NCBI GenBank assembly: GCA_932294295.1
Contig: OW028586.1
Location: forward strand, 8,957,701-9,021,700
Reading direction: 5' to 3'
Length of the DNA stretch: 64,000 nt
From: Alitta virens
Taxonomy: Eukaryota > Annelida > Polychaeta > Phyllodocida > Nereididae
Made by a program: the position numbers and the translations under genes. The notes below the pieces were generated by a model. That model had not been told where the DNA came from, made no database searches, and saw only the letters and a program-made list of their open reading frames with translations. Shown in pieces: positions 1 through 64,000 of this stretch; the stretch's first letter is position 1, and each line of letters begins with the position of its first letter.

Positions 1-49
1 GATATGGTAGCACTGATTATATAGAGTTCTGGTGGATGCTGTAAACTAT

Positions 50-103
50 ATACTGCTACTACTACTTCTACTACTACTACTACTACTTCTACTACTACAG
101 CTG

Positions 104-184
<81 letters not shown>

Positions 185-279
185 TACTACAACTACTACC
201 ACTACTACTACTGCTACTTCTACTACTACTACTACTACTTCTACTACTACAACTACTACCACTACTACTACTGCTACTT

Positions 280-313
<34 letters not shown>

Positions 314-423
314 TACTACAACTACTACCACTACTACTACTGCTACTACTACTACTACTGCTACTACTTCTACTACTGCTACTACTACTACTACTACTAC
401 TACTACTGCTACTACTACAACTA

Positions 424-505
<82 letters not shown>

Positions 506-575
506 TACTACAACTACTACCACTACTACTACTGCTACTACTACTACTACTGCTACTACTTCTACTACTGCTACT
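50..575. repeat. (ACT)n triplet array with CTT/CCA variants
   Basis: More than 500 bp of CTA/ACT triplets with higher-order variant blocks containing ACAACTACTACCACTACTAC. The palindrome TACAGCTGTA interrupts at 96-105. Open frames of poly-Tyr, poly-Leu and poly-Val here are artefacts. Confidence 0.97.
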
Positions 576-985
576 TTAATTGAGAAATGAGCCTTATTCT
601 ATAAGTGTAGGAATCTTGTCATGTATAAAGCCAATTTATGGTCCTTGACTTGGTAGCTAGCGATCATTGCTTAACAGCGACCATTTGAGCTCAAGGTTTT
701 CATGCAATCTTCGTTTGGCATGCTTCTTCGCCATTGGCAATGGATCTATCTTCCTTTGTGGTCTCAGCTTGCTTCTTTTCGTGTCTTCTTTAGACCTTCT
801 GATCGAACTCCTTTTGTTCTTGAGATGTTTACCTTTTTTCTCTTCTCTGCAATTTACCTATGGTTACAATGCTAGGTAGGACACGTATATCATCAGGAAA
901 TCTATATCAGACAAAAGCTATGTATTTAATGTAAACAATGCTAGATATAAATTATTCTAATATTGTTACTTCTAAAAATATTATG
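576..985. other. Unique AT-rich sequence, no feature seen
   Basis: Short open frames only, no splice or promoter logic that I can support. Confidence 0.5.
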
Positions 986-1294
<309 letters not shown>

Positions 1295-1924
1295 TATTTT
1301 CCCTTACGATTTTGAAATTCACAAAAGTAGGAGTCGATTTTTGACAAAGAAAAAAAAATACCACCACATTCAAAATCTCTCTCACCAAGACCCAGCCACT
1401 TGTTTAAGTAAAAGAAGCAAAGTTCAAACACTGGTTTTTATTTTCACACAGAGATTTAAGTTTTGTTGATTGAAAACATGAGCGATAATAGAGGATTGAC
1501 TAAGTTTGGTGAAAGGCGAAGTCCTTAACCCTGAACAAGTTTTGCTGATAAGTTTTTATTTTTATTTTTTGTTTGGAAAAATCACAAGATTTGTGGATCC
1601 TCGTGAAAGGGCCGCTCTCTGACCCAAAGACAAGTCTTAGACTTGGATAGAAAACACCTGATTCGGAACATTTGCACGATTTTGCAAGATTAGACTTGTG
1701 CAATTGGAGGACCCTGGGAATGCCAGTTGGTTAAACGATGATTTTTTATTTCTGTTTCTTTTCTTCTTTTCTTTTTTACTTTTTTTTTCTTGCAATGGTC
1801 AAGGCCTCTGGTTTGCAATGGTTTTTAACCAGGCACTCGATAAAAGTAACCAGATCTGGGCACAGACAGCCAGAGAGAACTGTGAGACAAGCTGCAAGAA
1901 CAGATAGACTATGCCTCACTGTCG
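1295..1924. other. Unique sequence with a T-rich tract
   Basis: T-rich run at 1740-1795. The 17-base word CATGAGCGATAATAGAG at 1477-1493 recurs exactly at 33911-33927. No gene seen. Confidence 0.5.
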
Positions 1925-2035
1925 CAGCGCTACCAGCCAGCTGCCAGGCAGACGTAATGGTGAGATGATACGGCTTTGAGTCCACGCCGTGTTACACGTT
2001 TATCCCACACCGAGTATAGAAGGCACCTCCTATTG
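1925..2035 (+). mobile_element. Dispersed repeat family A, copy 1
   Basis: A non-coding family recognised by the core GATGAGATGATAAGGC preceded by GCAGACGTAA and followed by TGGAGTCCACACCATGTTAC. Better copies then continue through CTTGCCTCAGCATAG to GTACAAGGCACCTCC. This copy shows the core, the GAGTCCACGCC segment and the GGCACCTCC end. Such an interspersed family is likely a SINE or MITE. Confidence 0.7.
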
Positions 2036-2984
2036 GAAATATGCAGTAATTCAGTTTGATACAGATACAAATGATAGACTTACAAAAACAAAAGATACTT
2101 TGCAAAACATTTCAGAAACCATAGAAGCTACAGCCTAACCTTTGAAGAAACTATTATATAGATAGTTAACATATTTAGTGTCATTCGCAGTGTATCACAC
2201 AATTTTGCTGATCTGAAGCTCATTTTAAAGGCAGACGTAACGACGAAATGAACATATATATAGAAAACTCTCAGAGGAAATGTCCATTGTTTAGTTTAGC
2301 ATGTTGCTACTCCTAATATCGAGGGTGTAGCTCTAGCGAAGTTGACAAAACATGCGAATTCCTTTCCCAGCTCCGTTCTTTTGCAATTTTAATGTCCCAG
2401 CTTCCTGCCCGGGCCCCTTGCTCTGATTGATTTTCCCAGCACAGCCAACTAACCCCCCCCCCCCTCCTAGCACCCCCCCCCCCCCCCCCCACTTTGAATT
2501 TCCAATTTGTGTTAACCCTGTGCTACTTTGAATGGAGCATTGGTGGTATGCAGGATGCTTGTTAAGGGAAGAATAACATATCAGATCAGATCAGATCAGA
2601 TCATAGAGGAGAGAAGAGAAGAGAAGAGAAGAGAGGAGAGGAGAGGAGAGGAGAGGAGAGGAGGGGCCTAGATGTTGCCATTATAAGGATAGCATAGCAT
2701 AGCGTATAGATATTACTGCAGACATGAAAACATTTTGGGCTCTTTTTTTTAATTATATTGCCCTAACTTGCTCCTGGTGTGAAGTTTAGTTTATTATGAA
2801 GACCTACTTGGGTGGTGGATGTCATGATGAGATGACATAGCTTGGTATCTCATATTACTCAGTTGCAACATGCATGTGTGTCGTTTCATATCTGCTATGA
2901 ATGGTTTTGATTAAACTGACACAAAGGTCTTGTGGTCACAACCACGCTTGCATAGGACTTCTAATTACTTTCACTTAAAATGGC
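2036..2984. other. Gene-free stretch with C runs and purine satellite
   Basis: C-rich runs at 2453-2490. A (ATCAG)n run at 2579-2602 passes into (GAGAA)n and (GAGAG)n up to 2663. A weak family A relic (GATGAGATGACATAGC) lies near 2827-2845. Confidence 0.7.
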
Positions 2985-3440
2985 ATAACTAGTGCTAGAA
3001 CGTCCTCTCGTACTAATTGGCTTGAGAAATAAAAACTGCTGTCAGCATGACAGTGAATCTCCTGCAGAATTGGTCGGTGAAATCTGGCTTTCTGGGGTCA
3101 CAGGGGCACTGCAGAGGCAGCACAAACGCCCGTCATGTCATCTCGTGCAGCTACGAGACTCGCTGCGGTGCTTATATTGTCGTTCGAGGCCCACTTCCGG
3201 TCCCAGTTGCTTAGTAACACAACGACGCATCTCTCCTAATAGGCCAAGCAGTCTGTCATTCAGGCTGAGGGAACAAAACTGGCGAAGAGGGTTTGGAGTC
3301 GACATTTCGAGGGGAGCTGTCAGGCCTTGGCAGATATTTAACACCTGAAGCAGACAAACACATGTGGGGGGAAATTATAATGGCTCGGCACTCTGTCCTA
3401 AGTGTAATTGGCAGTGTCACTCTGACACATGTTGTAAGGT
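2985..3440. promoter_or_regulatory. GC-richer motif-dense block upstream of Lhx2/9 exons, candidate cis-element
   Basis: Stands out from AT-rich flanks with non-repetitive sequence, including E-box ACACCTG, homeobox-like TAATTGG and the inverted pair GTGTCA-CTC-TGACAC at 3414-3428. Open frames on both strands lack coding signature. Only a conservation test would establish function. Confidence 0.3.
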
Positions 3441-4789
3441 TGACAAAGGAACGACGAAATTTCCATCTGTTTTCAGTGCACTAATTTCTTTCAAAGTACC
3501 TGGAGCCCTTTTCTGTCCAAATCTTGAAAAAAGTTTACTGCGCGATTGTGCTGCAAAATTATCGTAATCGTGCTAACTACATGAATGATTGTATGAGTAC
3601 AAAAATGGACTACACCACCACATGCTGGTTTAGTGCTAAACATCTTAACTTTGGTTGTGATTATACAGCTAGGGTGGTTCTGTGGTTCTATAAGAGGTCG
3701 CTGACATATTTGGGTTTTCCACTTGTGGGTTTGTGGTTCTTGCATGGGCCCAAAGGTATAGGAAAGACTTATTAAGCTTCAAACTGTCTAAACTGGGGAA
3801 CATTGAAATTGTTGTGAATGCTCAAAATACCAGAAAAAGCAAAATGCTGTATAAGAGGTCATGTTTGGCTGTCTGTCCTCATGCACGAACAAAGGGACAT
3901 GCTTTTGTACAATTGTTGGCCAGAAAAGAATTGTGTTGAAGGGGGGGGGGGGTAAAAAGAAGGGGGGGGGGGGCAATCTTACACCATGCTGACAACTGTC
4001 TGCACCTGCATATGGTCAATGCCTCATAGGGCAAATTCGCGAATTCACAAAATCCACTTGGGGTGAAAAAGGGACTTTCTCTCTGGGGTGAGGGACTCTG
4101 GGGTCCCTGCTGGGGGCTACAATGGACCCCTTGGTCGCTTGGGGGTTTCTGGAGGCCGTACCCCATCCCTAGACCCCTACCCCTCTGCTATACAGTGTAC
4201 CCCTGCTAGCCATAGTTGTATGAACAATAGGAGACCTCTAAGAGCACAGTCCGAACATGCTGTCTACAAGTGGCTACCCTAGAAAGCTGATGCCTCCGAG
4301 AGTGTCTCACTTAGAGTGTCTCATTGAGTGAATATGTCTCACCGAGTGTGTCTCGAAGGTCTCAATGGGCCCAAAGTAGTTTTATCTTCATCCATCTTCT
4401 TAAAGTATTCTCTTTTTACAATTCCTATGCTGCTCCTTGCTTCTCTTTTATGCTGCACAGAATATACTGTGTCTGTCAGACCCTTTCAATGGTCGACCTG
4501 ACAGCTCTCTGGTCTGCAAAAGCTTTTAATGCTTTTTAAGAATATTTGTTTGTGAAAGGCTTGCTTCTCCTCCCCCCTCACCGTATACACATGTGAAGGA
4601 CACCTTTAGCCGTATTTAAACAGGTTTTACACGAGGTCACAGTGAATTATAAAAGATGTTTACTTGTGAGGGAACTTGTCATATCATCATCAGTTAAGTA
4701 CATGGAAGAAATTTTTGTTTATTTGATAACTGTATATAAGCAGTATTTGATAATATTCATAATCCAAAACAAGAATGCAATCGAAGTAA
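3441..4789. other. Gene-free stretch with G runs
   Basis: Two G-rich runs at 3939-3973. From 4060 to 4200 there is a G/C-rich patch of words like GGGGTCCCTGCTGGGGG. No gene seen. Confidence 0.55.
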
Positions 4790-4890
4790 CTTTGCTATTA
4801 AGACCACTGTTAAAGAAACTAAGCCAAGAATATTGTTGACTTCTAATTAAGACCACCTAATCCTTATAGTGCCTAGCAAAAAGTGGTTAC
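4790..4890. mobile_element. Pogo/Tigger-like MITE remnant
   Basis: Two copies of ATTAAGACCAC (4798 and 4847 region) in direct orientation, the same word as in the better remnants at 22.85 and 36.8 kb. Confidence 0.35.
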
Positions 4891-4990
4891 ACTGGCAAAC
4901 AATGTCATTTCCCCCCAGTCTTTGAAAGAGCTTCTGCCACGTCACATTGGTTGTACCCTGTTGGCAAAAGCATGAAGAACCTCTTGGGAT
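4875..4990 (+). repeat. Dispersed repeat family C, copy 1
   Basis: GGCAAACAATG, then AGTCTTTGAAAGAGCTTCTG and CCACGTCACATTGGTTG. Same order and spacing as at 56430 onward. Confidence 0.55.
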
Positions 4991-6904
4991 CCATTGTTTA
5001 AGTTTTATATTCATTATTATGATGGTTTATTTATGAAATATATATTAACACTAAATCTACATGACACATTTTCTTTATTTGGATCACGCATATTAAAACC
5101 CTCATGATCCAAACATAAACTCTATACATGCTTGAGTTCACATGACAGCCTACATTATTCTCATAATAACAACATACCATGCTTAACACCTTCGATCTTG
5201 AACTTAGAATACCAAGTACTTGTGCATTCAATTTGGACTCATCATTGACACCCTCACATAGGATTTCCATGACCTCTGACCTTCTAAAAACCCCTTTGGG
5301 GCGACTGCATGTCACCCTGTCAACTCTTGAAGGGGGTTACATGGTCCCTTTCAGACGCAAGGTGAGAGTCTCAGAGGTTGTTGAATAAGTCTGAATAAAT
5401 ACTGTTGAATGTCCCAATGTTTTGGAACTCGGTCGTTTCATAATATTAATGCTATTTACTTAATGACAACCTTGAATTAGGCTATAAAGAGGTATTTATG
5501 CAGCTTATATACATTGTATTACTAAAAACAGAGACTGAATGATTGGTAAAAAAAAACGAAACTGACTGATTATCTGTCTTGAAAAAAGAAGGATTCATGT
5601 CAAAACAAACTAGACCATGTATTGAAATGTGTATAGGCCTATTGAAACACATCTTGAAAGTGACTTACATAGCGTAGTCATACATTGTATGTAGTCTTAA
5701 TCAGAACTTTGTAAAAATTGCTGGTACACTTATTGAACTAGCAATGAAAGCTCATGCCCATTGGCACCCTAGCCCTTTTAGAGCACCTGGTGTAGCGACC
5801 CCTACCAGCAAACAGTTCGGCGTAAAATGCCCTCTGTAGGGGGTCTTTGGAACTACACAAAGCCCTAAGGGACCTTAGGAACTCGGTGGCCCTATTGGCA
5901 TGGGTGATACCTAGAGGAAATCCCTAGAGAAGGGCCCTAGAGAAATGTCCTAGGTCCTTGTGCAGAGCTGCTATGCCCTCTGGCCACACGAGCCTCAACT
6001 AAGTCCCATGATTCCAGGCTGCCGTTTGGGTACTTCCGGTTGACTAAACTCCTTCCGGGTCAGTCATCCGGAAGTGATGAGAGGTTGGAATCAGAGGGGT
6101 GGAAACATGCACCCCCTTAGAACAAATACAAATACCCTATCACCCCCACCCCCTGGGCCCCACACGACATATGTCAAGTCCCCATAGAAGGTCACCCAAC
6201 TGGAAAATGGGGGAGACACAACTCTGAGCTGGAAAATCTCTTAATACCATTAGTCCCCACAAAAAGAGTCCTGTTATATTTATAAAGGGGCTGATATAGA
6301 AATAACTGGGACTTGTGATTAAATCATGAAATGTATACTGCAAGAGAGAATATGGAAAATAAATATAAATTTCCTATTTTGGATAAATATTTTTGTGAAG
6401 AATAAACCATATTGAAGTATATGCAGGTATTGCGAAATATAACCAAAACTAAATAATTCATTATATTACATTGGGCAGTTTCCTCAACACCAACTTTATG
6501 CTTAAATGGGGGATATAGCCACTTCAGACTGAAATATTAAGTTATTAAACACTAATTGTCATTCAATCAACTACATTAAACCGTTAAATTCTTACAAGTT
6601 ATTATGCAAGAATTAAAGGCCATTCAAACAGCAGTTAACATTGTGAAAGTTTGAGACCAGGGGTGGAACAATATTGTGAAATACCAAACACAAACTCAAT
6701 TGCCCTGAGTCTCTTAACACCAGTTCTGTGAATGGAATGCCATAATATTTATACAGAAAAGTGTCGGGGGAATGAAGTGTCAATTTGGTCCTAAGAAGTT
6801 AAACAAACACAAGAATAGGGGGAAAGAGGGCTGCAAATAGGGGAGGCGAAAATAGGGGAGGGGAAAAGGGGTATTAATTTGTATGGCTCACTGGCTTTCT
6901 GACT
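4991..6904. other. Gene-free stretch with an ETS-motif cluster
   Basis: 5750-6000 contains repeated CCCTAG/CTAGGG words. An ETS triplet lies at 6032-6076 (separate entry). The rest is AT-rich with no gene. Confidence 0.5.
6032..6076. promoter_or_regulatory. Triple ETS-motif cluster
   Basis: ACTTCCGG at 6032-6039, TTCCGG at 6053-6058 and CCGGAAGT at 6068-6075, three sites within 45 bp in mixed orientation. Clusters like this mark promoters or ETS-driven enhancers. It lies 1.7 kb before the LIM2 exon. Confidence 0.4.
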
Positions 6905-7110
6905 TGTGCTGGCTGTCTATGCTGAGGCAAGTGAAAGACTCCACTCATGGGGGTAAATGCATGTGTGATGGACTACACTACAGCGCTATGGTGTAGCTCT
7001 GTGGACTGCAAGACTTATCATCTCATCATTACGTCTGCGCTGGTCATACAAGCTGGCCAAAAAAACTACTGCTTGGCTTGCCCAGTAGCATAATTGAGAC
7101 ATTACAATCA
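6905..7110 (-). mobile_element. Dispersed repeat family A, copy 2 (long)
   Basis: Includes CTATGCTGAGGCAAGTGAAAG, ACTCATGGGGGTAAATG and the reversed core TTATCATCTCATCATTACG. It then continues through GTCATACAAGCTGGCC to a GTAGCATAATTGAGACATT tail. Confidence 0.7.
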
Positions 7111-7777
7111 AATGGTTCTCTACTAAATGGTTGAGATCATGAGTTGAAACGTAACTCCGCACAATTCGTAAGTTTATATTTAGCTCGGTGCACTGTATAT
7201 TAGAGACCATGTAGATTCACAAAATGAGAGCTCATTCAATTCCCTTTCCCCAAAGCTAGCAGACAGGATAAGGCAAAATTTTGTTCGAATTCCGGAAGTT
7301 TGGTTACCTCCGATAAGCCTATACATCCGTGATAGACCGATATCTGTCGATTTTTTTTCGACTAAATTTATATAGCATGATATTACGTAATAACGTCACA
7401 CGCTGACTCGTCAACATGTCAAGGGCAACTTAGAAGTCAGCATTAAATTTGATCATCATTAATTCAGTATAGGCAGCTTATATATGTAACATGGTGTGGC
7501 CTCCAAGTTTTATCATCTCATTATTACGTCTGCCTCTGGCAGCTGGTCATATAATATGACTAATCTTCAAATCAGTGGCATTGCAATAAAACTATACTGG
7601 CATTTTAGATTATATATAGCGTGCATGCATGTATTTTGATCTGATTTCGGATGATATCGAATCTACAGGTTTTTATGGCTCATCATTGACGCAGAAGTAA
7701 TAGCAACGTGTTTCTGTTCAACTTTTCTTCTATTTTTGTTGAATTTGTAATTATTGATATTTTATTCTATTTTGCAG
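7111..7777 (+). other. Intron 5' of the LIM2 exon
   Basis: Apart from repeat copy 3, unique AT-rich sequence. The pyrimidine-rich acceptor at 7755-7777 closes it. Confidence 0.6.
7488..7600 (-). mobile_element. Dispersed repeat family A, copy 3
   Basis: AACATGGTGTGGCCTCCAAG, then TTATCATCTCATTATTACG, TCTGCC and GCTGGTCATATAA, ending in a GTGGCATTG segment that corresponds to the tail of copy 2. Confidence 0.7.
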
Positions 7778-8166
7778 ACGATTCGCTGTGAAGCGGTGTT
7801 CGAGATGTCACTTGGCCATTTCCGCCAACGAACTGGTGATGCGCGCGCGGGAGCACGTGTTCCACATCGGCTGCTTCACGTGCGCGTCATGCGCGAAAGC
7901 CCTCACGACCGGCGACTACTTCGGAATGAAGGACCACTTAATTTACTGCCGATCACATTACGAACACTTAATGCAAGGACCATTTATTGGATCTCCCCCT
8001 CCCATGTCCCACGGCCTCATGTCCCCGTGCCTATCCCCCGGCCCCCATGGGTCCCACCCCGGCCCCCCTCCCATGCCATTTTATAACGGAGTGGGAACGA
8101 CACAGAAAGGTCGCCCCCGGAAACGGAAGTCACCTATGCCCGAATCAGATCCCTGCCTAGCTCTGG
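7778..8166 (+). CDS. Lhx2/9: Lhx2/9 LIM-homeobox gene, LIM2 exon
   Basis: This internal exon encodes the second LIM domain and linker of a LIM-homeodomain transcription factor of the Lhx2/9 (apterous) class, a nuclear regulator of eye, forebrain and appendage development in animals. It opens after a pyrimidine-rich acceptor ending in tttgcag. Its first base completes a split Arg codon, then RFAVKRCSRCH follows. All LIM2 zinc ligands are visible: CSRC, the His-x2-Cys of FHIGC, CASC, and the final CRSH. A Pro/Gly-rich linker follows, then the basic KGRPRKRK motif typical of this class. The exon ends CTCTGG before gtaagt, splitting a Gly codon. That phase matches the homeodomain exon 29 kb downstream. 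LIM domains recruit LDB/Chip cofactors. The preceding LIM1 and N-terminal exons are not in the window, so the gene is partial at its 5' side. Confidence 0.96.
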
Positions 8167-9060
8167 GTAAGTCTCTTCGTAATATACCATAATCATTACC
8201 AGTTTTTATCATTATTACCCGTTTTTATCATTGTTACCAGTTTTTTTTTTTTTAAATATACACATTGTCCCTTAGTATATATATATTGGTTGGCTATTAT
8301 TTGGTATGCATTGCAGTATTTAGAGTGTTTAGAAACGTGATTTTTACGTACCAATTATTGTATGCCATTTGCCATGGCCCATAAAGCAATATATTATACA
8401 ATCACTGTGTTTATATTACAAAAACTCCCCGAAATATGCAGCTGTCATTGAAATTTTCTTCATTTTTCTCATTATAGATGACTGTTCCATCTACTTCTGT
8501 AAGTCCTGAAATTTTTATAATTTTTTTCTTTGGTATATGGAGACATTTCCTGACTCATCATAGAATGCTCACCTATCAAAGCTTTATAGGTCATATTAAC
8601 AATATGTAGCTATTAGAAGAAGAAGAAGAAAAAAAACCCCTTGAAAGGGCCTTATTGCATTGCTAAAACTTTTTGTTGTACTCTCTAAATACTTTTTATT
8701 TATGTCATTATTTCATTGTACATTTTCAACTGTTTGTCTGTAAGTGTCATCCAATGTGGCCATATACACTCCATATTGCACTTGATGGATGATAAAAACG
8801 TTGAACACTTTTGAAAAATAATATAAAGAGGAAACTATTAATAAAACGATGTAGGCCTAAGCATTTAATTCTTTGATTGAAATTGATTCTTGGTATCAGT
8901 ACATCTGCTTTTAATTCAAATGAAAATCACTCGAAATACACTGAGATTTGACTGCATCTGCGAGTGATTAGCACTCCTTGTTATTCGAGTGAGCTCTCTG
9001 TTTTCAATGAAGTGAAATTTTGCCACTTTGTGGACGAATGTCGACAGGGTTCAGTATGGG
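8167..9060. other. Intron 29-kb part 1: nothing distinctive
   Basis: AT-rich, with a short (GAA)n run at 8615-8630. No coding or motif signal that I trust. Confidence 0.5.
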
Positions 9061-9120
9061 GCAGCCATCTTGGATTTCCTACCTGTCGGAAGAATAACAC
9101 GCCCCCTGGTGTTCGGGGGG
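9061..9120 (-). promoter_or_regulatory. YY1-like and CTCF-like words
   Basis: Minus strand: ATCCAAGATGGC at 9075-9064 and ACACCAGGGGGCG at 9112-9100, the latter matching the CTCF core at 11 of 12 positions. Motif match only. Confidence 0.35.
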
Positions 9121-9329
9121 ACTGCTATGTTTTGTCAGTTTGAGGAGAGACAATTTGATAGCACTTGTATCGCAGCTAAGAACGCCAGCCATCTGCGTAA
9201 ACAAACGTCGCGAGAGACGTAAAACGCCCGAGACGCGCGTCTTGCGCAGCGTCGGAACGTCGTGGAGTGAGAAAAGTGAAAGTTTGTAACACCGAACCCA
9301 ACTGAGATAGTAATCACTACAGAATAAAC

Positions 9330-9800
9330 CAGGAAATAGTGAATTAGAAACAGAAATAATGAAATAAATAATAATAATAAAGAAATATCGAAATAAACAA
9401 GTTATGATGAAACCAGACATTCGGATACAAAAGGGGTAGTATTGCATTGAAAGGGGGTGGGAGGGGGGGGGGGGGTTGAAGCCTGCAGTAACACCAGAAG
9501 CCAAAAATATGATGTAATCGGAGGCAGATAGAACTGATATTGCAGACAGACAAACAGGAACAGACACATTTAGATAGACCAGATAGACAACAGATAGACA
9601 ACAGATAGACAACAGAAAAAAAGAGGTTTATGGGAATTACTTTGCCTGAGTTTTTATTAACTGACAAGAAAAGACAGACAGATAGAATCAGAATCACAAG
9701 GAAAGACAAACATGGATAGACAAAGACAGATAGATGGGAAAAGACAGACAACAATAAGAAGAAACCAGACAGACAGAAGGTGATATAGATAGAGACATAT
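9330..9800. repeat. Degenerate AGACAG/AGATAG purine-rich region
   Basis: Interrupted GACA/GATA tetranucleotides (densest 9537-9610 and 9670-9775) and a G run at 9464-9475. Frames on the minus strand are repeat artefacts. Confidence 0.75.
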
Positions 9801-9819
9801 GCTACGAAAAACATACTAT

Positions 9820-10020
9820 AGAGGAAAACATTTTGCCAAATTTCCCAACGCCCCACTCATGTACTTCCGCCGCCACCGAACAAGCATCTGCCGCTGGGCG
9901 GCGCTGGCGACGTTGTTCCTGCTCCCCGTATCTTATCTGGACGTTAATACGTCATAATCCCTTTTATCGCTCACTTCAGATGTGTTGGCAACTCATTCTC
10001 ACTTACTTCGTTTTTGCACC
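9820..10020. promoter_or_regulatory. GC-richer intronic block, candidate enhancer
   Basis: Non-repetitive, with CATCTG E-box, CGGCGCTGGCGACG, TATCTTATCT and CAGATGTG E-box words. Supported by composition and motif density only. Confidence 0.25.
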
Positions 10021-10284
10021 CCACTCTCAGCTGATGTATTTTCTTGCCTATTCTGGTTGTTCTAAGCCCCAAAAACATTGGCAAGCACTTGTGAACAAAG
10101 AAAACATCAAAACTAATAGTATTCTGGGCCTGAAATAAAACTACCCTTTTTTTCTTTCTCTCTTTGGGGTGGAACTGTAGGCTGAATTGATCTACACCCT
10201 AAAAGGTTTATTTGATTATTGTTATCAAATTTACTGAGGAAATTGAGGCATGTCCAAGACTCACAACAACTCAGCCTTGGACTT

Positions 10285-10440
10285 GGTGTCTGTGCTGAAG
10301 CGAGTAAAAGAACCCACCAATTGGGGGTAAATGTGCAATTAACATGGTGTGGACTCCAAGCCTTATCATCTCACCATTACGTCTGCCTGCAAGCGGTCAT
10401 ACAATCTGGCTGCAGCTTCAGACCACAGCATTGAGACTTT
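10285..10440 (-). mobile_element. Dispersed repeat family A, copy 4 (good copy)
   Basis: Carries GTGCTGAAGCGAGTAAAAG, AACCCACCAATTGGGGGTAAA, the ATGGTGTGGACTCCAAGCC segment and TTATCATCTCACCATTACG. The end is CAGCATTGAGAC. Confidence 0.7.
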
Positions 10441-12217
10441 GGGACCAAAATCTACAAACAATTGGGGTGAAAACCATGCTCCTTGCTTTACAAGTGTATA
10501 ATGCTACAATTTGTAGTTCTCAACTCGAATCACTCTTTGTAGCTAGTGCTGCTTTCAGCAGGTAGAAGCCTATCAGTGATCTTGTAGTATTTTATCTCTA
10601 TTGCCAAGAATTCTGTCGCCAGATTTCTTAATGCGTTCCTTTGAAGTAATTTTCCTTGGCACTTGCTTAATTCAAGGTCTGTTTAATGTAATTTTCTACC
10701 TGGGTTCTGTGAAACGTATTTTGGCGAGAAGGGGAATAGTTATCAGTCATATACAATGTATGCATATGAAAGCACATATATGTTATAGGCTATATAGTAT
10801 CTATGCATCTGCATATAAAGATCAAGTTTGATAATGCGGATTTTGAAGAAAGAATTACAGATTTGGAAGTGATTCCAAATTATGGGCTGCAGCAACAAGA
10901 AGGCTTCTCGATTTCTGGAACCGACAATCAGCTTTATATGAAAAATTCCCAAATTTTTGTGTTGAGATAACAGTGTACTTAGGCTAGCTTTGTTTTTTAC
11001 TTTGTTATCTGTATACATTGTAAGATAGGACAGTTTTATTATTATTATTATTATTTAATTATATTATTTTTTATGCTACTATTGAAGTTGATGCATACAT
11101 TCTACATGCATGATTTCCAATCTCAAATGCATCTCTCCAGATATCCAGTAATAATTTCATGGGATTAAAGCTAAGCTAATTCCGATTTTACAGAGCTTCA
11201 AACTATTGATTTTCATGATTGCAGTGACATTAACTTTTCTTAATAATCAGTTAATTGATGTGTTATGAGTCGGTGAAAACTTTCATCCATCAAAATATTG
11301 TGAAAAAGCAGTGAGGCAAAAGATTTTGAGCTACTGGTGACACGACATGACTTTAAAGCGAAGTCAAAATCTGTCTGATTGTATTGGACTTATGACAATC
11401 CTGATTGGTCCATAATTAACACTAAGTAGGCCTAATGAACAATGGAAACAACGAACAATGGGGAAGGCAATCGAGCAGGAAATCTTCAAAGTCATGACAC
11501 TGAGATGTGGGGGTTAGGGGGTGGGAGAAAGGGGTTAATACGATTCATTTGGGGTTAATCCTTTTGCCCTCAAGCCAGTGTGGGGATTTAGGGCAAATTA
11601 GTGCAAATTCAGTTATTAGAAGGTTAATCAATAAGAAAACAAGACAACAATCAGTCAAGAATTATTTCATGCTTAATTGATTGGCAAAGCATGCGAGCTA
11701 TTGCTCAAGGCTAAATGGTGATATTGTGAAGCCATCAATTCATTGAATAGAGCATAGGGGCCAGCCACTCATTTCTTGACACTTAACTTATTCGTGATTT
11801 TAAGAAAATTATTACATTCATAGTTACCCAACTTTCCATTATTATAGTATTAATATTTCCCCAATAATCTGAGTATATATGTCTCCTTAATCTGTCTTGA
11901 TAATCTGCAGCAGTGGGTGGGTCATTTTGACTCAATCCACTGTTTAAATCGTACAATACAGTAATGTTTGAAAATTTCAACCCTTCTTTAAATGTGTCAT
12001 GTAATAGAATTATTCTTGTGAATATCTGATTTTATTTCGCACCTATAAAGTGCATGACATGTGTTTGCAGGAGATGTATTGTGCTTCAGAACCATTGGCC
12101 TATTGCATCACGTATACACTTATACGATTTTTAAGGTTTTCTGTTGCAATCAAAGTATTGTCACAATTCTACGTTTAAGAGTTCAGTTCTAAAGATCTCC
12201 TAATAGTAGAAACAGCA
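10441..12217. other. Intron 29-kb part 2: AT-rich, nothing recognised
   Basis: Short (ATT)n run at 11038-11055. No gene or repeat family that I can name. Confidence 0.5.
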
Positions 12218-12221
12218 TCAT

Positions 12222-12253
<32 letters not shown>

Positions 12254-12262
12254 GTAGCAGCA
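12218..12262. repeat. (CAT)n(CAG)n triplet run
   Basis: CATCATCAT then seven or more CAG units. A CTG-rich stretch at 12403-12442 lies 140 bp away in the opposite sense. Confidence 0.85.
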
Positions 12263-14261
12263 CAAACAGAGGCTCAGTTTCTGCAGCATGCTACTGATGA
12301 ATTCAGCAAATGATGAATTTGATCTGCAAATTTGTGATCAATTGCTGGGCATTAAACTTTCATGCCATCCATAACTGTTTTCTCTCGATCGATAGAAATT
12401 GATGCTGAAGCTGCTAGCTGATGCAGGTTGCTGCTGCTGCTGAAGGGGTACAGTTTTCTCATTCTTGTTTGTCTGTCGGAAACCCCCTGCTTCCTGTACT
12501 TCTATTTACCCCTGACATGCACAAGGGGGTTATTTGCTGGGCAAACCAGCTGCCCTCCCCCTAACAGTACACTCACAACATCCAGCAATCTATCAAGTAA
12601 TTAATGCCCGAACGACTAACAATGTAATAGATTTGGTTCTTAAGGCTGGTTTAACTGTGCACCATTTAGGTGAAAACACAAAACATGGAGATCAATGATA
12701 AGAAATTGTTAAAGATTAGCTCATACTAGCCTCATAGTGTCTTTATTCCTTTTTTTTTCAATTATTTATGTATCTGTCTGTCTGTCCTTCGAGAAATGGT
12801 CTAATTTCTCCACGGTCTGTCTGTCTGTCTAGCTGTCTGAATTTATTTAAAGAATTGGATTTATCCTTATTATACTGTTCCAATGAGATTTCATCGGAAT
12901 ATTTGAATTGCTGTTTTAGGATAGATTCATGATTTTGGTTATAATTATCTGTATGCAAATAAAATGTACCAGTTGACCTCAACATCAGCACTTATTGACC
13001 TCTGTGACTGCAGACTGATGTTTGATGGAACTCTGGATAATGTCATATTAATAATTAGAACGGTACAGAATATTGTCTGGCATAGGTCTATATTTGGTTC
13101 AGTATTGATTTTATATGCACATATGTGCTGGGAATGGCTTGAAAATGCTACACATTAATAGATATCAATAGTTAAAGGGCATACTCAGTGCAAAAGTGCA
13201 ATGGGATAGAATGCATTGTATATGAATTGTCATACATTTTGAGTGCAATGGGAGTATTGTACGTATCAAGGGGTATCTTTAGCATAGTCTTCTTAGCTCA
13301 CAAGTATAAGATACTTCGAGTAGTACTTGATGTTGGCAGGACGAAAGTTACACCGGAACAATGCCATTGTCCAGCTACTCGAGCGCCCTCACACGACTAT
13401 TTTGCGAACCCTGAAGTGCCCTAGAACGTTCCCCAACTGCGAGGTTCAACAATCGCTTGAACAATAGGACTGGAGTGAGACCAGTGTTGGACAATTGGGC
13501 CTCGTTCTAGAACAATGCAGCATTTTGAACGTGTGATTTCTGCCAAATATCTCCAATTCTGGAGAGCTAGACCCATGCTGGGCTGCACTGTGGGCCAGAA
13601 GTTCAAAAAGGGGGTTCATACCTCACAAAAGAGGCCCCCAATAGTGCACACATATAGATATATAGATATATTTGGCATGTTAAGTACTTTATTTATATAT
13701 ATATATAACTATAGCATTGTTCACAAACATATATATCACCTTTATTCCTTAAAGTGATATATTCCAAACTTGTATGACATATGTACAAAAAGTACATTTC
13801 TATATAATCTCTATTATGCATGTTACTGGAAATATCATCAATTAATCTTAAATTTATTATTTTTCCATAATATTTTAGAAAATTTATCTTAGTTTTTCAT
13901 AATTAAGGAAAAACTTTTTTTGGCCCTATGTATTCATTACATGTAGGCCTGGCTGTTACTGTCTTTCCTTTTCACTCAATTAATTAGTGCCTGATAGACT
14001 TCCCACCAGAGTATAATCCGCGTCTTTTAAGCCTATGCATAACGCCGTTGTCAACAGCATCCCCTGCCATTTATGACAACCAATAAAACAATATTTAGAA
14101 CTTAAGAAGATTATAATGTGGTCCCTTAATATGTTCTTAGTGTCAACGAGACAGCGCGTGGTATATGATACATGCTCCGTTCTAAAAAATACTCTTTAAT
14201 GGGTGACGCCGTTCGCGGAAATCTAGCTACTGTATTATGAGAAGTTTATATTACACTTTCT
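12263..14261. other. Intron 29-kb part 3: gene-free
   Basis: (CTGT)n run at 12772-12834 and TA-rich stretch at 13650-13740. No coding sequence seen. Confidence 0.5.
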
Positions 14262-14320
14262 CTTGTAATTAGGCCAATTAGGGAAATATTGGCAAGGCGC
14301 TAGAAATATTCCAATTAGAA
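14262..14320. promoter_or_regulatory. Homeodomain-site cluster (candidate Lhx autoregulatory element)
   Basis: TAATTAGGCCAATTA at 14266-14280 and CCAATTAG at 14311-14318 flank an NFI-like TTGGCAAGG word. TAATTA/CAATTAG words are the kind LIM-homeodomain proteins bind. Position inside the Lhx2/9 intron makes autoregulation a testable idea. Confidence 0.35.
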
Positions 14321-16839
14321 CAATATCTTTAGAATACAGTAATAAGGTATGAAGTGTTTCTCAATCTAGGCATGGAGTTATAAGCACTCCAAGATCTAGG
14401 CATCTTGTATTCATCAACTTATATAATCTGATATTAATAATATTATATCAAAACAATGTTACAGTTTAGTGATAAAAATATCTCAAAGGTGTGCAGAGCT
14501 AATGGAAGTAAAAGACAGACTCTGTAATTTATAATTCCATCACATATGTTAAATCAATATTTGTAATGACCTGCCGTATATTATTTAAAAAAAAAATCTT
14601 CAGTTGTGAAACTGTATTTCAAAAAGTTGCATACGGACGAAGATTTTTTATCAATATTTTTAAACATTTGATGTTGTAAATAATATTTGAGCTTTTGTTT
14701 TTGAGGCAATGCAGACAGGTGTCTCATTTCTGCGCGAGGCAAGGTCATGAGAAATGCAGAGAGAGGTCGATTGTTATCTCATTAAAGAAAAAAGAGGGGT
14801 GAAATGTCTTAAAAACCCCACAGTGCTAGAATTACAAAGTGTCAATGACATATATATGAATGGAAATGCTTGAGATTAGTCACAATTGACAACTTCTACA
14901 AATGTTTTTAAAACTAATTTTACGATTTAAAAAGAAAAGAAAATATGTTGAACACATTGTGGCCCGTATATATATATATATATATGCAATGAACAGAAGA
15001 GACAAAAAAATGTCAAAAATGTTGGAAGCAAAATTGTTTATTTTTCTCATGTATTAATACGCATTATTCTCTCGGGTTTTGTGTGATAAGGCACTACTAC
15101 AATACGGCGCATTGTTACCAGCGGAAACAGGCTGATGAAACATGTATTCATGCGCGCCAGGCTACGGCAAATATGTATTCAGGCACATGACATGTATCAC
15201 TAAATTAATTCATGTTCTTCAAACAATGACACTTGGTTTTATCCCCCAAAAAGAACTGATTATTCAAGTGATTATTCAAAAATGTAGTCCATCCATGGGA
15301 ATTTAAACAAAAAAAAAGGCAATATTTTTTCAATGACTCTAGAACATAACCGTTGGTGACTATAAGCTTAGTTATTTGAAAAATCCACGTGATATTCATT
15401 AGAGGCTTTCTGTTCATTTTTAGAATAACATTACATTTTTGTGGCTGTATGCTAAAGTTATATAGCAATGTTTATGATAGAGGATGTTGGAAATGTCTGT
15501 ATACACGTATTTACATTTAGTTTCAGTTTCATATATCGAATCATATATAGCCCAAAGTAACCATTATTGAATATCAAATGAGTTTAATATTACGAACTTC
15601 TGATGTATATTTTTCCATTTAAATGACTAATACCAGACAATTTAGCGGGGTACAAATCGGAATGATACAAACTTAAAAGACATTGATTGATACATAATAT
15701 GCTACAGATTACAGACGCACAAACTGGCCTTACTATCACCTCCAGTAAATCTTTTTTTTTGTGTTGTCATTTTGTGGCTGGAGCATGCCTGACAAAATCT
15801 ACATATTAGTTTCATTGTTGGACGATTTGGTAATGTGCCCAATTGTGTGGCAAATGGAATCGAGGCTGGAAAGTGTCCTTTCTATTGTTAATCGTTACAA
15901 AACTGGCAACAGAACGAAACCCAAGTGGTTGCAACGAGACTAAGAGGGACCTGAGAGCTGACAAGCATTTATTGTCCGGGGGGAGGGCCCCCCCCCTACT
16001 TCATGGGGGCACCCCCACGCGACAAAAAACAATTCTGAAATCAGGACACCCTAATTTAAAGGATTAGGGTGTAGATTATGAAGTGGAGGGGGTGGGAAAA
16101 AGAGCTAGAATGACCCCATACTGAAGAGAGGGCAGCTGTTTTCGATAACAATTGTATCCTGAAACCCCCCCCCCCCCCACCCCCTTTCGCTCCCCCCCCC
16201 CCCATCCTGTTCCAAGCTCGACATGTGCACTTAGCACCTGTCCAGACTAGAGCAATACAAAACTACAAAATCTGAACTCGGGGCAAAAAAATTAAAAGGC
16301 CTTTCCCTTTAAACCCCTCTAGCTGTCATAACCCCCATGGGGTGTAGTTTCTTTTCATTTTGAGATTAGTGGAATGGACATGTTCCTGAAATGTTAAACT
16401 TTAGTACTAGGTTTAGCAGAAAACCTGGTACTACTATCAGAGATCTAGCAATCTAATATTTCATTTTTATTTATGTATTTAAGAATACATTTTGTAAGGG
16501 TTAATATTCTGTTTTCCAGTAATGCCCTCAGCTAAAATAGAGATAATATGTACACAAACCAGATATCTATCCAATGTATACATCTTTCTGAAATATACTG
16601 GACTTATACTACATTACGTATAACATAGCATATGTTGATTACTAAATTTCAGGTATTGGACACTCCATCATAATTACTACAGGATTAAATGTAACTTCGT
16701 GTATCTATTTACTTGCTACAATGTTACGATTTAACTTGTTAATGTTTGAGAAATAATCACATCACTAACTGATAAATGGGCATTGATGATTCAGCCTTAA
16801 CAATTAAATATACAATTTTCATAATTACACTCTTTATTG
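14321..16839. other. Intron 29-kb part 4: gene-free, C-rich runs
   Basis: AT-rich; (TA)n at 14970-14985; C runs at 15987-15996 and 16166-16203. No coding signal. Confidence 0.5.
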
Positions 16840-16985
16840 CCTCAGTGCTACTGGTCAACCAGCTATCAAAAGCACCTGTAATGATGAGATGATAAGGCTC
16901 GAAGTCGACACCATTTTACACTTTTACTTTACAGGTGGAGTCTTTTACTGGCCTCAGCATAGCCACTAAGTACAAAGCATAAATT
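16840..16985 (+). mobile_element. Dispersed repeat family A, copy 5
   Basis: TTGCCTCAGTGCTACTGGTC, core GATGAGATGATAAGGC, GTCGACACCAT, GAGTCTTTTACTGGCCTCAG and AAGTACAAAG. This copy runs nearly full length. Confidence 0.7.
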
Positions 16986-17561
16986 TAACATCTCATGCGT
17001 GCAACAGACATTCAGTTGAGATACAACCCAGGAAGAGTAAAAGAGTTTCCTAGTAGACTAATACACCCTCTTATGAAATATATTGCCCCTAACAAGGGTC
17101 AGGGTTTCTAGAACATCATTATATAGTGCACAGAGTAATACTATACATCATGACATGCAAACCTTTCACCATGAAGCATATACACTCATTCTCAACTTAA
17201 AGAGTGATGCATTGTAGAATATTATTATTACCCTACACCTGAATATTGTTTCCACCCTTTATGAACATATTAACCCGTTTTAACCCCTCCTAACATTTGG
17301 TTTGGATTTGGAGGGGTAGCTCAGGAAATTCACCCTGGCTGTGATGGATTAAAGGGGGAGTTAAAATGACAGGGTAACAGACCATAGGGGGAACTTTTGG
17401 GGCATAATGAATTGATTTATTCTCTGTTTACTCTTCATTAAGGACAAAAGAAAACTCGAATGGGGGAAAGGGATATATATTTTATACAATGAAAGTATTA
17501 TTATAAAGTTCAGGAGTTAATTGATATATACAAGAACTTGCCTCAGAGGGCTGCACCTTCC

Positions 17562-17562
17562 A

Positions 17563-17595
<33 letters not shown>

Positions 17596-17625
17596 GTCTA
17601 TCTGTCTGTCTGTCTGTCTGTCGGT
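17562..17625. repeat. (TCTA)n(TCTG)n microsatellite
   Basis: About 16 tetranucleotides, TCTA changing to TCTG. Confidence 0.95.
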
Positions 17626-17719
17626 ATGTTTCTATCTATCTAAACTTTCTGACATGACACAGTCATTTCTATTATCTTATCAGTAGTGTACAGTTCTGTC
17701 AGCAGGGGTCTCTTCAGAG

Positions 17720-17790
17720 CACGTGCTTCTTGTCCTTATATGGCTTCATTGTGACGTCATGACGTCCATGACGCTGGCCCTGACGCTGCG
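17720..17790. promoter_or_regulatory. E-box, CArG box and clustered CRE motifs
   Basis: CACGTG at 17720-17725, a perfect SRF CArG box CCTTATATGG at 17734-17743, a full CRE TGACGTCA at 17752-17759, overlapped by TGACGTCC at 17760-17767, then two TGACGC words. This order recalls serum- and activity-responsive enhancers (SRE plus CRE). Motif evidence only. Confidence 0.4.
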
Positions 17791-17984
17791 TTATCTAACT
17801 GTAGTCGCCCTTGAGTTATCAAATGTCCAAGTGAATAAGGGCAGAGCATGTTGATATGAAACAGAGGACAGCATATGGAGTAGAAAAATTTTACAGACAG
17901 ACATACAATACAGGGACATAGAATATAGACAGAGGGGAGAATAACAGTGACAGAATAGCAGACGGAGTGAAGGAATTGAGGTCT

Positions 17985-18042
17985 TAAAGAAAGATAAAAT
18001 GAAGATACAAAATTAAAGAAAGATAAAATGAAGATACAAAAG
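17985..18042. repeat. 27-bp tandem duplication
   Basis: AAAGATAAAATGAAGATACA repeated twice with AAATTAAAGA between. Confidence 0.85.
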
Positions 18043-18057
18043 GAAGCAAGAAATCAA

Positions 18058-18128
18058 GATAGACAGATAGATAGATAGGTAGATAGATGGATAGATAGAC
18101 AGATAGACAGATAGACAGACAGACAGAT
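18058..18128. repeat. (GATA)n(GACA)n microsatellite
   Basis: About 17 tetranucleotides, mainly AGAT and AGAC. The Ser/Tyr/Leu frame on the minus strand is an artefact. Confidence 0.95.
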
Positions 18129-18989
18129 GGACTAATGTCTCTGCTAACTAACCACATCCCTATACCTGCTGTCATGCAGGAATTGTGAAGTGAAACTGAA
18201 AAAGAAAATCCTTTCACTCCAGATGACTTAAAAACGACGTTTTGTGGGTGAGACGTCAGTCATGATTTGTTTCGAAGCAGCCTGTGTGTAATTCAAACTG
18301 ATCCCATGGGGAATTCAAGTTGTGTTTTCTTGACAGCCATTCTGAAATGATGCAAGATCATGCAACAGGGCTGTCTACTTTGCCACACTCAGTTCTGTTT
18401 GATAGACAGGAGAAATTGTTATGTAAAATATGACAATGTTATAAACTCGACCGTTTGTTTGTAGCACTATGACACATTTTGTGGAGTAAAACAAAATGGT
18501 GTTGCTTCTTAAATCGTAATGTCGTGTTCATTTTGAAAGTGTTCACATTTTAGTTCATTCAATGTTATAATATTTTTCTGCATTTTTCCTCCCAAAAACC
18601 TTTATTATGATTTACAAGTTTAGAAACAACCTAAAACTAAAGAATAGAGTTACAAGTTTATGTAATGGTGCCCAGTGCTCGAGTGAGCTACTCCGCTTTT
18701 TTCAAGGATAGAAATATCTCCCCAGCTTGCTCTCATAGCAGGGTAGCTTGGGGTATCTTTCCTGTAGTACTTTCAAGCAGTTGGGGTTCTTTACACTAAA
18801 GAGCTTGAACTGAGGGTTGCATAAATCCAGCCTTTCACACACTGGGCTCATGGATGATCCTTGTGACACCCCCAGCAGGAAACCTTCTAATCTCTGTCAT
18901 AAGTTATCTGAGGAAACTGAAATAATCTGCCCAGACCTAAATCTTGGAGTAATGTTGTAATTCATGTTATTGAGGTAGAAATTGTTGGA
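18129..18989. other. Intron 29-kb part 5: gene-free
   Basis: 18225-18365 is non-repetitive with GACGTCAG, ATGATGCAAGATCATGCAAC and flanking GACAGCC/GGGCTGTC, a possible conserved element; nothing firm. Confidence 0.35.
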
Positions 18990-19075
18990 TTATACATGTG
19001 GGATGTAGTTCGACAAACTGCCTCAAGACCAAGGTCGTGAAATGACAGCAATGTTTCGGTCTATGTGGGATGGCC
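18990..19075 (-). repeat. Dispersed repeat family B, copy 1
   Basis: On the minus strand TAGACCGAAACATTGCTGTC, ATTT and, after a 17-base insert, GAGGCAGTTTGTCGAACTA. Pairs with 27646-27688. Confidence 0.65.
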
Positions 19076-19832
19076 AGGTTGTGCAATTGCTTGACTGTAA
19101 TATGGTGAACGAGTTTAGAATTTTTGATATAAAACATGCAAAGTAAATATGACGTGGAGCTCACGATTAAGTGCTTGCTATGGCTGGACAGCCTATGATG
19201 TCACTTGGTCAAAAAGGAAAATTTTGTTTTGATTCCTAAAAACACTTATAGTAATCTGTGTACAATGTGAACATTTGAAGCAATTAGTGGGTGACATCCT
19301 TCCAGTTGTGTGTTGACAAATTATTGAGGCAGTATACACAAAACAGACACCAGAAGTATTTGTTAGCAAAACCCAAACCCAATATTGGAGTTAAAGTATG
19401 CCTACGTGATACTATTGGGAGTTTTCAGAATTCCTCCCTAAGTATCAGCTCCATTCAACTGCATGAGTACTTGCAGCTAGGTTACCATTTCTTCTTAGAG
19501 CCCCTAGTCGTTCCCTTTACACTGTCAGACTGGTGAACATGCTGGAGCTGCCAACACACACTTGGAGTAGGATACATGACACCTCCCTGTTTCACACCAT
19601 CCAAAACATCTCTGGAGTGCACATGTGCGGACTACAGAGGCCAGCCAAGCCGCCAGAGGGGGTGAGGGACCCCAGAGGGGTATAAGAGACTCAGAAAGAC
19701 TCCAAGGAGCTCAGAAAGACTCAGTAGGGACTCAGGGGGAACTAGGAAAGAGAGGGATGAGAAAAGAGTGCCAGCAGAGAGCTGAGTACCAACTCATTTC
19801 ACCTGATTCAAATTAAACCCTTCCACTGACCC

Positions 19833-20159
19833 TCAGCCCCAACCTGTCCAAATGTTTTTACTGGGGTTAAACAAATATTTCTGCTTTGTGTTACGGCTTG
19901 GGTAAATACCTCTCCTGTATCCCCATTGCTCAAGACCTTTGCTCTCTTGGATTTTAGGTGTTAATGTGACAGTCACATCATCGAATTTCTTCCCCTCTTG
20001 ATTAAACCAAAATGTCAAAGGGGTTGACTTAAATTTCATCCAATACATTGCCATATCAAATTCCAAGGGTTTCCCAGGTCCCTCATACATTAGATATCCC
20101 TTTAAATTACCTTGTCTTAAATTCTTGTTGCCTGGCAACTCAATGTAAACAAAGGCATG
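19833..20159 (-). CDS. Candidate exon of an unknown gene on the minus strand inside the Lhx2/9 intron
   Basis: After ctgtcag on the minus strand, an open frame of 108 codons reads with a normal amino-acid mix, aromatic-rich (GYLMYEGPGKPLEF, YWMKFKSTPLTFWF), and a beta-strand-like alternation (DDVTVTLTPKI). It ends in TGA at 19833; a possible donor lies at ACCCCA|gtaaaa. It does not look like repeat-derived translation. I do not recognise the family. It could be an exon of a nested gene, a retrocopy fragment, or chance. Confidence 0.35.
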   Translation of the reverse strand, partial: HAFVYIELPGNKNLRQGNLKGYLMYEGPGKPLEFDMAMYWMKFKSTPLTFWFNQEGKKFDDVTVTLTPKIQESKGLEQWGYRRGIYPSRNTKQKYLFNPSKNIWTGWG

Positions 20160-21259
20160 CTGACAGTACAGTGATATGCCTTTGACGGGCTTGGCTGTTG
20201 TTTATCATAGTTTACCTGTCATAACTGTAGCATGAATGCATGTGTGATATTTGGTTAGGTGTTTTTGCATGGTCGTCATTCACTCTATCAAAATACCTGA
20301 TATATATTTTCTGGAAACCATTTTGAGGCAGAAGTGCAACTGTTGTTTTTTCAAAAGAAGAATCACTCTATTATCACTCAATGGTTCGTGAAAGTGTGTT
20401 CAAAAGATGTTGTCATTCATGCTAGCTTTTAATGCTCACTGTTCTGCCACACTATAACACCCTTTTTAGAATGAATACACCCATACATAGCAGGTAGAGG
20501 GGTATGGCAAAAAAGGGGTATGTGACAGGACAGACTGACAGACTACAGAAGACTTTGTCACCCCTTCCCAACCAGTAGGGGGCGTTGCAAGCCTCTGATG
20601 TACATGGCTTTGTCACTAGTGGACTTAGGAGGCAGTCAGGTGGCTATTGTTTGGTCAAAAAGTTATGAGGTTCAATTGTTTAGTTCATTGTGGGCTTATT
20701 GTGGGCAACACACCTTTTCTGTCACCCCATAAAAAGATTTGCCAAGACTGACATGTTCCCTGTACTCCTCTAAAGGCTGTTTAACGCGAGGGGGTTAAAA
20801 CCCTAGTATGGGGTAGCAGCTACTGCCAGGAGACCCCCTGCCAAATGCCCATCATGTCCTTTGAAAAGTCACACAGAAGGTCACTGTGCATATGTAGACT
20901 CTATTGAAGCCATACTTGGTGTGAAGGGGTGCTAAAGAATCTTAGATATTGTGGTGACATAGCGTTGAGAAAAAAAGGGTAACTGAAACTAGGTGATGTA
21001 CTTGACAAATATATATGTTTATCTTACAGTATTGCTTCAGAGTGTATGTGTGACTGTCTGGCTACGATGATATCTGGTTCCATTTGTCTGTTTTTCTGTC
21101 TGTCTATCTGCCCAACTATCTGATTTTCTCTGTGATTATATCTGTCTTTGCTGTGTGTCTTCATGTCTGCCTTTCTGTATCTCCTCTCATTTCGTATCAA
21201 ATAATGTTTTCATAATTCTGGTTTCACAACATATATTTTAAATGAAGTAATACAAAAAC
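20160..21259. other. Intron 29-kb part 6: gene-free
   Basis: A strong CTCF-like word lies at 20572-20584. (TCTG)n-like sequence at 21050-21200. No gene seen. Confidence 0.5.
20572..20584 (+). promoter_or_regulatory. CTCF-like site
   Basis: CCAGTAGGGGGCG matches the CTCF core (CCASYAGRKGGCG) at every position. The best such match in the window. Confidence 0.45.
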
Positions 21260-21388
21260 CTATACCCCGTTCCCATTGCCACGCAGATGAATTGACCATT
21301 GTAATGTACTTGTGAACTAATTCCTTTGTTACTGTTGCCTGCATGACATAGTGTCACTGTAGCTTCGCTGCTGCTGCAGTCATGCCAC
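21260..21388 (-). CDS. Candidate small exon on the minus strand
   Basis: A strong acceptor (CCCGTTCTTTCACACAG) leads an open stretch WHDCSSSEATVTLCHAGN and on, closing at a weak donor TATAG|gttttt. Its phase does not join directly to the candidate exon at 20159, so the two need not belong together. No domain recognised. Confidence 0.22.
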
Positions 21389-21649
21389 CTGTGTGAAAGA
21401 ACGGGAAACAATGAGTAACTGCATGCACAAGTATGATATTCTAGCATGTAGGCCAACATCATTGAATAACAAAACAAAAAACATTTGACATGAAATGCAG
21501 ATAATTTTCTTTGTCGTGTACAAATATAATTCACGTGCACACTGATTTCAATATTTATTGCTCCACAGAAACAATAATATATGTACACTATATATTATAT
21601 GTACACTATATATAGTGTGAGCTCATAATTGCTGAAGTGGTCTAAATTC

Positions 21650-21740
21650 AAGAACAATTCATATACTCTTTTGAGTGATCTTATAAAAGGAGGTGTTCGT
21701 AAGATCGGGTGGTCGTTATAGCGAGGTTCTATTGTACGTT
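21650..21740 (-). mobile_element. Pogo/Tigger-like terminal repeat remnant
   Basis: On the minus strand it reads ATAGAACCTCGCTATAACGA, the well-known start of pogo/Tigger-type inverted repeats, followed by CCACCCGATCTTACGAAC. Only one end is recognisable. Confidence 0.5.
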
Positions 21741-22224
21741 TGACAGACCCTTCCAAACTTGGTAGGTTGTACTCTATCCTATAATCACGTTAATTGAACC
21801 TATCATTGTACGAGTGCAAACAAGCTGCCTATTACAAACACCATGTAGTTATGAAACCATTCAAAACATAATGGGCGATAATACAATTCAATGCCAAATT
21901 GCGGACCTTTCAAACAGGCCATATGGCCCCCAGAGTATGCTGTCACATGAGAGGGTAAATTGTGAGCTACCCTACATCGGGTGAAATACTAAAAAATCCC
22001 CCCCCCCCCAAAGTACCCAATATACAGTCTGAGTGTTACTCACTCGGTCTAGTTTTACTTATTGATGTAATTTATATCCTTGGTTTGTGTAGAATAGAAT
22101 ATAATAGAATATAATAGAATAGCACATTAAACCATGAGCCAACGTGGCATTATTGAGTATTTGTAAATGTTCCAATAGGTGTAAAAGTAAAAGGTTACAG
22201 AATCATATTGGTGGTTATTTTCCC

Positions 22225-22600
22225 ATAGACCTGTGCCAAGCCTGCTTGGGGGCTGCCGGGGGCAGAGGGGGGGGGGGGGGGGGTGGGCTTGGGGGCTGCG
22301 GCGGAGCAGAAAGCTGGCCGGGGAGCGTATGGTCGGGGCCCAGCGGGGCGGAAAATGCCCGTGAAATGGAGTGAAATCGGTGCGAAGGCCCCCTACCGAG
22401 TCAGACACAATGAATTTCTGGTCATTCTCCCTTTCATTCAAGCTGTGAATCAGTGTGATTCACCGGAGAGCGAGGCTCATTGAGGCCGGTGGCTGCCCGG
22501 GGTGCGCGCCACTGGCCACGGACAATAGCCGGAGCAGAGGCCGGGCCCACCCAGCCCCCCTCACATTCAATTTCTATGCCTTTTCTGCCTAGCCTTCAGG
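22225..22600. promoter_or_regulatory. GC-rich island in the Lhx2/9 intron, candidate regulatory element
   Basis: A G run (22267-22282) is followed by 300 bp of unusually GC-rich, non-repetitive sequence with AATGAATTTCTGGTCATTCT, the pair TGAATCA-GTG-TGATTCA, and multiple CpGs. The surrounding intron is AT-rich. The open frames in it are not protein-like. Best explained as a CpG-rich enhancer or promoter, unproven. Confidence 0.35.
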
Positions 22601-22849
22601 CTGGGGGGACCACATAACCCTGCACAAATTTCGTGTACTTCTTAAGGACACATTAGAATAAACAGGCCATTGTATGTAATCTTTAACCCCCAGAAATTTT
22701 AAGAATTAGACCCCAGGCAACATACCTGATCTTACGCATATATTGAATGTAAAATGTTCAGCCTATTGAACTATTTAGCACCATTTCCTGTTTATGAGTA
22801 TGCAAGGGCCTCTTTACAATGATGTATATTTCACTTAGAATGTCATTTA
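22601..22849. other. Short AT-rich gap, nothing seen
   Basis: No repeat, motif or gene recognised between the GC island and the pogo-like remnant. Confidence 0.5.
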
Positions 22850-23012
22850 CAGTGGAACCCTCTATTGAGATCACCCAATATTAAGACCACTTTGGTGTGT
22901 CCCAGAACTGTAAAATGAATCTTATAATGTAAAACGTTTGAGAATTAAGACCACCTCTATATTAAGACCACTTCTTCGACCTCAAAGGTGGTCCCAATTC
23001 TTGGATCCCACA
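22850..23012. mobile_element. Pogo/Tigger-like MITE remnant
   Basis: Starts CAGTGGAACCCTCTATTGAG, then repeats ATATTAAGACCACTT twice. It ends with the reverse-oriented AAAGGTGGTCCCAATTCTTG. The arms are diverged. Confidence 0.5.
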
Positions 23013-23375
23013 GTCAAGTGTATAGGATATTTTGGCAACATTTGTCTCATTTTATGTTAGTCTATCTGTCTGTCTGTCTTCTTAAACTGATTAAGTTGTG
23101 CAGCTCATTGCATCATAACTGATTAACCCAATTAAGGCGCGATTAGTGACCGCCCGGAATCGGATCATCCTTTGATCCGCCGGATCCGCAGCAATTGACT
23201 CTGCAGATTTTCTACACCCGCTGACGAAAGTAAATTGCATGCAGAATGTGGTCACAAACCGCACTGACCAACTACACCCAGGAACAAAAAGACTATACAT
23301 CTAGATTGTCCATGTTACTAGGACTGCACCTCAATATAAATGACAAATAAGATGAATTATTTTTAGGAACTGGGT
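23013..23375. other. Gene-free
   Basis: Mixed composition with one (CTGT)n run near 23062-23080. Confidence 0.5.
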
Positions 23376-23398
23376 AGATAGATAGTTAGTTAGATAGG

Positions 23399-23458
<60 letters not shown>

Positions 23459-23500
23459 CAGATAGACAGATAGATATATATATAGATAGATAGATAGAAA
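23376..23500. repeat. (GATA)n microsatellite
   Basis: About 30 tetranucleotides, nearly pure GATA, with a few TAGT, GACA and TATA variants. Confidence 0.97.
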
Positions 23501-23934
23501 GTACATTTATCAATTCCTTTTTTTTTTGGCTGGGAGTGTAGCAGTTGTCTCCTTATTCCTCTGACAGCCAGTTGGACCTTCAGACTAGGCCATGACTGTT
23601 ATCTCTGGGCCCAATCTGACAAACTGACATGTTCTCGGACAAATCTCGTGGCAGAGAAGGTATTTGCGAGACTAGGGCTGACACGTGAGGCGACTGCAGT
23701 CCCCCTAGTGACCGCTGAATCAATCAGCCCCAAATCTCGCCCAAGTCTCGTTCTGTAAGAGGATTGGGGAGGGACCTATGCGGCTTCGTCTTGCCATGAA
23801 TTTGTCAGCGCGCGTCAAACCGTCCTTTCAAATCAAGAGGTCACTTTTCAAGCTTTTATTTTTTTCAAACAGGAAAGGACACCAGAATGCTCCAGTTACT
23901 AATATCTTGGTGCCTGTTCCTAGGCAAGTAAATT
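23501..23934. other. Unique sequence with a CTCF-like word
   Basis: Minus strand GTCACTAGGGGGAC at 23712-23699. 23580-23860 is GC-richer and non-repetitive. No gene. Confidence 0.4.
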
Positions 23935-24060
23935 TTTGAGATGGTGTGGACTCCAAGCCTTTATCATCTTATCATTATAGGTCTGCCTGGTTAGCTGTCA
24001 TATAAGCTGACTAAGCTTCAGACCCGGTAGCATTGAGGCACTGACATGGGCATAAACAAG
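23935..24060 (-). mobile_element. Dispersed repeat family A, copy 6
   Basis: GATGGTGTGGACTCCAAGCC, TTTATCATCTTATCATTATA, GTCTGCC, GCTGTCATATAAGCTGAC and GTAGCATTGAGGCACTGAC. Confidence 0.7.
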
Positions 24061-26137
24061 CTCTGGAAATCATTAAAAATAGTCACAACTGTCAGGTTTT
24101 TTTGAAACAATTTAAAATGCAATAAATGATTATCACGAGATAATGAATTGTTTCATGTTTTTAGACATAATCTAGATGAAAAATGAATTAATATTATGAA
24201 TATAAGTTTCAATAATTTCTGCAGAATATTCCATCTATATATGATCAACACTGCACCAACAGTAACTGTTCGTTTATGCCAACACAGTTATATTATGCTA
24301 CAGTTACCTTCTCCGACAGTTACCTTCTGCTACAGTTCATTGTAATATTTCTTTGATGTCGTAAGCTTGTTGTCTTTGAAGTCGCCATGACGTGCGTCAA
24401 AATCCTTTGATGTAGGACGTTTTGATTGTTGAGTTCTTACGTCGAGTCACTTGTAACGTCCCAACTAACACAAACACTGCTCAAGTGGTTATATAATGGC
24501 TATATGGACAGACAGACAGAGAAAAAGGGAAAAAGACGAAGAAAGAAATACGAACATTAGAAAGATAGATAGATAGGTAGGTAGATGGATAGATGGATAG
24601 ATAGATAGATATTGCTGTTTCAAAAGTGAAGTTTATTCAAAATAAACTGTATATATCAATCCAATATTGTTGCTTTGCAAAACTTCTTGAACATTTACTA
24701 GGCATTAATCCCTTTAAGAACTTAGTACCCCTCCCTCTGCTCTGGGGTGTGACCCCCTGTGGTACTACTTTAGCTGGCGGATGGATACCTCTTGTGGTCA
24801 TCTGGTTTTTAAGCGGATTAATCGCCACATTACCCCACATTGCGGATTTGAAAGAGCTTATGAAAACTCTTGTCGGATTTTTGTGTTTGAGACCAAAGGC
24901 TCAAATTTCTTCCAAGTATTTATTCTATAGAGATTAATTGTACTTAGAACTGCTATGACAGCTTTGTATTTTCATATTATGGGCTAAATAAACCCAGTGC
25001 TATGCAGCTTGCATATTAAAGAAACACACATATATATATAACAATTTACAAAAGAAGAATACATAAGAATATATGGGCTGGGATTGTGCATAAATATATC
25101 CAGAAATACATGAGTTGATATTGTGTATAATAAATCTATCTAAATTGTGTAAATTTATCTGAATTTCAATGTCCAGGCACAATTGTGCATGGTACGAACT
25201 AAGAAATTTAACAATATGTTTTTAAAAAAAAGTAAAATTTAGAGAATATAATATTATAAACTAAATACATGTATCATTCCATTCCATTTCATTGCATAAA
25301 AATGTATTTAAATCATGCGCGTAAGCCTAATATAGAAACTGCTCATGCATGTTTACTCTGCAAAATATCTACAGAGATAACATTATAAAAATATGAGCCT
25401 AGTGTCTATGTGAAACCTTATATTGCCAACCCGCTTCATACCTGTGCATAGGTAAGCTGAACATCATAGCGGAGGCTTGAGTTTCAAAACGATCAATGTC
25501 CCCTCAAATTAGGCAGGTAGGCTAGATGACGAAGGTTGTATAGGACATTGCAGCACAATGGGGGACTCCCTGCATGGGAGTATAAGCGCGTTCATATTCA
25601 ATTTTTGTTAAATGTTTGTGAGACAGAATAGGGATAGAACTGAGACAAATAAATAAATAAATGAATAAATAAGAAAGAAGAGAGACTATTAATGATAAAG
25701 TGATAAATATCAGATTTATGAAAAAGACAAATATGATTATATTAAAGATTAATAAATGAATGAACGTCTTTTGCATGACATATGCAGCAAATATATCTGT
25801 ATAAATGTTTACCAATGGCAGATTGGAGCAGATATATGGTTTAAAAGCCACAGAGCCAGTTAAAGTCCAATTCTATCAATCTACAATTCCCTCGGTCGAT
25901 TTGTGTTAGTCATTAAGGCCACACTTGTGCCGAAATGTCTGGAGGCGAAGTTTGTGTGATCTTTGCTCTGCTTCCCCCACGCTTCAAGATCCAGTTGACT
26001 TTTGATCACAAATTGGATGGCCTAATTCATTTGAGTTCGGGATTAGAACCAGATTTATTTAATTCAAAGTTCCCATGGCAATGACAAGTACCCTTTAGGG
26101 TAGAAGTTAAACCATCACAGAAGGTGCTGCTTCTTGC
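24061..26137. other. Intron 29-kb part 7: gene-free
   Basis: GATA-type microsatellite at 24563-24611 and (AATA)n-like run at 25646-25670. Open frames at 24626-24937 on both strands have no supporting signal. Confidence 0.45.
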
Positions 26138-26340
26138 CCACTAGTCGTTTCGGCTGCACTTTAAGTGCCAGTCGAATTAGACGATTTGGTATAGTGTTCC
26201 ATTTTGACTCACAGTTCCCGAGGACTCTTTAGAAAGCTGCTATACTAGTAGTCATTTCGGCTGCATGCACTTTAAGTGAAAGTCGAATTGGACGGTTTGG
26301 TTATGTACCATTTTGACCCAACGCTAAAGGGATTCTTCAG
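26138..26340 (+). repeat. Diverged tandem duplication, two units of about 100 bp
   Basis: Units 26138-26236 and 26247-26340 share TTTCGGCTGCA, CACTTTAAGTG, AGTCGAATTRGACG, TTTGGT, CCATTTTGAC and GATTCTT/GACTCTT endings in the same order. Neither unit has coding potential. Confidence 0.7.
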
Positions 26341-27645
26341 TTTCCTCTCTATCTCTTGACAGGTGAAGCGGAGAATGAAAAAGAAACCAAGGCCATTTTG
26401 TTAATTAAAACTTTCAACCGTATTTCTGCCACTTGAGAGCTCTTTATCAGAGCTTGGATCTACTCGGGGTGGGGTTACAAGTTGGCTTAGGTTCACGTGT
26501 GTAAAACTAATAGCAGATGAACAAAAATACTAAAAACAAAAAAAGCTTATACACACTGTATATAATGCTTATATAAAAACTTCCATCTAACATTGCAATA
26601 ATATTAGCAATGCAAACAGCCATTTACAAAATGTAACCATCTACATTTATCTGAATTAAGTCTACTCGAATTAAGTTAAACATCAGTTCACTAACATCTC
26701 ACTTATAGCAGTTTCCTATCAGATGTTTCTGCCACGAATGTTGTGTCATTGGTAACCAGTGGAGACAGGTGCAGAAATAACATTTGGAAACCTGCAACCT
26801 GAGGTCATAAAAAGAATTCATAACTTCATAAAATTGCAGGCTGCTTCTAACACGTTGATGTTAAAGATTTATCCCATGGCGACCTTCACTTGCCATTACC
26901 TGATATCAAAACATGCAAATTCCATAATTTGTGACTTGCCAAGCATCCAGCATCCACCTGCAGCTGCATCTGATGATACATGAGCATCAGAGGGATTCCT
27001 CGGTCACACGTCAACATTTATCATTTCTAATTTGCGAATTCTTGATTCCACGAGAAATATTTGTAGTCGACATTCGGTGAGCATTTCTCATGATGGAACG
27101 CCAGGCATTATCACGCAGGTCCATGATTATGAAGGCACTTTTGATTTGAGGTCATTCAGTTTAAGGTATCTTTCTTTATTCTTTCTTTCTTGCTTTGTTT
27201 GTTTATTTGTTGCTTTCTTTCTTGCTTTGTTTGTTTGTTTGTTTCTTGTGAACTTAGGTCTCTATGTTTATACTTTAATTTTAAAATGAGTTTCTCACAT
27301 TCTCTGAAACAGTGCACTTTGAAATTATGTTAATTACAAATATCATCCTTTAATTCAAGGTATTATGCTCTATAAACCTTTTGCTTCACATTGATTCACA
27401 CCCTTTAGTCAGCTCGATCTACCACTTAATACCCCGTGGTAGCTGATCAGGAGCCTCTTAAGCTCAGTTGGGGTTCCTCAGGGGGCAATCCTTAAACCCC
27501 TCCTACCTGATCAACCGTTGGATCCCCGTGGGCTCAAGGGTGGGCTGGTTATATACAGGGGCAAATTATGTCACAAAATCCTGATTTATCTCATGATTTA
27601 ACCTTCTATGTGTAAATCAACTACAAAATGCTGTTGGTTGTTGCC
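26341..27645. other. Intron 29-kb part 8: gene-free
   Basis: (CTTT)n/(GTTT)n run at 27170-27247. Nothing else recognised. Confidence 0.5.
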
Positions 27646-27688
27646 TAGACCGAAATATTGCTGTCATTTGAGGCAGTTTGTCGGACTA
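27646..27688 (+). repeat. Dispersed repeat family B, copy 2
   Basis: TAGACCGAAATATTGCTGTC followed by ATTTGAGGCAGTTTGTCGGA, lacking the 17-base insert of the other copy. Confidence 0.65.
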
Positions 27689-27778
27689 GTTGTTGCCTAT
27701 ATTCCTCCATCTTTTTGTGATGCTTAAATATAAAAATGTGATATCTTGTTGTCATGTTAATATACTGTAACTTACTAA

Positions 27779-27814
27779 TAGCATGGAGTCACTATACATA
27801 GTGACTCCATGCTA
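27779..27814. repeat. Perfect 17-bp inverted repeat with 2-base loop
   Basis: Left arm TAGCATGGAGTCACTAT, loop AC, right arm its exact reverse complement. The arms contain the word CATGGAGTCACTAT seen in repeat family A at 32.09 kb. Confidence 0.9.
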
Positions 27815-30800
27815 ATAGAAATTAAACCAATACTTTGTATTCTTTCTTATTTATATTCTTGATGTACCACAAGGAAAATGATAATATATTGCAAGATTCA
27901 TTATGTTTATATTATGTATTTACAATATCAAGTGACAACTGTTTGTATTAGATACATTGCAAGATAATTATGCAATGAACGTTCACACAGCGACATTTTA
28001 ATCTTGTAATGCTATTCAATCATTTTCATGTTGTCAAGACATTTACATTGACCTCACTATAATGAACAACAGTTAATCATTCACAGTAATTAGGGGCACA
28101 ATAACATACCCCAATGGCTATAATCAACCCCCAGACGCGCCAAGTAAACAGTCAATTAAGAAGCTATTATTAGAGCTATAGAAACATGCCTTATCAGTGA
28201 ATAGGGTAAAGGGTAAGTAATAGAGAAAATAGGGTTAGGGTCAAAGTGGCAAAAAATACTTTTATGGGGTGGAAAAAAGATAAGTTGTAAAGGGTACTTA
28301 ACTCAAGTACCAGTGAATGTTTGGTACGGTGTTTAACACTGTGTATGTATAGCCAGCCACCAGATAGACATACATACAGAAAAAAGAAACAGGCCTATAT
28401 TTGGTTAGGCAGATCGTGGACGCAGTAGAAACTACTGTATTTATTTATTAAAATATATTTAAAATTGGTGACACCATCAGTGAAAACTGTTTGTCAGGTG
28501 GCCCATTAAATGCAATAATAATAAAAAAATATATATACAGATGAAATATTAAGTATAAGTACACATACTTGTCTTTCTCATAAATTAAGAAAACAAATAT
28601 AAAATCATAAAACATACACAAATAAGATAAGATAAAATTACATAAAAATATTTTGCTTTAGCTTCCTTAAAAAAAAATTGATATCATGAATATATTTCCA
28701 AAATGAAGGTAAACCGTTCCAGGTATTAGCACTAGTGTACTTCAAAGACATTTTAGCAAACTGACTAGAGACATTAAGAATATAAACATGTCCATTGGCA
28801 GATATAGAGTCTAGTGCACACAGAGTCTGAAGCAGGGAGACTTACAATGTATGTAAGAGTCAGAGAGATAATTAGAGACAGAAATACAGACAGGCAGAGA
28901 TATCCTAAGAGACCAATGCAGTGATAGGGAGTATTAGGGACAGAGTTAGGCAGGTCTTGCAGGAAAGTGTGATTATGGGAGGCACCTCTAGGAACAGGGC
29001 AAAAACAAGAAGCAAAGCTACAAGTCACACAGAATGCAAAAAAACACCTAGAAGTTGTATACTCTAGCTTTGGTGTTATGAGTAAGCTGTATCATAAATG
29101 AGTTATGAATGGCTAACCACCCAAGCCTCCACTTAGCACTCTTATGGCGCCACGCATGTCATGCTATAAAGGGAACTGGAATTTTGAGAATTTTGACATT
29201 GCAAACTCAGGACCAATATGAGGGCCTTGGGGTAAGATGCTTTGAACCTTGCCTTCGTCACAGTTGGCCGATCAAGATTAGAACTAGGGCCTGAAGTTGA
29301 TAATCTGCCTCTACCTTGATAGTACCAATGTTCACCGCTTGGTGGCGTCTGATAACCTCTCCACCAGAGGGGGTTGGGGTCTGTCCATCCATCATCTCCA
29401 CCTGATACCCTACTCCAGTCTGTACCCCCCTTCTGCCCCCCTTATCTCGCCAAGCTTGTCAAATTTTGTCAAATTTCAGGTTTGATTTTCACTGGAGCTG
29501 CAGAGGTTAGCCAGAGCACTTCCAGACCTGGCCTACCTTAGAACAGGTTCACAGTTCATAATGATCAAATCACTAACATATGGCTACCATGGAAACGAAC
29601 CTGATAAGAAAGCTTAGTCAGTATATATGGCCCAGACCAGGGCTGGTCAAAAGCTTATGAGAAGAAACTGTGAATATAAAGGTATATAAAAGCATGGAGC
29701 CATGATAAAAGGGAGTCTCTTGGCTCTTACTTAGAATGTGTCTCTAGCATTTTGGCTGTTACCTAATAGCCACCTAATTATCATCAATGCTGCTATACAC
29801 AATTATCTTTATATTACTATTTGGTCAATACTCTTCGAGAGATTGTTGTAATTACATACACAATGCAATTTATACGTTTGTTTTGTATTTTGGTCTCGAG
29901 CTTCTGTTTGTAAACTCCCATGTCAGGGTGCTGTTTGACGCTAGTAGGCCCATAGTGTAGTAGTCGTATGTGGCAGTGGGTATCCCTGTCTGATTCCATT
30001 TTCTCAGCTGGGTGTGATAATGAGCAGATTAGTTTATCACATCATCACATGCCAGTGAGCAGTGAGTTATCACAACTGATAGACAGACTGCATGGTACAA
30101 ATGCAAGTACTCTTGTATGCATGTAATGGGCTGATATACCAGGTACCTATAATTCTATTGATACATTTATCTGAATATACTTCCTCGTGGTCTAACGCTT
30201 ATTTTGGTCAGTAGCCTGTATTTCATAATATGTTATCATTCTTTGGTTTCCCATGATTCATTTGCCTTATTATCAAACGTTTCATATAAGTTTCAGATCC
30301 AATAACATTGTGAAATTGAAATTGATTTTAAATTGTGTATTTTACACGTACATACTTTGTACACCGCCCAAAAGTGTATGGCCAGTTTGACCACTGTGTA
30401 CATGCTAAATTGTTATATTTTTGGATTGTGGTGTATTTTTGTAAATTCTAAGTATAAATGTGCTTATCATTCATGTTTTCTGATGTTGACAATTTCTTCT
30501 TCTTAGCTCACTAATTCTGTATTTGGATAATGTTGTACCACAAGGTCCTGCAATGGGTCCAACTATATTACTGAGAAAAGATTCAAACTCATTCTAATCA
30601 AACTGTGCAGGTTGAAACTAAAACCAGACGCTGCTCTTAGGCAAGATTAACTGTTGCAAGTCACTTGCTTTAAATCGTACATCACAGAAAAAAAAAGCTC
30701 ATAAAAAAGAAAAGAGATGCATGGTTTCACTTTGTTTGACTTCTTAGTTTCACAATTTCTCAACAAGATGCAAATACCCTTTCTTACACAAAATGTCACT

Positions 30801-32019
30801 CTCCAGTTTAGACAGAACTCACAGGAGAGCTTGTTTCTTGGTTCTGTCAAAGGTGTCTCGAATGAAAGAGATTAGATAAGAATTAGATAAGGAAATTGGG
30901 TGATAATAGATAAGACAGGAGTAGGTGGCCTTGCTGACACGTGGACAGTGTCATCTCAGTTAGAGCTAAATTAGAGCAAGTTATGTAAGATACTTTAGAG
31001 ATAGAAAGATGTAACTTAAAATCGGTCAATCATTGAATGACAATAAATGTGCTGGAAGAATATTTTTAAACTACTGCAATTCATTTATACTATGTCATCA
31101 TAACGTCTCCATGGACAAGTTGCTCAAAAAATAAAAAAATAAAAAATCAGTAGTCTGTTAAACGTGTCAATTTGCAGTCTACATGAAATATGTACATAAA
31201 TATATTTTTATTAAAGTAACAGGGTCGTATCATTGCGAAATCATCAAATGATCTGGTCGTTACGCATTCTTGTTGACCTTTGAATTTTGTAATTTGGTAT
31301 TGTGATTAACCATCAAAATTTGTGTGCAAATAGGTGTATATTCCTGATGAACCTGGTTCAACGTATTGCTGCTGTCCCACCAATGGCTGTGACTTTTCTA
31401 CATCATGGCCAAAATATTGGCTGCATCTTTGCAAATTCAATGTGCAGCCAACGTTACCCGATCATAAACGAATCATAATCTGTTATGATTATGAGTTTCA
31501 AGAAGCTGTAATGGTGTATGTATATCTTCATATATAAGGTTCATTCAGGTGGCATGAAATGCATTAATATTTCTTTGGTTGTTTTGGTAGAGCCAATAAT
31601 GTTTGCAAAAGCAGCCAAAGATACCCCGGTTGACGGTATGAATCTATTAACCACATAATTGTTATTTCCGTATATTTTAGCAAAATGTGTGACAGGCTGT
31701 GTTATTGTAAAAGCTTAACATAACATTTATGACAACGTTACTTACAATGTCATGTGTCACAAAAATACCACTGAAGGCAGCAGACATCTTGGGAGACAAG
31801 TTGTCAGGGCAGTCGTCATGGAAATAACGCGCGGTCCAGTGGTGACACCTTGTGGTACACCAAGATAAAAGAAAGAGTAACTTCGAGGCATATTTACAGT
31901 AATAAACTTTACTGAAATGCAAGATTATATAAACATACTTGATATAAGACAGACACAGTAATAAAGAGAGGTTGCAGCATTATAGAAAGACCACCTCCAT
32001 TGAAGACTATGCAGACATT
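27815..32019. other. Intron 29-kb part 9: mainly AT-rich, gene-free
   Basis: Two CTCF-like words at 29335-29347 and 29361-29373. An open stretch at 31334-31537 after an AG (Cys-rich, CPTNGCDFSTSW) could be an old transposase zinc-finger piece but is too weak to call. Confidence 0.4.
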
Positions 32020-32160
32020 GCTGTGGCAAGTAATAAAAGAACCCACTCATAGGGTAAATGTGTAATTTATATAACCATGGAGTCACTATAACATGGGTGG
32101 ACTACACCTATCTCTCTCTCACCACATGAATTGATTCAACCCTCGTGAGTGGCAAGCACT
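32020..32160 (-). mobile_element. Dispersed repeat family A, partial and rearranged copy 7
   Basis: GGCAAGTAATAAAAGAACCC, ACTCATAGGGTAAATGTG and CATGGAGTCACTATAACATG are present, but the TCATCTCA core is degraded to CTCTCTCTCACC. The CATGGAGTCACTAT piece is the same word that forms the palindrome at 27.8 kb. Confidence 0.5.
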
Positions 32161-32186
32161 TGTCTTCGAGGGCTGCAAATGTTATA

Positions 32187-32212
32187 TCTATCTATCTATC
32201 TATCTATCTATC
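32187..32212. repeat. (TCTA)n microsatellite
   Basis: Six TCTA units, directly after repeat family A copy 7. Confidence 0.9.
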
Positions 32213-34520
32213 CAAACAAAATTTGAACAAAATTCAGCCATAACAGTTGTCTTAACCAGTGTATATACCTCCATGTCTAGTTGTTCTTTTGCAAAAACCA
32301 AGCAAACTCAGACCACAGGGAGGCTTTCTGACTCAGGCTTGTTTAGTCATCAATCATATGTATAGTGTACTTTTTCAACACCTTATCCACTAAACCACGC
32401 ACACCAGGGCTTACAAATGGGGTAAAAGGGGGAGTTGTCTTCCAAACCCTATATTTTATTCTAATGTTATGGCCAATATGGGGGAAGGGGGGGGGGGGGT
32501 TTGAAGCTCAGATCCCCCCGTATCTACTAACGTCTACGCCCATGACTCACAACAAAACATCAGTTCATATTTCTCACCAACATTTTGGGGCATAAAATCC
32601 TCAGAAGTCAGGAGATGTGAAACTGACTACAGTTTCTTTGTGGACGTAGAACTCAGAGAAAACATATTATGCAAAAGGTCAGAGCCCCATTAAGAGGTCA
32701 AGATGAGAAGAGGTGTAAACGAGAACCCTATCACCCTCAAGGCATAGGGGCAGGGGGTGAAAGAGGGCTGCAAGGGTCAGTGATGTGCCCCCTCCATGTC
32801 AATGTTGCACAAGATGCAGTTCTTGACATGCTCTGGTACTGTTGGCTGGCTGTTGGCTACTGTTCCAATCAAAGAATGTGTCATTTTATATATCATTATA
32901 TTTTTTTCTATTTATATCAGCATAAGTTATATAGTGTAATATATTTGTTAAAAGACTAAAGTGAGGTTAGTATGGATAATATATGAAAGTCATTAAGCTG
33001 AAAATGTGCTTTTAGTTTGCATTCATCAAATTAATTATGCAAATAAAAATCCCAAATGAATGTACATGCCTTTTACCCTGGAGAAATAAGACCTAATTTC
33101 TCCAAGCTCTTACCAACCAGATAACAATCATGAAGATAAAAATACCCAAAGTTCACGCACCAGCAATATCTAGTACTAATAATTAAAATTATGAAGCGGA
33201 CAACGTTCACAACACGTTCAACAGCACAATTGTGTCTTTTCCCACAGCTTCCTTAATTGAGTCCTGGGGGATGCTGCGGCAGCCTGCTCTTCTCAAATGT
33301 TGTATAGATGCAGAGGACACCTCAGTGCATCACAGAATCCTAGGGATGTGGGGATGCAGCAATTAGTCTCAGCATCTTGTGTCAAGTTTCCTAATGATGT
33401 CCTTATTATCCAGTGACAGTTGACACTTCTTACTTCATTTATATGAAGATTCGAGAATAGCAACAACAACACAGGCATAGCCTTTGATGCAGTTGGTTCG
33501 TGGTGGAAATAACTCACAGCTGACAGTTATGAATTATAAGGAGGCGTTATTTTTATCTTGCTGTTTTATTTTGGTTATCAAATGTGTTCTATATCTTTCA
33601 GCATAGTAAAATGGAAACAAAAAAAATTTCAATTTATTCAAGAAAAAAAAAGTATTAAATAGTAAAAAAAAATATTATTTTTGGGATTTCCATCTTGTCT
33701 GGATGACATTGAAGTTAGCCTAAAATGGCACATTTATATAATATCAAATAAAGTAACTGTCAGGTATGCTGCAAGGGTATGCTTGTAGCCAATAGTATGA
33801 CGATGATTCACGATTTTGTCCGAATACATTCCGATGATTCACGATCAGTGACGAAGATGAACGAGCGACAGGCGGCTAAATCAGCCGAGTGGAAAGGAAA
33901 ACCATCAAATCATGAGCGATAATAGAGTGTCTTTAGGGCATTTTGGGATAGTTGCTGCCAGGAATTCTGGGATGGCACGTGTCAGGTGATCGCAGGAGTG
34001 TTTCGAGTCTCCTCCCATCGCCGCTAGGTGGAGGCACCTGTCTTCCGGGTGTCTAGGGTTGAGGTTGTAACTGCCAGTTAAGCAGCGAAAAAGAAAAACC
34101 CAGTCATTCAAATCAAGTGTAATATACTCTGCTCAGTGAACATAGATAGATAGAATTTTATAGACAGAGATAGACAGGTCAGGTCATACAACAAGCAATT
34201 GTTCTATAAATGAATGAATGAATGAATGCAGTTCAAATATTTTATTTCATTTGATGATCTGGTATCCCAAACTGCCAGTGAATTGCAGTGTACACAATTC
34301 AGTATTTAAAAATATGATGAAATATTTATGAAACATACGAACTCAGGGGTCACCCTGAAATAACTTCAAGATAACTTGAGAGCATCTGCTGACATCTCAC
34401 AGTACTTAAATGAAACATCATCTCTTAAGTTAACCTCGCCCCCCCCTTTTTTTTTACCACTTTTTCATTTCATGCTTTTGGCTTATGCTGTTTTGGCAGC
34501 TTTTGAAAACGTTATGAATA
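32213..34520. other. Intron 29-kb part 10: gene-free
   Basis: G run at 32487-32499; GATGATTCACGAT repeated at 33801 and 33833 region; CTCF-like CCGCTAGGTGGAGG at 34021-34034; (AATG)n at 34209-34228. Confidence 0.45.
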
Positions 34521-34521
34521 C

Positions 34522-34545
34522 CACGTGTTTTGGGGTCAAAGGTCA
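34522..34545 (+). promoter_or_regulatory. E-box plus DR1 nuclear-receptor motif
   Basis: CACGTG at 34522-34527, then a perfect DR1 GGGTCA-A-AGGTCA at 34533-34545, the arrangement used by RXR heterodimers and HNF4. Motif evidence only. Confidence 0.35.
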
Positions 34546-35559
34546 CTGAAGAAAGATGCTAAAGACGTGACAAGGGGTCTAAAAAATAAAATTGTCTGAT
34601 GGTGCAATCATGTGGCCAACCCATTGGGTAAATGTTGCAAAAATATGGCAGGAAAAGGAAAAATGACATTTAAGTTTTTAGAAAATGACAGGTTACAATG
34701 TACTGGTACACTAAAATAATATTGATATGACTAAACATTTTATATTTTACTAAATTTCGTTATAAAATTCTGTTTTTGTTTTCTAAAGTGTGGCATTTTC
34801 AACACCGCATGTTAGTTTATCCGATCTTCAGAAGTAGTTATGTAATATTACAGCACTCGATCTGAACAAGAGCGCTGTATACATTAAGATTAAGTCCCAC
34901 AATCGTATGGCTAGCTTCACTTGATCTTGAAATTGACAGAGTATAAGTTTCTACAGTGAATAGTCCTTAATTCCTGCAGTGTACTTAAGTCCTCCATGTC
35001 TTTTGTCTGCATTATACACGGGTAGCCATATTTGGTTTTGTGTGGGACACTTTTGTGGAGCTCTAAGGATCCAAGATGGCCGCCATGAACAAAATAAATA
35101 AAGCAAATAACTTCAAAGGTCCCTTAAAATTGTCAAGCTATTGTTAAAGTTCCTTTTTCCCACACTTCAGTGCATTGTATACATGTAGACATACCAATGA
35201 GTGAATATAGATGCTCTTAAAGTAGACCTACAACCCTGTCTTAACCCCTCTGAATCTATTCACTGCGCATGCTCGAACGAAAATGCAACAGTAGCACTGT
35301 TTAAGAACTCTTCTTTGATCATGTTTCACTATTGACCCTCAACATTTGCAATAGACACCCCTGACCGATCGAAACCCTTCATTTGGACTGGTCGCCAGAT
35401 AAGTCGTGCTCAGGCACCAGACGAAATGTTGACCTTTTTTATTCAATAGACTGGTCATTGTTGACAGACGAGTCTTTGACTGGTCTTACTATATTCACCA
35501 AGTTCTGAGCACTGCCAGTTCAGCGTCTAGTCTAATGTCAGCAACTGATAGACAGATAG

Positions 35560-35591
<32 letters not shown>

Positions 35592-36429
35592 ATAGATAGA
35601 TGGATAGATGGATAGATGGATAGAGAGATAGGTAGACAAATCTGTTTAACATTTTAAGCCATTGTCACAATAGGCCTACTTGAATACTTAAAATGTAATG
35701 TCAAATAATTATAAGTTACTTAAAACAGCAGGATTGCATCACAAGTGCAAGAGAAATGGGGGGGGGGGGGGTTTTCATTTGCTGGGGGTGAGGGGTTAAA
35801 ACACTAAACCCCACTTATTACGTAATGCACCTTCCCATCACATCGCGAAAGACGCTTCACTGGCTCAAATTTCGTTTTTGAGTGACAGGTCCGCACGAAA
35901 TCCGTGTTGCAGTCCGCATTTTCTATTCTCTCCAGTTGTCAAAGCTATTAAGCGGACTACTTACGATGAAGTGGCGGCTAATATTTGTTTACTCTCACGC
36001 CAGTGAGTTTAATGCCTCGAAAATTGACTGTGACTCTGAGCATAAAAATGAAAGTTCTTTAGTTTTCCATAAAATTTTACTTTATTTTGAAACAGTGCTC
36101 TTTTAAAAGTTAGAAAACAGTAGATGTTTAGGCCAAAGAGCTTTATAAAAAGTCTTTATCGGCTTAAAAAAAGCTGGGGAAACCTTTCCATTGTTTGTGG
36201 TTACCATGACAATGTGTTTACTAAACATTTAGAAGAATGTGTTCAAGTGAAGAAAAGTGTGTAAAATGGGGAATTTACTTGAAAACTGAAACCCTGCAGG
36301 CTTAGGCCTATTGCTAGATAGCCTAGGTCTTAGTTCAAAGACAAATAAATTAATTTTTTTGGGCTAAAATCAAATTTGTCATAAAATTCCGCATTTGTGT
36401 ACAGTATACCTCCGCCATGTTTGGCTATC
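34546..36429. other. Intron 29-kb part 11: gene-free
   Basis: YY1-like ATCCAAGATGGC at 35069-35080; GATA microsatellite at 35546-35630; G run at 35758-35770. Confidence 0.5.
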
Positions 36430-36660
36430 CACTCATGCATGACACCCAAACACTCGAACAGTGCGTCATTGTGTTGCTGGGCAACATCCCATTGTTAATG
36501 ACGTCACAGTATTCCCGGAAACGCCTGTTTGTGACAAGGGATTATGGGAGATTACGCGTAAAGCGAGACTGGGACAACATTCCATCGTAACCCCAAACAA
36601 TGGCGTCATTGGCAACCACCTAAATCCTGACGCTTAACGCTAGATGGCGCCACGAGTGGC
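36430..36660. promoter_or_regulatory. Motif-dense CpG-rich block before the homeodomain exon, candidate internal promoter or enhancer
   Basis: GTTGCTGGGCAAC (inverted arms, RFX-like) near 36472, full CRE TGACGTCA at 36499-36506, CTCCCATAATCCC on the minus strand near 36540 (ZNF143-like), and CGCTAGATGGCGCC at 36638-36651 (CTCF-like). The block lies 530-760 bp before the homeodomain exon, which opens with a Met codon. Confidence 0.4.
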
Positions 36661-36814
36661 ATCAACAATTGTTTAAGTTTGTTGTTTGCTTTAAATATCC
36701 CACGATTGGACAAGACAAATCTACAAAAGCTAAATATGAAAATATAGGACTTAATTAATGATATACAAAGTGTTCAACGTTTAAAATTCATAATCAATTG
36801 GACATTTATTACAT

Positions 36815-36995
36815 AATGTGGAACCCCAACAATGTTATTAAGACCATCCATTAGGCCTATTAAGACCACCTCGATATTAAAGGATCACAAGTTTGTTCAA
36901 CTGTTTGTAGAAAACTTCCAGCATCTTACTATCGAGGCCACTTCATTAATTTGATTCAAAATGGTGGTTTTACTTGTGGAGTTCTACCTAGTTTT
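36815..36995. mobile_element. Pogo/Tigger-like MITE remnant
   Basis: Left end TGTGGAACCCCAACAATG and TTATTAAGACCATCC; right end AAAATGGTGGTTTTACTTGT and GGAGTTCTACC, which is the inverse of a GGTAGAACTCC terminus. It lies about 200 bp before the homeodomain exon. Confidence 0.5.
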
Positions 36996-37193
36996 GTGTT
37001 TGTTTATATGAATATTTCTCCTATCACTGCATGACCCTGCTTACAAAAAAATTAGCTGTTTTTCGTTTCTGTATAACTCATTATTGTGTCTTTGTGAAAT
37101 TTATCGTGGCTTAATTATTCAATAATGTTGCCAGAGGTTAGAATATCAATTATATTATATGAATTATTAATAATTATTTCCTTTTCATAACAG

Positions 37194-37411
37194 GTATGGC
37201 CCCAAATGAGAACGACATGGGGATGGGACCGGATGGGGTGTACCCAGGGCCCCCTAACGGCCAGCCCCCGAGGCAGAAGAGGGTTCGAACCTCGTTCAAA
37301 CATCACCAATTGCGAACCATGAAGTCATATTTTGCCCTCAACCACAATCCTGATGCGAAAGACCTCAAACAACTTGCACAGAAAACTGGCCTCAGCAAAC
37401 GGGTCCTACAG
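37194..37411 (+). CDS. Lhx2/9: Lhx2/9 homeodomain exon (first 46 homeodomain residues)
   Basis: This exon follows the acceptor cataacag. Its first two bases complete the Gly codon left by the LIM2 exon, and the next codon is ATG. About 23 residues of Met/Pro/Gly-rich linker precede the homeodomain, which starts KRVRTSFKHHQLRTMKSYF, a near-diagnostic Lhx2/9 helix 1. Helix 2 and the start of helix 3 follow (DLKQLAQKTGLSKRVLQ). The exon ends CTACAG before gtgtgt, inside helix 3 just before V-W-F, the expected intron position for this family. The Met codon at the very start of the exon, together with the motif cluster 530-760 bp upstream, leaves room for an internally started, LIM-less isoform; that is inference. 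Confidence 0.97.
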
Positions 37412-39231
37412 GTGTGTATTTCAATTAAATTGAATTGAAAATGACCAAACCGAATTTTAAATGGAATGGGTCTTATAGTTATAAGCTATGTGTTTGCTCA
37501 TTAGAAAATCTGGAGGTCAAAGCAAGACCAAAGGCCCTTTCCTACCAGTTCACAATTGGCGTGTCTGCACTAAGTTATTTTAATTCTCAAATAAACGTTC
37601 ACCACTCCAGAACTTGACGTCTCTGCATAATGATTGTATTTAGAAGCTTTCGCACACCTGAAAAATGGTGTCTTAATTGAAATTATATAACATTTATTAA
37701 CATGATAAAATGTTATAACTATGCAATAACTATGCTGAGACAATCAAGAGCAGTCTAATTGACAGAGTTTCCACTGGTCTTATCAACTGTGCATGCTGGC
37801 AAAATAGTCCACACATATTGGTAGACCAGAACTTATGTTCTAGTTTTCCCTTCAAGGTCAAAACACAATGCATTCTATCTTCCTGGTTCGTGGTGTTTCA
37901 AAGATGTTGTAAGATTTGCAAATTCGTAAACAGCATCAAAGGAGTGAGACATCTTGGAGTAATATTGTCATAAACACATTTCTTGGATAGCAAATATTGC
38001 ATCATAACCAATAACAACCCTTACATGGCCTTACATGCACCCCGACTCACCTGTTCCTGGCATTCTACTGATGTTGTCAGGAAGTGGGATGACCAAGAAT
38101 GATTTCTTGGGAGTGTTGACAAGAAATATGAATGGTACAGTCATCAACTTTAAAATTTAGGATATGTAGTATATAATTGATTAATATTACCAAACGTACT
38201 TGTGGATATTTTTTCCTTTTTGATTTTTTTCTTTACAATAATAGTCATATTTAGGAACATCAATTATTAGTTATATTATAATGATGATTCGTGCTAAACT
38301 TTCTAATATGGAAACTAGAGTTAATGTCATAATGAAGAGTGTTGTTATATGCCAGACAAAACTATTCAGCATACAACACATTGTTGCATGTCACTGCCCT
38401 ATTGTTGCATAAACTTCACTGTGAATGCATGGCAGCAAAATATCAACAAAATTCCAAACATGCTTTCAAGAACGCTCCATACCAAGACAGCTGGAGTCCT
38501 GTCATTTAGCTATGAGACAATGCAACAATGGCGCAATGATTTCTTTGTATCCGCACTATTTGCCAGGAAGTGGTGTTGTCTAAGACAAATAAGAGCCATA
38601 GAGAAATGTTTCACTTCTTCTCTCCTGTTCACGTTCGTGTTCACGCGATGTCTCGCACACCACGAGACGTGTCATGCTCGCCGCCATCTTTAACTTAAAC
38701 ACGTCCAATGTGTGTTCTAGTTCGTATTGTGGTCTAAACACAAACTTGTTGCGAGATTGCTGAATAGGAACCCAGAATGCATATTTACAAAAGGCCACAG
38801 AGCATCAACGCTTGTTTGGCAGGCTTCCATATTGTCCGGTAGTAAAGTTTGACTACCAAACTTTCCTCTGACCCCAACCCAGTCCATGCTTCACTCATAA
38901 GCACGTGCTTTTTCTATGGGGTTTACATTTAAAGTAGCAGGTTACTTAAAAGGACCCTAAAGGGAAAACAACGTGCAGTTTAAGAAAAACGCTTTGAATA
39001 ATGGAAAAGGTCTTCAAAAGGACCGATAAAATGCTTTTTGCAACTCTGAATGAGCACATTAGAAGATGCTAAGTGGCAGCTTTTGGGAAAAAAAAGAATA
39101 AATCTATATATGCAATAATATACCATAATAAAAACGTATTTCAATTTATAATTTTGTTAATGTTTGATGATGTCAAGCCGTGTGTTAAATTAATAAATTA
39201 ATTTACCAAATTGTTTTTTACATATTTTTAG
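37412..39231 (+). other. Lhx2/9 intron inside homeodomain helix 3 (1,820 bp)
   Basis: The intron is bounded by gtgtgt and ttttttag-type splice sites. It is AT-rich with no coding signal. A CpG-richer stretch at 38620-38700 includes a YY1-like word (AAGATGGCGGC on the minus strand, near 38680). Otherwise nothing recognisable is seen. Confidence 0.85.
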
Positions 39232-39510
39232 GTGTGGTTCCAGAACGCACGAGCAAAGTACCGACGAAATGTCCTCAAGCAGCAAGACCCCGCACGGGAG
39301 GGCAAACCCACAGGCGATGTCACCAAGAGCGACAGCCAATCTGCAACCACCTTGTCAGAGATCTCAAACTCCCGTTCCCCTGCGTTGTCCGACATCAGTT
39401 CGACGCCGTCTCTCTCCGACCTTCACAACGCCATGTCGGAATCCGAACAGAACTCCTCGGGGTCGTCACTTACCGAGCTCTTCACAAACAGCATTAATGC
39501 CATGAACTAG
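39232..39510 (+). CDS. Lhx2/9: Lhx2/9 terminal coding exon
   Basis: The exon begins with V-W-F-Q-N-A-R-A-K-Y-R-R-N, the DNA-recognition end of homeodomain helix 3, directly after the acceptor tttttag, in phase 0 with the previous exon. W, F and N of the WFQN core, the DNA-contacting residues, are intact. After the homeodomain comes a Ser/Thr-rich tail with SEISNSRSPALSDIS and a C-terminus ending in SLTELFTNSINAMN, then TAG. Tails of this kind are shared by Lhx2/9 orthologues. The three exons splice in frame to 294 residues, which is the C-terminal two thirds or so of a normal Lhx2/9 protein. No frameshift or stop interrupts them, so the gene looks functional. Confidence 0.96.
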   Translation: MWFQNARAKYRRNVLKQQDPAREGKPTGDVTKSDSQSATTLSEISNSRSPALSDISSTPSLSDLHNAMSESEQNSSGSSLTELFTNSINAMN

Positions 39511-40097
39511 CTGGTCGGATTAGGAAAAAAACTATAAAAATATAAAGTTAATTGAGGCCAGCCATACACCTCATCAATTCGTTAACTGGCTCCAGCAGCA
39601 ATGACAGTTCTGCAGAACTTCTGCAAATTCAAAAGTGGCGCCATGACTTTGCTGCGTCTGATGGTTGCTATGGTGACGCCTCCTAGCGGATGTTGAACGA
39701 ACTCAATCGTGATCACAGTGGCAGTTCATTTGAAGCAAATTCAAATGTCAACCTACAGTTGGAGCTAGAGAATGGACTTAATTTAAATCATTTCCTCAAA
39801 ATGATTGGATTGCTAATTGGCCCATGACCTACAAAAACAAGGCCAGGACAGTGTGTAAAAGGCCTTTAATGAAGCTTACGAGTGGGCCAATCTAACTTGT
39901 GTCTTTTGCAACAGTACTGAGACTTTGCTAAGACTTAAAGTTAAGTTTGATTTTCGCTTGGCAGTCTGGCTTCAGACACAAAAACTTTGAACTGAATTTC
40001 ACATCATTTCTCATCAAGTAATTTATATTATGCACATCGCGAATCATATTGAATTGAATACTTGTACATTATTATTGAAATCTCATTTGTCTGACAT

Positions 40098-40103
40098 AAT
40101 AAA
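40098..40103 (+). terminator. AATAAA poly(A) signal, proximal, Lhx2/9
   Basis: Canonical hexamer about 590 bases after the Lhx2/9 stop, the first in the 3' UTR. TTCGTTGTG follows within 30 bases. Confidence 0.45.
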
Positions 40104-40280
40104 AGCATGACTGACCTTCGTTGTGTAGTTTAAAAATAATGCTCCATTACATTACAAAAGAGGATGTATGTGACAGTATGTCTGATCCAGTTTTACATTT
40201 TATTGTTAATCTCTACAGAAATCCATGAAGCTAGTTATGATAATTATGATAATGATTAAATTATTTTGATGACTGTTTTG

Positions 40281-40286
40281 AATAAA
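40281..40286 (+). terminator. AATAAA poly(A) signal, distal, Lhx2/9
   Basis: Second canonical hexamer, followed by a T-rich stretch (TTTTGTCTGTT), a good downstream element. It is a better match to a full poly(A) site than the proximal one. Confidence 0.5.
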
Positions 40287-40290
40287 TAAG

Positions 40291-41039
40291 TCAAAATTTT
40301 GTCTGTTACACTCCTCTTCCCCCCAGGTCTCAATTTGTGAGTAAATTATTTTTTTGTTTTTGTAATTTTGTATGGATATGGAATGTAGTGATCAAATTTA
40401 AGAAATCCGTGCTGTCTGTTTTATGATTTTGAATATGTATCCATTGAATATCTGTAAAATACTGTACAATGTTATCGTCAACTACCCTAATTTTATGAAT
40501 TTTTAATAATATAACGCAGGAAAGAGTCAGAAATATTTCTAATTTTTGTCATAAAGATTTAGAGCAAACAAGGATTTGTGTTCGATGTCATCGTTATGAT
40601 TTTATGTCTGTTATGTTGTGATATGAAGGATATTAAATAGAAGTATTCTTTAAATCTAACTGTTTTAATTTGTTGTTGAATTCCACTCTTTTTTTAAATA
40701 CTTAAGTCTTGACAGTGCCCCCTAGCGTATTTGCTAATACCTTATTTTGTCAGCTTTGGCTAAAAAGGTTCACTATAAGAGCCAGCCAGTTCAACAAGCA
40801 TATAATTAATTGTCAAAAGTGATTTTTACTAGTTAGTCATTCTGAGTAATCACACACACATGAAACTGACTAACTTGTCAGGCTAAACTGACTAACCTGC
40901 TAGTCAGAAGTGGCTATGAAGGTCATTCGTCATATTCAAAATGCTAAATGTTGGTCAAATATTATATAAGATTTACGTCCTTCGATATTATAACTGTCTG
41001 CTCAAAGTTTAGGTTTGGTATTGTCTGATTAGTCTGAGC
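40291..41039. other. Gene-free after Lhx2/9
   Basis: AT-rich. Minus-strand CTCF-like ACGCTAGGGGGCA at 40727-40715. Confidence 0.5.
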
Positions 41040-41130
41040 TTAGTCAGATTACATGACTGGCTGCTGCAGACAGACGTAAAGATGAGATGATAAGGCTTGG
41101 AATCCACACCATACGACATATCGTTTAAAC
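41040..41130 (+). mobile_element. Dispersed repeat family A, copy 8
   Basis: GACAGACGTAAAGATGAGAT, GATAAGGCTTGGAATCCACA and CCAT. The 3' half is missing. Confidence 0.65.
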
Positions 41131-42512
41131 TTGGAAGAAACATATTTTCTTCCAATGTAAATTTAGCTGGACAGAGCTCTGAAAATCACACCACTCAACT
41201 GTATTAAGACCTTCCAGAGATATCACTACACAGTTATACCAAGGTTATACCAAGGTTATACGGTAGAATTGTCAAATATCTAAACAGCTACTAGACTCCT
41301 CAGTGACCTTGACCCAAAGTGTACAGTTGTGATTTGTCAGAGGCAGACGCAATAATGGGCTGACATGCCCAAATTGAGATTATTTTCTTCCATTGACCCA
41401 ATAATTATGACACTGGATAGGACTAGGATAGGACTGGGACAGGACTGGGATGAGACTGGGATTGTTACCTCTCACAAGGCTTGAATTATGTCAAAGGAAG
41501 CATGCATTCCCACCAGCTCGCAAACAGAGATGTATGCTCAATAAATTATTATTGATGTGGCACATCATCAGCTATAGCAGTGTATTTTTCAGCAGCATCT
41601 CTGTCTGCCCTGGCTCCATGATTGATGTGGCAGAGAGAGGGGCTGGATGAGGCCGGAGCTTGGTACAGAGGTTGCTGAGATGCTACTGATGCAGTCATGC
41701 TTTTGAACATCTACATAGTTCTGGTTGCAGAGAACACCCTTGCAACACCCCATGGCAGCTTTGACTGCACACAACACTGGGTGATGGACTTGAGACACTT
41801 GAAGAAAAAATATGATGTGGGATCTAAGTGACCTGTCAAATACAGACCCATATACATCATTCAATGAGAAAACAGATAAAAAGTATAGGAACGGAGTGGG
41901 AAGGTTAACTGCTTACAAAAGAACAGGCATTGACTCCTTGGGTAATTTGCTGAACGGACATATTGTATATTTCTGATTTCATTGAAGAAACAACATCTCT
42001 TAAAATAAAATGGCAGGCAACAAACACATGAGGGAAGGAAGGAAGGAAAGAAGGAAACAAGGAATAAACGATTATGGAAGAATTATGGAAGAAGAAAGGA
42101 AGGAGGAATAAGCGAATCTGAAGGAAGAATGAGAGATGAAGGATGGAAGGAACAAACATTGAAAGAAAAAAAGAAAATTATTTTTGTCATAAGGTCCGTC
42201 ACTGCTTTGGTGGACCCCGAAAAGCAAAGCGCAAGTCGAAGCTTTCTCACAAAGGTCCCAAGCGTCAAAACGTCTCATGTTACGCCACGGGGGGTAATCC
42301 GTAGCGACAGTGGCGCTATTTGGGGCGTCGGCGACGTCCTTTGATGACCGTCTTGACGTAATCACTAGCGACTTACATGACGACTTACCTAACCCCAACG
42401 TCATACCGCGACACAGGTCAATTCGTCCAAAAACAAGTGTCATTATTAGCAGACCAGGTAAACTTGTCTTCATTGCTGCTAACATTTCCTACAAAAAAGT
42501 AGACAGGAAAAT
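41131..42512. other. Gene-free, with short tandem repeats and a CpG-rich patch
   Basis: GGTTATACCAA repeats at 41229-41261. An 11-base GGGATAGGACT-like tandem occupies 41412-41462, and GGAA-rich sequence lies at 42033-42165. A CpG-rich non-repetitive patch at 42185-42440 has several GACGT and GCGAC words. Confidence 0.55.
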
Positions 42513-42608
42513 AGTAGTAGTAGTAGCAGTAGTAGTAGTAGTAGTAGTAGTAATAGTAGTAGTAGTAGTAGTAGTACAGCTGTAGTAGAAGTAGTGGTGG
42601 TAGTAGTA

Positions 42609-42677
<69 letters not shown>

Positions 42678-42815
42678 ACAGCAGGAGCAGTAGTTGTATT
42701 AGTAGTAGCAGTAGTAGCAGCAGTAGTAGGAGTAGTAGTAGGAGTAGTAGTAGGAGTAGTAGTAGGAGTAGTAGTAGGAGTAGTAGTAGGAGTAGTAGTA
42801 ATAGCAGTAAAGTAT
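42513..42815. repeat. (AGT)n triplet array
   Basis: Same triplet as the arrays at 50-575 and 986-1294 but in inverse orientation. The palindrome TACAGCTGTA occurs at 42575-42584. A 12-bp higher-order unit GTAGTAGTAGGA repeats at 42727-42790. Confidence 0.97.
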
Positions 42816-44210
42816 AGCAGCAGTAGTAGTGATAATAGTGTTACTATAATATTTATTATCAGGAGTATTAATAGTAGCCTTTTACGCGCTCAATTCTTTT
42901 TCCATCTTGCAGTAGAAATTTGTTATTCACCATTATTGCAAAACATTAACTGGACATTATATTTATTTTATATGGCAGATTCAGTTGTTCAAACATAACA
43001 GACTGGCAATGGCATTATAATAATACAGCAGCAAATTCACTTGTTAAGAGATAATAAATACACAATGTTTTTTTGGTTATGACAGCAATTTCCTGAACAC
43101 TTCACCATGAGAACAAAAACTAAGTTTTTACAATGTTTGAGTTGGGTAGAGGCAGACACTGTATCTCACATTCATCATCCAATCATATGAAAACAATAAC
43201 ATTTTGGATCCCCTCCCAGACCCTTCCCACTGTGTGGTAATTGGGGGTATTACAAGGTCCCACTCTGAAACTTCTGAGGGTAAATATATGTTGACAGACA
43301 CTTTCAGGTGCTAGTTGGACACTGAAGAAGAGTAGGGCCCAACCCCCTTCCTTTGGTTTACAGCTTTCCTTGATAAATACCCCCGAACGCTCCTGGTACT
43401 GCAGAGACGGTGTGTCAAGTGGCGACTAAGCGCCCAACTAATTCGACTTGTCATCAATGCTTTGAGGGGCGCGCAGCCATGTCACAATTGTTTACATCTC
43501 ATACTTGATGTTGTAAGGGGCAAGCTGGGCCGCTCAATTTGCAACTTTAGAAGTTCATGCATCAGCCACACTCAAATCACGACGGAGTTTGTTTGCAAAA
43601 AAGGGCAGTGACTCCGAACTGCAGTGATTAACAACATACTGAGGATTTTTGTACATTTGTTTTGATAATTTCCTAACAGGAAGTAAACTACAAAGTGTTT
43701 GCTGATGGGATAAGTTAGCATTTGAACCCTACTAAATTCTTGCTTCGGAAAACTTCACCATTAACTTATATGAAATTTGCATTTAGAATTATTTTAACAT
43801 GTCACTGATCTTCCAAATACCAAGGAAATTTCAAGAAAAATTGTTTGGTTTGCTTATTTATCCTTAATTCGCAGACAGTTATTCTTGTTAATGGTCTGAA
43901 TTTATTATATACAGATTGTCCTATTCTCAAATTCAGCTTATTTACAATTCTACATCCAGATGCCTGGGGACCTTGTCCATCAACCGATAAGAACACAACA
44001 GCAGCGCCGCCAATCTGACACCAGTAAAAACATATGCGCTAAGCAAGCGCCCTCTTGTGAGCAATAAAGAAGACTCATGTTACGTTCTTTTGTCAGACCC
44101 TAATGTGCCTTTTCTGTATTATGACATTTCGTTTGTTAGTATTCAAGTTGCATTTGTATTTTTACCCCAAGCCCCCCTCCAAGGAGTCCGAGCAGATTTG
44201 GAATTGTAGT
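42816..44210. other. Gene-free
   Basis: 43380-43570 is GC-richer and non-repetitive with TGTTTAC (FOX-like) and ACAATTGT words. A minus-strand CTCF-like word lies at 44046-44060. No gene seen. Confidence 0.45.
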
Positions 44211-44269
44211 GTCACGTGACCAAAAGGTCACAAAGGTCACAAGAGGTCGCGTGCTGAGTGGCAAGGTCA
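44211..44269 (+). promoter_or_regulatory. E-box palindrome and tandem nuclear-receptor half-sites
   Basis: GTCACGTGAC at 44211-44220, then AGGTCA at 44225, 44234, AGGTCG at 44244 and AGGTCA at 44264. The spacings are 3 (DR3) and 4 (DR4). This is dense enough to look like a real response element. Confidence 0.4.
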
Positions 44270-44720
44270 TGTGATGACGTATTGTCCAACGTTCCAACAG
44301 ATTAAGACAGCCTGGGAGCTCCTGTAGTAAGAATCTACACTCTCCGGTAGTAGGAGTCCACACTGTCACCCCTCTAATGGGGCAGGAGTAAAGGGTTAAC
44401 ACCATTTCACCCCAAAAACCCCCTTCACCTCTTCTTAGCATGTAGGAATTGTGTTACATCTGCCCAGATGGAATTATTTCCAACATCAGGGTTGAATTTC
44501 TACCATTTTACCCCCTTCACTTGTTTTCATTCAACATTCATCCACGCAGTGGGCTAAATATACAAGTATCAAATTCCGAGAATATACGCTGTACATAGAT
44601 TAGTACCCCTGTCTATAATCTCAGGTATTCATAGAAAAAAACCAAAACCAAAAAAAAAAACATGATTAGATTGATCATAAGACAAAGATGTATTAACTAT
44701 GCTGAAACAGTATTTAGCTG
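44270..44720. other. Gene-free
   Basis: No coding signal; an A-rich run lies at 44635-44660. Confidence 0.5.
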
Positions 44721-45228
44721 TCTGTCCAGCTGTCGCATGGTCTGTCTGTCATCACTCTAGCTGTCTGGATCTGTCTGTACATCTCGCTGTCTGTCTGTCT
44801 GGCGGTCCGTCTCACTGTCGGGTTGTCACTTTGTTTAGCTGCTATGCTTGCCTGTATCTCACACTAGCTGTCTATCAGGCTCCTGTGGCTATGTTTCTCA
44901 GTCTGTCTGTCTCTTGCTTGGTCAGGCTGTCTAGCTGTCTGTATGTCATTCTGTTTGGCCATCGCTCTGTTGCGACATGACTGTCGTAGTCCCAAAGGCA
45001 CACTTACGTTTTATACACATTCTTACATAAATTTCATTTGTAAATTGTGCCAGAATAAAATAATAATTATCTTTGTCTCAGCTCTCTATCGCTCTGTCGC
45101 TCTGTCGCTCTGTCGCTCTGTCTATCTGTCTGTCTGTCTGTCTATCTGTCTGTCTGTCTGTCTATCTGGCTGTCTATCTGTCTGTCTATGTCTATCTGTC
45201 TGTCTAGCTGTCTGTCTGTCTCTTCAGT
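44721..45228. repeat. (CTGT)n/(CTAT)n microsatellite in two blocks
   Basis: Degenerate block 44721-44950 and purer block 45085-45228, separated by unique sequence. The apparent Ser/Leu/Cys/Val-rich proteins on + are artefacts. Confidence 0.93.
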
Positions 45229-45471
45229 CTAGCTGTTGTTGTCTCTCTGTCTTGTTTCCTGGTGGCCCACACACTGTCCACCTAGAACTAACAGGCAATT
45301 AGCAGAACTTTCTTGTCCTTGGCTGTTTCTTTTTATTTGACCAACTCCCATTTATCTGGACACAAACAAACCTGTGCATGACACTATGAATAACCCAAGC
45401 CCCATCTTTGACCCCAGCAATGTCTCTAATGTCAATTCTTGTGACCTTCAAATTTGACCTTGGCCACCATT

Positions 45472-45504
45472 GGGTTCTCAAGGTCAAACGGGTCAGAGAA
45501 AACT
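45472..45504 (+). repeat. 33-bp exact repeat, copy 1
   Basis: Begins GGGTTCTCAAGGTCAAACGG and ends GAGAAAACT; identical to 46980-47012. Contains AGGTCA-AAC-GGGTCA, a DR3 nuclear-receptor-type arrangement. Confidence 0.9.
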
Positions 45505-45628
45505 GGCAATTAAAGCACCACAATGTTGCAGACTGCGAAAGGGCGAAGATATAGTTGGATTCAAAATAAATGTCCACATGTCATGATAAGCAGAGGAGCA
45601 CAAAATAGAAATGTCAGCAAAAAGTCAA

Positions 45629-45651
45629 ACCATGGATAGTAAATCCATGGT
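45629..45651. repeat. Short perfect inverted repeat
   Basis: ACCATGGAT, five-base spacer, ATCCATGGT. Confidence 0.8.
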
Positions 45652-46003
45652 CAAACTATCGGCAAGACGGCAACAGAACATTTCCAGGAGAGACTGAAAT
45701 TGGACAGGTTACACCATAAAGGAGCTACAACGTGTATGAATTATTAGAGCACCTCTGCACTAAGTAAATGTGATATTTTATACAATTATTACTATTCTTT
45801 ATATTTTTAACATGATTTTATTGTTTTTTGACTATCATTTTATTATGTTCTGTTCGTACATGAGTACGAAAATAAACAAATATTTAAATTATTTGATATT
45901 TACCAACAGAATGGTTACTGTGCAAATTAAAAAGATGCAACATCAGATTCCACGTTATCTAGAGAGAAATCACCTTGTCTGGTTGCCAATATATTTCATA
46001 TTA

Positions 46004-46031
46004 ACATGGAGGTGAAAAGATACCTCCATGT
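46004..46031. repeat. Perfect 10-bp hairpin
   Basis: ACATGGAGGT, eight-base loop, ACCTCCATGT. It lies in an AT-rich stretch with a GAATAAATTTGATT tail near 46280, which may be the 3' part of an old retroelement. Confidence 0.75.
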
Positions 46032-46979
46032 CCAAAGTGTATTACATGGTCAGTATATGCTTAGAATGTGGTGTCAATGTTTCTGTGTACAATTTTATGT
46101 ATTTTGTTAAGATGATGAATGCATGTGAGTGAATGTAATTTCAAGGACAAGCTGATGAACATGCTTGCATGTATGTATATGTTATTGCTATACTTAATCA
46201 TAACCCATTTTATTCTCGTTTTCTATTTTTAATTTAATCATTATTGTTTTTCTTTGGGCAAATATGCCAGACTTATGTGGAATAAATTTGATTCGATTTA
46301 AAAACCATTGATATCATATTGACACCGTAAATTGTTTGACCGGTTTCAAACTTATGGGGAAGAAAATTTTTGAAATTAAAATCTCCAGTAAATTAATTAA
46401 TTAATAAAGAATGCTTTCATTCAAACTGACACCCCCAGGCTGACACCTACCTGGCATAAAAGAATATAAGAAACTCCCACTTCCCCATGTTTTTTCAACT
46501 TGCATCTGAACGTAAAAACATGACTGTCAATTGTCTTGTCAGATTTAATTTTCCTTCCTCATATGACGTTATATGTAATCATGCGGATCAAATTGAATGC
46601 CTATGCATTTTCTTATATCAACTCTGTTGTGCGTTGGTGGCAGCACCTCACAGTTGTTGGAACACTTAGCCATCTTGTGTTATTTCCCTGAACTATGATG
46701 AAGAATGGCTGTAACATGGATGCAGGATTGCATCTTCTCTTGCTGCCCACTCTTGCTGGTGGTTAAGTTCAACATCATGTAATAGATATTGTGGATGTGA
46801 TGTATCACTGATTCAGCGTTGGTAGCAGTCCACACATAACTGGTACATCTATATTACGTATGTCTTGTCCCAGAATGCATGGTTAAACTTTAAGGTAAAC
46901 TTTTAAAATGTTTCTTCGTAATTAAGAAGTATGCAGAGGTAATACATCATGGTTTCGTAAATCACTATAGTGATGCTAG

Positions 46980-47012
46980 GGGTTCTCAAGGTCAAACGGG
47001 TCAGAGAAAACT
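46980..47012 (+). repeat. 33-bp exact repeat, copy 2
   Basis: Identical to 45472-45504, 1.5 kb apart with unrelated flanks. Lies about 210 bp before the CUB/LDLa exon. Confidence 0.9.
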
Positions 47013-47223
47013 AAAAGTTTAACTTCTGTTCACTTTTATTTCTATGAATGAGTAAAGCTGTACTTTCTTATCCACTATATTCTATGGTAACAGAAATGTT
47101 TTTCATTTGTAGGTTTCCTATATAAGGCCTACCTGAAAGTGGGATATCATGACGCCTAAGATTTTATTTGATACATGAAGTGATACTCCGAAAAATGCAT
47201 TTTATTACCAGAACATGTAACAG

Positions 47224-48803
47224 TGGTTCCATATAGCCAACGGGATCACATTGCATCCCCGGGATTTCCAAAATGCTGCACTCCTGTTAAATTTCTGCTC
47301 CAGAAGAAGGATAGATACCCGGATGACAGAAAATATTGGAAAATAAGGTTTACAGATTTTAACATCCCTACATCAAGCCAGTTGACGATCTATGGTGTAT
47401 CTGGTTACGGGGCATCAAAGTATGAAATTCCTCTTTCGTGGTATTTCATGGAGGATTATCGATGTCCGGGTATATCTGCATGGTCCGAGGAGATTTTGAT
47501 TGAATTTCGTCCTCCACCTGATAAAATAATGGCTAATGGTGCTTCTCGTGATAAGAAATACACAGGATTTAAAGCAGAATATTGGCTGGATAATTATGAT
47601 TGGGAGAGAGATGAGATAATTCATGATTGTCCTCAAACAGAAGATGTTGCAAAAGACCGCAAGGTAGCGGTTGGTTTCGTGAAAGATGGTCGGCTAGATC
47701 CGAAACGTTATAGGAGGAACTGTATGTGGCAACTGAAACCAGTACCTGCTAGAGACATGCATATTTATGCCCGAATCGACCTCTTATCGGGCAATCGTAC
47801 AACCTTCAATGTCTACAAAGGAGCTAGATGTGTTGGTCCGAAGCTGACTTCATTGTCAAGTGTACTGCAAGGTCGAACTTTCACCTCCAAAGAAGGCCTT
47901 TGTATAGAGATGTTAGCACCACTTGAAGGTACCAGGTTTCAGATGGCTTATGGTGTGTACAAGTCATATTCTGTATTCGGTGCTGACTGTGCATTGAAGT
48001 TCAAAGATGTGGATGGTGCGGTTCTTGAAGTCAAAGGATACAACTGTGATGAGGCAGGTGATGATGCTTTTTGTATCCCACATGGAAACCGGTGTGATGG
48101 TATTGAAGACTGTCCATCTGGTAAAGATGAGGCACCAGAGCAGTGTAATACAGAAAAGCCTTGTGGGTTGTCCAAACAATGCGAAGATGGCACATGTGTC
48201 TCAGTTGGTGAGGATTGTCCAGATATTTGTCCAGCTTCTCTCTTATTCAATTGTGGTGATGCCTGTGAGCGAGCAGGAGTTCGGTGCAATGTTTACGTTG
48301 ACTGTTCCAATGGTTCGGATGAACAAGGCTGTACATTTTGGGACTATTTGAAGGGAGAGCTGGGCCATTTCTTTGGCTTTCTGAGTATTATGTTATTCAT
48401 ATTTTGTATACTGTGTTTGAAAAATTTGTACCATCGATGTATATCTAAAGGAAGACTGCACAGTGATGTTGATAATGAAGATGGAGACCGAACGGCCACT
48501 TATGCTGCAGGATGTACTCCAACACATGCAGATAACTACTCATTAGAAACTGCAACAGCCAATGCAAGCCAACTAAATCAACAGGATTCCCTGGAAATGA
48601 AGGACGAAACAGAACCCTCTCCATCTGCCCTTTCCATCCCTTTGCTTGACCCGCCTTCATCTCTGCCCGCTGCACCTCGTGAAAATTTGTCTCCTCCGTC
48701 ATATGGGGAAGTCATGAAACATGAAGATGCATACCCACCATTAAATGAACCAGTTCATAAGCCTCCCCCATCTGTATCAAATGCTAAGGATAAGCCTTTT
48801 TGA
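47224..48803 (+). CDS. CUB/LDLa transmembrane receptor with PPxY tail (LRP3/10/12-like), large terminal exon
   Basis: One exon of about 526 codons follows the acceptor gtaacag. The open frame has no ATG near its start; the signal peptide and first CUB cysteine must lie on an upstream exon I could not find. Residues about 5-120 match a CUB domain start (SPGFP) and about 135-250 a second CUB-like unit. Cys-rich LDLa repeats follow near residues 275-309 (Cys spacing ending DGIEDCPSGKDE) and 336-371 (ending DCSNGSDEQGC). A hydrophobic helix spans about 382-402. The cytoplasmic tail is rich in Pro/Ser and carries PPSY near residue 491, a PPxY motif that in this receptor group can bind WW-domain ubiquitin ligases. 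CUB plus LDLa plus PPxY fits LRP3/LRP10/LRP12-type endocytic receptors. The stop is TGA. The exact family member is not certain. Confidence 0.85.
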
Positions 48804-50475
48804 AGCGCCTTCTAGGGATGTGCACCAGTTCACTATATATCGACTGCACCGGTGCTATTCATTTATACAATAACCGATATCATGTGATAGAAGGTTCGAT
48901 TTGGGTGTATTGGTGCTGTCCAAGTGTGTGCAATGAACCGAAACACTTGGCCTACATAGCCTGTTACACAATGCTAATTAGAGTCCAAGATGTTCTATTT
49001 TTTGAACTCTTGAATTTCTTCATTTGTTCATTATATTATGTCAAGTGTAAAATAATACAGTGTTCCCATGGATTATAAAAAAGTCTAAAAAAGTCTTACT
49101 TTATTTTTGTAAAAATTAAGGCTCGTATTAAGTCTTACTTTTGTCCACTAAGTCTTACATTGTCCTATTTTGATGAAAATATACTTGGATATTAACACCT
49201 ACATTGTAATATTCGGACAATTTGGTAAATATAAATGAATAGAAATTATGGACTTTCTTTAAATACACAAGACCTGCGTTTATTTTATTGCTTAATAGCC
49301 AATACCCTGATTGGTTTTTTTGACGATGACATTAAATATATTGGTGTATATTACAATATTAGTGGTCTTATTTTTATGTGCGCATGATATTATAATTTCC
49401 TACAAATATCTTACGTCTTACGAAGGTAAACCTAAAGAAACCCTGTATTAACAGCAATCCATTATGTTCAGAGTAAAGCCAAGTGAACATAAAAAGTATT
49501 CTCTATTCTTTTCTTGCCATTTAATTGTCTGTTTTAAAGATTTTATGCACAATAAGGAGTATTTAGTTCACTAGAAATATCAACACAAACGCATGTTCCC
49601 TTAACTAATCTACAACTAAGATCATCATTTAAATTAGTATTTATAACCAAACACTTTACAGGTGTATATGGAGAAAACAATAATAAAGTATTGGAGTCAA
49701 GTGAAAGTGAAAGTAATATAGATCATCATAATTATTATAAAATTGCTAATTATAAACAAAAACTATTGAATGGGTTGAGCATGGCAATACTATGATCAAA
49801 TATTTAATAATTGTGCATGAATTGTACAACATTTACGGCTGTCATTGCTAAGTATGGGATGCTAAGGAATATGAAGGAAGCAACACAATGTTTTGCATTT
49901 TTTTCCAGATTTTCCAGTATTATGAACAAAAAAAGAATGATGAAACAAATGTCCTATAATCTAGATATATCATTGGCAAAATGTTACTGATGTAAGGATC
50001 ATAGAGTCATTGATGAGGGTTTGAAAGAGTACCTGTCCAAATTTTCATATTTTCCTTATTAAATAAAATTATCCGACATAAATGGTCATGAAACCAAAAA
50101 GGTATCTTCACACTATTTTAGACAGTCTTCAATCGAGTGGAACTTGCTCAAGACGGTTTTGTGCACAAGTTGTGTCAGATCACGTGGGAAAGATTGAGAA
50201 AAGAGCATTTTCTCAGGTGCACACTTTCAAAGTAGAATAAAGAATCCTGGAGTTTTGCTATTAATTTTAATGATCAGTTATATTGAAGAAAGTTACCCAG
50301 AAGGTTGATGGCCTTTGGGTAGACACATCTCAAGTAACTTATGTCTTTCCAGCTGTGATGGTTTGCTTGCTGACAAGAGAAACAGTAATTTGTTGAGTAC
50401 TACTAACCTTCACACGGTCACTCTTGATAGCTAGTTATTGTGAGCTGTCAAACTTTACTGTGTTGCTTGAATAAA
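48804..50475 (+). other. Probable 3' UTR of the CUB/LDLa receptor gene
   Basis: AT-rich, gene-free sequence after the receptor stop codon, reaching an AATAAA at 50470-50475. The stretch 49070-49440 is very A/T-rich with several near-repeats of the word AAGTCTTAC. No start of another gene is seen. Confidence 0.4.
50470..50475 (+). terminator. AATAAA poly(A) signal after the CUB/LDLa receptor
   Basis: The hexamer lies in TTGAATAAACATTTGATTTG. The same wording (GAATAAATTTGATTCG) recurs near 46280, so this could instead be the 3' end of a retroelement copy. Confidence 0.35.
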
Positions 50476-50969
50476 CATTTGATTTGACTTCTTATTACTG
50501 ATAATATTTTTTAGTGCAATGAATGTTCATAGAAGATGTCTTGTACCTCCCAAGGCACTGTCAAATTGTTGACAATGCGTCTATTCACTGCAGATAACCA
50601 CATATACATAAATTTCCCTGACTGTAACAGTCAAATAATGTCTGAATCTGAGTCAGCTGAAAAGACAAATCAACAAAAAAAAATGCATGCTTCAATCCAA
50701 ATGTCAGCTCGTATTAAAGCTGTGATATATGAATATATCACCATATGATTTAAAACAAAGCACATCAAAAAGAAAAAAAAATTTCCAAGAGGACCCCGAT
50801 CGAGAACCTCCACAAGCTGCCAGATCTCAAGGTGCATTGATGAAGCATGGATGAACTTAAAATGATTGGTGAAAACTTGCAGCCACTATGGCTAGAACGG
50901 GAACTTACAGTCACTATAGCTAAAAGCTCATATAACAGATTAAGTTAATTTTGACTCTGATCTAATGTC
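50476..50969. other. Gene-free
   Basis: AT-rich, no named repeat. Confidence 0.5.
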
Positions 50970-51120
50970 TAATGTCTCAATGCTACTGGGTCTGAAGCTT
51001 AGCCAGCTTGAATGGCCAGCTGCCAGATGCAAATGATGAGATGATACGACTTGGATCCATTTACATTAGTGGGGTCATTTATTTGCCTCAGCATAGACAT
51101 AGAGTACAAGGCACCTCCAA
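50970..51120 (+). mobile_element. Dispersed repeat family A, copy 9
   Basis: TCTCAATGCTACTGGGTCTG, GCCAGCTGCCAGATGC, core GATGAGATGATACGAC, TTGCCTCAGCATAGACATAG and GTACAAGGCACCTCC. Confidence 0.7.
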
Positions 51121-52373
51121 TAAAAATTCGGACAAAAAGTTGAAAAATTCGGGCATAAAGGGGTGCTAATAAAAGCCTTAAAATTCGGGCAAGATGACCT
51201 TTGCCCCCCCCCCCCCCAAAGAAATGTGCCTCCTACGCCTATGATTGGCATCCAGCTGGGATGTAGCTCATGAAGAGAGAATGAATAGACATTTGATTCA
51301 TGATGTTTTGTGAAATATATCCTCCATTTAACCATTTGCACACCCAAATGTAACCTTCATTAAACAGCACATATATTTGTAGAGGATTTTTAAAGAATAA
51401 TATCAATTTTTTAAATTTATTCTTCATATTCAGCAGAAATCTTTTCACAACCAATTTAGAATTACTATTATAGCAAAAATAATTTGAATTTTTGAATTCT
51501 CCATGCATGTAAAATATACCTTAGCTAATTGGGAGTCCGGATATGATATTTTGAATGTTTACATTATTGCTGGCAGCCATTTAGTTTTTATGCAAATGAG
51601 CTAATTCATTCTTACTTATCTTATGGAATTTTGGTAATTTTTTGTCCATATAATAAGTTCATTTTATCAACATACATTTATATATTCATTGTCACTTATC
51701 TTTTAGACAGCGTTTTCTTCATTAAAGGGGGACTAATGGAAAATTGTGTTTTAATTTTAAAAGATCAATTAGATATAGACAAATATATTACAGTGAAAAA
51801 GTCTGTTTAAAAATTGAGTTTAGTAATGTTTTAAGCAAATTAAAAGTGCCATTTTCACCATCCGCCAAAACGCTGGGCGCCGCCATTATTGCACACGGCA
51901 CGCAAGCTAGTGACGTCACCTATGTCCTATGTACTGGATCCATGATCCTGCAGATTGCAATCCGTTTCATTGTTCATTGCATTTATAATGACAAGAACAG
52001 ATAACAACATAATAGTTGACACAGTAAGGTGTTAATTGCACTTTTGTGAAATACAGCACAACTGGCATTGGTTGCAGTGGGCAATTTGTATAGATCTATG
52101 AATATCTATATTTGCATACTTGGGCAAATAACCCTGCTTCTATAGATGTTTTCCCCAAGTATGGGAGGAGTTTAAATACAAAGTTATTTAATATAAGATA
52201 ATCATTATAGGCATAATATGCTAGATGTTATCACTTTAAGATTAGGTGTATTTTAATTATTAAGCTTATAGTTAGTATCAATATATTTCTGAATATAATT
52301 TTGCTGAGAATAGAATTTGAATACTGTAATTATGCTTAATATGTTACATTAGCAGCTTCAGGGGCAGTGCATA
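51121..52373. other. Gene-free; one CRE-containing block
   Basis: 51850-51960 is GC-richer with GGGCGCCGCCATTATTGCAC and a full CRE TGACGTCA at 51911-51918. The rest is AT-rich. Confidence 0.45.
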
Positions 52374-53045
52374 ATTAAAACTAGAATGCACATGGGATGT
52401 GCGGAGCTCTGCCCATAGCTGCAGAAGATTTAGATCCCGAATGGGATCGAAACCGCGACATTTCCCGCCACTTTCGCTAGGTAATTCTGTCAACGCCCAC
52501 CATGGGCGCTGCATTCGCTCCACCAGCGGGCTGCATTGTGGGCTACGGCCTTGATTCGCGCGGGTTCCCCAAATGGGAACTAAAATGGACGAGCAAGTGA
52601 GGAAACGAGTTGTATCGGACAAAACTAAGTTGGAATGAGTCAAAAACACAGAAATGTAGCGTTTGAATGACTTATCTGGAGAGGTGGGAACCTTGAAGTG
52701 GTCAATGAGGCTGCATTGAGGCAGCTTGTGGACTGGGCTTCCCCCGTTACGGGGATTCCCTTGATGACGTTATACGGACGTCTCGGGCAATGGCGAGAGC
52801 TGGGACAAATTGGAGGGCAAAATGGGTGTAGAAAGTGGCTGTGCATAGAATAATGGAGCCACGAAACACGTTGAACAGATAAAGGAACCTGTAAAAGGGG
52901 AATATGTAGCGTTAAACCACGGGATGTAGCGGAAGACGCCATGTAAGTTGTGTTATCACAGATCATACAGTTTTCCCCAAAGGCGATGTCATCTCGGGAG
53001 ATCGATGTAATAACAAAACCTCTGCCCCTCCGGGGGCAGAGCTAA
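52374..53045. other. GC-richer block, possible old repeat with tRNA-like boxes
   Basis: Minus strand carries GGTTTCGATCCC (B-box-like) preceded by TAGCGAAAGTGG (A-box-like), only 13 bases apart, so at best a deleted tRNA-derived SINE head. The right end has a hairpin CTCTGCCCC-TCC-GGGGGCAGAG at 53020-53041; GAGCTCTGCCC at the left end resembles one arm. Frames here lack coding signature. Confidence 0.3.
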
Positions 53046-54429
53046 TAAAGCATATCCAATGCCAGGGAAGGGTGCAGTGTAAATGACATTCTCTTAATTC
53101 ACTTTAAATCATCCATGTCTATATGCTGTATGCAGCATTGTAATAGGAATCTGTCCAGAAATTCAAGACCTTTATACCAGTGCAAAAGAAAAGAAATTAT
53201 CAGAAACTTCAGAACTGTGTCCAATTTACCATTTTTTTCTAGCTTCACACCTTCACTTACAAATATTTAGCCATTAGGCCTAGTTAGTATTTTATTTTGT
53301 TCTGTTTGAATGACAGGTGTATCTCATTATATATTAATCGTTAATAAAGTAATATACATAATAAAAATAAAAAGGTAGATAGCTAGGTAGATAGATAGAT
53401 AAACTATTATTATTATTATTATAGATAGATAGATTTATTTCGCAACATAACATGTTCAATGTTGAAATATAATACAATGTACCTAGACTGCTAAAAATTA
53501 CTCAATATTAATTTAATTAGGACTCACTCTCTGAAAGTTCTGCAGTTGTGTTACATAGCTGGCTTATTGATACCCCAAATATAATTGCATGTGTCAAATT
53601 GTTCAATGGCAATTTACTTGGTCAACACTCACTAAGAACCCTGACATGCCCTAACAAAAGCTCAAGTGCAATTAACACCTGTTTGTGAAACTTGTTGGTT
53701 GGAATGCAGAGCCAGCCTGTAGAATACTTGTCTCGTTAGACCTGTAGTACAACAGTGATGTATTTCCGGCAAGAGCAAAACACCCGGAAAAGTCGAAAAT
53801 GGCGGCCTCCGTAGTTCACAACACGGAGCTAATAAATGCAGGATATTTCATTAATAATGCATATAAATAAGTTATGAATAGCGTGGATGTGTTTTCTATG
53901 GACCCAAGCTAATATCTGAGAGGTGAAGTGCTCAAAGGGTGAGTTCCCCTTTAAATAACAGCAAAAACATTACTTCACTGGAATCTTCCATGAAGAGTAC
54001 ATCTGTGTTTACTTTTTATATTATCTGCAAAATGTATGAAGACTGTATTTTAATTTTATCACTTGAAAGGGTTAAAATTGGATTCCCTGACGCAGAAAAC
54101 ATAGGATTAGAGTATTCACATGACTTTCTATCTCAATTACAAGCTTAGATATCAAATGTAATGCTATTTCGGGGCGGCCATTTTGAAATCCAAGATGGCC
54201 GGCATAACTGCATAGGAAAAATTTGGAAACATTTGTCTTTCTAATCTCGTTGCCATAAGCTTTCAAAAAATGTATAGATTTACAAATCCCCAAGAATTGC
54301 CAACAAGAATACACAGTGGCCGTGACTATACACAATGAACATTGTGTGTGAATAAACATATTGAATAAAAAAAAACAACTGGTGGTCAGCTATGTAAAAA
54401 GGCTGTTATTGTGTACATGGGAGGATGCA
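53046..54429. other. Gene-free; promoter-like word cluster
   Basis: GATA/ATT microsatellite at 53372-53432. At 53766-53812, TTTCCGG, ACCCGGAAAAG and AAAATGGCGGCC (ETS-like and YY1-like) cluster within 50 bp. No exon follows that I can support. GAATAAA and an A run at 54350-54374 may be a retroposed tail. Confidence 0.4.
54175..54201. repeat. YY1-like inverted pair
   Basis: CGGCCATTTTG, five bases, CAAGATGGCCG: one mismatch in 11. Each arm contains the YY1 core. Confidence 0.7.
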
Positions 54430-54437
54430 CTTATAAC
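54430..54437. repeat. Left 8-bp target-site duplication CTTATAAC
   Basis: Identical to 55657-55664, immediately outside the terminal inverted repeats of the element between them. Confidence 0.8.
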
Positions 54438-55656
54438 GGTAGCAGGTGGATTCGTCCCTGCGCGTTTCGTCCCACGGAAAACGGGTCCGTTCGTCACCGT
54501 AAATAAGTCCGTTCGTCACTAGAAAGTAGTCTGTTCGTCACCCGAAATTTTTCAATTTGGCACTGCGGTAATGAATGTAGTTAAATGCAGGATGTTGTGT
54601 GATTATTATTGTGTTACTATAAGAAGCGCACAAGTGAAATTACACCATAAAACCAAAAGAATGAATATAAATATAGGTTAGATTAGATACATGTATTCAG
54701 ATGATATACACATTCTTACTCCACAGGTCCATTAAAGGTAGACAGTTTTTTTTATCAATTCCATGGATGACATGGTCCCCCCAATAAAAATTTCCCAGTG
54801 TTCAAAAATTTTGTTCTGCAGCCGAGTGTACTTTAATTGTTCGTTGGTATCGTGTCAAATCTTCGTTGGCTAAATTGGCACCAAGCATTTGGTGCACCAA
54901 CCAATCAGGTCTTTGCCAGAAAACTTCATTAAATTGCAATTATCTTCAACTGTTTGGTTTTCCACAACTTTATAAATTTATACAACAAAAAATAATGCAT
55001 ATGACATGAATGCAAAACAAATAAAAACAATAATGAAAGAATATTTAATAAAAATCCAGAGAAAGAAAAGTATGACAAGTCTTTTTTGTTCTGTACAATT
55101 TATTGCAATTATTATGCATCATTTGTTATACACCAAGAATTAATAAGTACTTTGTATTATCTTAAACAAAATGATTTAGAATAGATAGATATTATTAGAA
55201 TAATACAAATATCTTATTGTCTTAGGTAATTACTAAATTACTAATTGGCAACATCAGTTTAATATCAATTAATCAATTTAATATCATTAATTTAATATCA
55301 ATTAATCAATTTGATATCATTAATTTAATATCAATTAGCAAGCATATGCCGTTTCTGAAATTCGAACTATATTTAAATTACAATTAAAATGTAGAAGCCG
55401 TTTCTTTAATTACCCTGAGGCGTTATTATGTACAATTGTATTTGGGCGAAACCGCTTTATAAATAGCAATTACAACATAAATAAATTGGCGTTAGATATA
55501 TTTATGCGATTGTAGGTACTCTATATAATGTATTTGAAAAAACAAAAAACGGGTGAGGAATGGACTTTTTTCGGGTGACGAACGGACTTATTTCGGGTAA
55601 CGAACGGACCCGTTTTCGTCGGAACGAATCGCGCAGTGACGAATCGACTAGAAGCC
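54438..55656. mobile_element. Non-autonomous DNA transposon (MITE-like), 1.22 kb, 8-bp TSD
   Basis: The two ends are inverted copies about 100 bp long. Left and right (reversed) both read GG, then CGATTCGT or GGATTCGT, CTGCGCG, TTCGT, GAAAACGGGTCCGTTCGT and ATAAGTCCGTTCGTCAC. Each arm contains about three 22-bp sub-repeats of GTCCGTTCGTCAC (left starts 54485, 54507, 54529). The arms are CpG-rich and the interior is AT-rich with no transposase frame, so movement would need a helper. The 8-bp duplication fits hAT-, P- or Merlin-like superfamilies; the terminal GG is not the usual hAT CAGGG end, so I leave the superfamily open. The interior holds a 33-bp tandem repeat. Confidence 0.85.
55258..55337. 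repeat. 33-bp AT-rich tandem repeat, 2.4 copies, inside the transposon
   Basis: Units begin at 55258, 55291 and 55324, differing by one base (TTTAATATC versus TTTGATATC within the unit). Confidence 0.85.
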
Positions 55657-55664
55657 CTTATAAC
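55657..55664. repeat. Right 8-bp target-site duplication CTTATAAC
   Basis: Matches 54430-54437 exactly. The centre TTATAA is palindromic. Confidence 0.8.
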
Positions 55665-57528
55665 ACCTCATTACCAGATATAAAAATTCATGTGAATTTT
55701 AAGCTACATGTTGAGTGTGGTAAATGGATGTTACAGTAATAGAAAGAGCCCCAAGGATTCCTGCCCTGAATGTTTCCTTGATTGGGAAGTGACATTATTT
55801 TTTTTATTCATTATAATCTCCTCCAAATTTAGACGCATTGTAGGCGTTGTAGTAATAAAAACGCTTGCAGCTTCTGCAAAAATTTCAAGCCGGTTAAGTG
55901 ACACTGAGAATTTTATTAACACCCTTACGATAAATGTAATGCTGCACATTTTTAAATGAGCGTCGTCATCCTAGACATCATTTGGTGCTGCTGAATCATG
56001 TCACACTTCCAGGCAGTCACTATTTTATTATTATTTACGTTTATTCATAATTATTTTTCACTCAGCTTTGATGTCTTTTCAGCTTCTGATCATGAACAGA
56101 TGCAGATGAATTTGAGTCAGATATCTAGTAAAAATTATCTTAATTTATATTCTAAACAACAAGGGTCCTTACTGCTCATAGGAATGAATGGCAAGAAAGG
56201 TCATGTGACATCAAAGCATACCCCACAGCATAAGGCTTTGAAAGTTATGACCAGGGAGCTTTTCTTATTCTTTTCTTTACCAATGAGTGATGGACATGGA
56301 TGTCACCATTGCCTTAAGATGCATGATGCTCCTTTGGATGACATTTAAGATACATCACAAATATATTTACTGGCTGCCCTCTAGAGTATTTTGCAAGGTC
56401 GACCACTTCATAGCAGCGATATTATAGCAAACAATGAAATATCTTAGTCTTTCAAAGTGCCTCTGCCACGTCATATTAGTTGGTATTGTTTGATTTACGC
56501 CGTAAGAGACCATTGAATATCTCCAGCCTACCTTGACTGTTTATAAAACAGAGCAATCAACACTTTAGGATAATCTCTCTGTTGGTCAAAACCCAGGGCT
56601 GACTGAGCAAATTCAAGAGCTTTTAGACAGTTGGTTTACTTTTTAAAAACAAAACAAAGCAATGATCTACATCACATGAGGACTATGTCAGAAGTAATTT
56701 TCAGTTCTTCCCAAATCATTTTGTCATGTTTTTTTTATGCCTTTCCCAATTTATGAACATCAATTATTATTTGTTTGTGATGTATCTAACAGGTCATTTG
56801 ATCCTTAGTACATTTTAATATTATACGCCATAAATATAACAATATTATATTACATATATTTGTACAAATATTCAGATAATCATTGCATTTCTGTGACTTA
56901 ATATCTTACAAAACAGCTTACCTCTTTTTTAACACAGTAGGAGCATTCAAAATCCACATATCATGACATGGTTCACTTACTTCTGCACAGCTCCTAAAGC
57001 ACAGTTTATTTATACTTGTCTGGTACATAATTGAAAAGCCTAAAACCATTCGAAAGAGTACAATAATCAAGGAAGCTTGAATACTGATTGTCGAACTTTT
57101 TCCTGATTTTCCATGGTTTGCGTAAAATATTAAAAACCTTAATTCTCAGAAGGGTTTACATACATTTGGTGGGCAACCGAACATTTAGAAGTAACCCTTT
57201 AAAGCAGATATTAATTATTATTATTAGACAAGATTTCATAGACCTTGCCTCTGAATGAATTTAGATCCAAAAAAAGGAATATTGTGTACGTAAAATATAC
57301 AATTCTTTTGAACACATTAAAATACCATGCAAAAAGATGCAAAGAAAACTAAAGAAGGGTTTTTACGGAATGTGATCACAAATAAAATTTGGTGTTGATA
57401 AAATAAGATAAGATAAGATAAGCACATTGAAAAATAAAACATTTATACTACTGTAAGTAGGTGAACGAGGGCCTCCCTTCACGCCCTACTGGGCACCTGT
57501 GGAGGCATGAAAAAGGGGCGTGACTAAT
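55665..57528. other. Gene-free
   Basis: Repeat family C copy 2 at 56430-56530 and (AGATAA)n at 57399-57423. An open frame at 55998-56348 (+) has a hydrophobic start but no other support. 57455-57525 holds GC-richer sequence with GGGCGTGA and TCACGCCC arms. Confidence 0.45.
56430..56530 (+). repeat. Dispersed repeat family C, copy 2
   Basis: AGCAAACAATG, then AGTCTTTCAAAGTGCCTCTG and CCACGTCATATTAGTTGG. It diverges from copy 1 at the ends. Confidence 0.55.
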
Positions 57529-57785
57529 ATTGTTACATAATTAGTTAATGATCCTAATTATTTTCTTTTGATATTCATAAACGGTTATATAACCATATCA
57601 GTGATAATTAAATCGTTACATAAGTTCATTAATGATCATAATTATTTTCTTTTGATATCCGTAAACTGTTACATTGTTCATAATTAATATTACATAACCT
57701 TTTACATACCTCGTTAATGGTCGTCAGTTAACATTACATAACACATACATAACTCATTAATGGTCATAATATTTTTCTTTGTGCA
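57529..57785. repeat. AT-rich degenerate tandem repeat, three to four units
   Basis: Units of 50-90 bp each carry (G/A)TTACATAA, then GTTAATGATC or CATTAATGGTC and TAATTATTTTCTTTTGATAT. The 12-bp palindrome GGTTATATAACC is at 57583-57594. The block sits at the left edge of the small-gene island. Confidence 0.7.
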
Positions 57786-58180
57786 AAGTCGCCCATAATT
57801 AAGTTCACACCTTCCCTCCTCCTAAAAACCCCATAATCATCCTCCCTCTGACCCCCCCAAACACTACTGATATGCATCAATACATATCTGACATTGACTC
57901 ATCATAAATTCACAATGACTACTGTTACACATCAATGCCGATACAGTTTCACAAGTTTTTGTGTCGTCTCAGTACACACAGTTCAGAGAACATGTCAAGA
58001 CATGTATACCATACGTCTGTGTCCTGTGGGGATTATGGATACATCATGATCTCGCAATGTTTTATTACACACCTACCCTGCTCATAAAATGGGGTGTGGG
58101 GGTGGTAGGTGGGCGTGGTATGTATACCTTATGACAAATAATAGAATGGTACCCTTTATCGTCCTATTACATAACTGTTC
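57786..58180. other. Leader region left of the first small gene
   Basis: C-rich and then mixed sequence with a hairpin-like pair near 58073-58113 (CACCTACCC and GGGTGGTAGGTG). No coding signal. Confidence 0.4.
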
Positions 58181-58191
58181 ATATATATAAG
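58181..58191 (+). promoter_or_regulatory. TATA box of the RING-like gene at 58.2 kb
   Basis: ATATATATAAG lies 17-27 bases before the first ATG of the following gene. A start about 30 bases downstream of the TATA would fall near 58214, so the second ATG (58226) or the third (58268) may be the real initiator. Confidence 0.5.
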
Positions 58192-58207
58192 TAAGCCAAC
58201 TGTACAC

Positions 58208-58690
58208 ATGACACATTACACAGTCATGCTCTCCCTATTAATTCTACTGGATCAGGTGGTTAGAGCTATGAGAGTCTCAAGAAAATGTCAGCTCTGTAAA
58301 CAACTATCAGCGAGATTTACATACTCATGTTGCTACATACAGAACGATAGAAGGATGTATAACTGTCATAGCTGTCTTCAGAAAAACATAATCCGAGACA
58401 TCACCCTGGCAGTACTTGATCTTAAACTCGAGCCTGAAAAGCAGGTGAGCTGTCCTCTATGTAAAACAAAGGATATAAGAATCATTAACCTTCAAGGACA
58501 ATATCGGGATATTGCATCTATGGTACTGGTCAGCCAGATAACCATGTCGGCTCGGTTTGCATGTTTATTCCTCGAAGACACTGTAGAACAGATGAATACA
58601 CGTCAGCTCAACCGCACGCATGAACTATTTGCCACAGTCTTGAGACCATTACAGGAAATTTTACATATTACAGACGAATCACTGTTTTAA
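58208..58690 (+). CDS. Cys-rich RING-like zinc-binding protein, intronless
   Basis: 160 codons from the first ATG. Cysteines are spaced C-x2-C-x10-C-C-x10-C-x2-C-x25-C-x2-C, a RING/treble-clef style zinc pattern in residues about 27-90. RING-like proteins are often ubiquitin ligases, but this spacing is not a textbook RING. The N-terminus carries a short hydrophobic run (LSLLILLDQVV). If translation begins at the third Met, just before the first Cys pair, that leader is absent, and that start matches the broken paralogue on the other strand at 61.3 kb better. The C-terminal third has no motif I recognise. The gene has a TATA box and a poly(A) signal close by. The neighbourhood of small TATA-driven genes suggests a viral or virus-like origin (inference). 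Confidence 0.7.
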   Translation: MTHYTVMLSLLILLDQVVRAMRVSRKCQLCKQLSARFTYSCCYIQNDRRMYNCHSCLQKNIIRDITLAVLDLKLEPEKQVSCPLCKTKDIRIINLQGQYRDIASMVLVSQITMSARFACLFLEDTVEQMNTRQLNRTHELFATVLRPLQEILHITDESLF

Positions 58691-58731
58691 AATGAAAATG
58701 ACTGTAGCAGCCTTTACTATTGACTTGAAAA

Positions 58732-58737
58732 AATAAA
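58732..58737 (+). terminator. AATAAA poly(A) signal of the RING-like gene
   Basis: Canonical hexamer 42 bases after the TAA stop, followed by T/G-rich sequence (TGCTTGTATTTTTTATG). The transcript is very compact. Confidence 0.6.
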
Positions 58738-59090
58738 ATATTTCAACTCTGCTATGCTTGTATTTTTTATGTCCTGATAGTCGTCGTTCATTATTAACAC
58801 ACGTCAATATATTAGTCTATTAGTCGTGAGGGCTAAAGGCGTGACTATAGAGGCCTCCCAATGGCGTATCTGTATGACATACTACATGTTCAAAATTTTG
58901 GTACTGATTCTGGTTACCTATATTTTCTATAAATCAAGAACAAGACATATTTACAAGTTTATCATAAAATATTTTCAGCTTAAAATTACAACAAAAAAAA
59001 ATCCATGAAACCATACATTACATAATTACTTAGGATGTTTTCACCGACAAACTGATATATAAACACTATCATAAATTTCAACATAATTAG
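58738..59090. other. Gap between the RING-like gene and the spliced membrane-protein gene
   Basis: AT-rich. A 60-codon open frame at 58826-59008 (+) contains a hydrophobic stretch and a basic tail, but it has no start context or homology that I can support. The word ATTACATAA occurs near 59017. Confidence 0.4.
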
Positions 59091-59094
59091 TTCA

Positions 59095-59279
59095 TCACTC
59101 ACCCCTGATACAGAGGATAACTGCCACTAGCACAGTCACTGTGGATCCTATCGCTGCAGGGATGATCAGCTTCAGGGGGGATCTACCTCTTGACATCCTG
59201 ACAGTTGTCGTCTTAGGCGGGTCGGTGGTGGGCAGATCGCTGTCGGTGATGAGTCGTTTGGTGGTGAGGGTGGCCTCTG
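59095..59279 (-). pseudogene. Out-of-frame stalk plus transmembrane segment downstream of the secreted-protein gene
   Basis: On the minus strand this open stretch reads Thr-rich (TTTEATLTTKR), then a helix-like hydrophobic run (LIIPAAIGSTVTVLVAVILC) followed by Arg, as in a single-pass membrane anchor. It then meets AGG|gtgagt, a consensus splice donor. It is not in frame with the preceding exon, and TGA codons lie between. It may be a separate exon joined by a splice I cannot place, or the relic of a frameshifted C-terminus. Confidence 0.4.
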
Positions 59280-59291
59280 TTGTTGTGGCCT

Positions 59292-60035
59292 TTAGTGGTC
59301 ATCAGTCTCAGTAGGAGGGGGGGGGGTATCCTTACTCTCGGGCGTTGATGGTCTCAAAGGGAAGTTCACAATCCTTCCTGACTGGAAAGTAATCTTCAGA
59401 GATACTGTGCTTCCTGACAGCTGGTCTAGCACCTCCTCCTCATAGCGTGTGTAAAATCTGGAATTAATTGTCATAAGTGTTCATTGTCTACACTTGCTTG
59501 GTAATAAAGCTCTGTTTAATAAATATGCCATTATGTCTCTTTTGATGACCTCCTACTCGTTAAGTCATAAACAAGATGCATAGGGGCTCTGTGTCACTAT
59601 ATATATTTATTAAAGATATCTCTCAGTAAGTCATAACAAAAAGATGCATAGGGGATGCATGTTACTAAATATATATATTAAAGAAGCCTCGGCGCATAAC
59701 TATCTCAGTTAGTCTGCGTCTTGTATACTGGTAAGAAGTTTGATACTATTTATTGACAATTTTTACATATTAATGCTGGACTTATTAGTATTACCGCTGT
59801 TAACAGACTCTATCTAAATCATGTTCAACTTATTTAAAAAAATATATATATATACCAGACACTCATCATAAAGGCTATAAGGAAAGTTAACTTACCTAAT
59901 CTCGTCAATGGTGTCTAGGTCCAGATACCTGACATCATCAACATCGTCATCACTACAGATGAGTACTCCTGGTACTTCCTGACGACATGCAAGAACACAT
60001 GAAAGGATAAGCATCCTCAGCATCATGGCAGTCAT
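59292..60035 (-). CDS. Small secreted or membrane protein, two exons, spliced
   Basis: Exon 1 (60035-59896) starts with ATG and a hydrophobic leader (MMLRMLILSCVLAC) typical of a signal peptide, then an acidic Asp-rich stretch. It ends at the consensus donor AG|gtaagt. Exon 2 (59457-59292) begins after ttccag and completes the split Arg codon in frame. It ends with a Pro/Thr-rich tail and TAA, giving 101 residues. The intron is 438 bp. Just past the stop, in another frame, lies a Thr-rich stretch and a hydrophobic segment (see 59095-59279). The original protein may therefore have been a type I membrane protein whose frame changed at the ten-C run in exon 2, or further exons may exist. The family is not recognised. 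A TATA box lies 105-112 bases upstream of the ATG. Confidence 0.55.
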
Positions 60036-60139
60036 CGTGATAATTCCTTAGGTAGTGTTATTATGTTTCCTTGCTAGTAGATATTATTCCCATCGTAGTC
60101 TATAGTGATATGACCATTCTCTGACTGCTGACAGTTTCA

Positions 60140-60147
60140 TATTTATA
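60140..60147 (-). promoter_or_regulatory. TATA box (TATAAATA) of the secreted-protein gene
   Basis: A perfect TATAAATA on the minus strand, 105 bases before the ATG at 60035. The expected start is near 60115, leaving an 80-base leader. Confidence 0.5.
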
Positions 60148-60960
60148 CAGAAATACTATTTGTTATATCAGTGTCATCAAAATGTATTACTTACTACATA
60201 CATATGTTTGTTTGACATCTGGGACAATTATTAACCCCCTATGATACATCGATCTATTGAAATGTACGTCGATGATTATGTAATGTGTAGAGGTACATAT
60301 GTACTAAACCCTCAAGACTCTTTAAAGTATTGACCGATGACTGATTACGTAATGCTCTGTTCTCATCGGGGGTTAAGCGTGTCATAAGGTTACTAAAGAT
60401 CACACCATACTTCAGAGTGTATCTTAAAGACACCTGCTTTCGCCCCTAACTCATTGCCTTCAGGCTTAACTATCTACAAAGTTGTTTTATTACTGTATTG
60501 TGTAAATTTTTCATGAATAGATCATAGGTAACGGTCTTTTAAAGTAGTCTGTATTTCTCCTAAAGGCTTGGTAGTTAATACGTACTAGCGTAAACTTTTC
60601 AGCTGCTCTATATTTTAATAGAAGGTGTTATTACTACCATATTACTTTAATTAAATTAATCAAAAACAAATAAAACATCTGTACTCTCTTTTAATATTAC
60701 AACTTCAGTAATACAGCAAAAATAGGTCAGTTTTAAAACACAGTAAAGTATATACAGTATTAATGGACATTGGTAATGTATAGAGTGGCGAATAAATATA
60801 TTATCAGACAATTTTAAGCTGTATTTACAGTTAAAAAGTTCATGGTTAGCGTCTTTGTGGGACAGCTCTTGTGGTTCATCTGTGTTCATTATTCAGTAGT
60901 CGTGTCAGCGGTAGAAGAACTTCCTCAGTCAGTCTTCTTCTCTGCAGAAGCAATTGACCG
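60148..60960. other. AT-rich gap inside the gene island
   Basis: Open frames at 60656-60889 (-) and 60842-61030 (+) lack support; the latter is antisense to the RING-like relic. Two TTACRTAA-type words occur (60276 and 60344 region). I see no gene. Confidence 0.4.
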
Positions 60961-61323
60961 TTATGATGGGCTCTTAAATTTTCTCTCAAGATCTCCCTCT
61001 CCTCCAAGAAATGGTCTTTCGTCAGTTTGATAAGCGTGATTGATGAAGTCCTCAATCGCGAATTCCCCGTAGCCAGTTATATCGTAGATCATGTCGTAGT
61101 TCTGTCGGCAGAATGGACATGGTATCTTGTAATTTTGTGACAGATCGACAGGTCGATTTTCAACGATTTCCATAATGAGCTTACGCATGACTAAGGATTC
61201 GATGCAATCCCTTCATAGCCTCATTTCCTCGTTTCTAAAGCAGCATTTGAAGCTGTACCGAGATGGTAACTCGCAGCAGAGTTGACAAGGATTCTCGTCC
61301 ATATTCAGTAATGTGGTGGCCAT
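60961..61323 (-). pseudogene. RING-like paralogue interrupted by an in-frame TGA
   Basis: The frame runs from ATG at 61323 to TAA at 60961 (120 codons) with one in-frame TGA at 61215-61213 (codon 37). The cysteine plan matches the gene at 58.2 kb: C-x2-C-x10-C-C, then a C-x2-C pair, then C-x2-C 28 residues later. The TGA sits exactly where the first Cys of the middle pair belongs, so it replaces a predicted zinc ligand. After the stop the frame continues undisturbed for 83 codons with no other damage, which points to a recent lesion, a sequencing error, or recoding. A downstream Met at 61188 could start only the C-terminal part. The sequence identity with the paralogue is low outside the Cys frame. 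The role is unknown; it is RING-like by cysteine pattern only. Confidence 0.6.
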
Positions 61324-61430
61324 TTTCAACTTGTATGTGTGTCTGTAGCTTAATAAAAACTAACTGGCATCTGGAGGCTGAACAATGAGTATTGCTTCGG
61401 TCCTTCAGGCTAATCTCACACTTTCCTGTA

Positions 61431-61437
61431 TTATATA
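61431..61437 (-). promoter_or_regulatory. TATA box (TATATAA) of the broken RING-like gene
   Basis: GGGTATATAATACAGG on the minus strand, 108 bases before the ATG at 61323. The promoter looks intact although the coding frame carries a stop. Confidence 0.5.
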
Positions 61438-61538
61438 CCCAATCAAACGGAGACTGGGGGAAACTCTCCCTTAAATTTAAGGCCCTTCCTTCAGAGACCC
61501 TCTGCAGCCATTCTGATCACTGACCTCTGCCAGATCAA

Positions 61539-61544
61539 TATAAA
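61539..61544 (+). promoter_or_regulatory. TATA box (TATAAA) of the BECR-like gene
   Basis: TATAAA 35 bases before the first ATG (61574) and 50 bases before the second (61589). The expected start is around 61570. The second ATG is therefore at least as likely to be used. Confidence 0.5.
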
Positions 61545-61573
61545 CTATCATTTTCGGGACCTTCTGAAAAAAT

Positions 61574-61897
61574 ATGCTTAGTTCAAACATGGAGATCACT
61601 AACAGAGCTTATAAACATATTGAGAGATACCATATCTTAGGTCGCGAAAAAGCATTAGAAAAGTCACAGTTCATGGTCAATCCTACGCGGGAGCAGCTTT
61701 TATCACACTGCAGAAAACTCACAGAAAAGCATCTCGACCCATCTCATGATGGTGGATCTATAAAAAATTATTTTTTATGCCTAGGATACATCGTTGGCTG
61801 GGGTCCGTATCAACAAGAGACTGAATTTATCAAGATATGTATCAAGGGTCGATTCGTTAAGAGCATCTATCCTATTATTCCTCGCAATGAGAAGTAA
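61574..61897 (+). CDS. Small protein resembling BECR/EndoU-type RNase domains
   Basis: 107 codons, intronless, ending TAA. The sequence follows the order seen in many BECR-fold ribonuclease domains (barnase-EndoU-colicin-RelE): an N-terminal helix with His (YKHIERYH), a K-S-x-F strand start (EKSQF), a middle helix, a Gly-rich turn with V-G-W, a strand alternating hydrophobic residues (EFIKICI), and a closing strand ending I-Y-P. The His residues, KS and the last strand would form the active site if the fold is right. This is a pattern judgement without a search, and no toxin partner or immunity gene is recognised. Such domains move between bacteria, phages and eukaryotes. The second Met at residue 6 begins the conserved part. 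Confidence 0.5.
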   Translation: MLSSNMEITNRAYKHIERYHILGREKALEKSQFMVNPTREQLLSHCRKLTEKHLDPSHDGGSIKNYFLCLGYIVGWGPYQQETEFIKICIKGRFVKSIYPIIPRNEK

Positions 61898-62542
61898 AAA
61901 AATTCCAAAGCAGCGTGGGGTGGCCTAGGTTGGTATTTTTTTTTTGTCCATATATATATATATATATACATAGCTGTATACAGCCTTTTTACTACTTTCC
62001 TTATATTATATAATATTTTTACTTGTAGACTCATCATGGAAAACTACACAGACCATCTTTATTAGACCTATTTAGATCTAAATAAATAATTAAAACTAAA
62101 AAATGTCTTATGTTTACATTCTTTCAGTTAAGAGTGGAAGGTCTAACCTCTGTCTATATATACTGATAACTAAAAAGCTCCACACAGCACAGTACTGCTT
62201 CAGCCGGTCTACCTCTGTGTATATATACAGGCCAAACCAATTATTTGTAGTTTTAAGTGCTATCGTGTCTTAACACTTATTTTTAAATAGTGCTCCTAAT
62301 TACCTTCAAACAGATATCAAGATTGTCTGTTATATATCGATAAATAACAGAATTTTGTTAAAATTATAAAAAAAGACTCTGTGGAGTTGTGGGGCAGTTT
62401 TACTTTAAGACTGCCCGATTTAGCCGCTATTTATTGCAGGTAAAAATTTTGAATCTGTTTGAATATTTCTGTGTCGAAAATATTCTAATTATTTCATTTG
62501 TCAAAATTGGTAAAATATACAGAGTTTCGGAATAACATTTTA

Positions 62543-62555
62543 CCGCTAGGTGGCG
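62543..62555 (+). promoter_or_regulatory. CTCF-like site
   Basis: CCGCTAGGTGGCG, 11 of 12 core positions. Shares ACCGCT-A/T-GGTGGCGTCTGA with the word at 29333-29352. Confidence 0.4.
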
Positions 62556-62699
62556 TCTGAGGTCTTCTCGGTTAGAGCCATGACTGGTACTTTTGCGTAA
62601 GTTATATATCATATAATTTCAAACTAGCCGTATGCTGATGGATATATATATATTCTTACTAACTGTACATCCTTAATTTTAATTTTGCTCGTAGTAGGG

Positions 62700-62767
62700 A
62701 AAGCTCTTATTTTACGAAACCATTTTCCCTCCTGCTCCTCTTCGCCTAACACTTCCGGTTGAGTGTC
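62700..62767 (+). promoter_or_regulatory. TATA-less promoter-like segment with ETS motif
   Basis: A pyrimidine-rich run (CCCTCCTGCTCCTCTTCGCC) is followed by ACTTCCGG, an ETS/GABP core, 14 bases before an ATG. This is the style of animal housekeeping promoters and differs from the TATA-type leaders of the neighbouring small genes. Confidence 0.4.
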
Positions 62768-63051
62768 ATGGTGGCGATCAGAACTGTGTGCTGGTGGTTT
62801 ACAACTTCTTCATTACAAATGAACGGTAACTACAAATTTGAAGGTAACTTGAATGATTGTGTAGGCATTTGTCGATATATAGTTTTGGTAAACTTTTTAC
62901 ATATTTTCGTACATACTTTTTTAACTTAAAATGATTACGATGTTTCGAAACTGCATGTATCTGCAGGAAAAGGGTCTGTTTTTATAATATCTTTACAGAT
63001 TCTTCAGATGCCTCTACAACTATGTCTGCGTCGGTGGAGACTAACTTCGAG
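62768..63051 (+). CDS. 5' exons of a spliced gene of unknown function (partial)
   Basis: Exon 1 (62768-62843) starts ATG-GTG-GCG and ends GAA-G before gtaact. Exon 2 (62999-63051) follows the acceptor ctttacag and reads DSSDASTTMSASVETNFE in frame, then the donor gtaatt in phase 0. The combined frame is 43 residues and must continue on exons beyond, perhaps outside the window. I recognise no domain. The PC4-like gene would lie antisense in its next intron. The ETS-type promoter suggests a host gene. Only splice logic and an open frame support it. Confidence 0.35.
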
Positions 63052-63321
63052 GTAATTTGAATATGACGGTTGTATTTGTTATTGTTTTACCGTCTATGTT
63101 AAATTATCTATATTTTGACCTGCTGTTCTTTCTCATGGTATAAGTTCAAACATGGAGATCCTTAACGCTTGTCTGTATACTATGTTTTCCTAAATTAAAA
63201 GAGAGACATAATTTACAAGTCTGCTAAGTTCTACATTAAAACTGATATCTTAGGTGGTTTGAGATATGACAAATGCATGTTTTCAAGTTGAGGTGTTTTT
63301 TTTTTTTAGACAACTGATACA
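63052..63321. other. AT-rich gap with a duplicated start-codon context
   Basis: At 63143-63160 the bases AGTTCAAACATGGAGATC repeat the context of the second ATG of the BECR-like gene (61580-61597). After that the frame closes within 14 codons. A T13-14 run at 63297-63309 lies just past the stop of the PC4-like gene on the other strand. Confidence 0.5.
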
Positions 63322-63747
63322 TTAATTGAAAAATTTTTTATAATCGTTGAGCGTCTCTGTAAGTTGTGTGAACTCGTGCTGTTTCATGTAGAGGCCTCTC
63401 TTGGTGAAACCTTTTTCCTCTTGATGTGGAGGTGTCCATCTCAGCCGAATATCTACGCATCCCTGGGTGACTGATAGTCTTATGTCCTCGGAGAGATCAA
63501 AAAATCTCTCTTCCTCTGCTGCTAAGATCTGTGAAACTTGAGGTATTAGTTGTAGTAGTTTCCTGACATCTCTAACTGATAGGCATACGTATTTTTGTGC
63601 AGGAAATGTTCCATCCAGTACCCTGAGGTTTAGTCTTCTTTGTCCTTGATACTCTGTCAGAGATACTTGGCTGTTCTTGCCAAAATTATGCTTGAAGAGG
63701 GTTGTAGTTGTAGCTGTCATGATGATCAGTCCTGAATAACCATACAT
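63322..63747 (-). CDS. Tandem double PC4-like single-stranded-DNA-binding protein
   Basis: 141 codons from the first ATG. The TATA box lies only 12 bases before that ATG, so the Met at 63720 (132 residues, MTATTTT start) is the likelier initiator. The first unit begins FGKNSQVSLTEYQGQRR, then a strand ending in Arg, a loop with Pro, and an amphipathic helix (SVRDVRKLLQLIPQV): the beta-beta-beta-beta-alpha order of the PC4/p15 coactivator domain. The second unit (LSEDIRLSVTQGCVDIRLRW, then KRGLYMKQHEFTQL) repeats the plan. PC4 works as a dimer on single-stranded DNA, so a single chain with two units would be a built-in pseudo-dimer. This points to a role in viral or host transcription or replication. 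It is intronless, at the right end of the gene island. Confidence 0.65.
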   Translation of the reverse strand: MYGYSGLIIMTATTTTLFKHNFGKNSQVSLTEYQGQRRLNLRVLDGTFPAQKYVCLSVRDVRKLLQLIPQVSQILAAEEERFFDLSEDIRLSVTQGCVDIRLRWTPPHQEEKGFTKRGLYMKQHEFTQLTETLNDYKKFFN

Positions 63748-63758
63748 GAATCTATCCT

Positions 63759-63766
63759 CTTATATA
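63759..63766 (-). promoter_or_regulatory. TATA box (TATATAAG) of the PC4-like gene
   Basis: TATATAAG on the minus strand, 39-46 bases before the ATG at 63720. The same eight bases serve the RING-like gene at 58.2 kb, evidence for a shared promoter style. Confidence 0.55.
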
Positions 63767-63802
63767 TGTATCTACCAGACTAAAGGAGTTTGCTGATTGG
63801 CA

Positions 63803-63987
63803 GATATTTATAGATATGTTACATAACGTCGTGGTTATATTTTTATGGCATCTCTAGTTATGAATATCTTTGTGTTAGTCCTAGGGTGTAGGTATTTATA
63901 GATATGTTATATAACCGCCGTGTTATATTTTTATGTTATATTTGGTTATTTTCGGTTATGAGTATCTTAGTGTGTTAGCCATCGGGG
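63803..63987. repeat. Two AT-rich tandem units of about 90 bp
   Basis: Unit 1 (63803-63890) and unit 2 (63891-63987) both read TATTTATAGATATGTTA-C/T-ATAAC, then GTG-TTATATTTTTATG, then AGTATCTT or AATATCTT and TGTGTTAG. They lie at the right side of the small-gene island and share the GTTAYATAAC word with the repeats on its left side. Confidence 0.75.
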
Positions 63988-64000
63988 GCATTTAATTGGT

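What the first reader, a model, noticed from the sequence alone, without database searches (positions are those of the whole stretch)
57529..63987. Compact island of small TATA-driven genes: probable integrated virus or virus-like mobile element
Seen: five small genes or gene relics in alternating orientation in under 6 kb, each with a good TATA box (58181+, 60140-, 61431-, 61539+, 63759-) 17 to 112 bases before the ATG, two of them using the same TATATAAG. Mostly intronless, with one tight poly(A) signal. The rest of the window is typical gene-poor animal DNA. The proteins (RING-like, PC4-like, RNase-like, signal-peptide protein) are of kinds found in large DNA viruses. Inference: an endogenous DNA virus segment or a large self-synthesising element continuing beyond 64000. 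Against: no capsid, polymerase, integrase or ATPase gene is visible here.
Basis: partly seen in the sequence, partly recalled or inferred. Interest (0 to 1): 0.82.

Follow-up and report, generated by a model that had tools for sequence, protein, structure and literature searches.

The report
Left end of a Polinton virus-transposon
The cluster of small genes is one end of a virus-like jumping element (a Polinton or Maverick) that is present in many, often intact and partly very recent copies in this animal's genome; the copy seen here is itself broken.

Summary
The "island" is the left 6.55 kb of a 17.1-kb Polinton/Maverick that runs about 10.5 kb past the window, with imperfect inverted repeats ending ACTACTG…CAGTAGT and a 6-bp target duplication, ATTTAT. 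Beyond base 64000 lie polymerase, integrase, capsid-like and ATPase-like frames, several broken, so this copy is dead. The genome holds many relatives: 97 near-full-length matches to the RING-like gene at 44% identity or more on 14 contigs, 95 without stops; 45 of 55 scored polymerase places in frames of at least 1,480 aa; five copies at different sites 98.6-99.9% identical over their left 2.7 kb. Eleven genes tested give dN/dS 0.04-0.35 in 43 of 46 comparisons; three were saturated. A relative's capsid model is a double jelly-roll. The island genes form the accessory arm: two RING-like paralogues, a membrane protein, an orphan and a PC4-like protein. Departures from common vertebrate Mavericks: reversed (ACT)2 ends, one-strand core (also in one frog), no Ulp1-type protease found. 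A new family of a known kind, apparently recently active.

The parts
57441..57446 (.). Left copy of the 6-bp target-site duplication ATTTAT
   Evidence: Same six bases follow the right end in L010 553-558
57447..57780 (+). Left terminal inverted repeat, starting ACTACTGTA, with internal repeats and four TTACATAA words
   Evidence: 76-86% identical inverted pieces matching L010 130-554; same start in other copies; words
58182..58191 (+). TATA box of the RING-like gene (TATATAAG at 58184-58191)
   Evidence: TATAWA found upstream of this gene in 6 of 6 other copies
58208..58690 (+). Accessory gene 1: 160-aa RING-like protein with eight invariant cysteines, intact frame
   Evidence: dN/dS 0.10 against a sister copy
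58732..58737 (+). AATAAA poly(A) signal of accessory gene 1
   Evidence: sequence
59098..59474 (-). Accessory gene 2, exon 2, broken in this copy (a 60-aa frame is left at 59292-59474); related frames of 102-228 aa are open in six other copies
59895..60035 (-). Accessory gene 2, exon 1: signal-peptide-like start, frame running to a splice-donor-like GTAAGT
   Evidence: 47-aa frame found in 6 of 6 other copies searched, 53-91% identical; exons not joined
60961..61323 (-). Accessory gene 3: paralogue of gene 1 (RING-like 2), interrupted by an in-frame stop and diverging at its end
   Evidence: paralogy by profile comparison E 3e-13
61574..61897 (+). Accessory gene 4: orphan 107-aa protein, with a TATA box near 61539; its frame ends earlier than in a sister copy
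63322..63747 (-). Accessory gene 5: PC4-like protein, 141 aa, intact frame, TATATAAG near 63759
57447..64000 (.). Left 6,554 bp of the 17,106-bp Polinton; it continues to C14:9032252 (window-equivalent 74552) with polymerase, integrase, penton-like, capsid and ATPase-like genes, several of them broken

Best explanation
This is an integrated, inactivated copy of a Polinton/Maverick (polintovirus), one of a large and partly young population in this animal. Shown: inverted repeats, 6-bp duplication, polymerase and integrase domains, a double-jelly-roll fold for a close relative of its capsid protein, many copies with open frames, low dN/dS in the eleven core and accessory genes tested, and near-identical copies at different sites. 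Inferred: the element copies itself by protein-primed DNA synthesis from its ends (the tandem ACT at each tip suits slide-back initiation, recalled from other protein-primed replicons), inserts with its own integrase, and probably packages its DNA in capsids. Also inferred: the TATA-driven accessory arm acts on the host, with two RING-like proteins on ubiquitin or transcription pathways, a PC4-like protein on transcription or replication, and a signal-peptide/TM protein at membranes.
Against: No Ulp1/adenain-type protease was found among the frames scanned, although Polintons usually carry one. The ATPase matches Pox_A32 and AAA models only below cut-off. The penton assignment rests on size and position, with no Pfam hit. 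Two ends were not pinned in three of the eight copies looked at, and no inverted match was found between the two pieces of the most distant one. No transcription, virion or transposition data exist here. Genome counts come from two answered searches that score only the best candidates.
Confidence: 0.96

Rival explanations
1. The elements are plain self-synthesising transposons that move only inside the genome; capsid genes persist for another reason or are in decline, and no particles are made.
For: No virion data. No maturation protease found. No IMG/VR contig confirmed for the polymerase or the capsid protein. Many copies per genome.
Against: The capsid gene has the lowest dN/dS of the eleven genes tested (0.04-0.08 in 4 comparisons), which is hard to explain unless capsids are used.
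Confidence: 0.3
2. The five genes are ordinary small host genes near a repeat.
For: They are short and TATA-driven, and some host proteins have RING and PC4 domains.
Against: They lie inside the inverted repeats and duplication, recur beside the core genes in the copies compared, and one of them has 97 near-full-length matches on 14 contigs.
Confidence: 0.01
3. The whole population is a fossil: bursts long ago with no present activity.
For: The window copy is broken in most core genes; some matches contain stops or are truncated.
Against: 95 of 97 near-full-length matches to gene 1 have no stop; copies at unrelated sites are up to 99.85% identical over 2.7 kb.
Confidence: 0.1

Closest known systems
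Vertebrate Mavericks (PMC8097293; passages and section 7 seen)
   Same: 6-bp duplications, inverted repeats, 12.7-24.6 kb, pPolB, integrase, major and minor capsid genes, ATPase, accessory regions flanking the core
   Different: Theirs generally have two core modules on different strands (same strand in Xenopus tropicalis), a protease gene, and most often (AGT)2//(ACT)2 ends, with two other end types. Here the core genes lie on one strand, the ends are the reverse, (ACT)2//(AGT)2, and no protease gene was found
Polintons in general (PMC4028283, passages seen; PMC11071308, abstract, outline and passages seen)
   Same: pPolB, RVE integrase, double-jelly-roll capsid protein, ATPase-like gene, 15-20 kb
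   Different: The usual set includes a cysteine protease of the Ulp1 type; RING and PC4 gave no occurrences in these two texts
Capsid-protein relatives in the protein database, including one from the blood clam Tegillarca granosa
   Same: Homologues at 31-37% identity, and nine closer clusters at 55-95%, among the 120 of 325 listed
   Different: Their gene neighbourhoods were not seen
Mavirus and other virophages
   Different: Only about 10% sequence identity; here the copies are chromosomal in an animal

Membership tests
Polinton/Maverick | Protein-primed type family-B DNA polymerase | tested here: met
   Pfam DNA_pol_B_2 7.9e-34 in this copy, 5.6e-47 in a sister copy with a 1,522-aa frame. 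Protein priming itself not tested
Polinton/Maverick | RVE-family integrase | tested here: met
   rve 3.3e-14 and Chromo 2.6e-07 in a sister copy; this copy keeps only the C-terminal part
[quoted passage not shown]
Polinton/Maverick | Minor capsid (penton) protein | tested here: inconclusive
   A conserved frame of about 150 aa lies two genes before the capsid gene, but no Pfam hit and no fold model
Polinton/Maverick | FtsK/A32-type packaging ATPase | tested here: inconclusive
   Walker-like motifs by eye; Pox_A32 and AAA_14 only below cut-off
Polinton/Maverick | Ulp1/adenovirus-type cysteine protease | tested here: inconclusive
   No Pfam protease hit among the frames scanned in the copies examined; a genome search for PF02902 did not complete; a divergent or spliced gene would be missed. 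Not every described Polinton has an identifiable one (figure legend)
Polinton/Maverick | Terminal inverted repeats | tested here: met
   Imperfect, about 335-425 bp with internal repeats, in this copy; inverted matches between the two pieces of other copies, none for the most distant copy
Polinton/Maverick | 6-bp target-site duplication | tested here: met
   5 of 5 copies whose two ends were pinned; three further copies not pinned
Polinton/Maverick | Virions | not testable with these tools
   Needs tissue
Adintoviridae | Adintovirus-specific gene set | not tested
   No reference genomes were compared; an adintovirus protein appears among the fold matches
RING-finger E3 ligases (accessory genes 1 and 3) | Cross-brace zinc ligands and a RING profile match | tested here: inconclusive
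   Eight invariant cysteines in 14 of 14 sequences, but RING models only below cut-off and weak PDB hits
PC4 (accessory gene 5) | PC4 profile match | tested here: met
   7 of 10 family members at E<=1, best 1.1e-11; the window's own copy 0.0063, below cut-off; PDB profile search weak, 0.078

The most novel reading that the evidence does not exclude
A currently active, virion-forming polintovirus lineage of this animal that works without the usual Ulp1-type maturation protease, has its core genes on one strand and reversed (ACT)2 ends, and carries a fast-evolving host-manipulation arm (two RING-like paralogues, PC4-like, an orphan protein and a spliced membrane protein).
Probability: 0.25. Interest if true: 0.65.

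Novelty: new member of a known kind. Interest (0 to 1): 0.42.

Why it matters
Virus particles of Mavericks have not been observed (abstract of PMC8097293 as listed), and most vertebrate copies are degraded. A genome with dozens of copies in open frames, several subfamilies with low dN/dS and copies as little as 0.15% apart over 2.7 kb is a good place to look for particles, expression and insertion polymorphism. The accessory arm, whose proteins differ more between subfamilies than the capsid protein and polymerase do, marks candidate host-interaction genes.

Tried and rejected
A 27,895-bp spacing of three gene-1 copies on C4 looked like a concatemer; it is most simply one element plus flanking satellite-like repeats duplicated as a unit. 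The RNase-like idea for the 107-aa protein: no Pfam or PDB support, only seven relatives in the protein database, and a fold model with pLDDT 42.5 that was not searched further. Relatives in IMG/VR: none confirmed for the polymerase or the capsid alignment. An early guess of a herpes-like virus was dropped, untested, once the polymerase and integrase appeared. The host species was not identified: 671 Mb, 23 contigs; a globin search meant to help did not complete. The motif TTACATAA is frequent in this element but nearly absent (1) from the 36% subfamily copy, so it is not general. Literature: no paper describing these accessory genes in Polintons turned up; these cover only the open PMC library, and the terms were few. 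One search did not list the nematode Maverick study that I recall (Widen et al. 2023); it is cited by name in a passage seen.
Full report
The window is C14:8957701-9021700 of a 671-Mb animal genome in 23 contigs. One search settled the nature of the island: the 160-aa RING-like protein has 151 matches in the same genome (the list was cut). Of the 98 rows I transcribed at 44% identity or more, 97 span at least 140 residues, 95 of these have no stop, and they lie on 14 contigs (C1-C14). By identity to the window protein they fall into classes of 19 (91-100%, the window's own copy included), 13 (82-87%), 31 (66-71%) and 34 (44-50%). Weaker and partial rows were left out of this count. The search scored the best 150 of 263 candidates, so it is a lower bound.

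The right flank was fetched in separate 10-kb pieces. L009 holds, all on the minus strand, a family-B polymerase frame (Pfam DNA_pol_B_2 7.9e-34), a chromodomain integrase remnant, a capsid-like frame and an ATPase-like frame. Left and right ends are inverted copies of each other (pieces 76-86% identical), both with ACTACTG at the tip, and ATTTAT flanks both. The element is therefore window 57447 to C14:9032252, 17,106 bp.

Condition of this copy. The polymerase is spread over six frames. Integrase lacks its first part and is fused to a neighbouring frame. Penton-like and basic genes are each split. The ATPase start is partly duplicated and its frame ends early. The capsid frame is long (415 aa) but lacks its usual start. 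The second RING-like gene has an in-frame stop, and exon 2 of the membrane gene is out of frame. The first RING-like, the 107-aa and the PC4-like genes remain open.

Sister copies. Pieces of seven further copies were read: one each from the 93%, 84%, 70%, 36% and 27% classes and two from the 49% class. Taking the 93% copy as reference, core and accessory genes keep the same order in the others, with these exceptions: the 36% copy shows no match to the 107-aa gene and its polymerase lies in two frames; the 27% copy shows a single RING-like gene and neither a membrane-gene nor a 107-aa match; the two 49% copies have two PC4-like genes. Both ends were pinned in five of the eight copies including the window's, and all five have 6-bp duplications and lengths of 17.1-18.8 kb; in the 36% copy the tip reads ACTACTAT. 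The other three were not pinned: one sits in satellite-like repeats, one has its left end outside the piece, and the most distant gave no inverted match. In one sister copy Pfam finds DNA_pol_B_2 (5.6e-47) in a 1,522-aa frame, and rve (3.3e-14) plus Chromo in a 371-aa frame. Of 55 scored polymerase places (out of 1,865 first-look candidates), 45 lie in frames of at least 1,480 aa, two of which are flagged with an internal stop.

Accessory arm. Genes 1 and 3 are paralogues (profile E 3e-13) with eight cysteines invariant in 14 of 14 sequences, spaced C-x2-C-x10-CC-x10-C-x2-C-x25-C-x2-C in the window protein. That is RING-like, but RING models stay below cut-off. Gene 5 is PC4-like: 7 of 10 members match Pfam PC4, best 1.1e-11. 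Gene 2 has a conserved signal-peptide-like exon in 6 of 6 other copies searched and, in a sister copy, a second frame with a hydrophobic stretch near its end, read by eye. Gene 4 has seven relatives in the database at E<=0.01 and no known domain; its fold model is not usable.

Selection and age. Pairwise Nei-Gojobori dN/dS between one sister copy and others, for eleven genes (ATPase and basic gene not tested, membrane gene exon 2 only), gave 0.04-0.35 in 43 of 46 comparisons; three were saturated in dS. The capsid gene is lowest (0.04-0.08); the first RING-like gene and the membrane gene reach the highest values (0.35 and 0.30). Some frames overlap and several dS values exceed 1, so these numbers are rough. 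Five left ends from five contigs are 98.6-99.9% identical over 2.7 kb, with different flanks.

Control signals. TATA(A/T)A lies within 110 bases of the start of the first RING-like gene in 6 of 6, the 107-aa gene in 3 of 5, the PC4-like gene in 5 of 7 and the polymerase in 4 of 5 copies; the integrase shows it in 3 of 4, inside the preceding frame. It is absent before the second RING-like (0 of 5) and the capsid gene (0 of 4). Random 110-base stretches of the elements hold it in 20%. This suggests two promoter classes. The word TTACATAA occurs 18 times in this 17.1-kb element (8 in the window part, 10 beyond), 12 of them in the end repeats, against 7 times in the other 57.4 kb of the window; it also lies before the polymerase and first RING-like gene. 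The 36% copy has it only once.

Comparison with known kinds. Vertebrate Mavericks generally have two modules on different strands (the same strand in Xenopus tropicalis), a protease gene, and most often (AGT)2//(ACT)2 ends (section 7 of PMC8097293). Here the core is on one strand, the ends are (ACT)2//(AGT)2, and no protease was seen among the frames scanned. The last point is only a sequence-profile negative, and the genome-wide check could not be run. I file the element as a Polinton on polymerase, integrase, capsid fold, inverted repeats and 6-bp duplications, with protease, ATPase and penton left inconclusive.

How it likely works: protein-primed copying from the tandem-triplet ends, integration by its own integrase, and probably packaging in capsids, helped by an arm of host-directed proteins. 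Copying, packaging and host effects are inferred; none was observed.

Noticed in passing
L012-L017 (G000:C4:15745001-15845000): Three copies of the element at exact 27,895-bp spacing beside a satellite-like tandem array; element and array seem duplicated together (or the assembly repeats them).
   Followed up: partly
57533, 57616, 57690, 57734, 58167, 59018, 60276, 63819 and L009/L010: TTACATAA recurs in the element (18 in 17.1 kb against 7 in the other 57.4 kb of the window), 12 in the end repeats; it may be a promoter or replication motif, but the 36% copy has only one.
   Followed up: partly
L018:1374-5942: The polymerase N-terminal part seems to hold two similar OTU-like stretches, only the second with a Cys near the expected place; a published account gives pPolBs one vOTU domain (abstract of PMC11071308). 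Read by eye only.
   Followed up: no
L018:6170-6481 and L014, L020 equivalents: A conserved hydrophobic frame of about 100 aa sits just before the integrase gene; no Pfam match above cut-off.
   Followed up: partly
L018:6450-9586: Integrase, penton-like, basic and capsid frames abut or overlap by a few bases, which suggests one transcript.
   Followed up: no
L023 and L024: Two copies carry two PC4-like genes side by side instead of one.
   Followed up: no
window 47223-48803: A 526-aa open frame with an LDL-receptor class A domain (Pfam 9.8e-06) and, by eye, a hydrophobic stretch: probably a host membrane-protein exon.
   Followed up: partly
window 7788-8192: LIM domain exon (Pfam 4.8e-17), probably a host LIM gene.
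   Followed up: partly
L011:3510-5060: Reverse-transcriptase-like frame (by eye, LINE-like), followed by a long run of N (withheld bases).
   Followed up: no
P0001-P0007, P0128-P0134: Database relatives of accessory genes 1 and 4 come from short unnamed contigs and mirror the same subfamilies, as if this host's or a near relative's DNA were present in metagenome samples.
   Followed up: no
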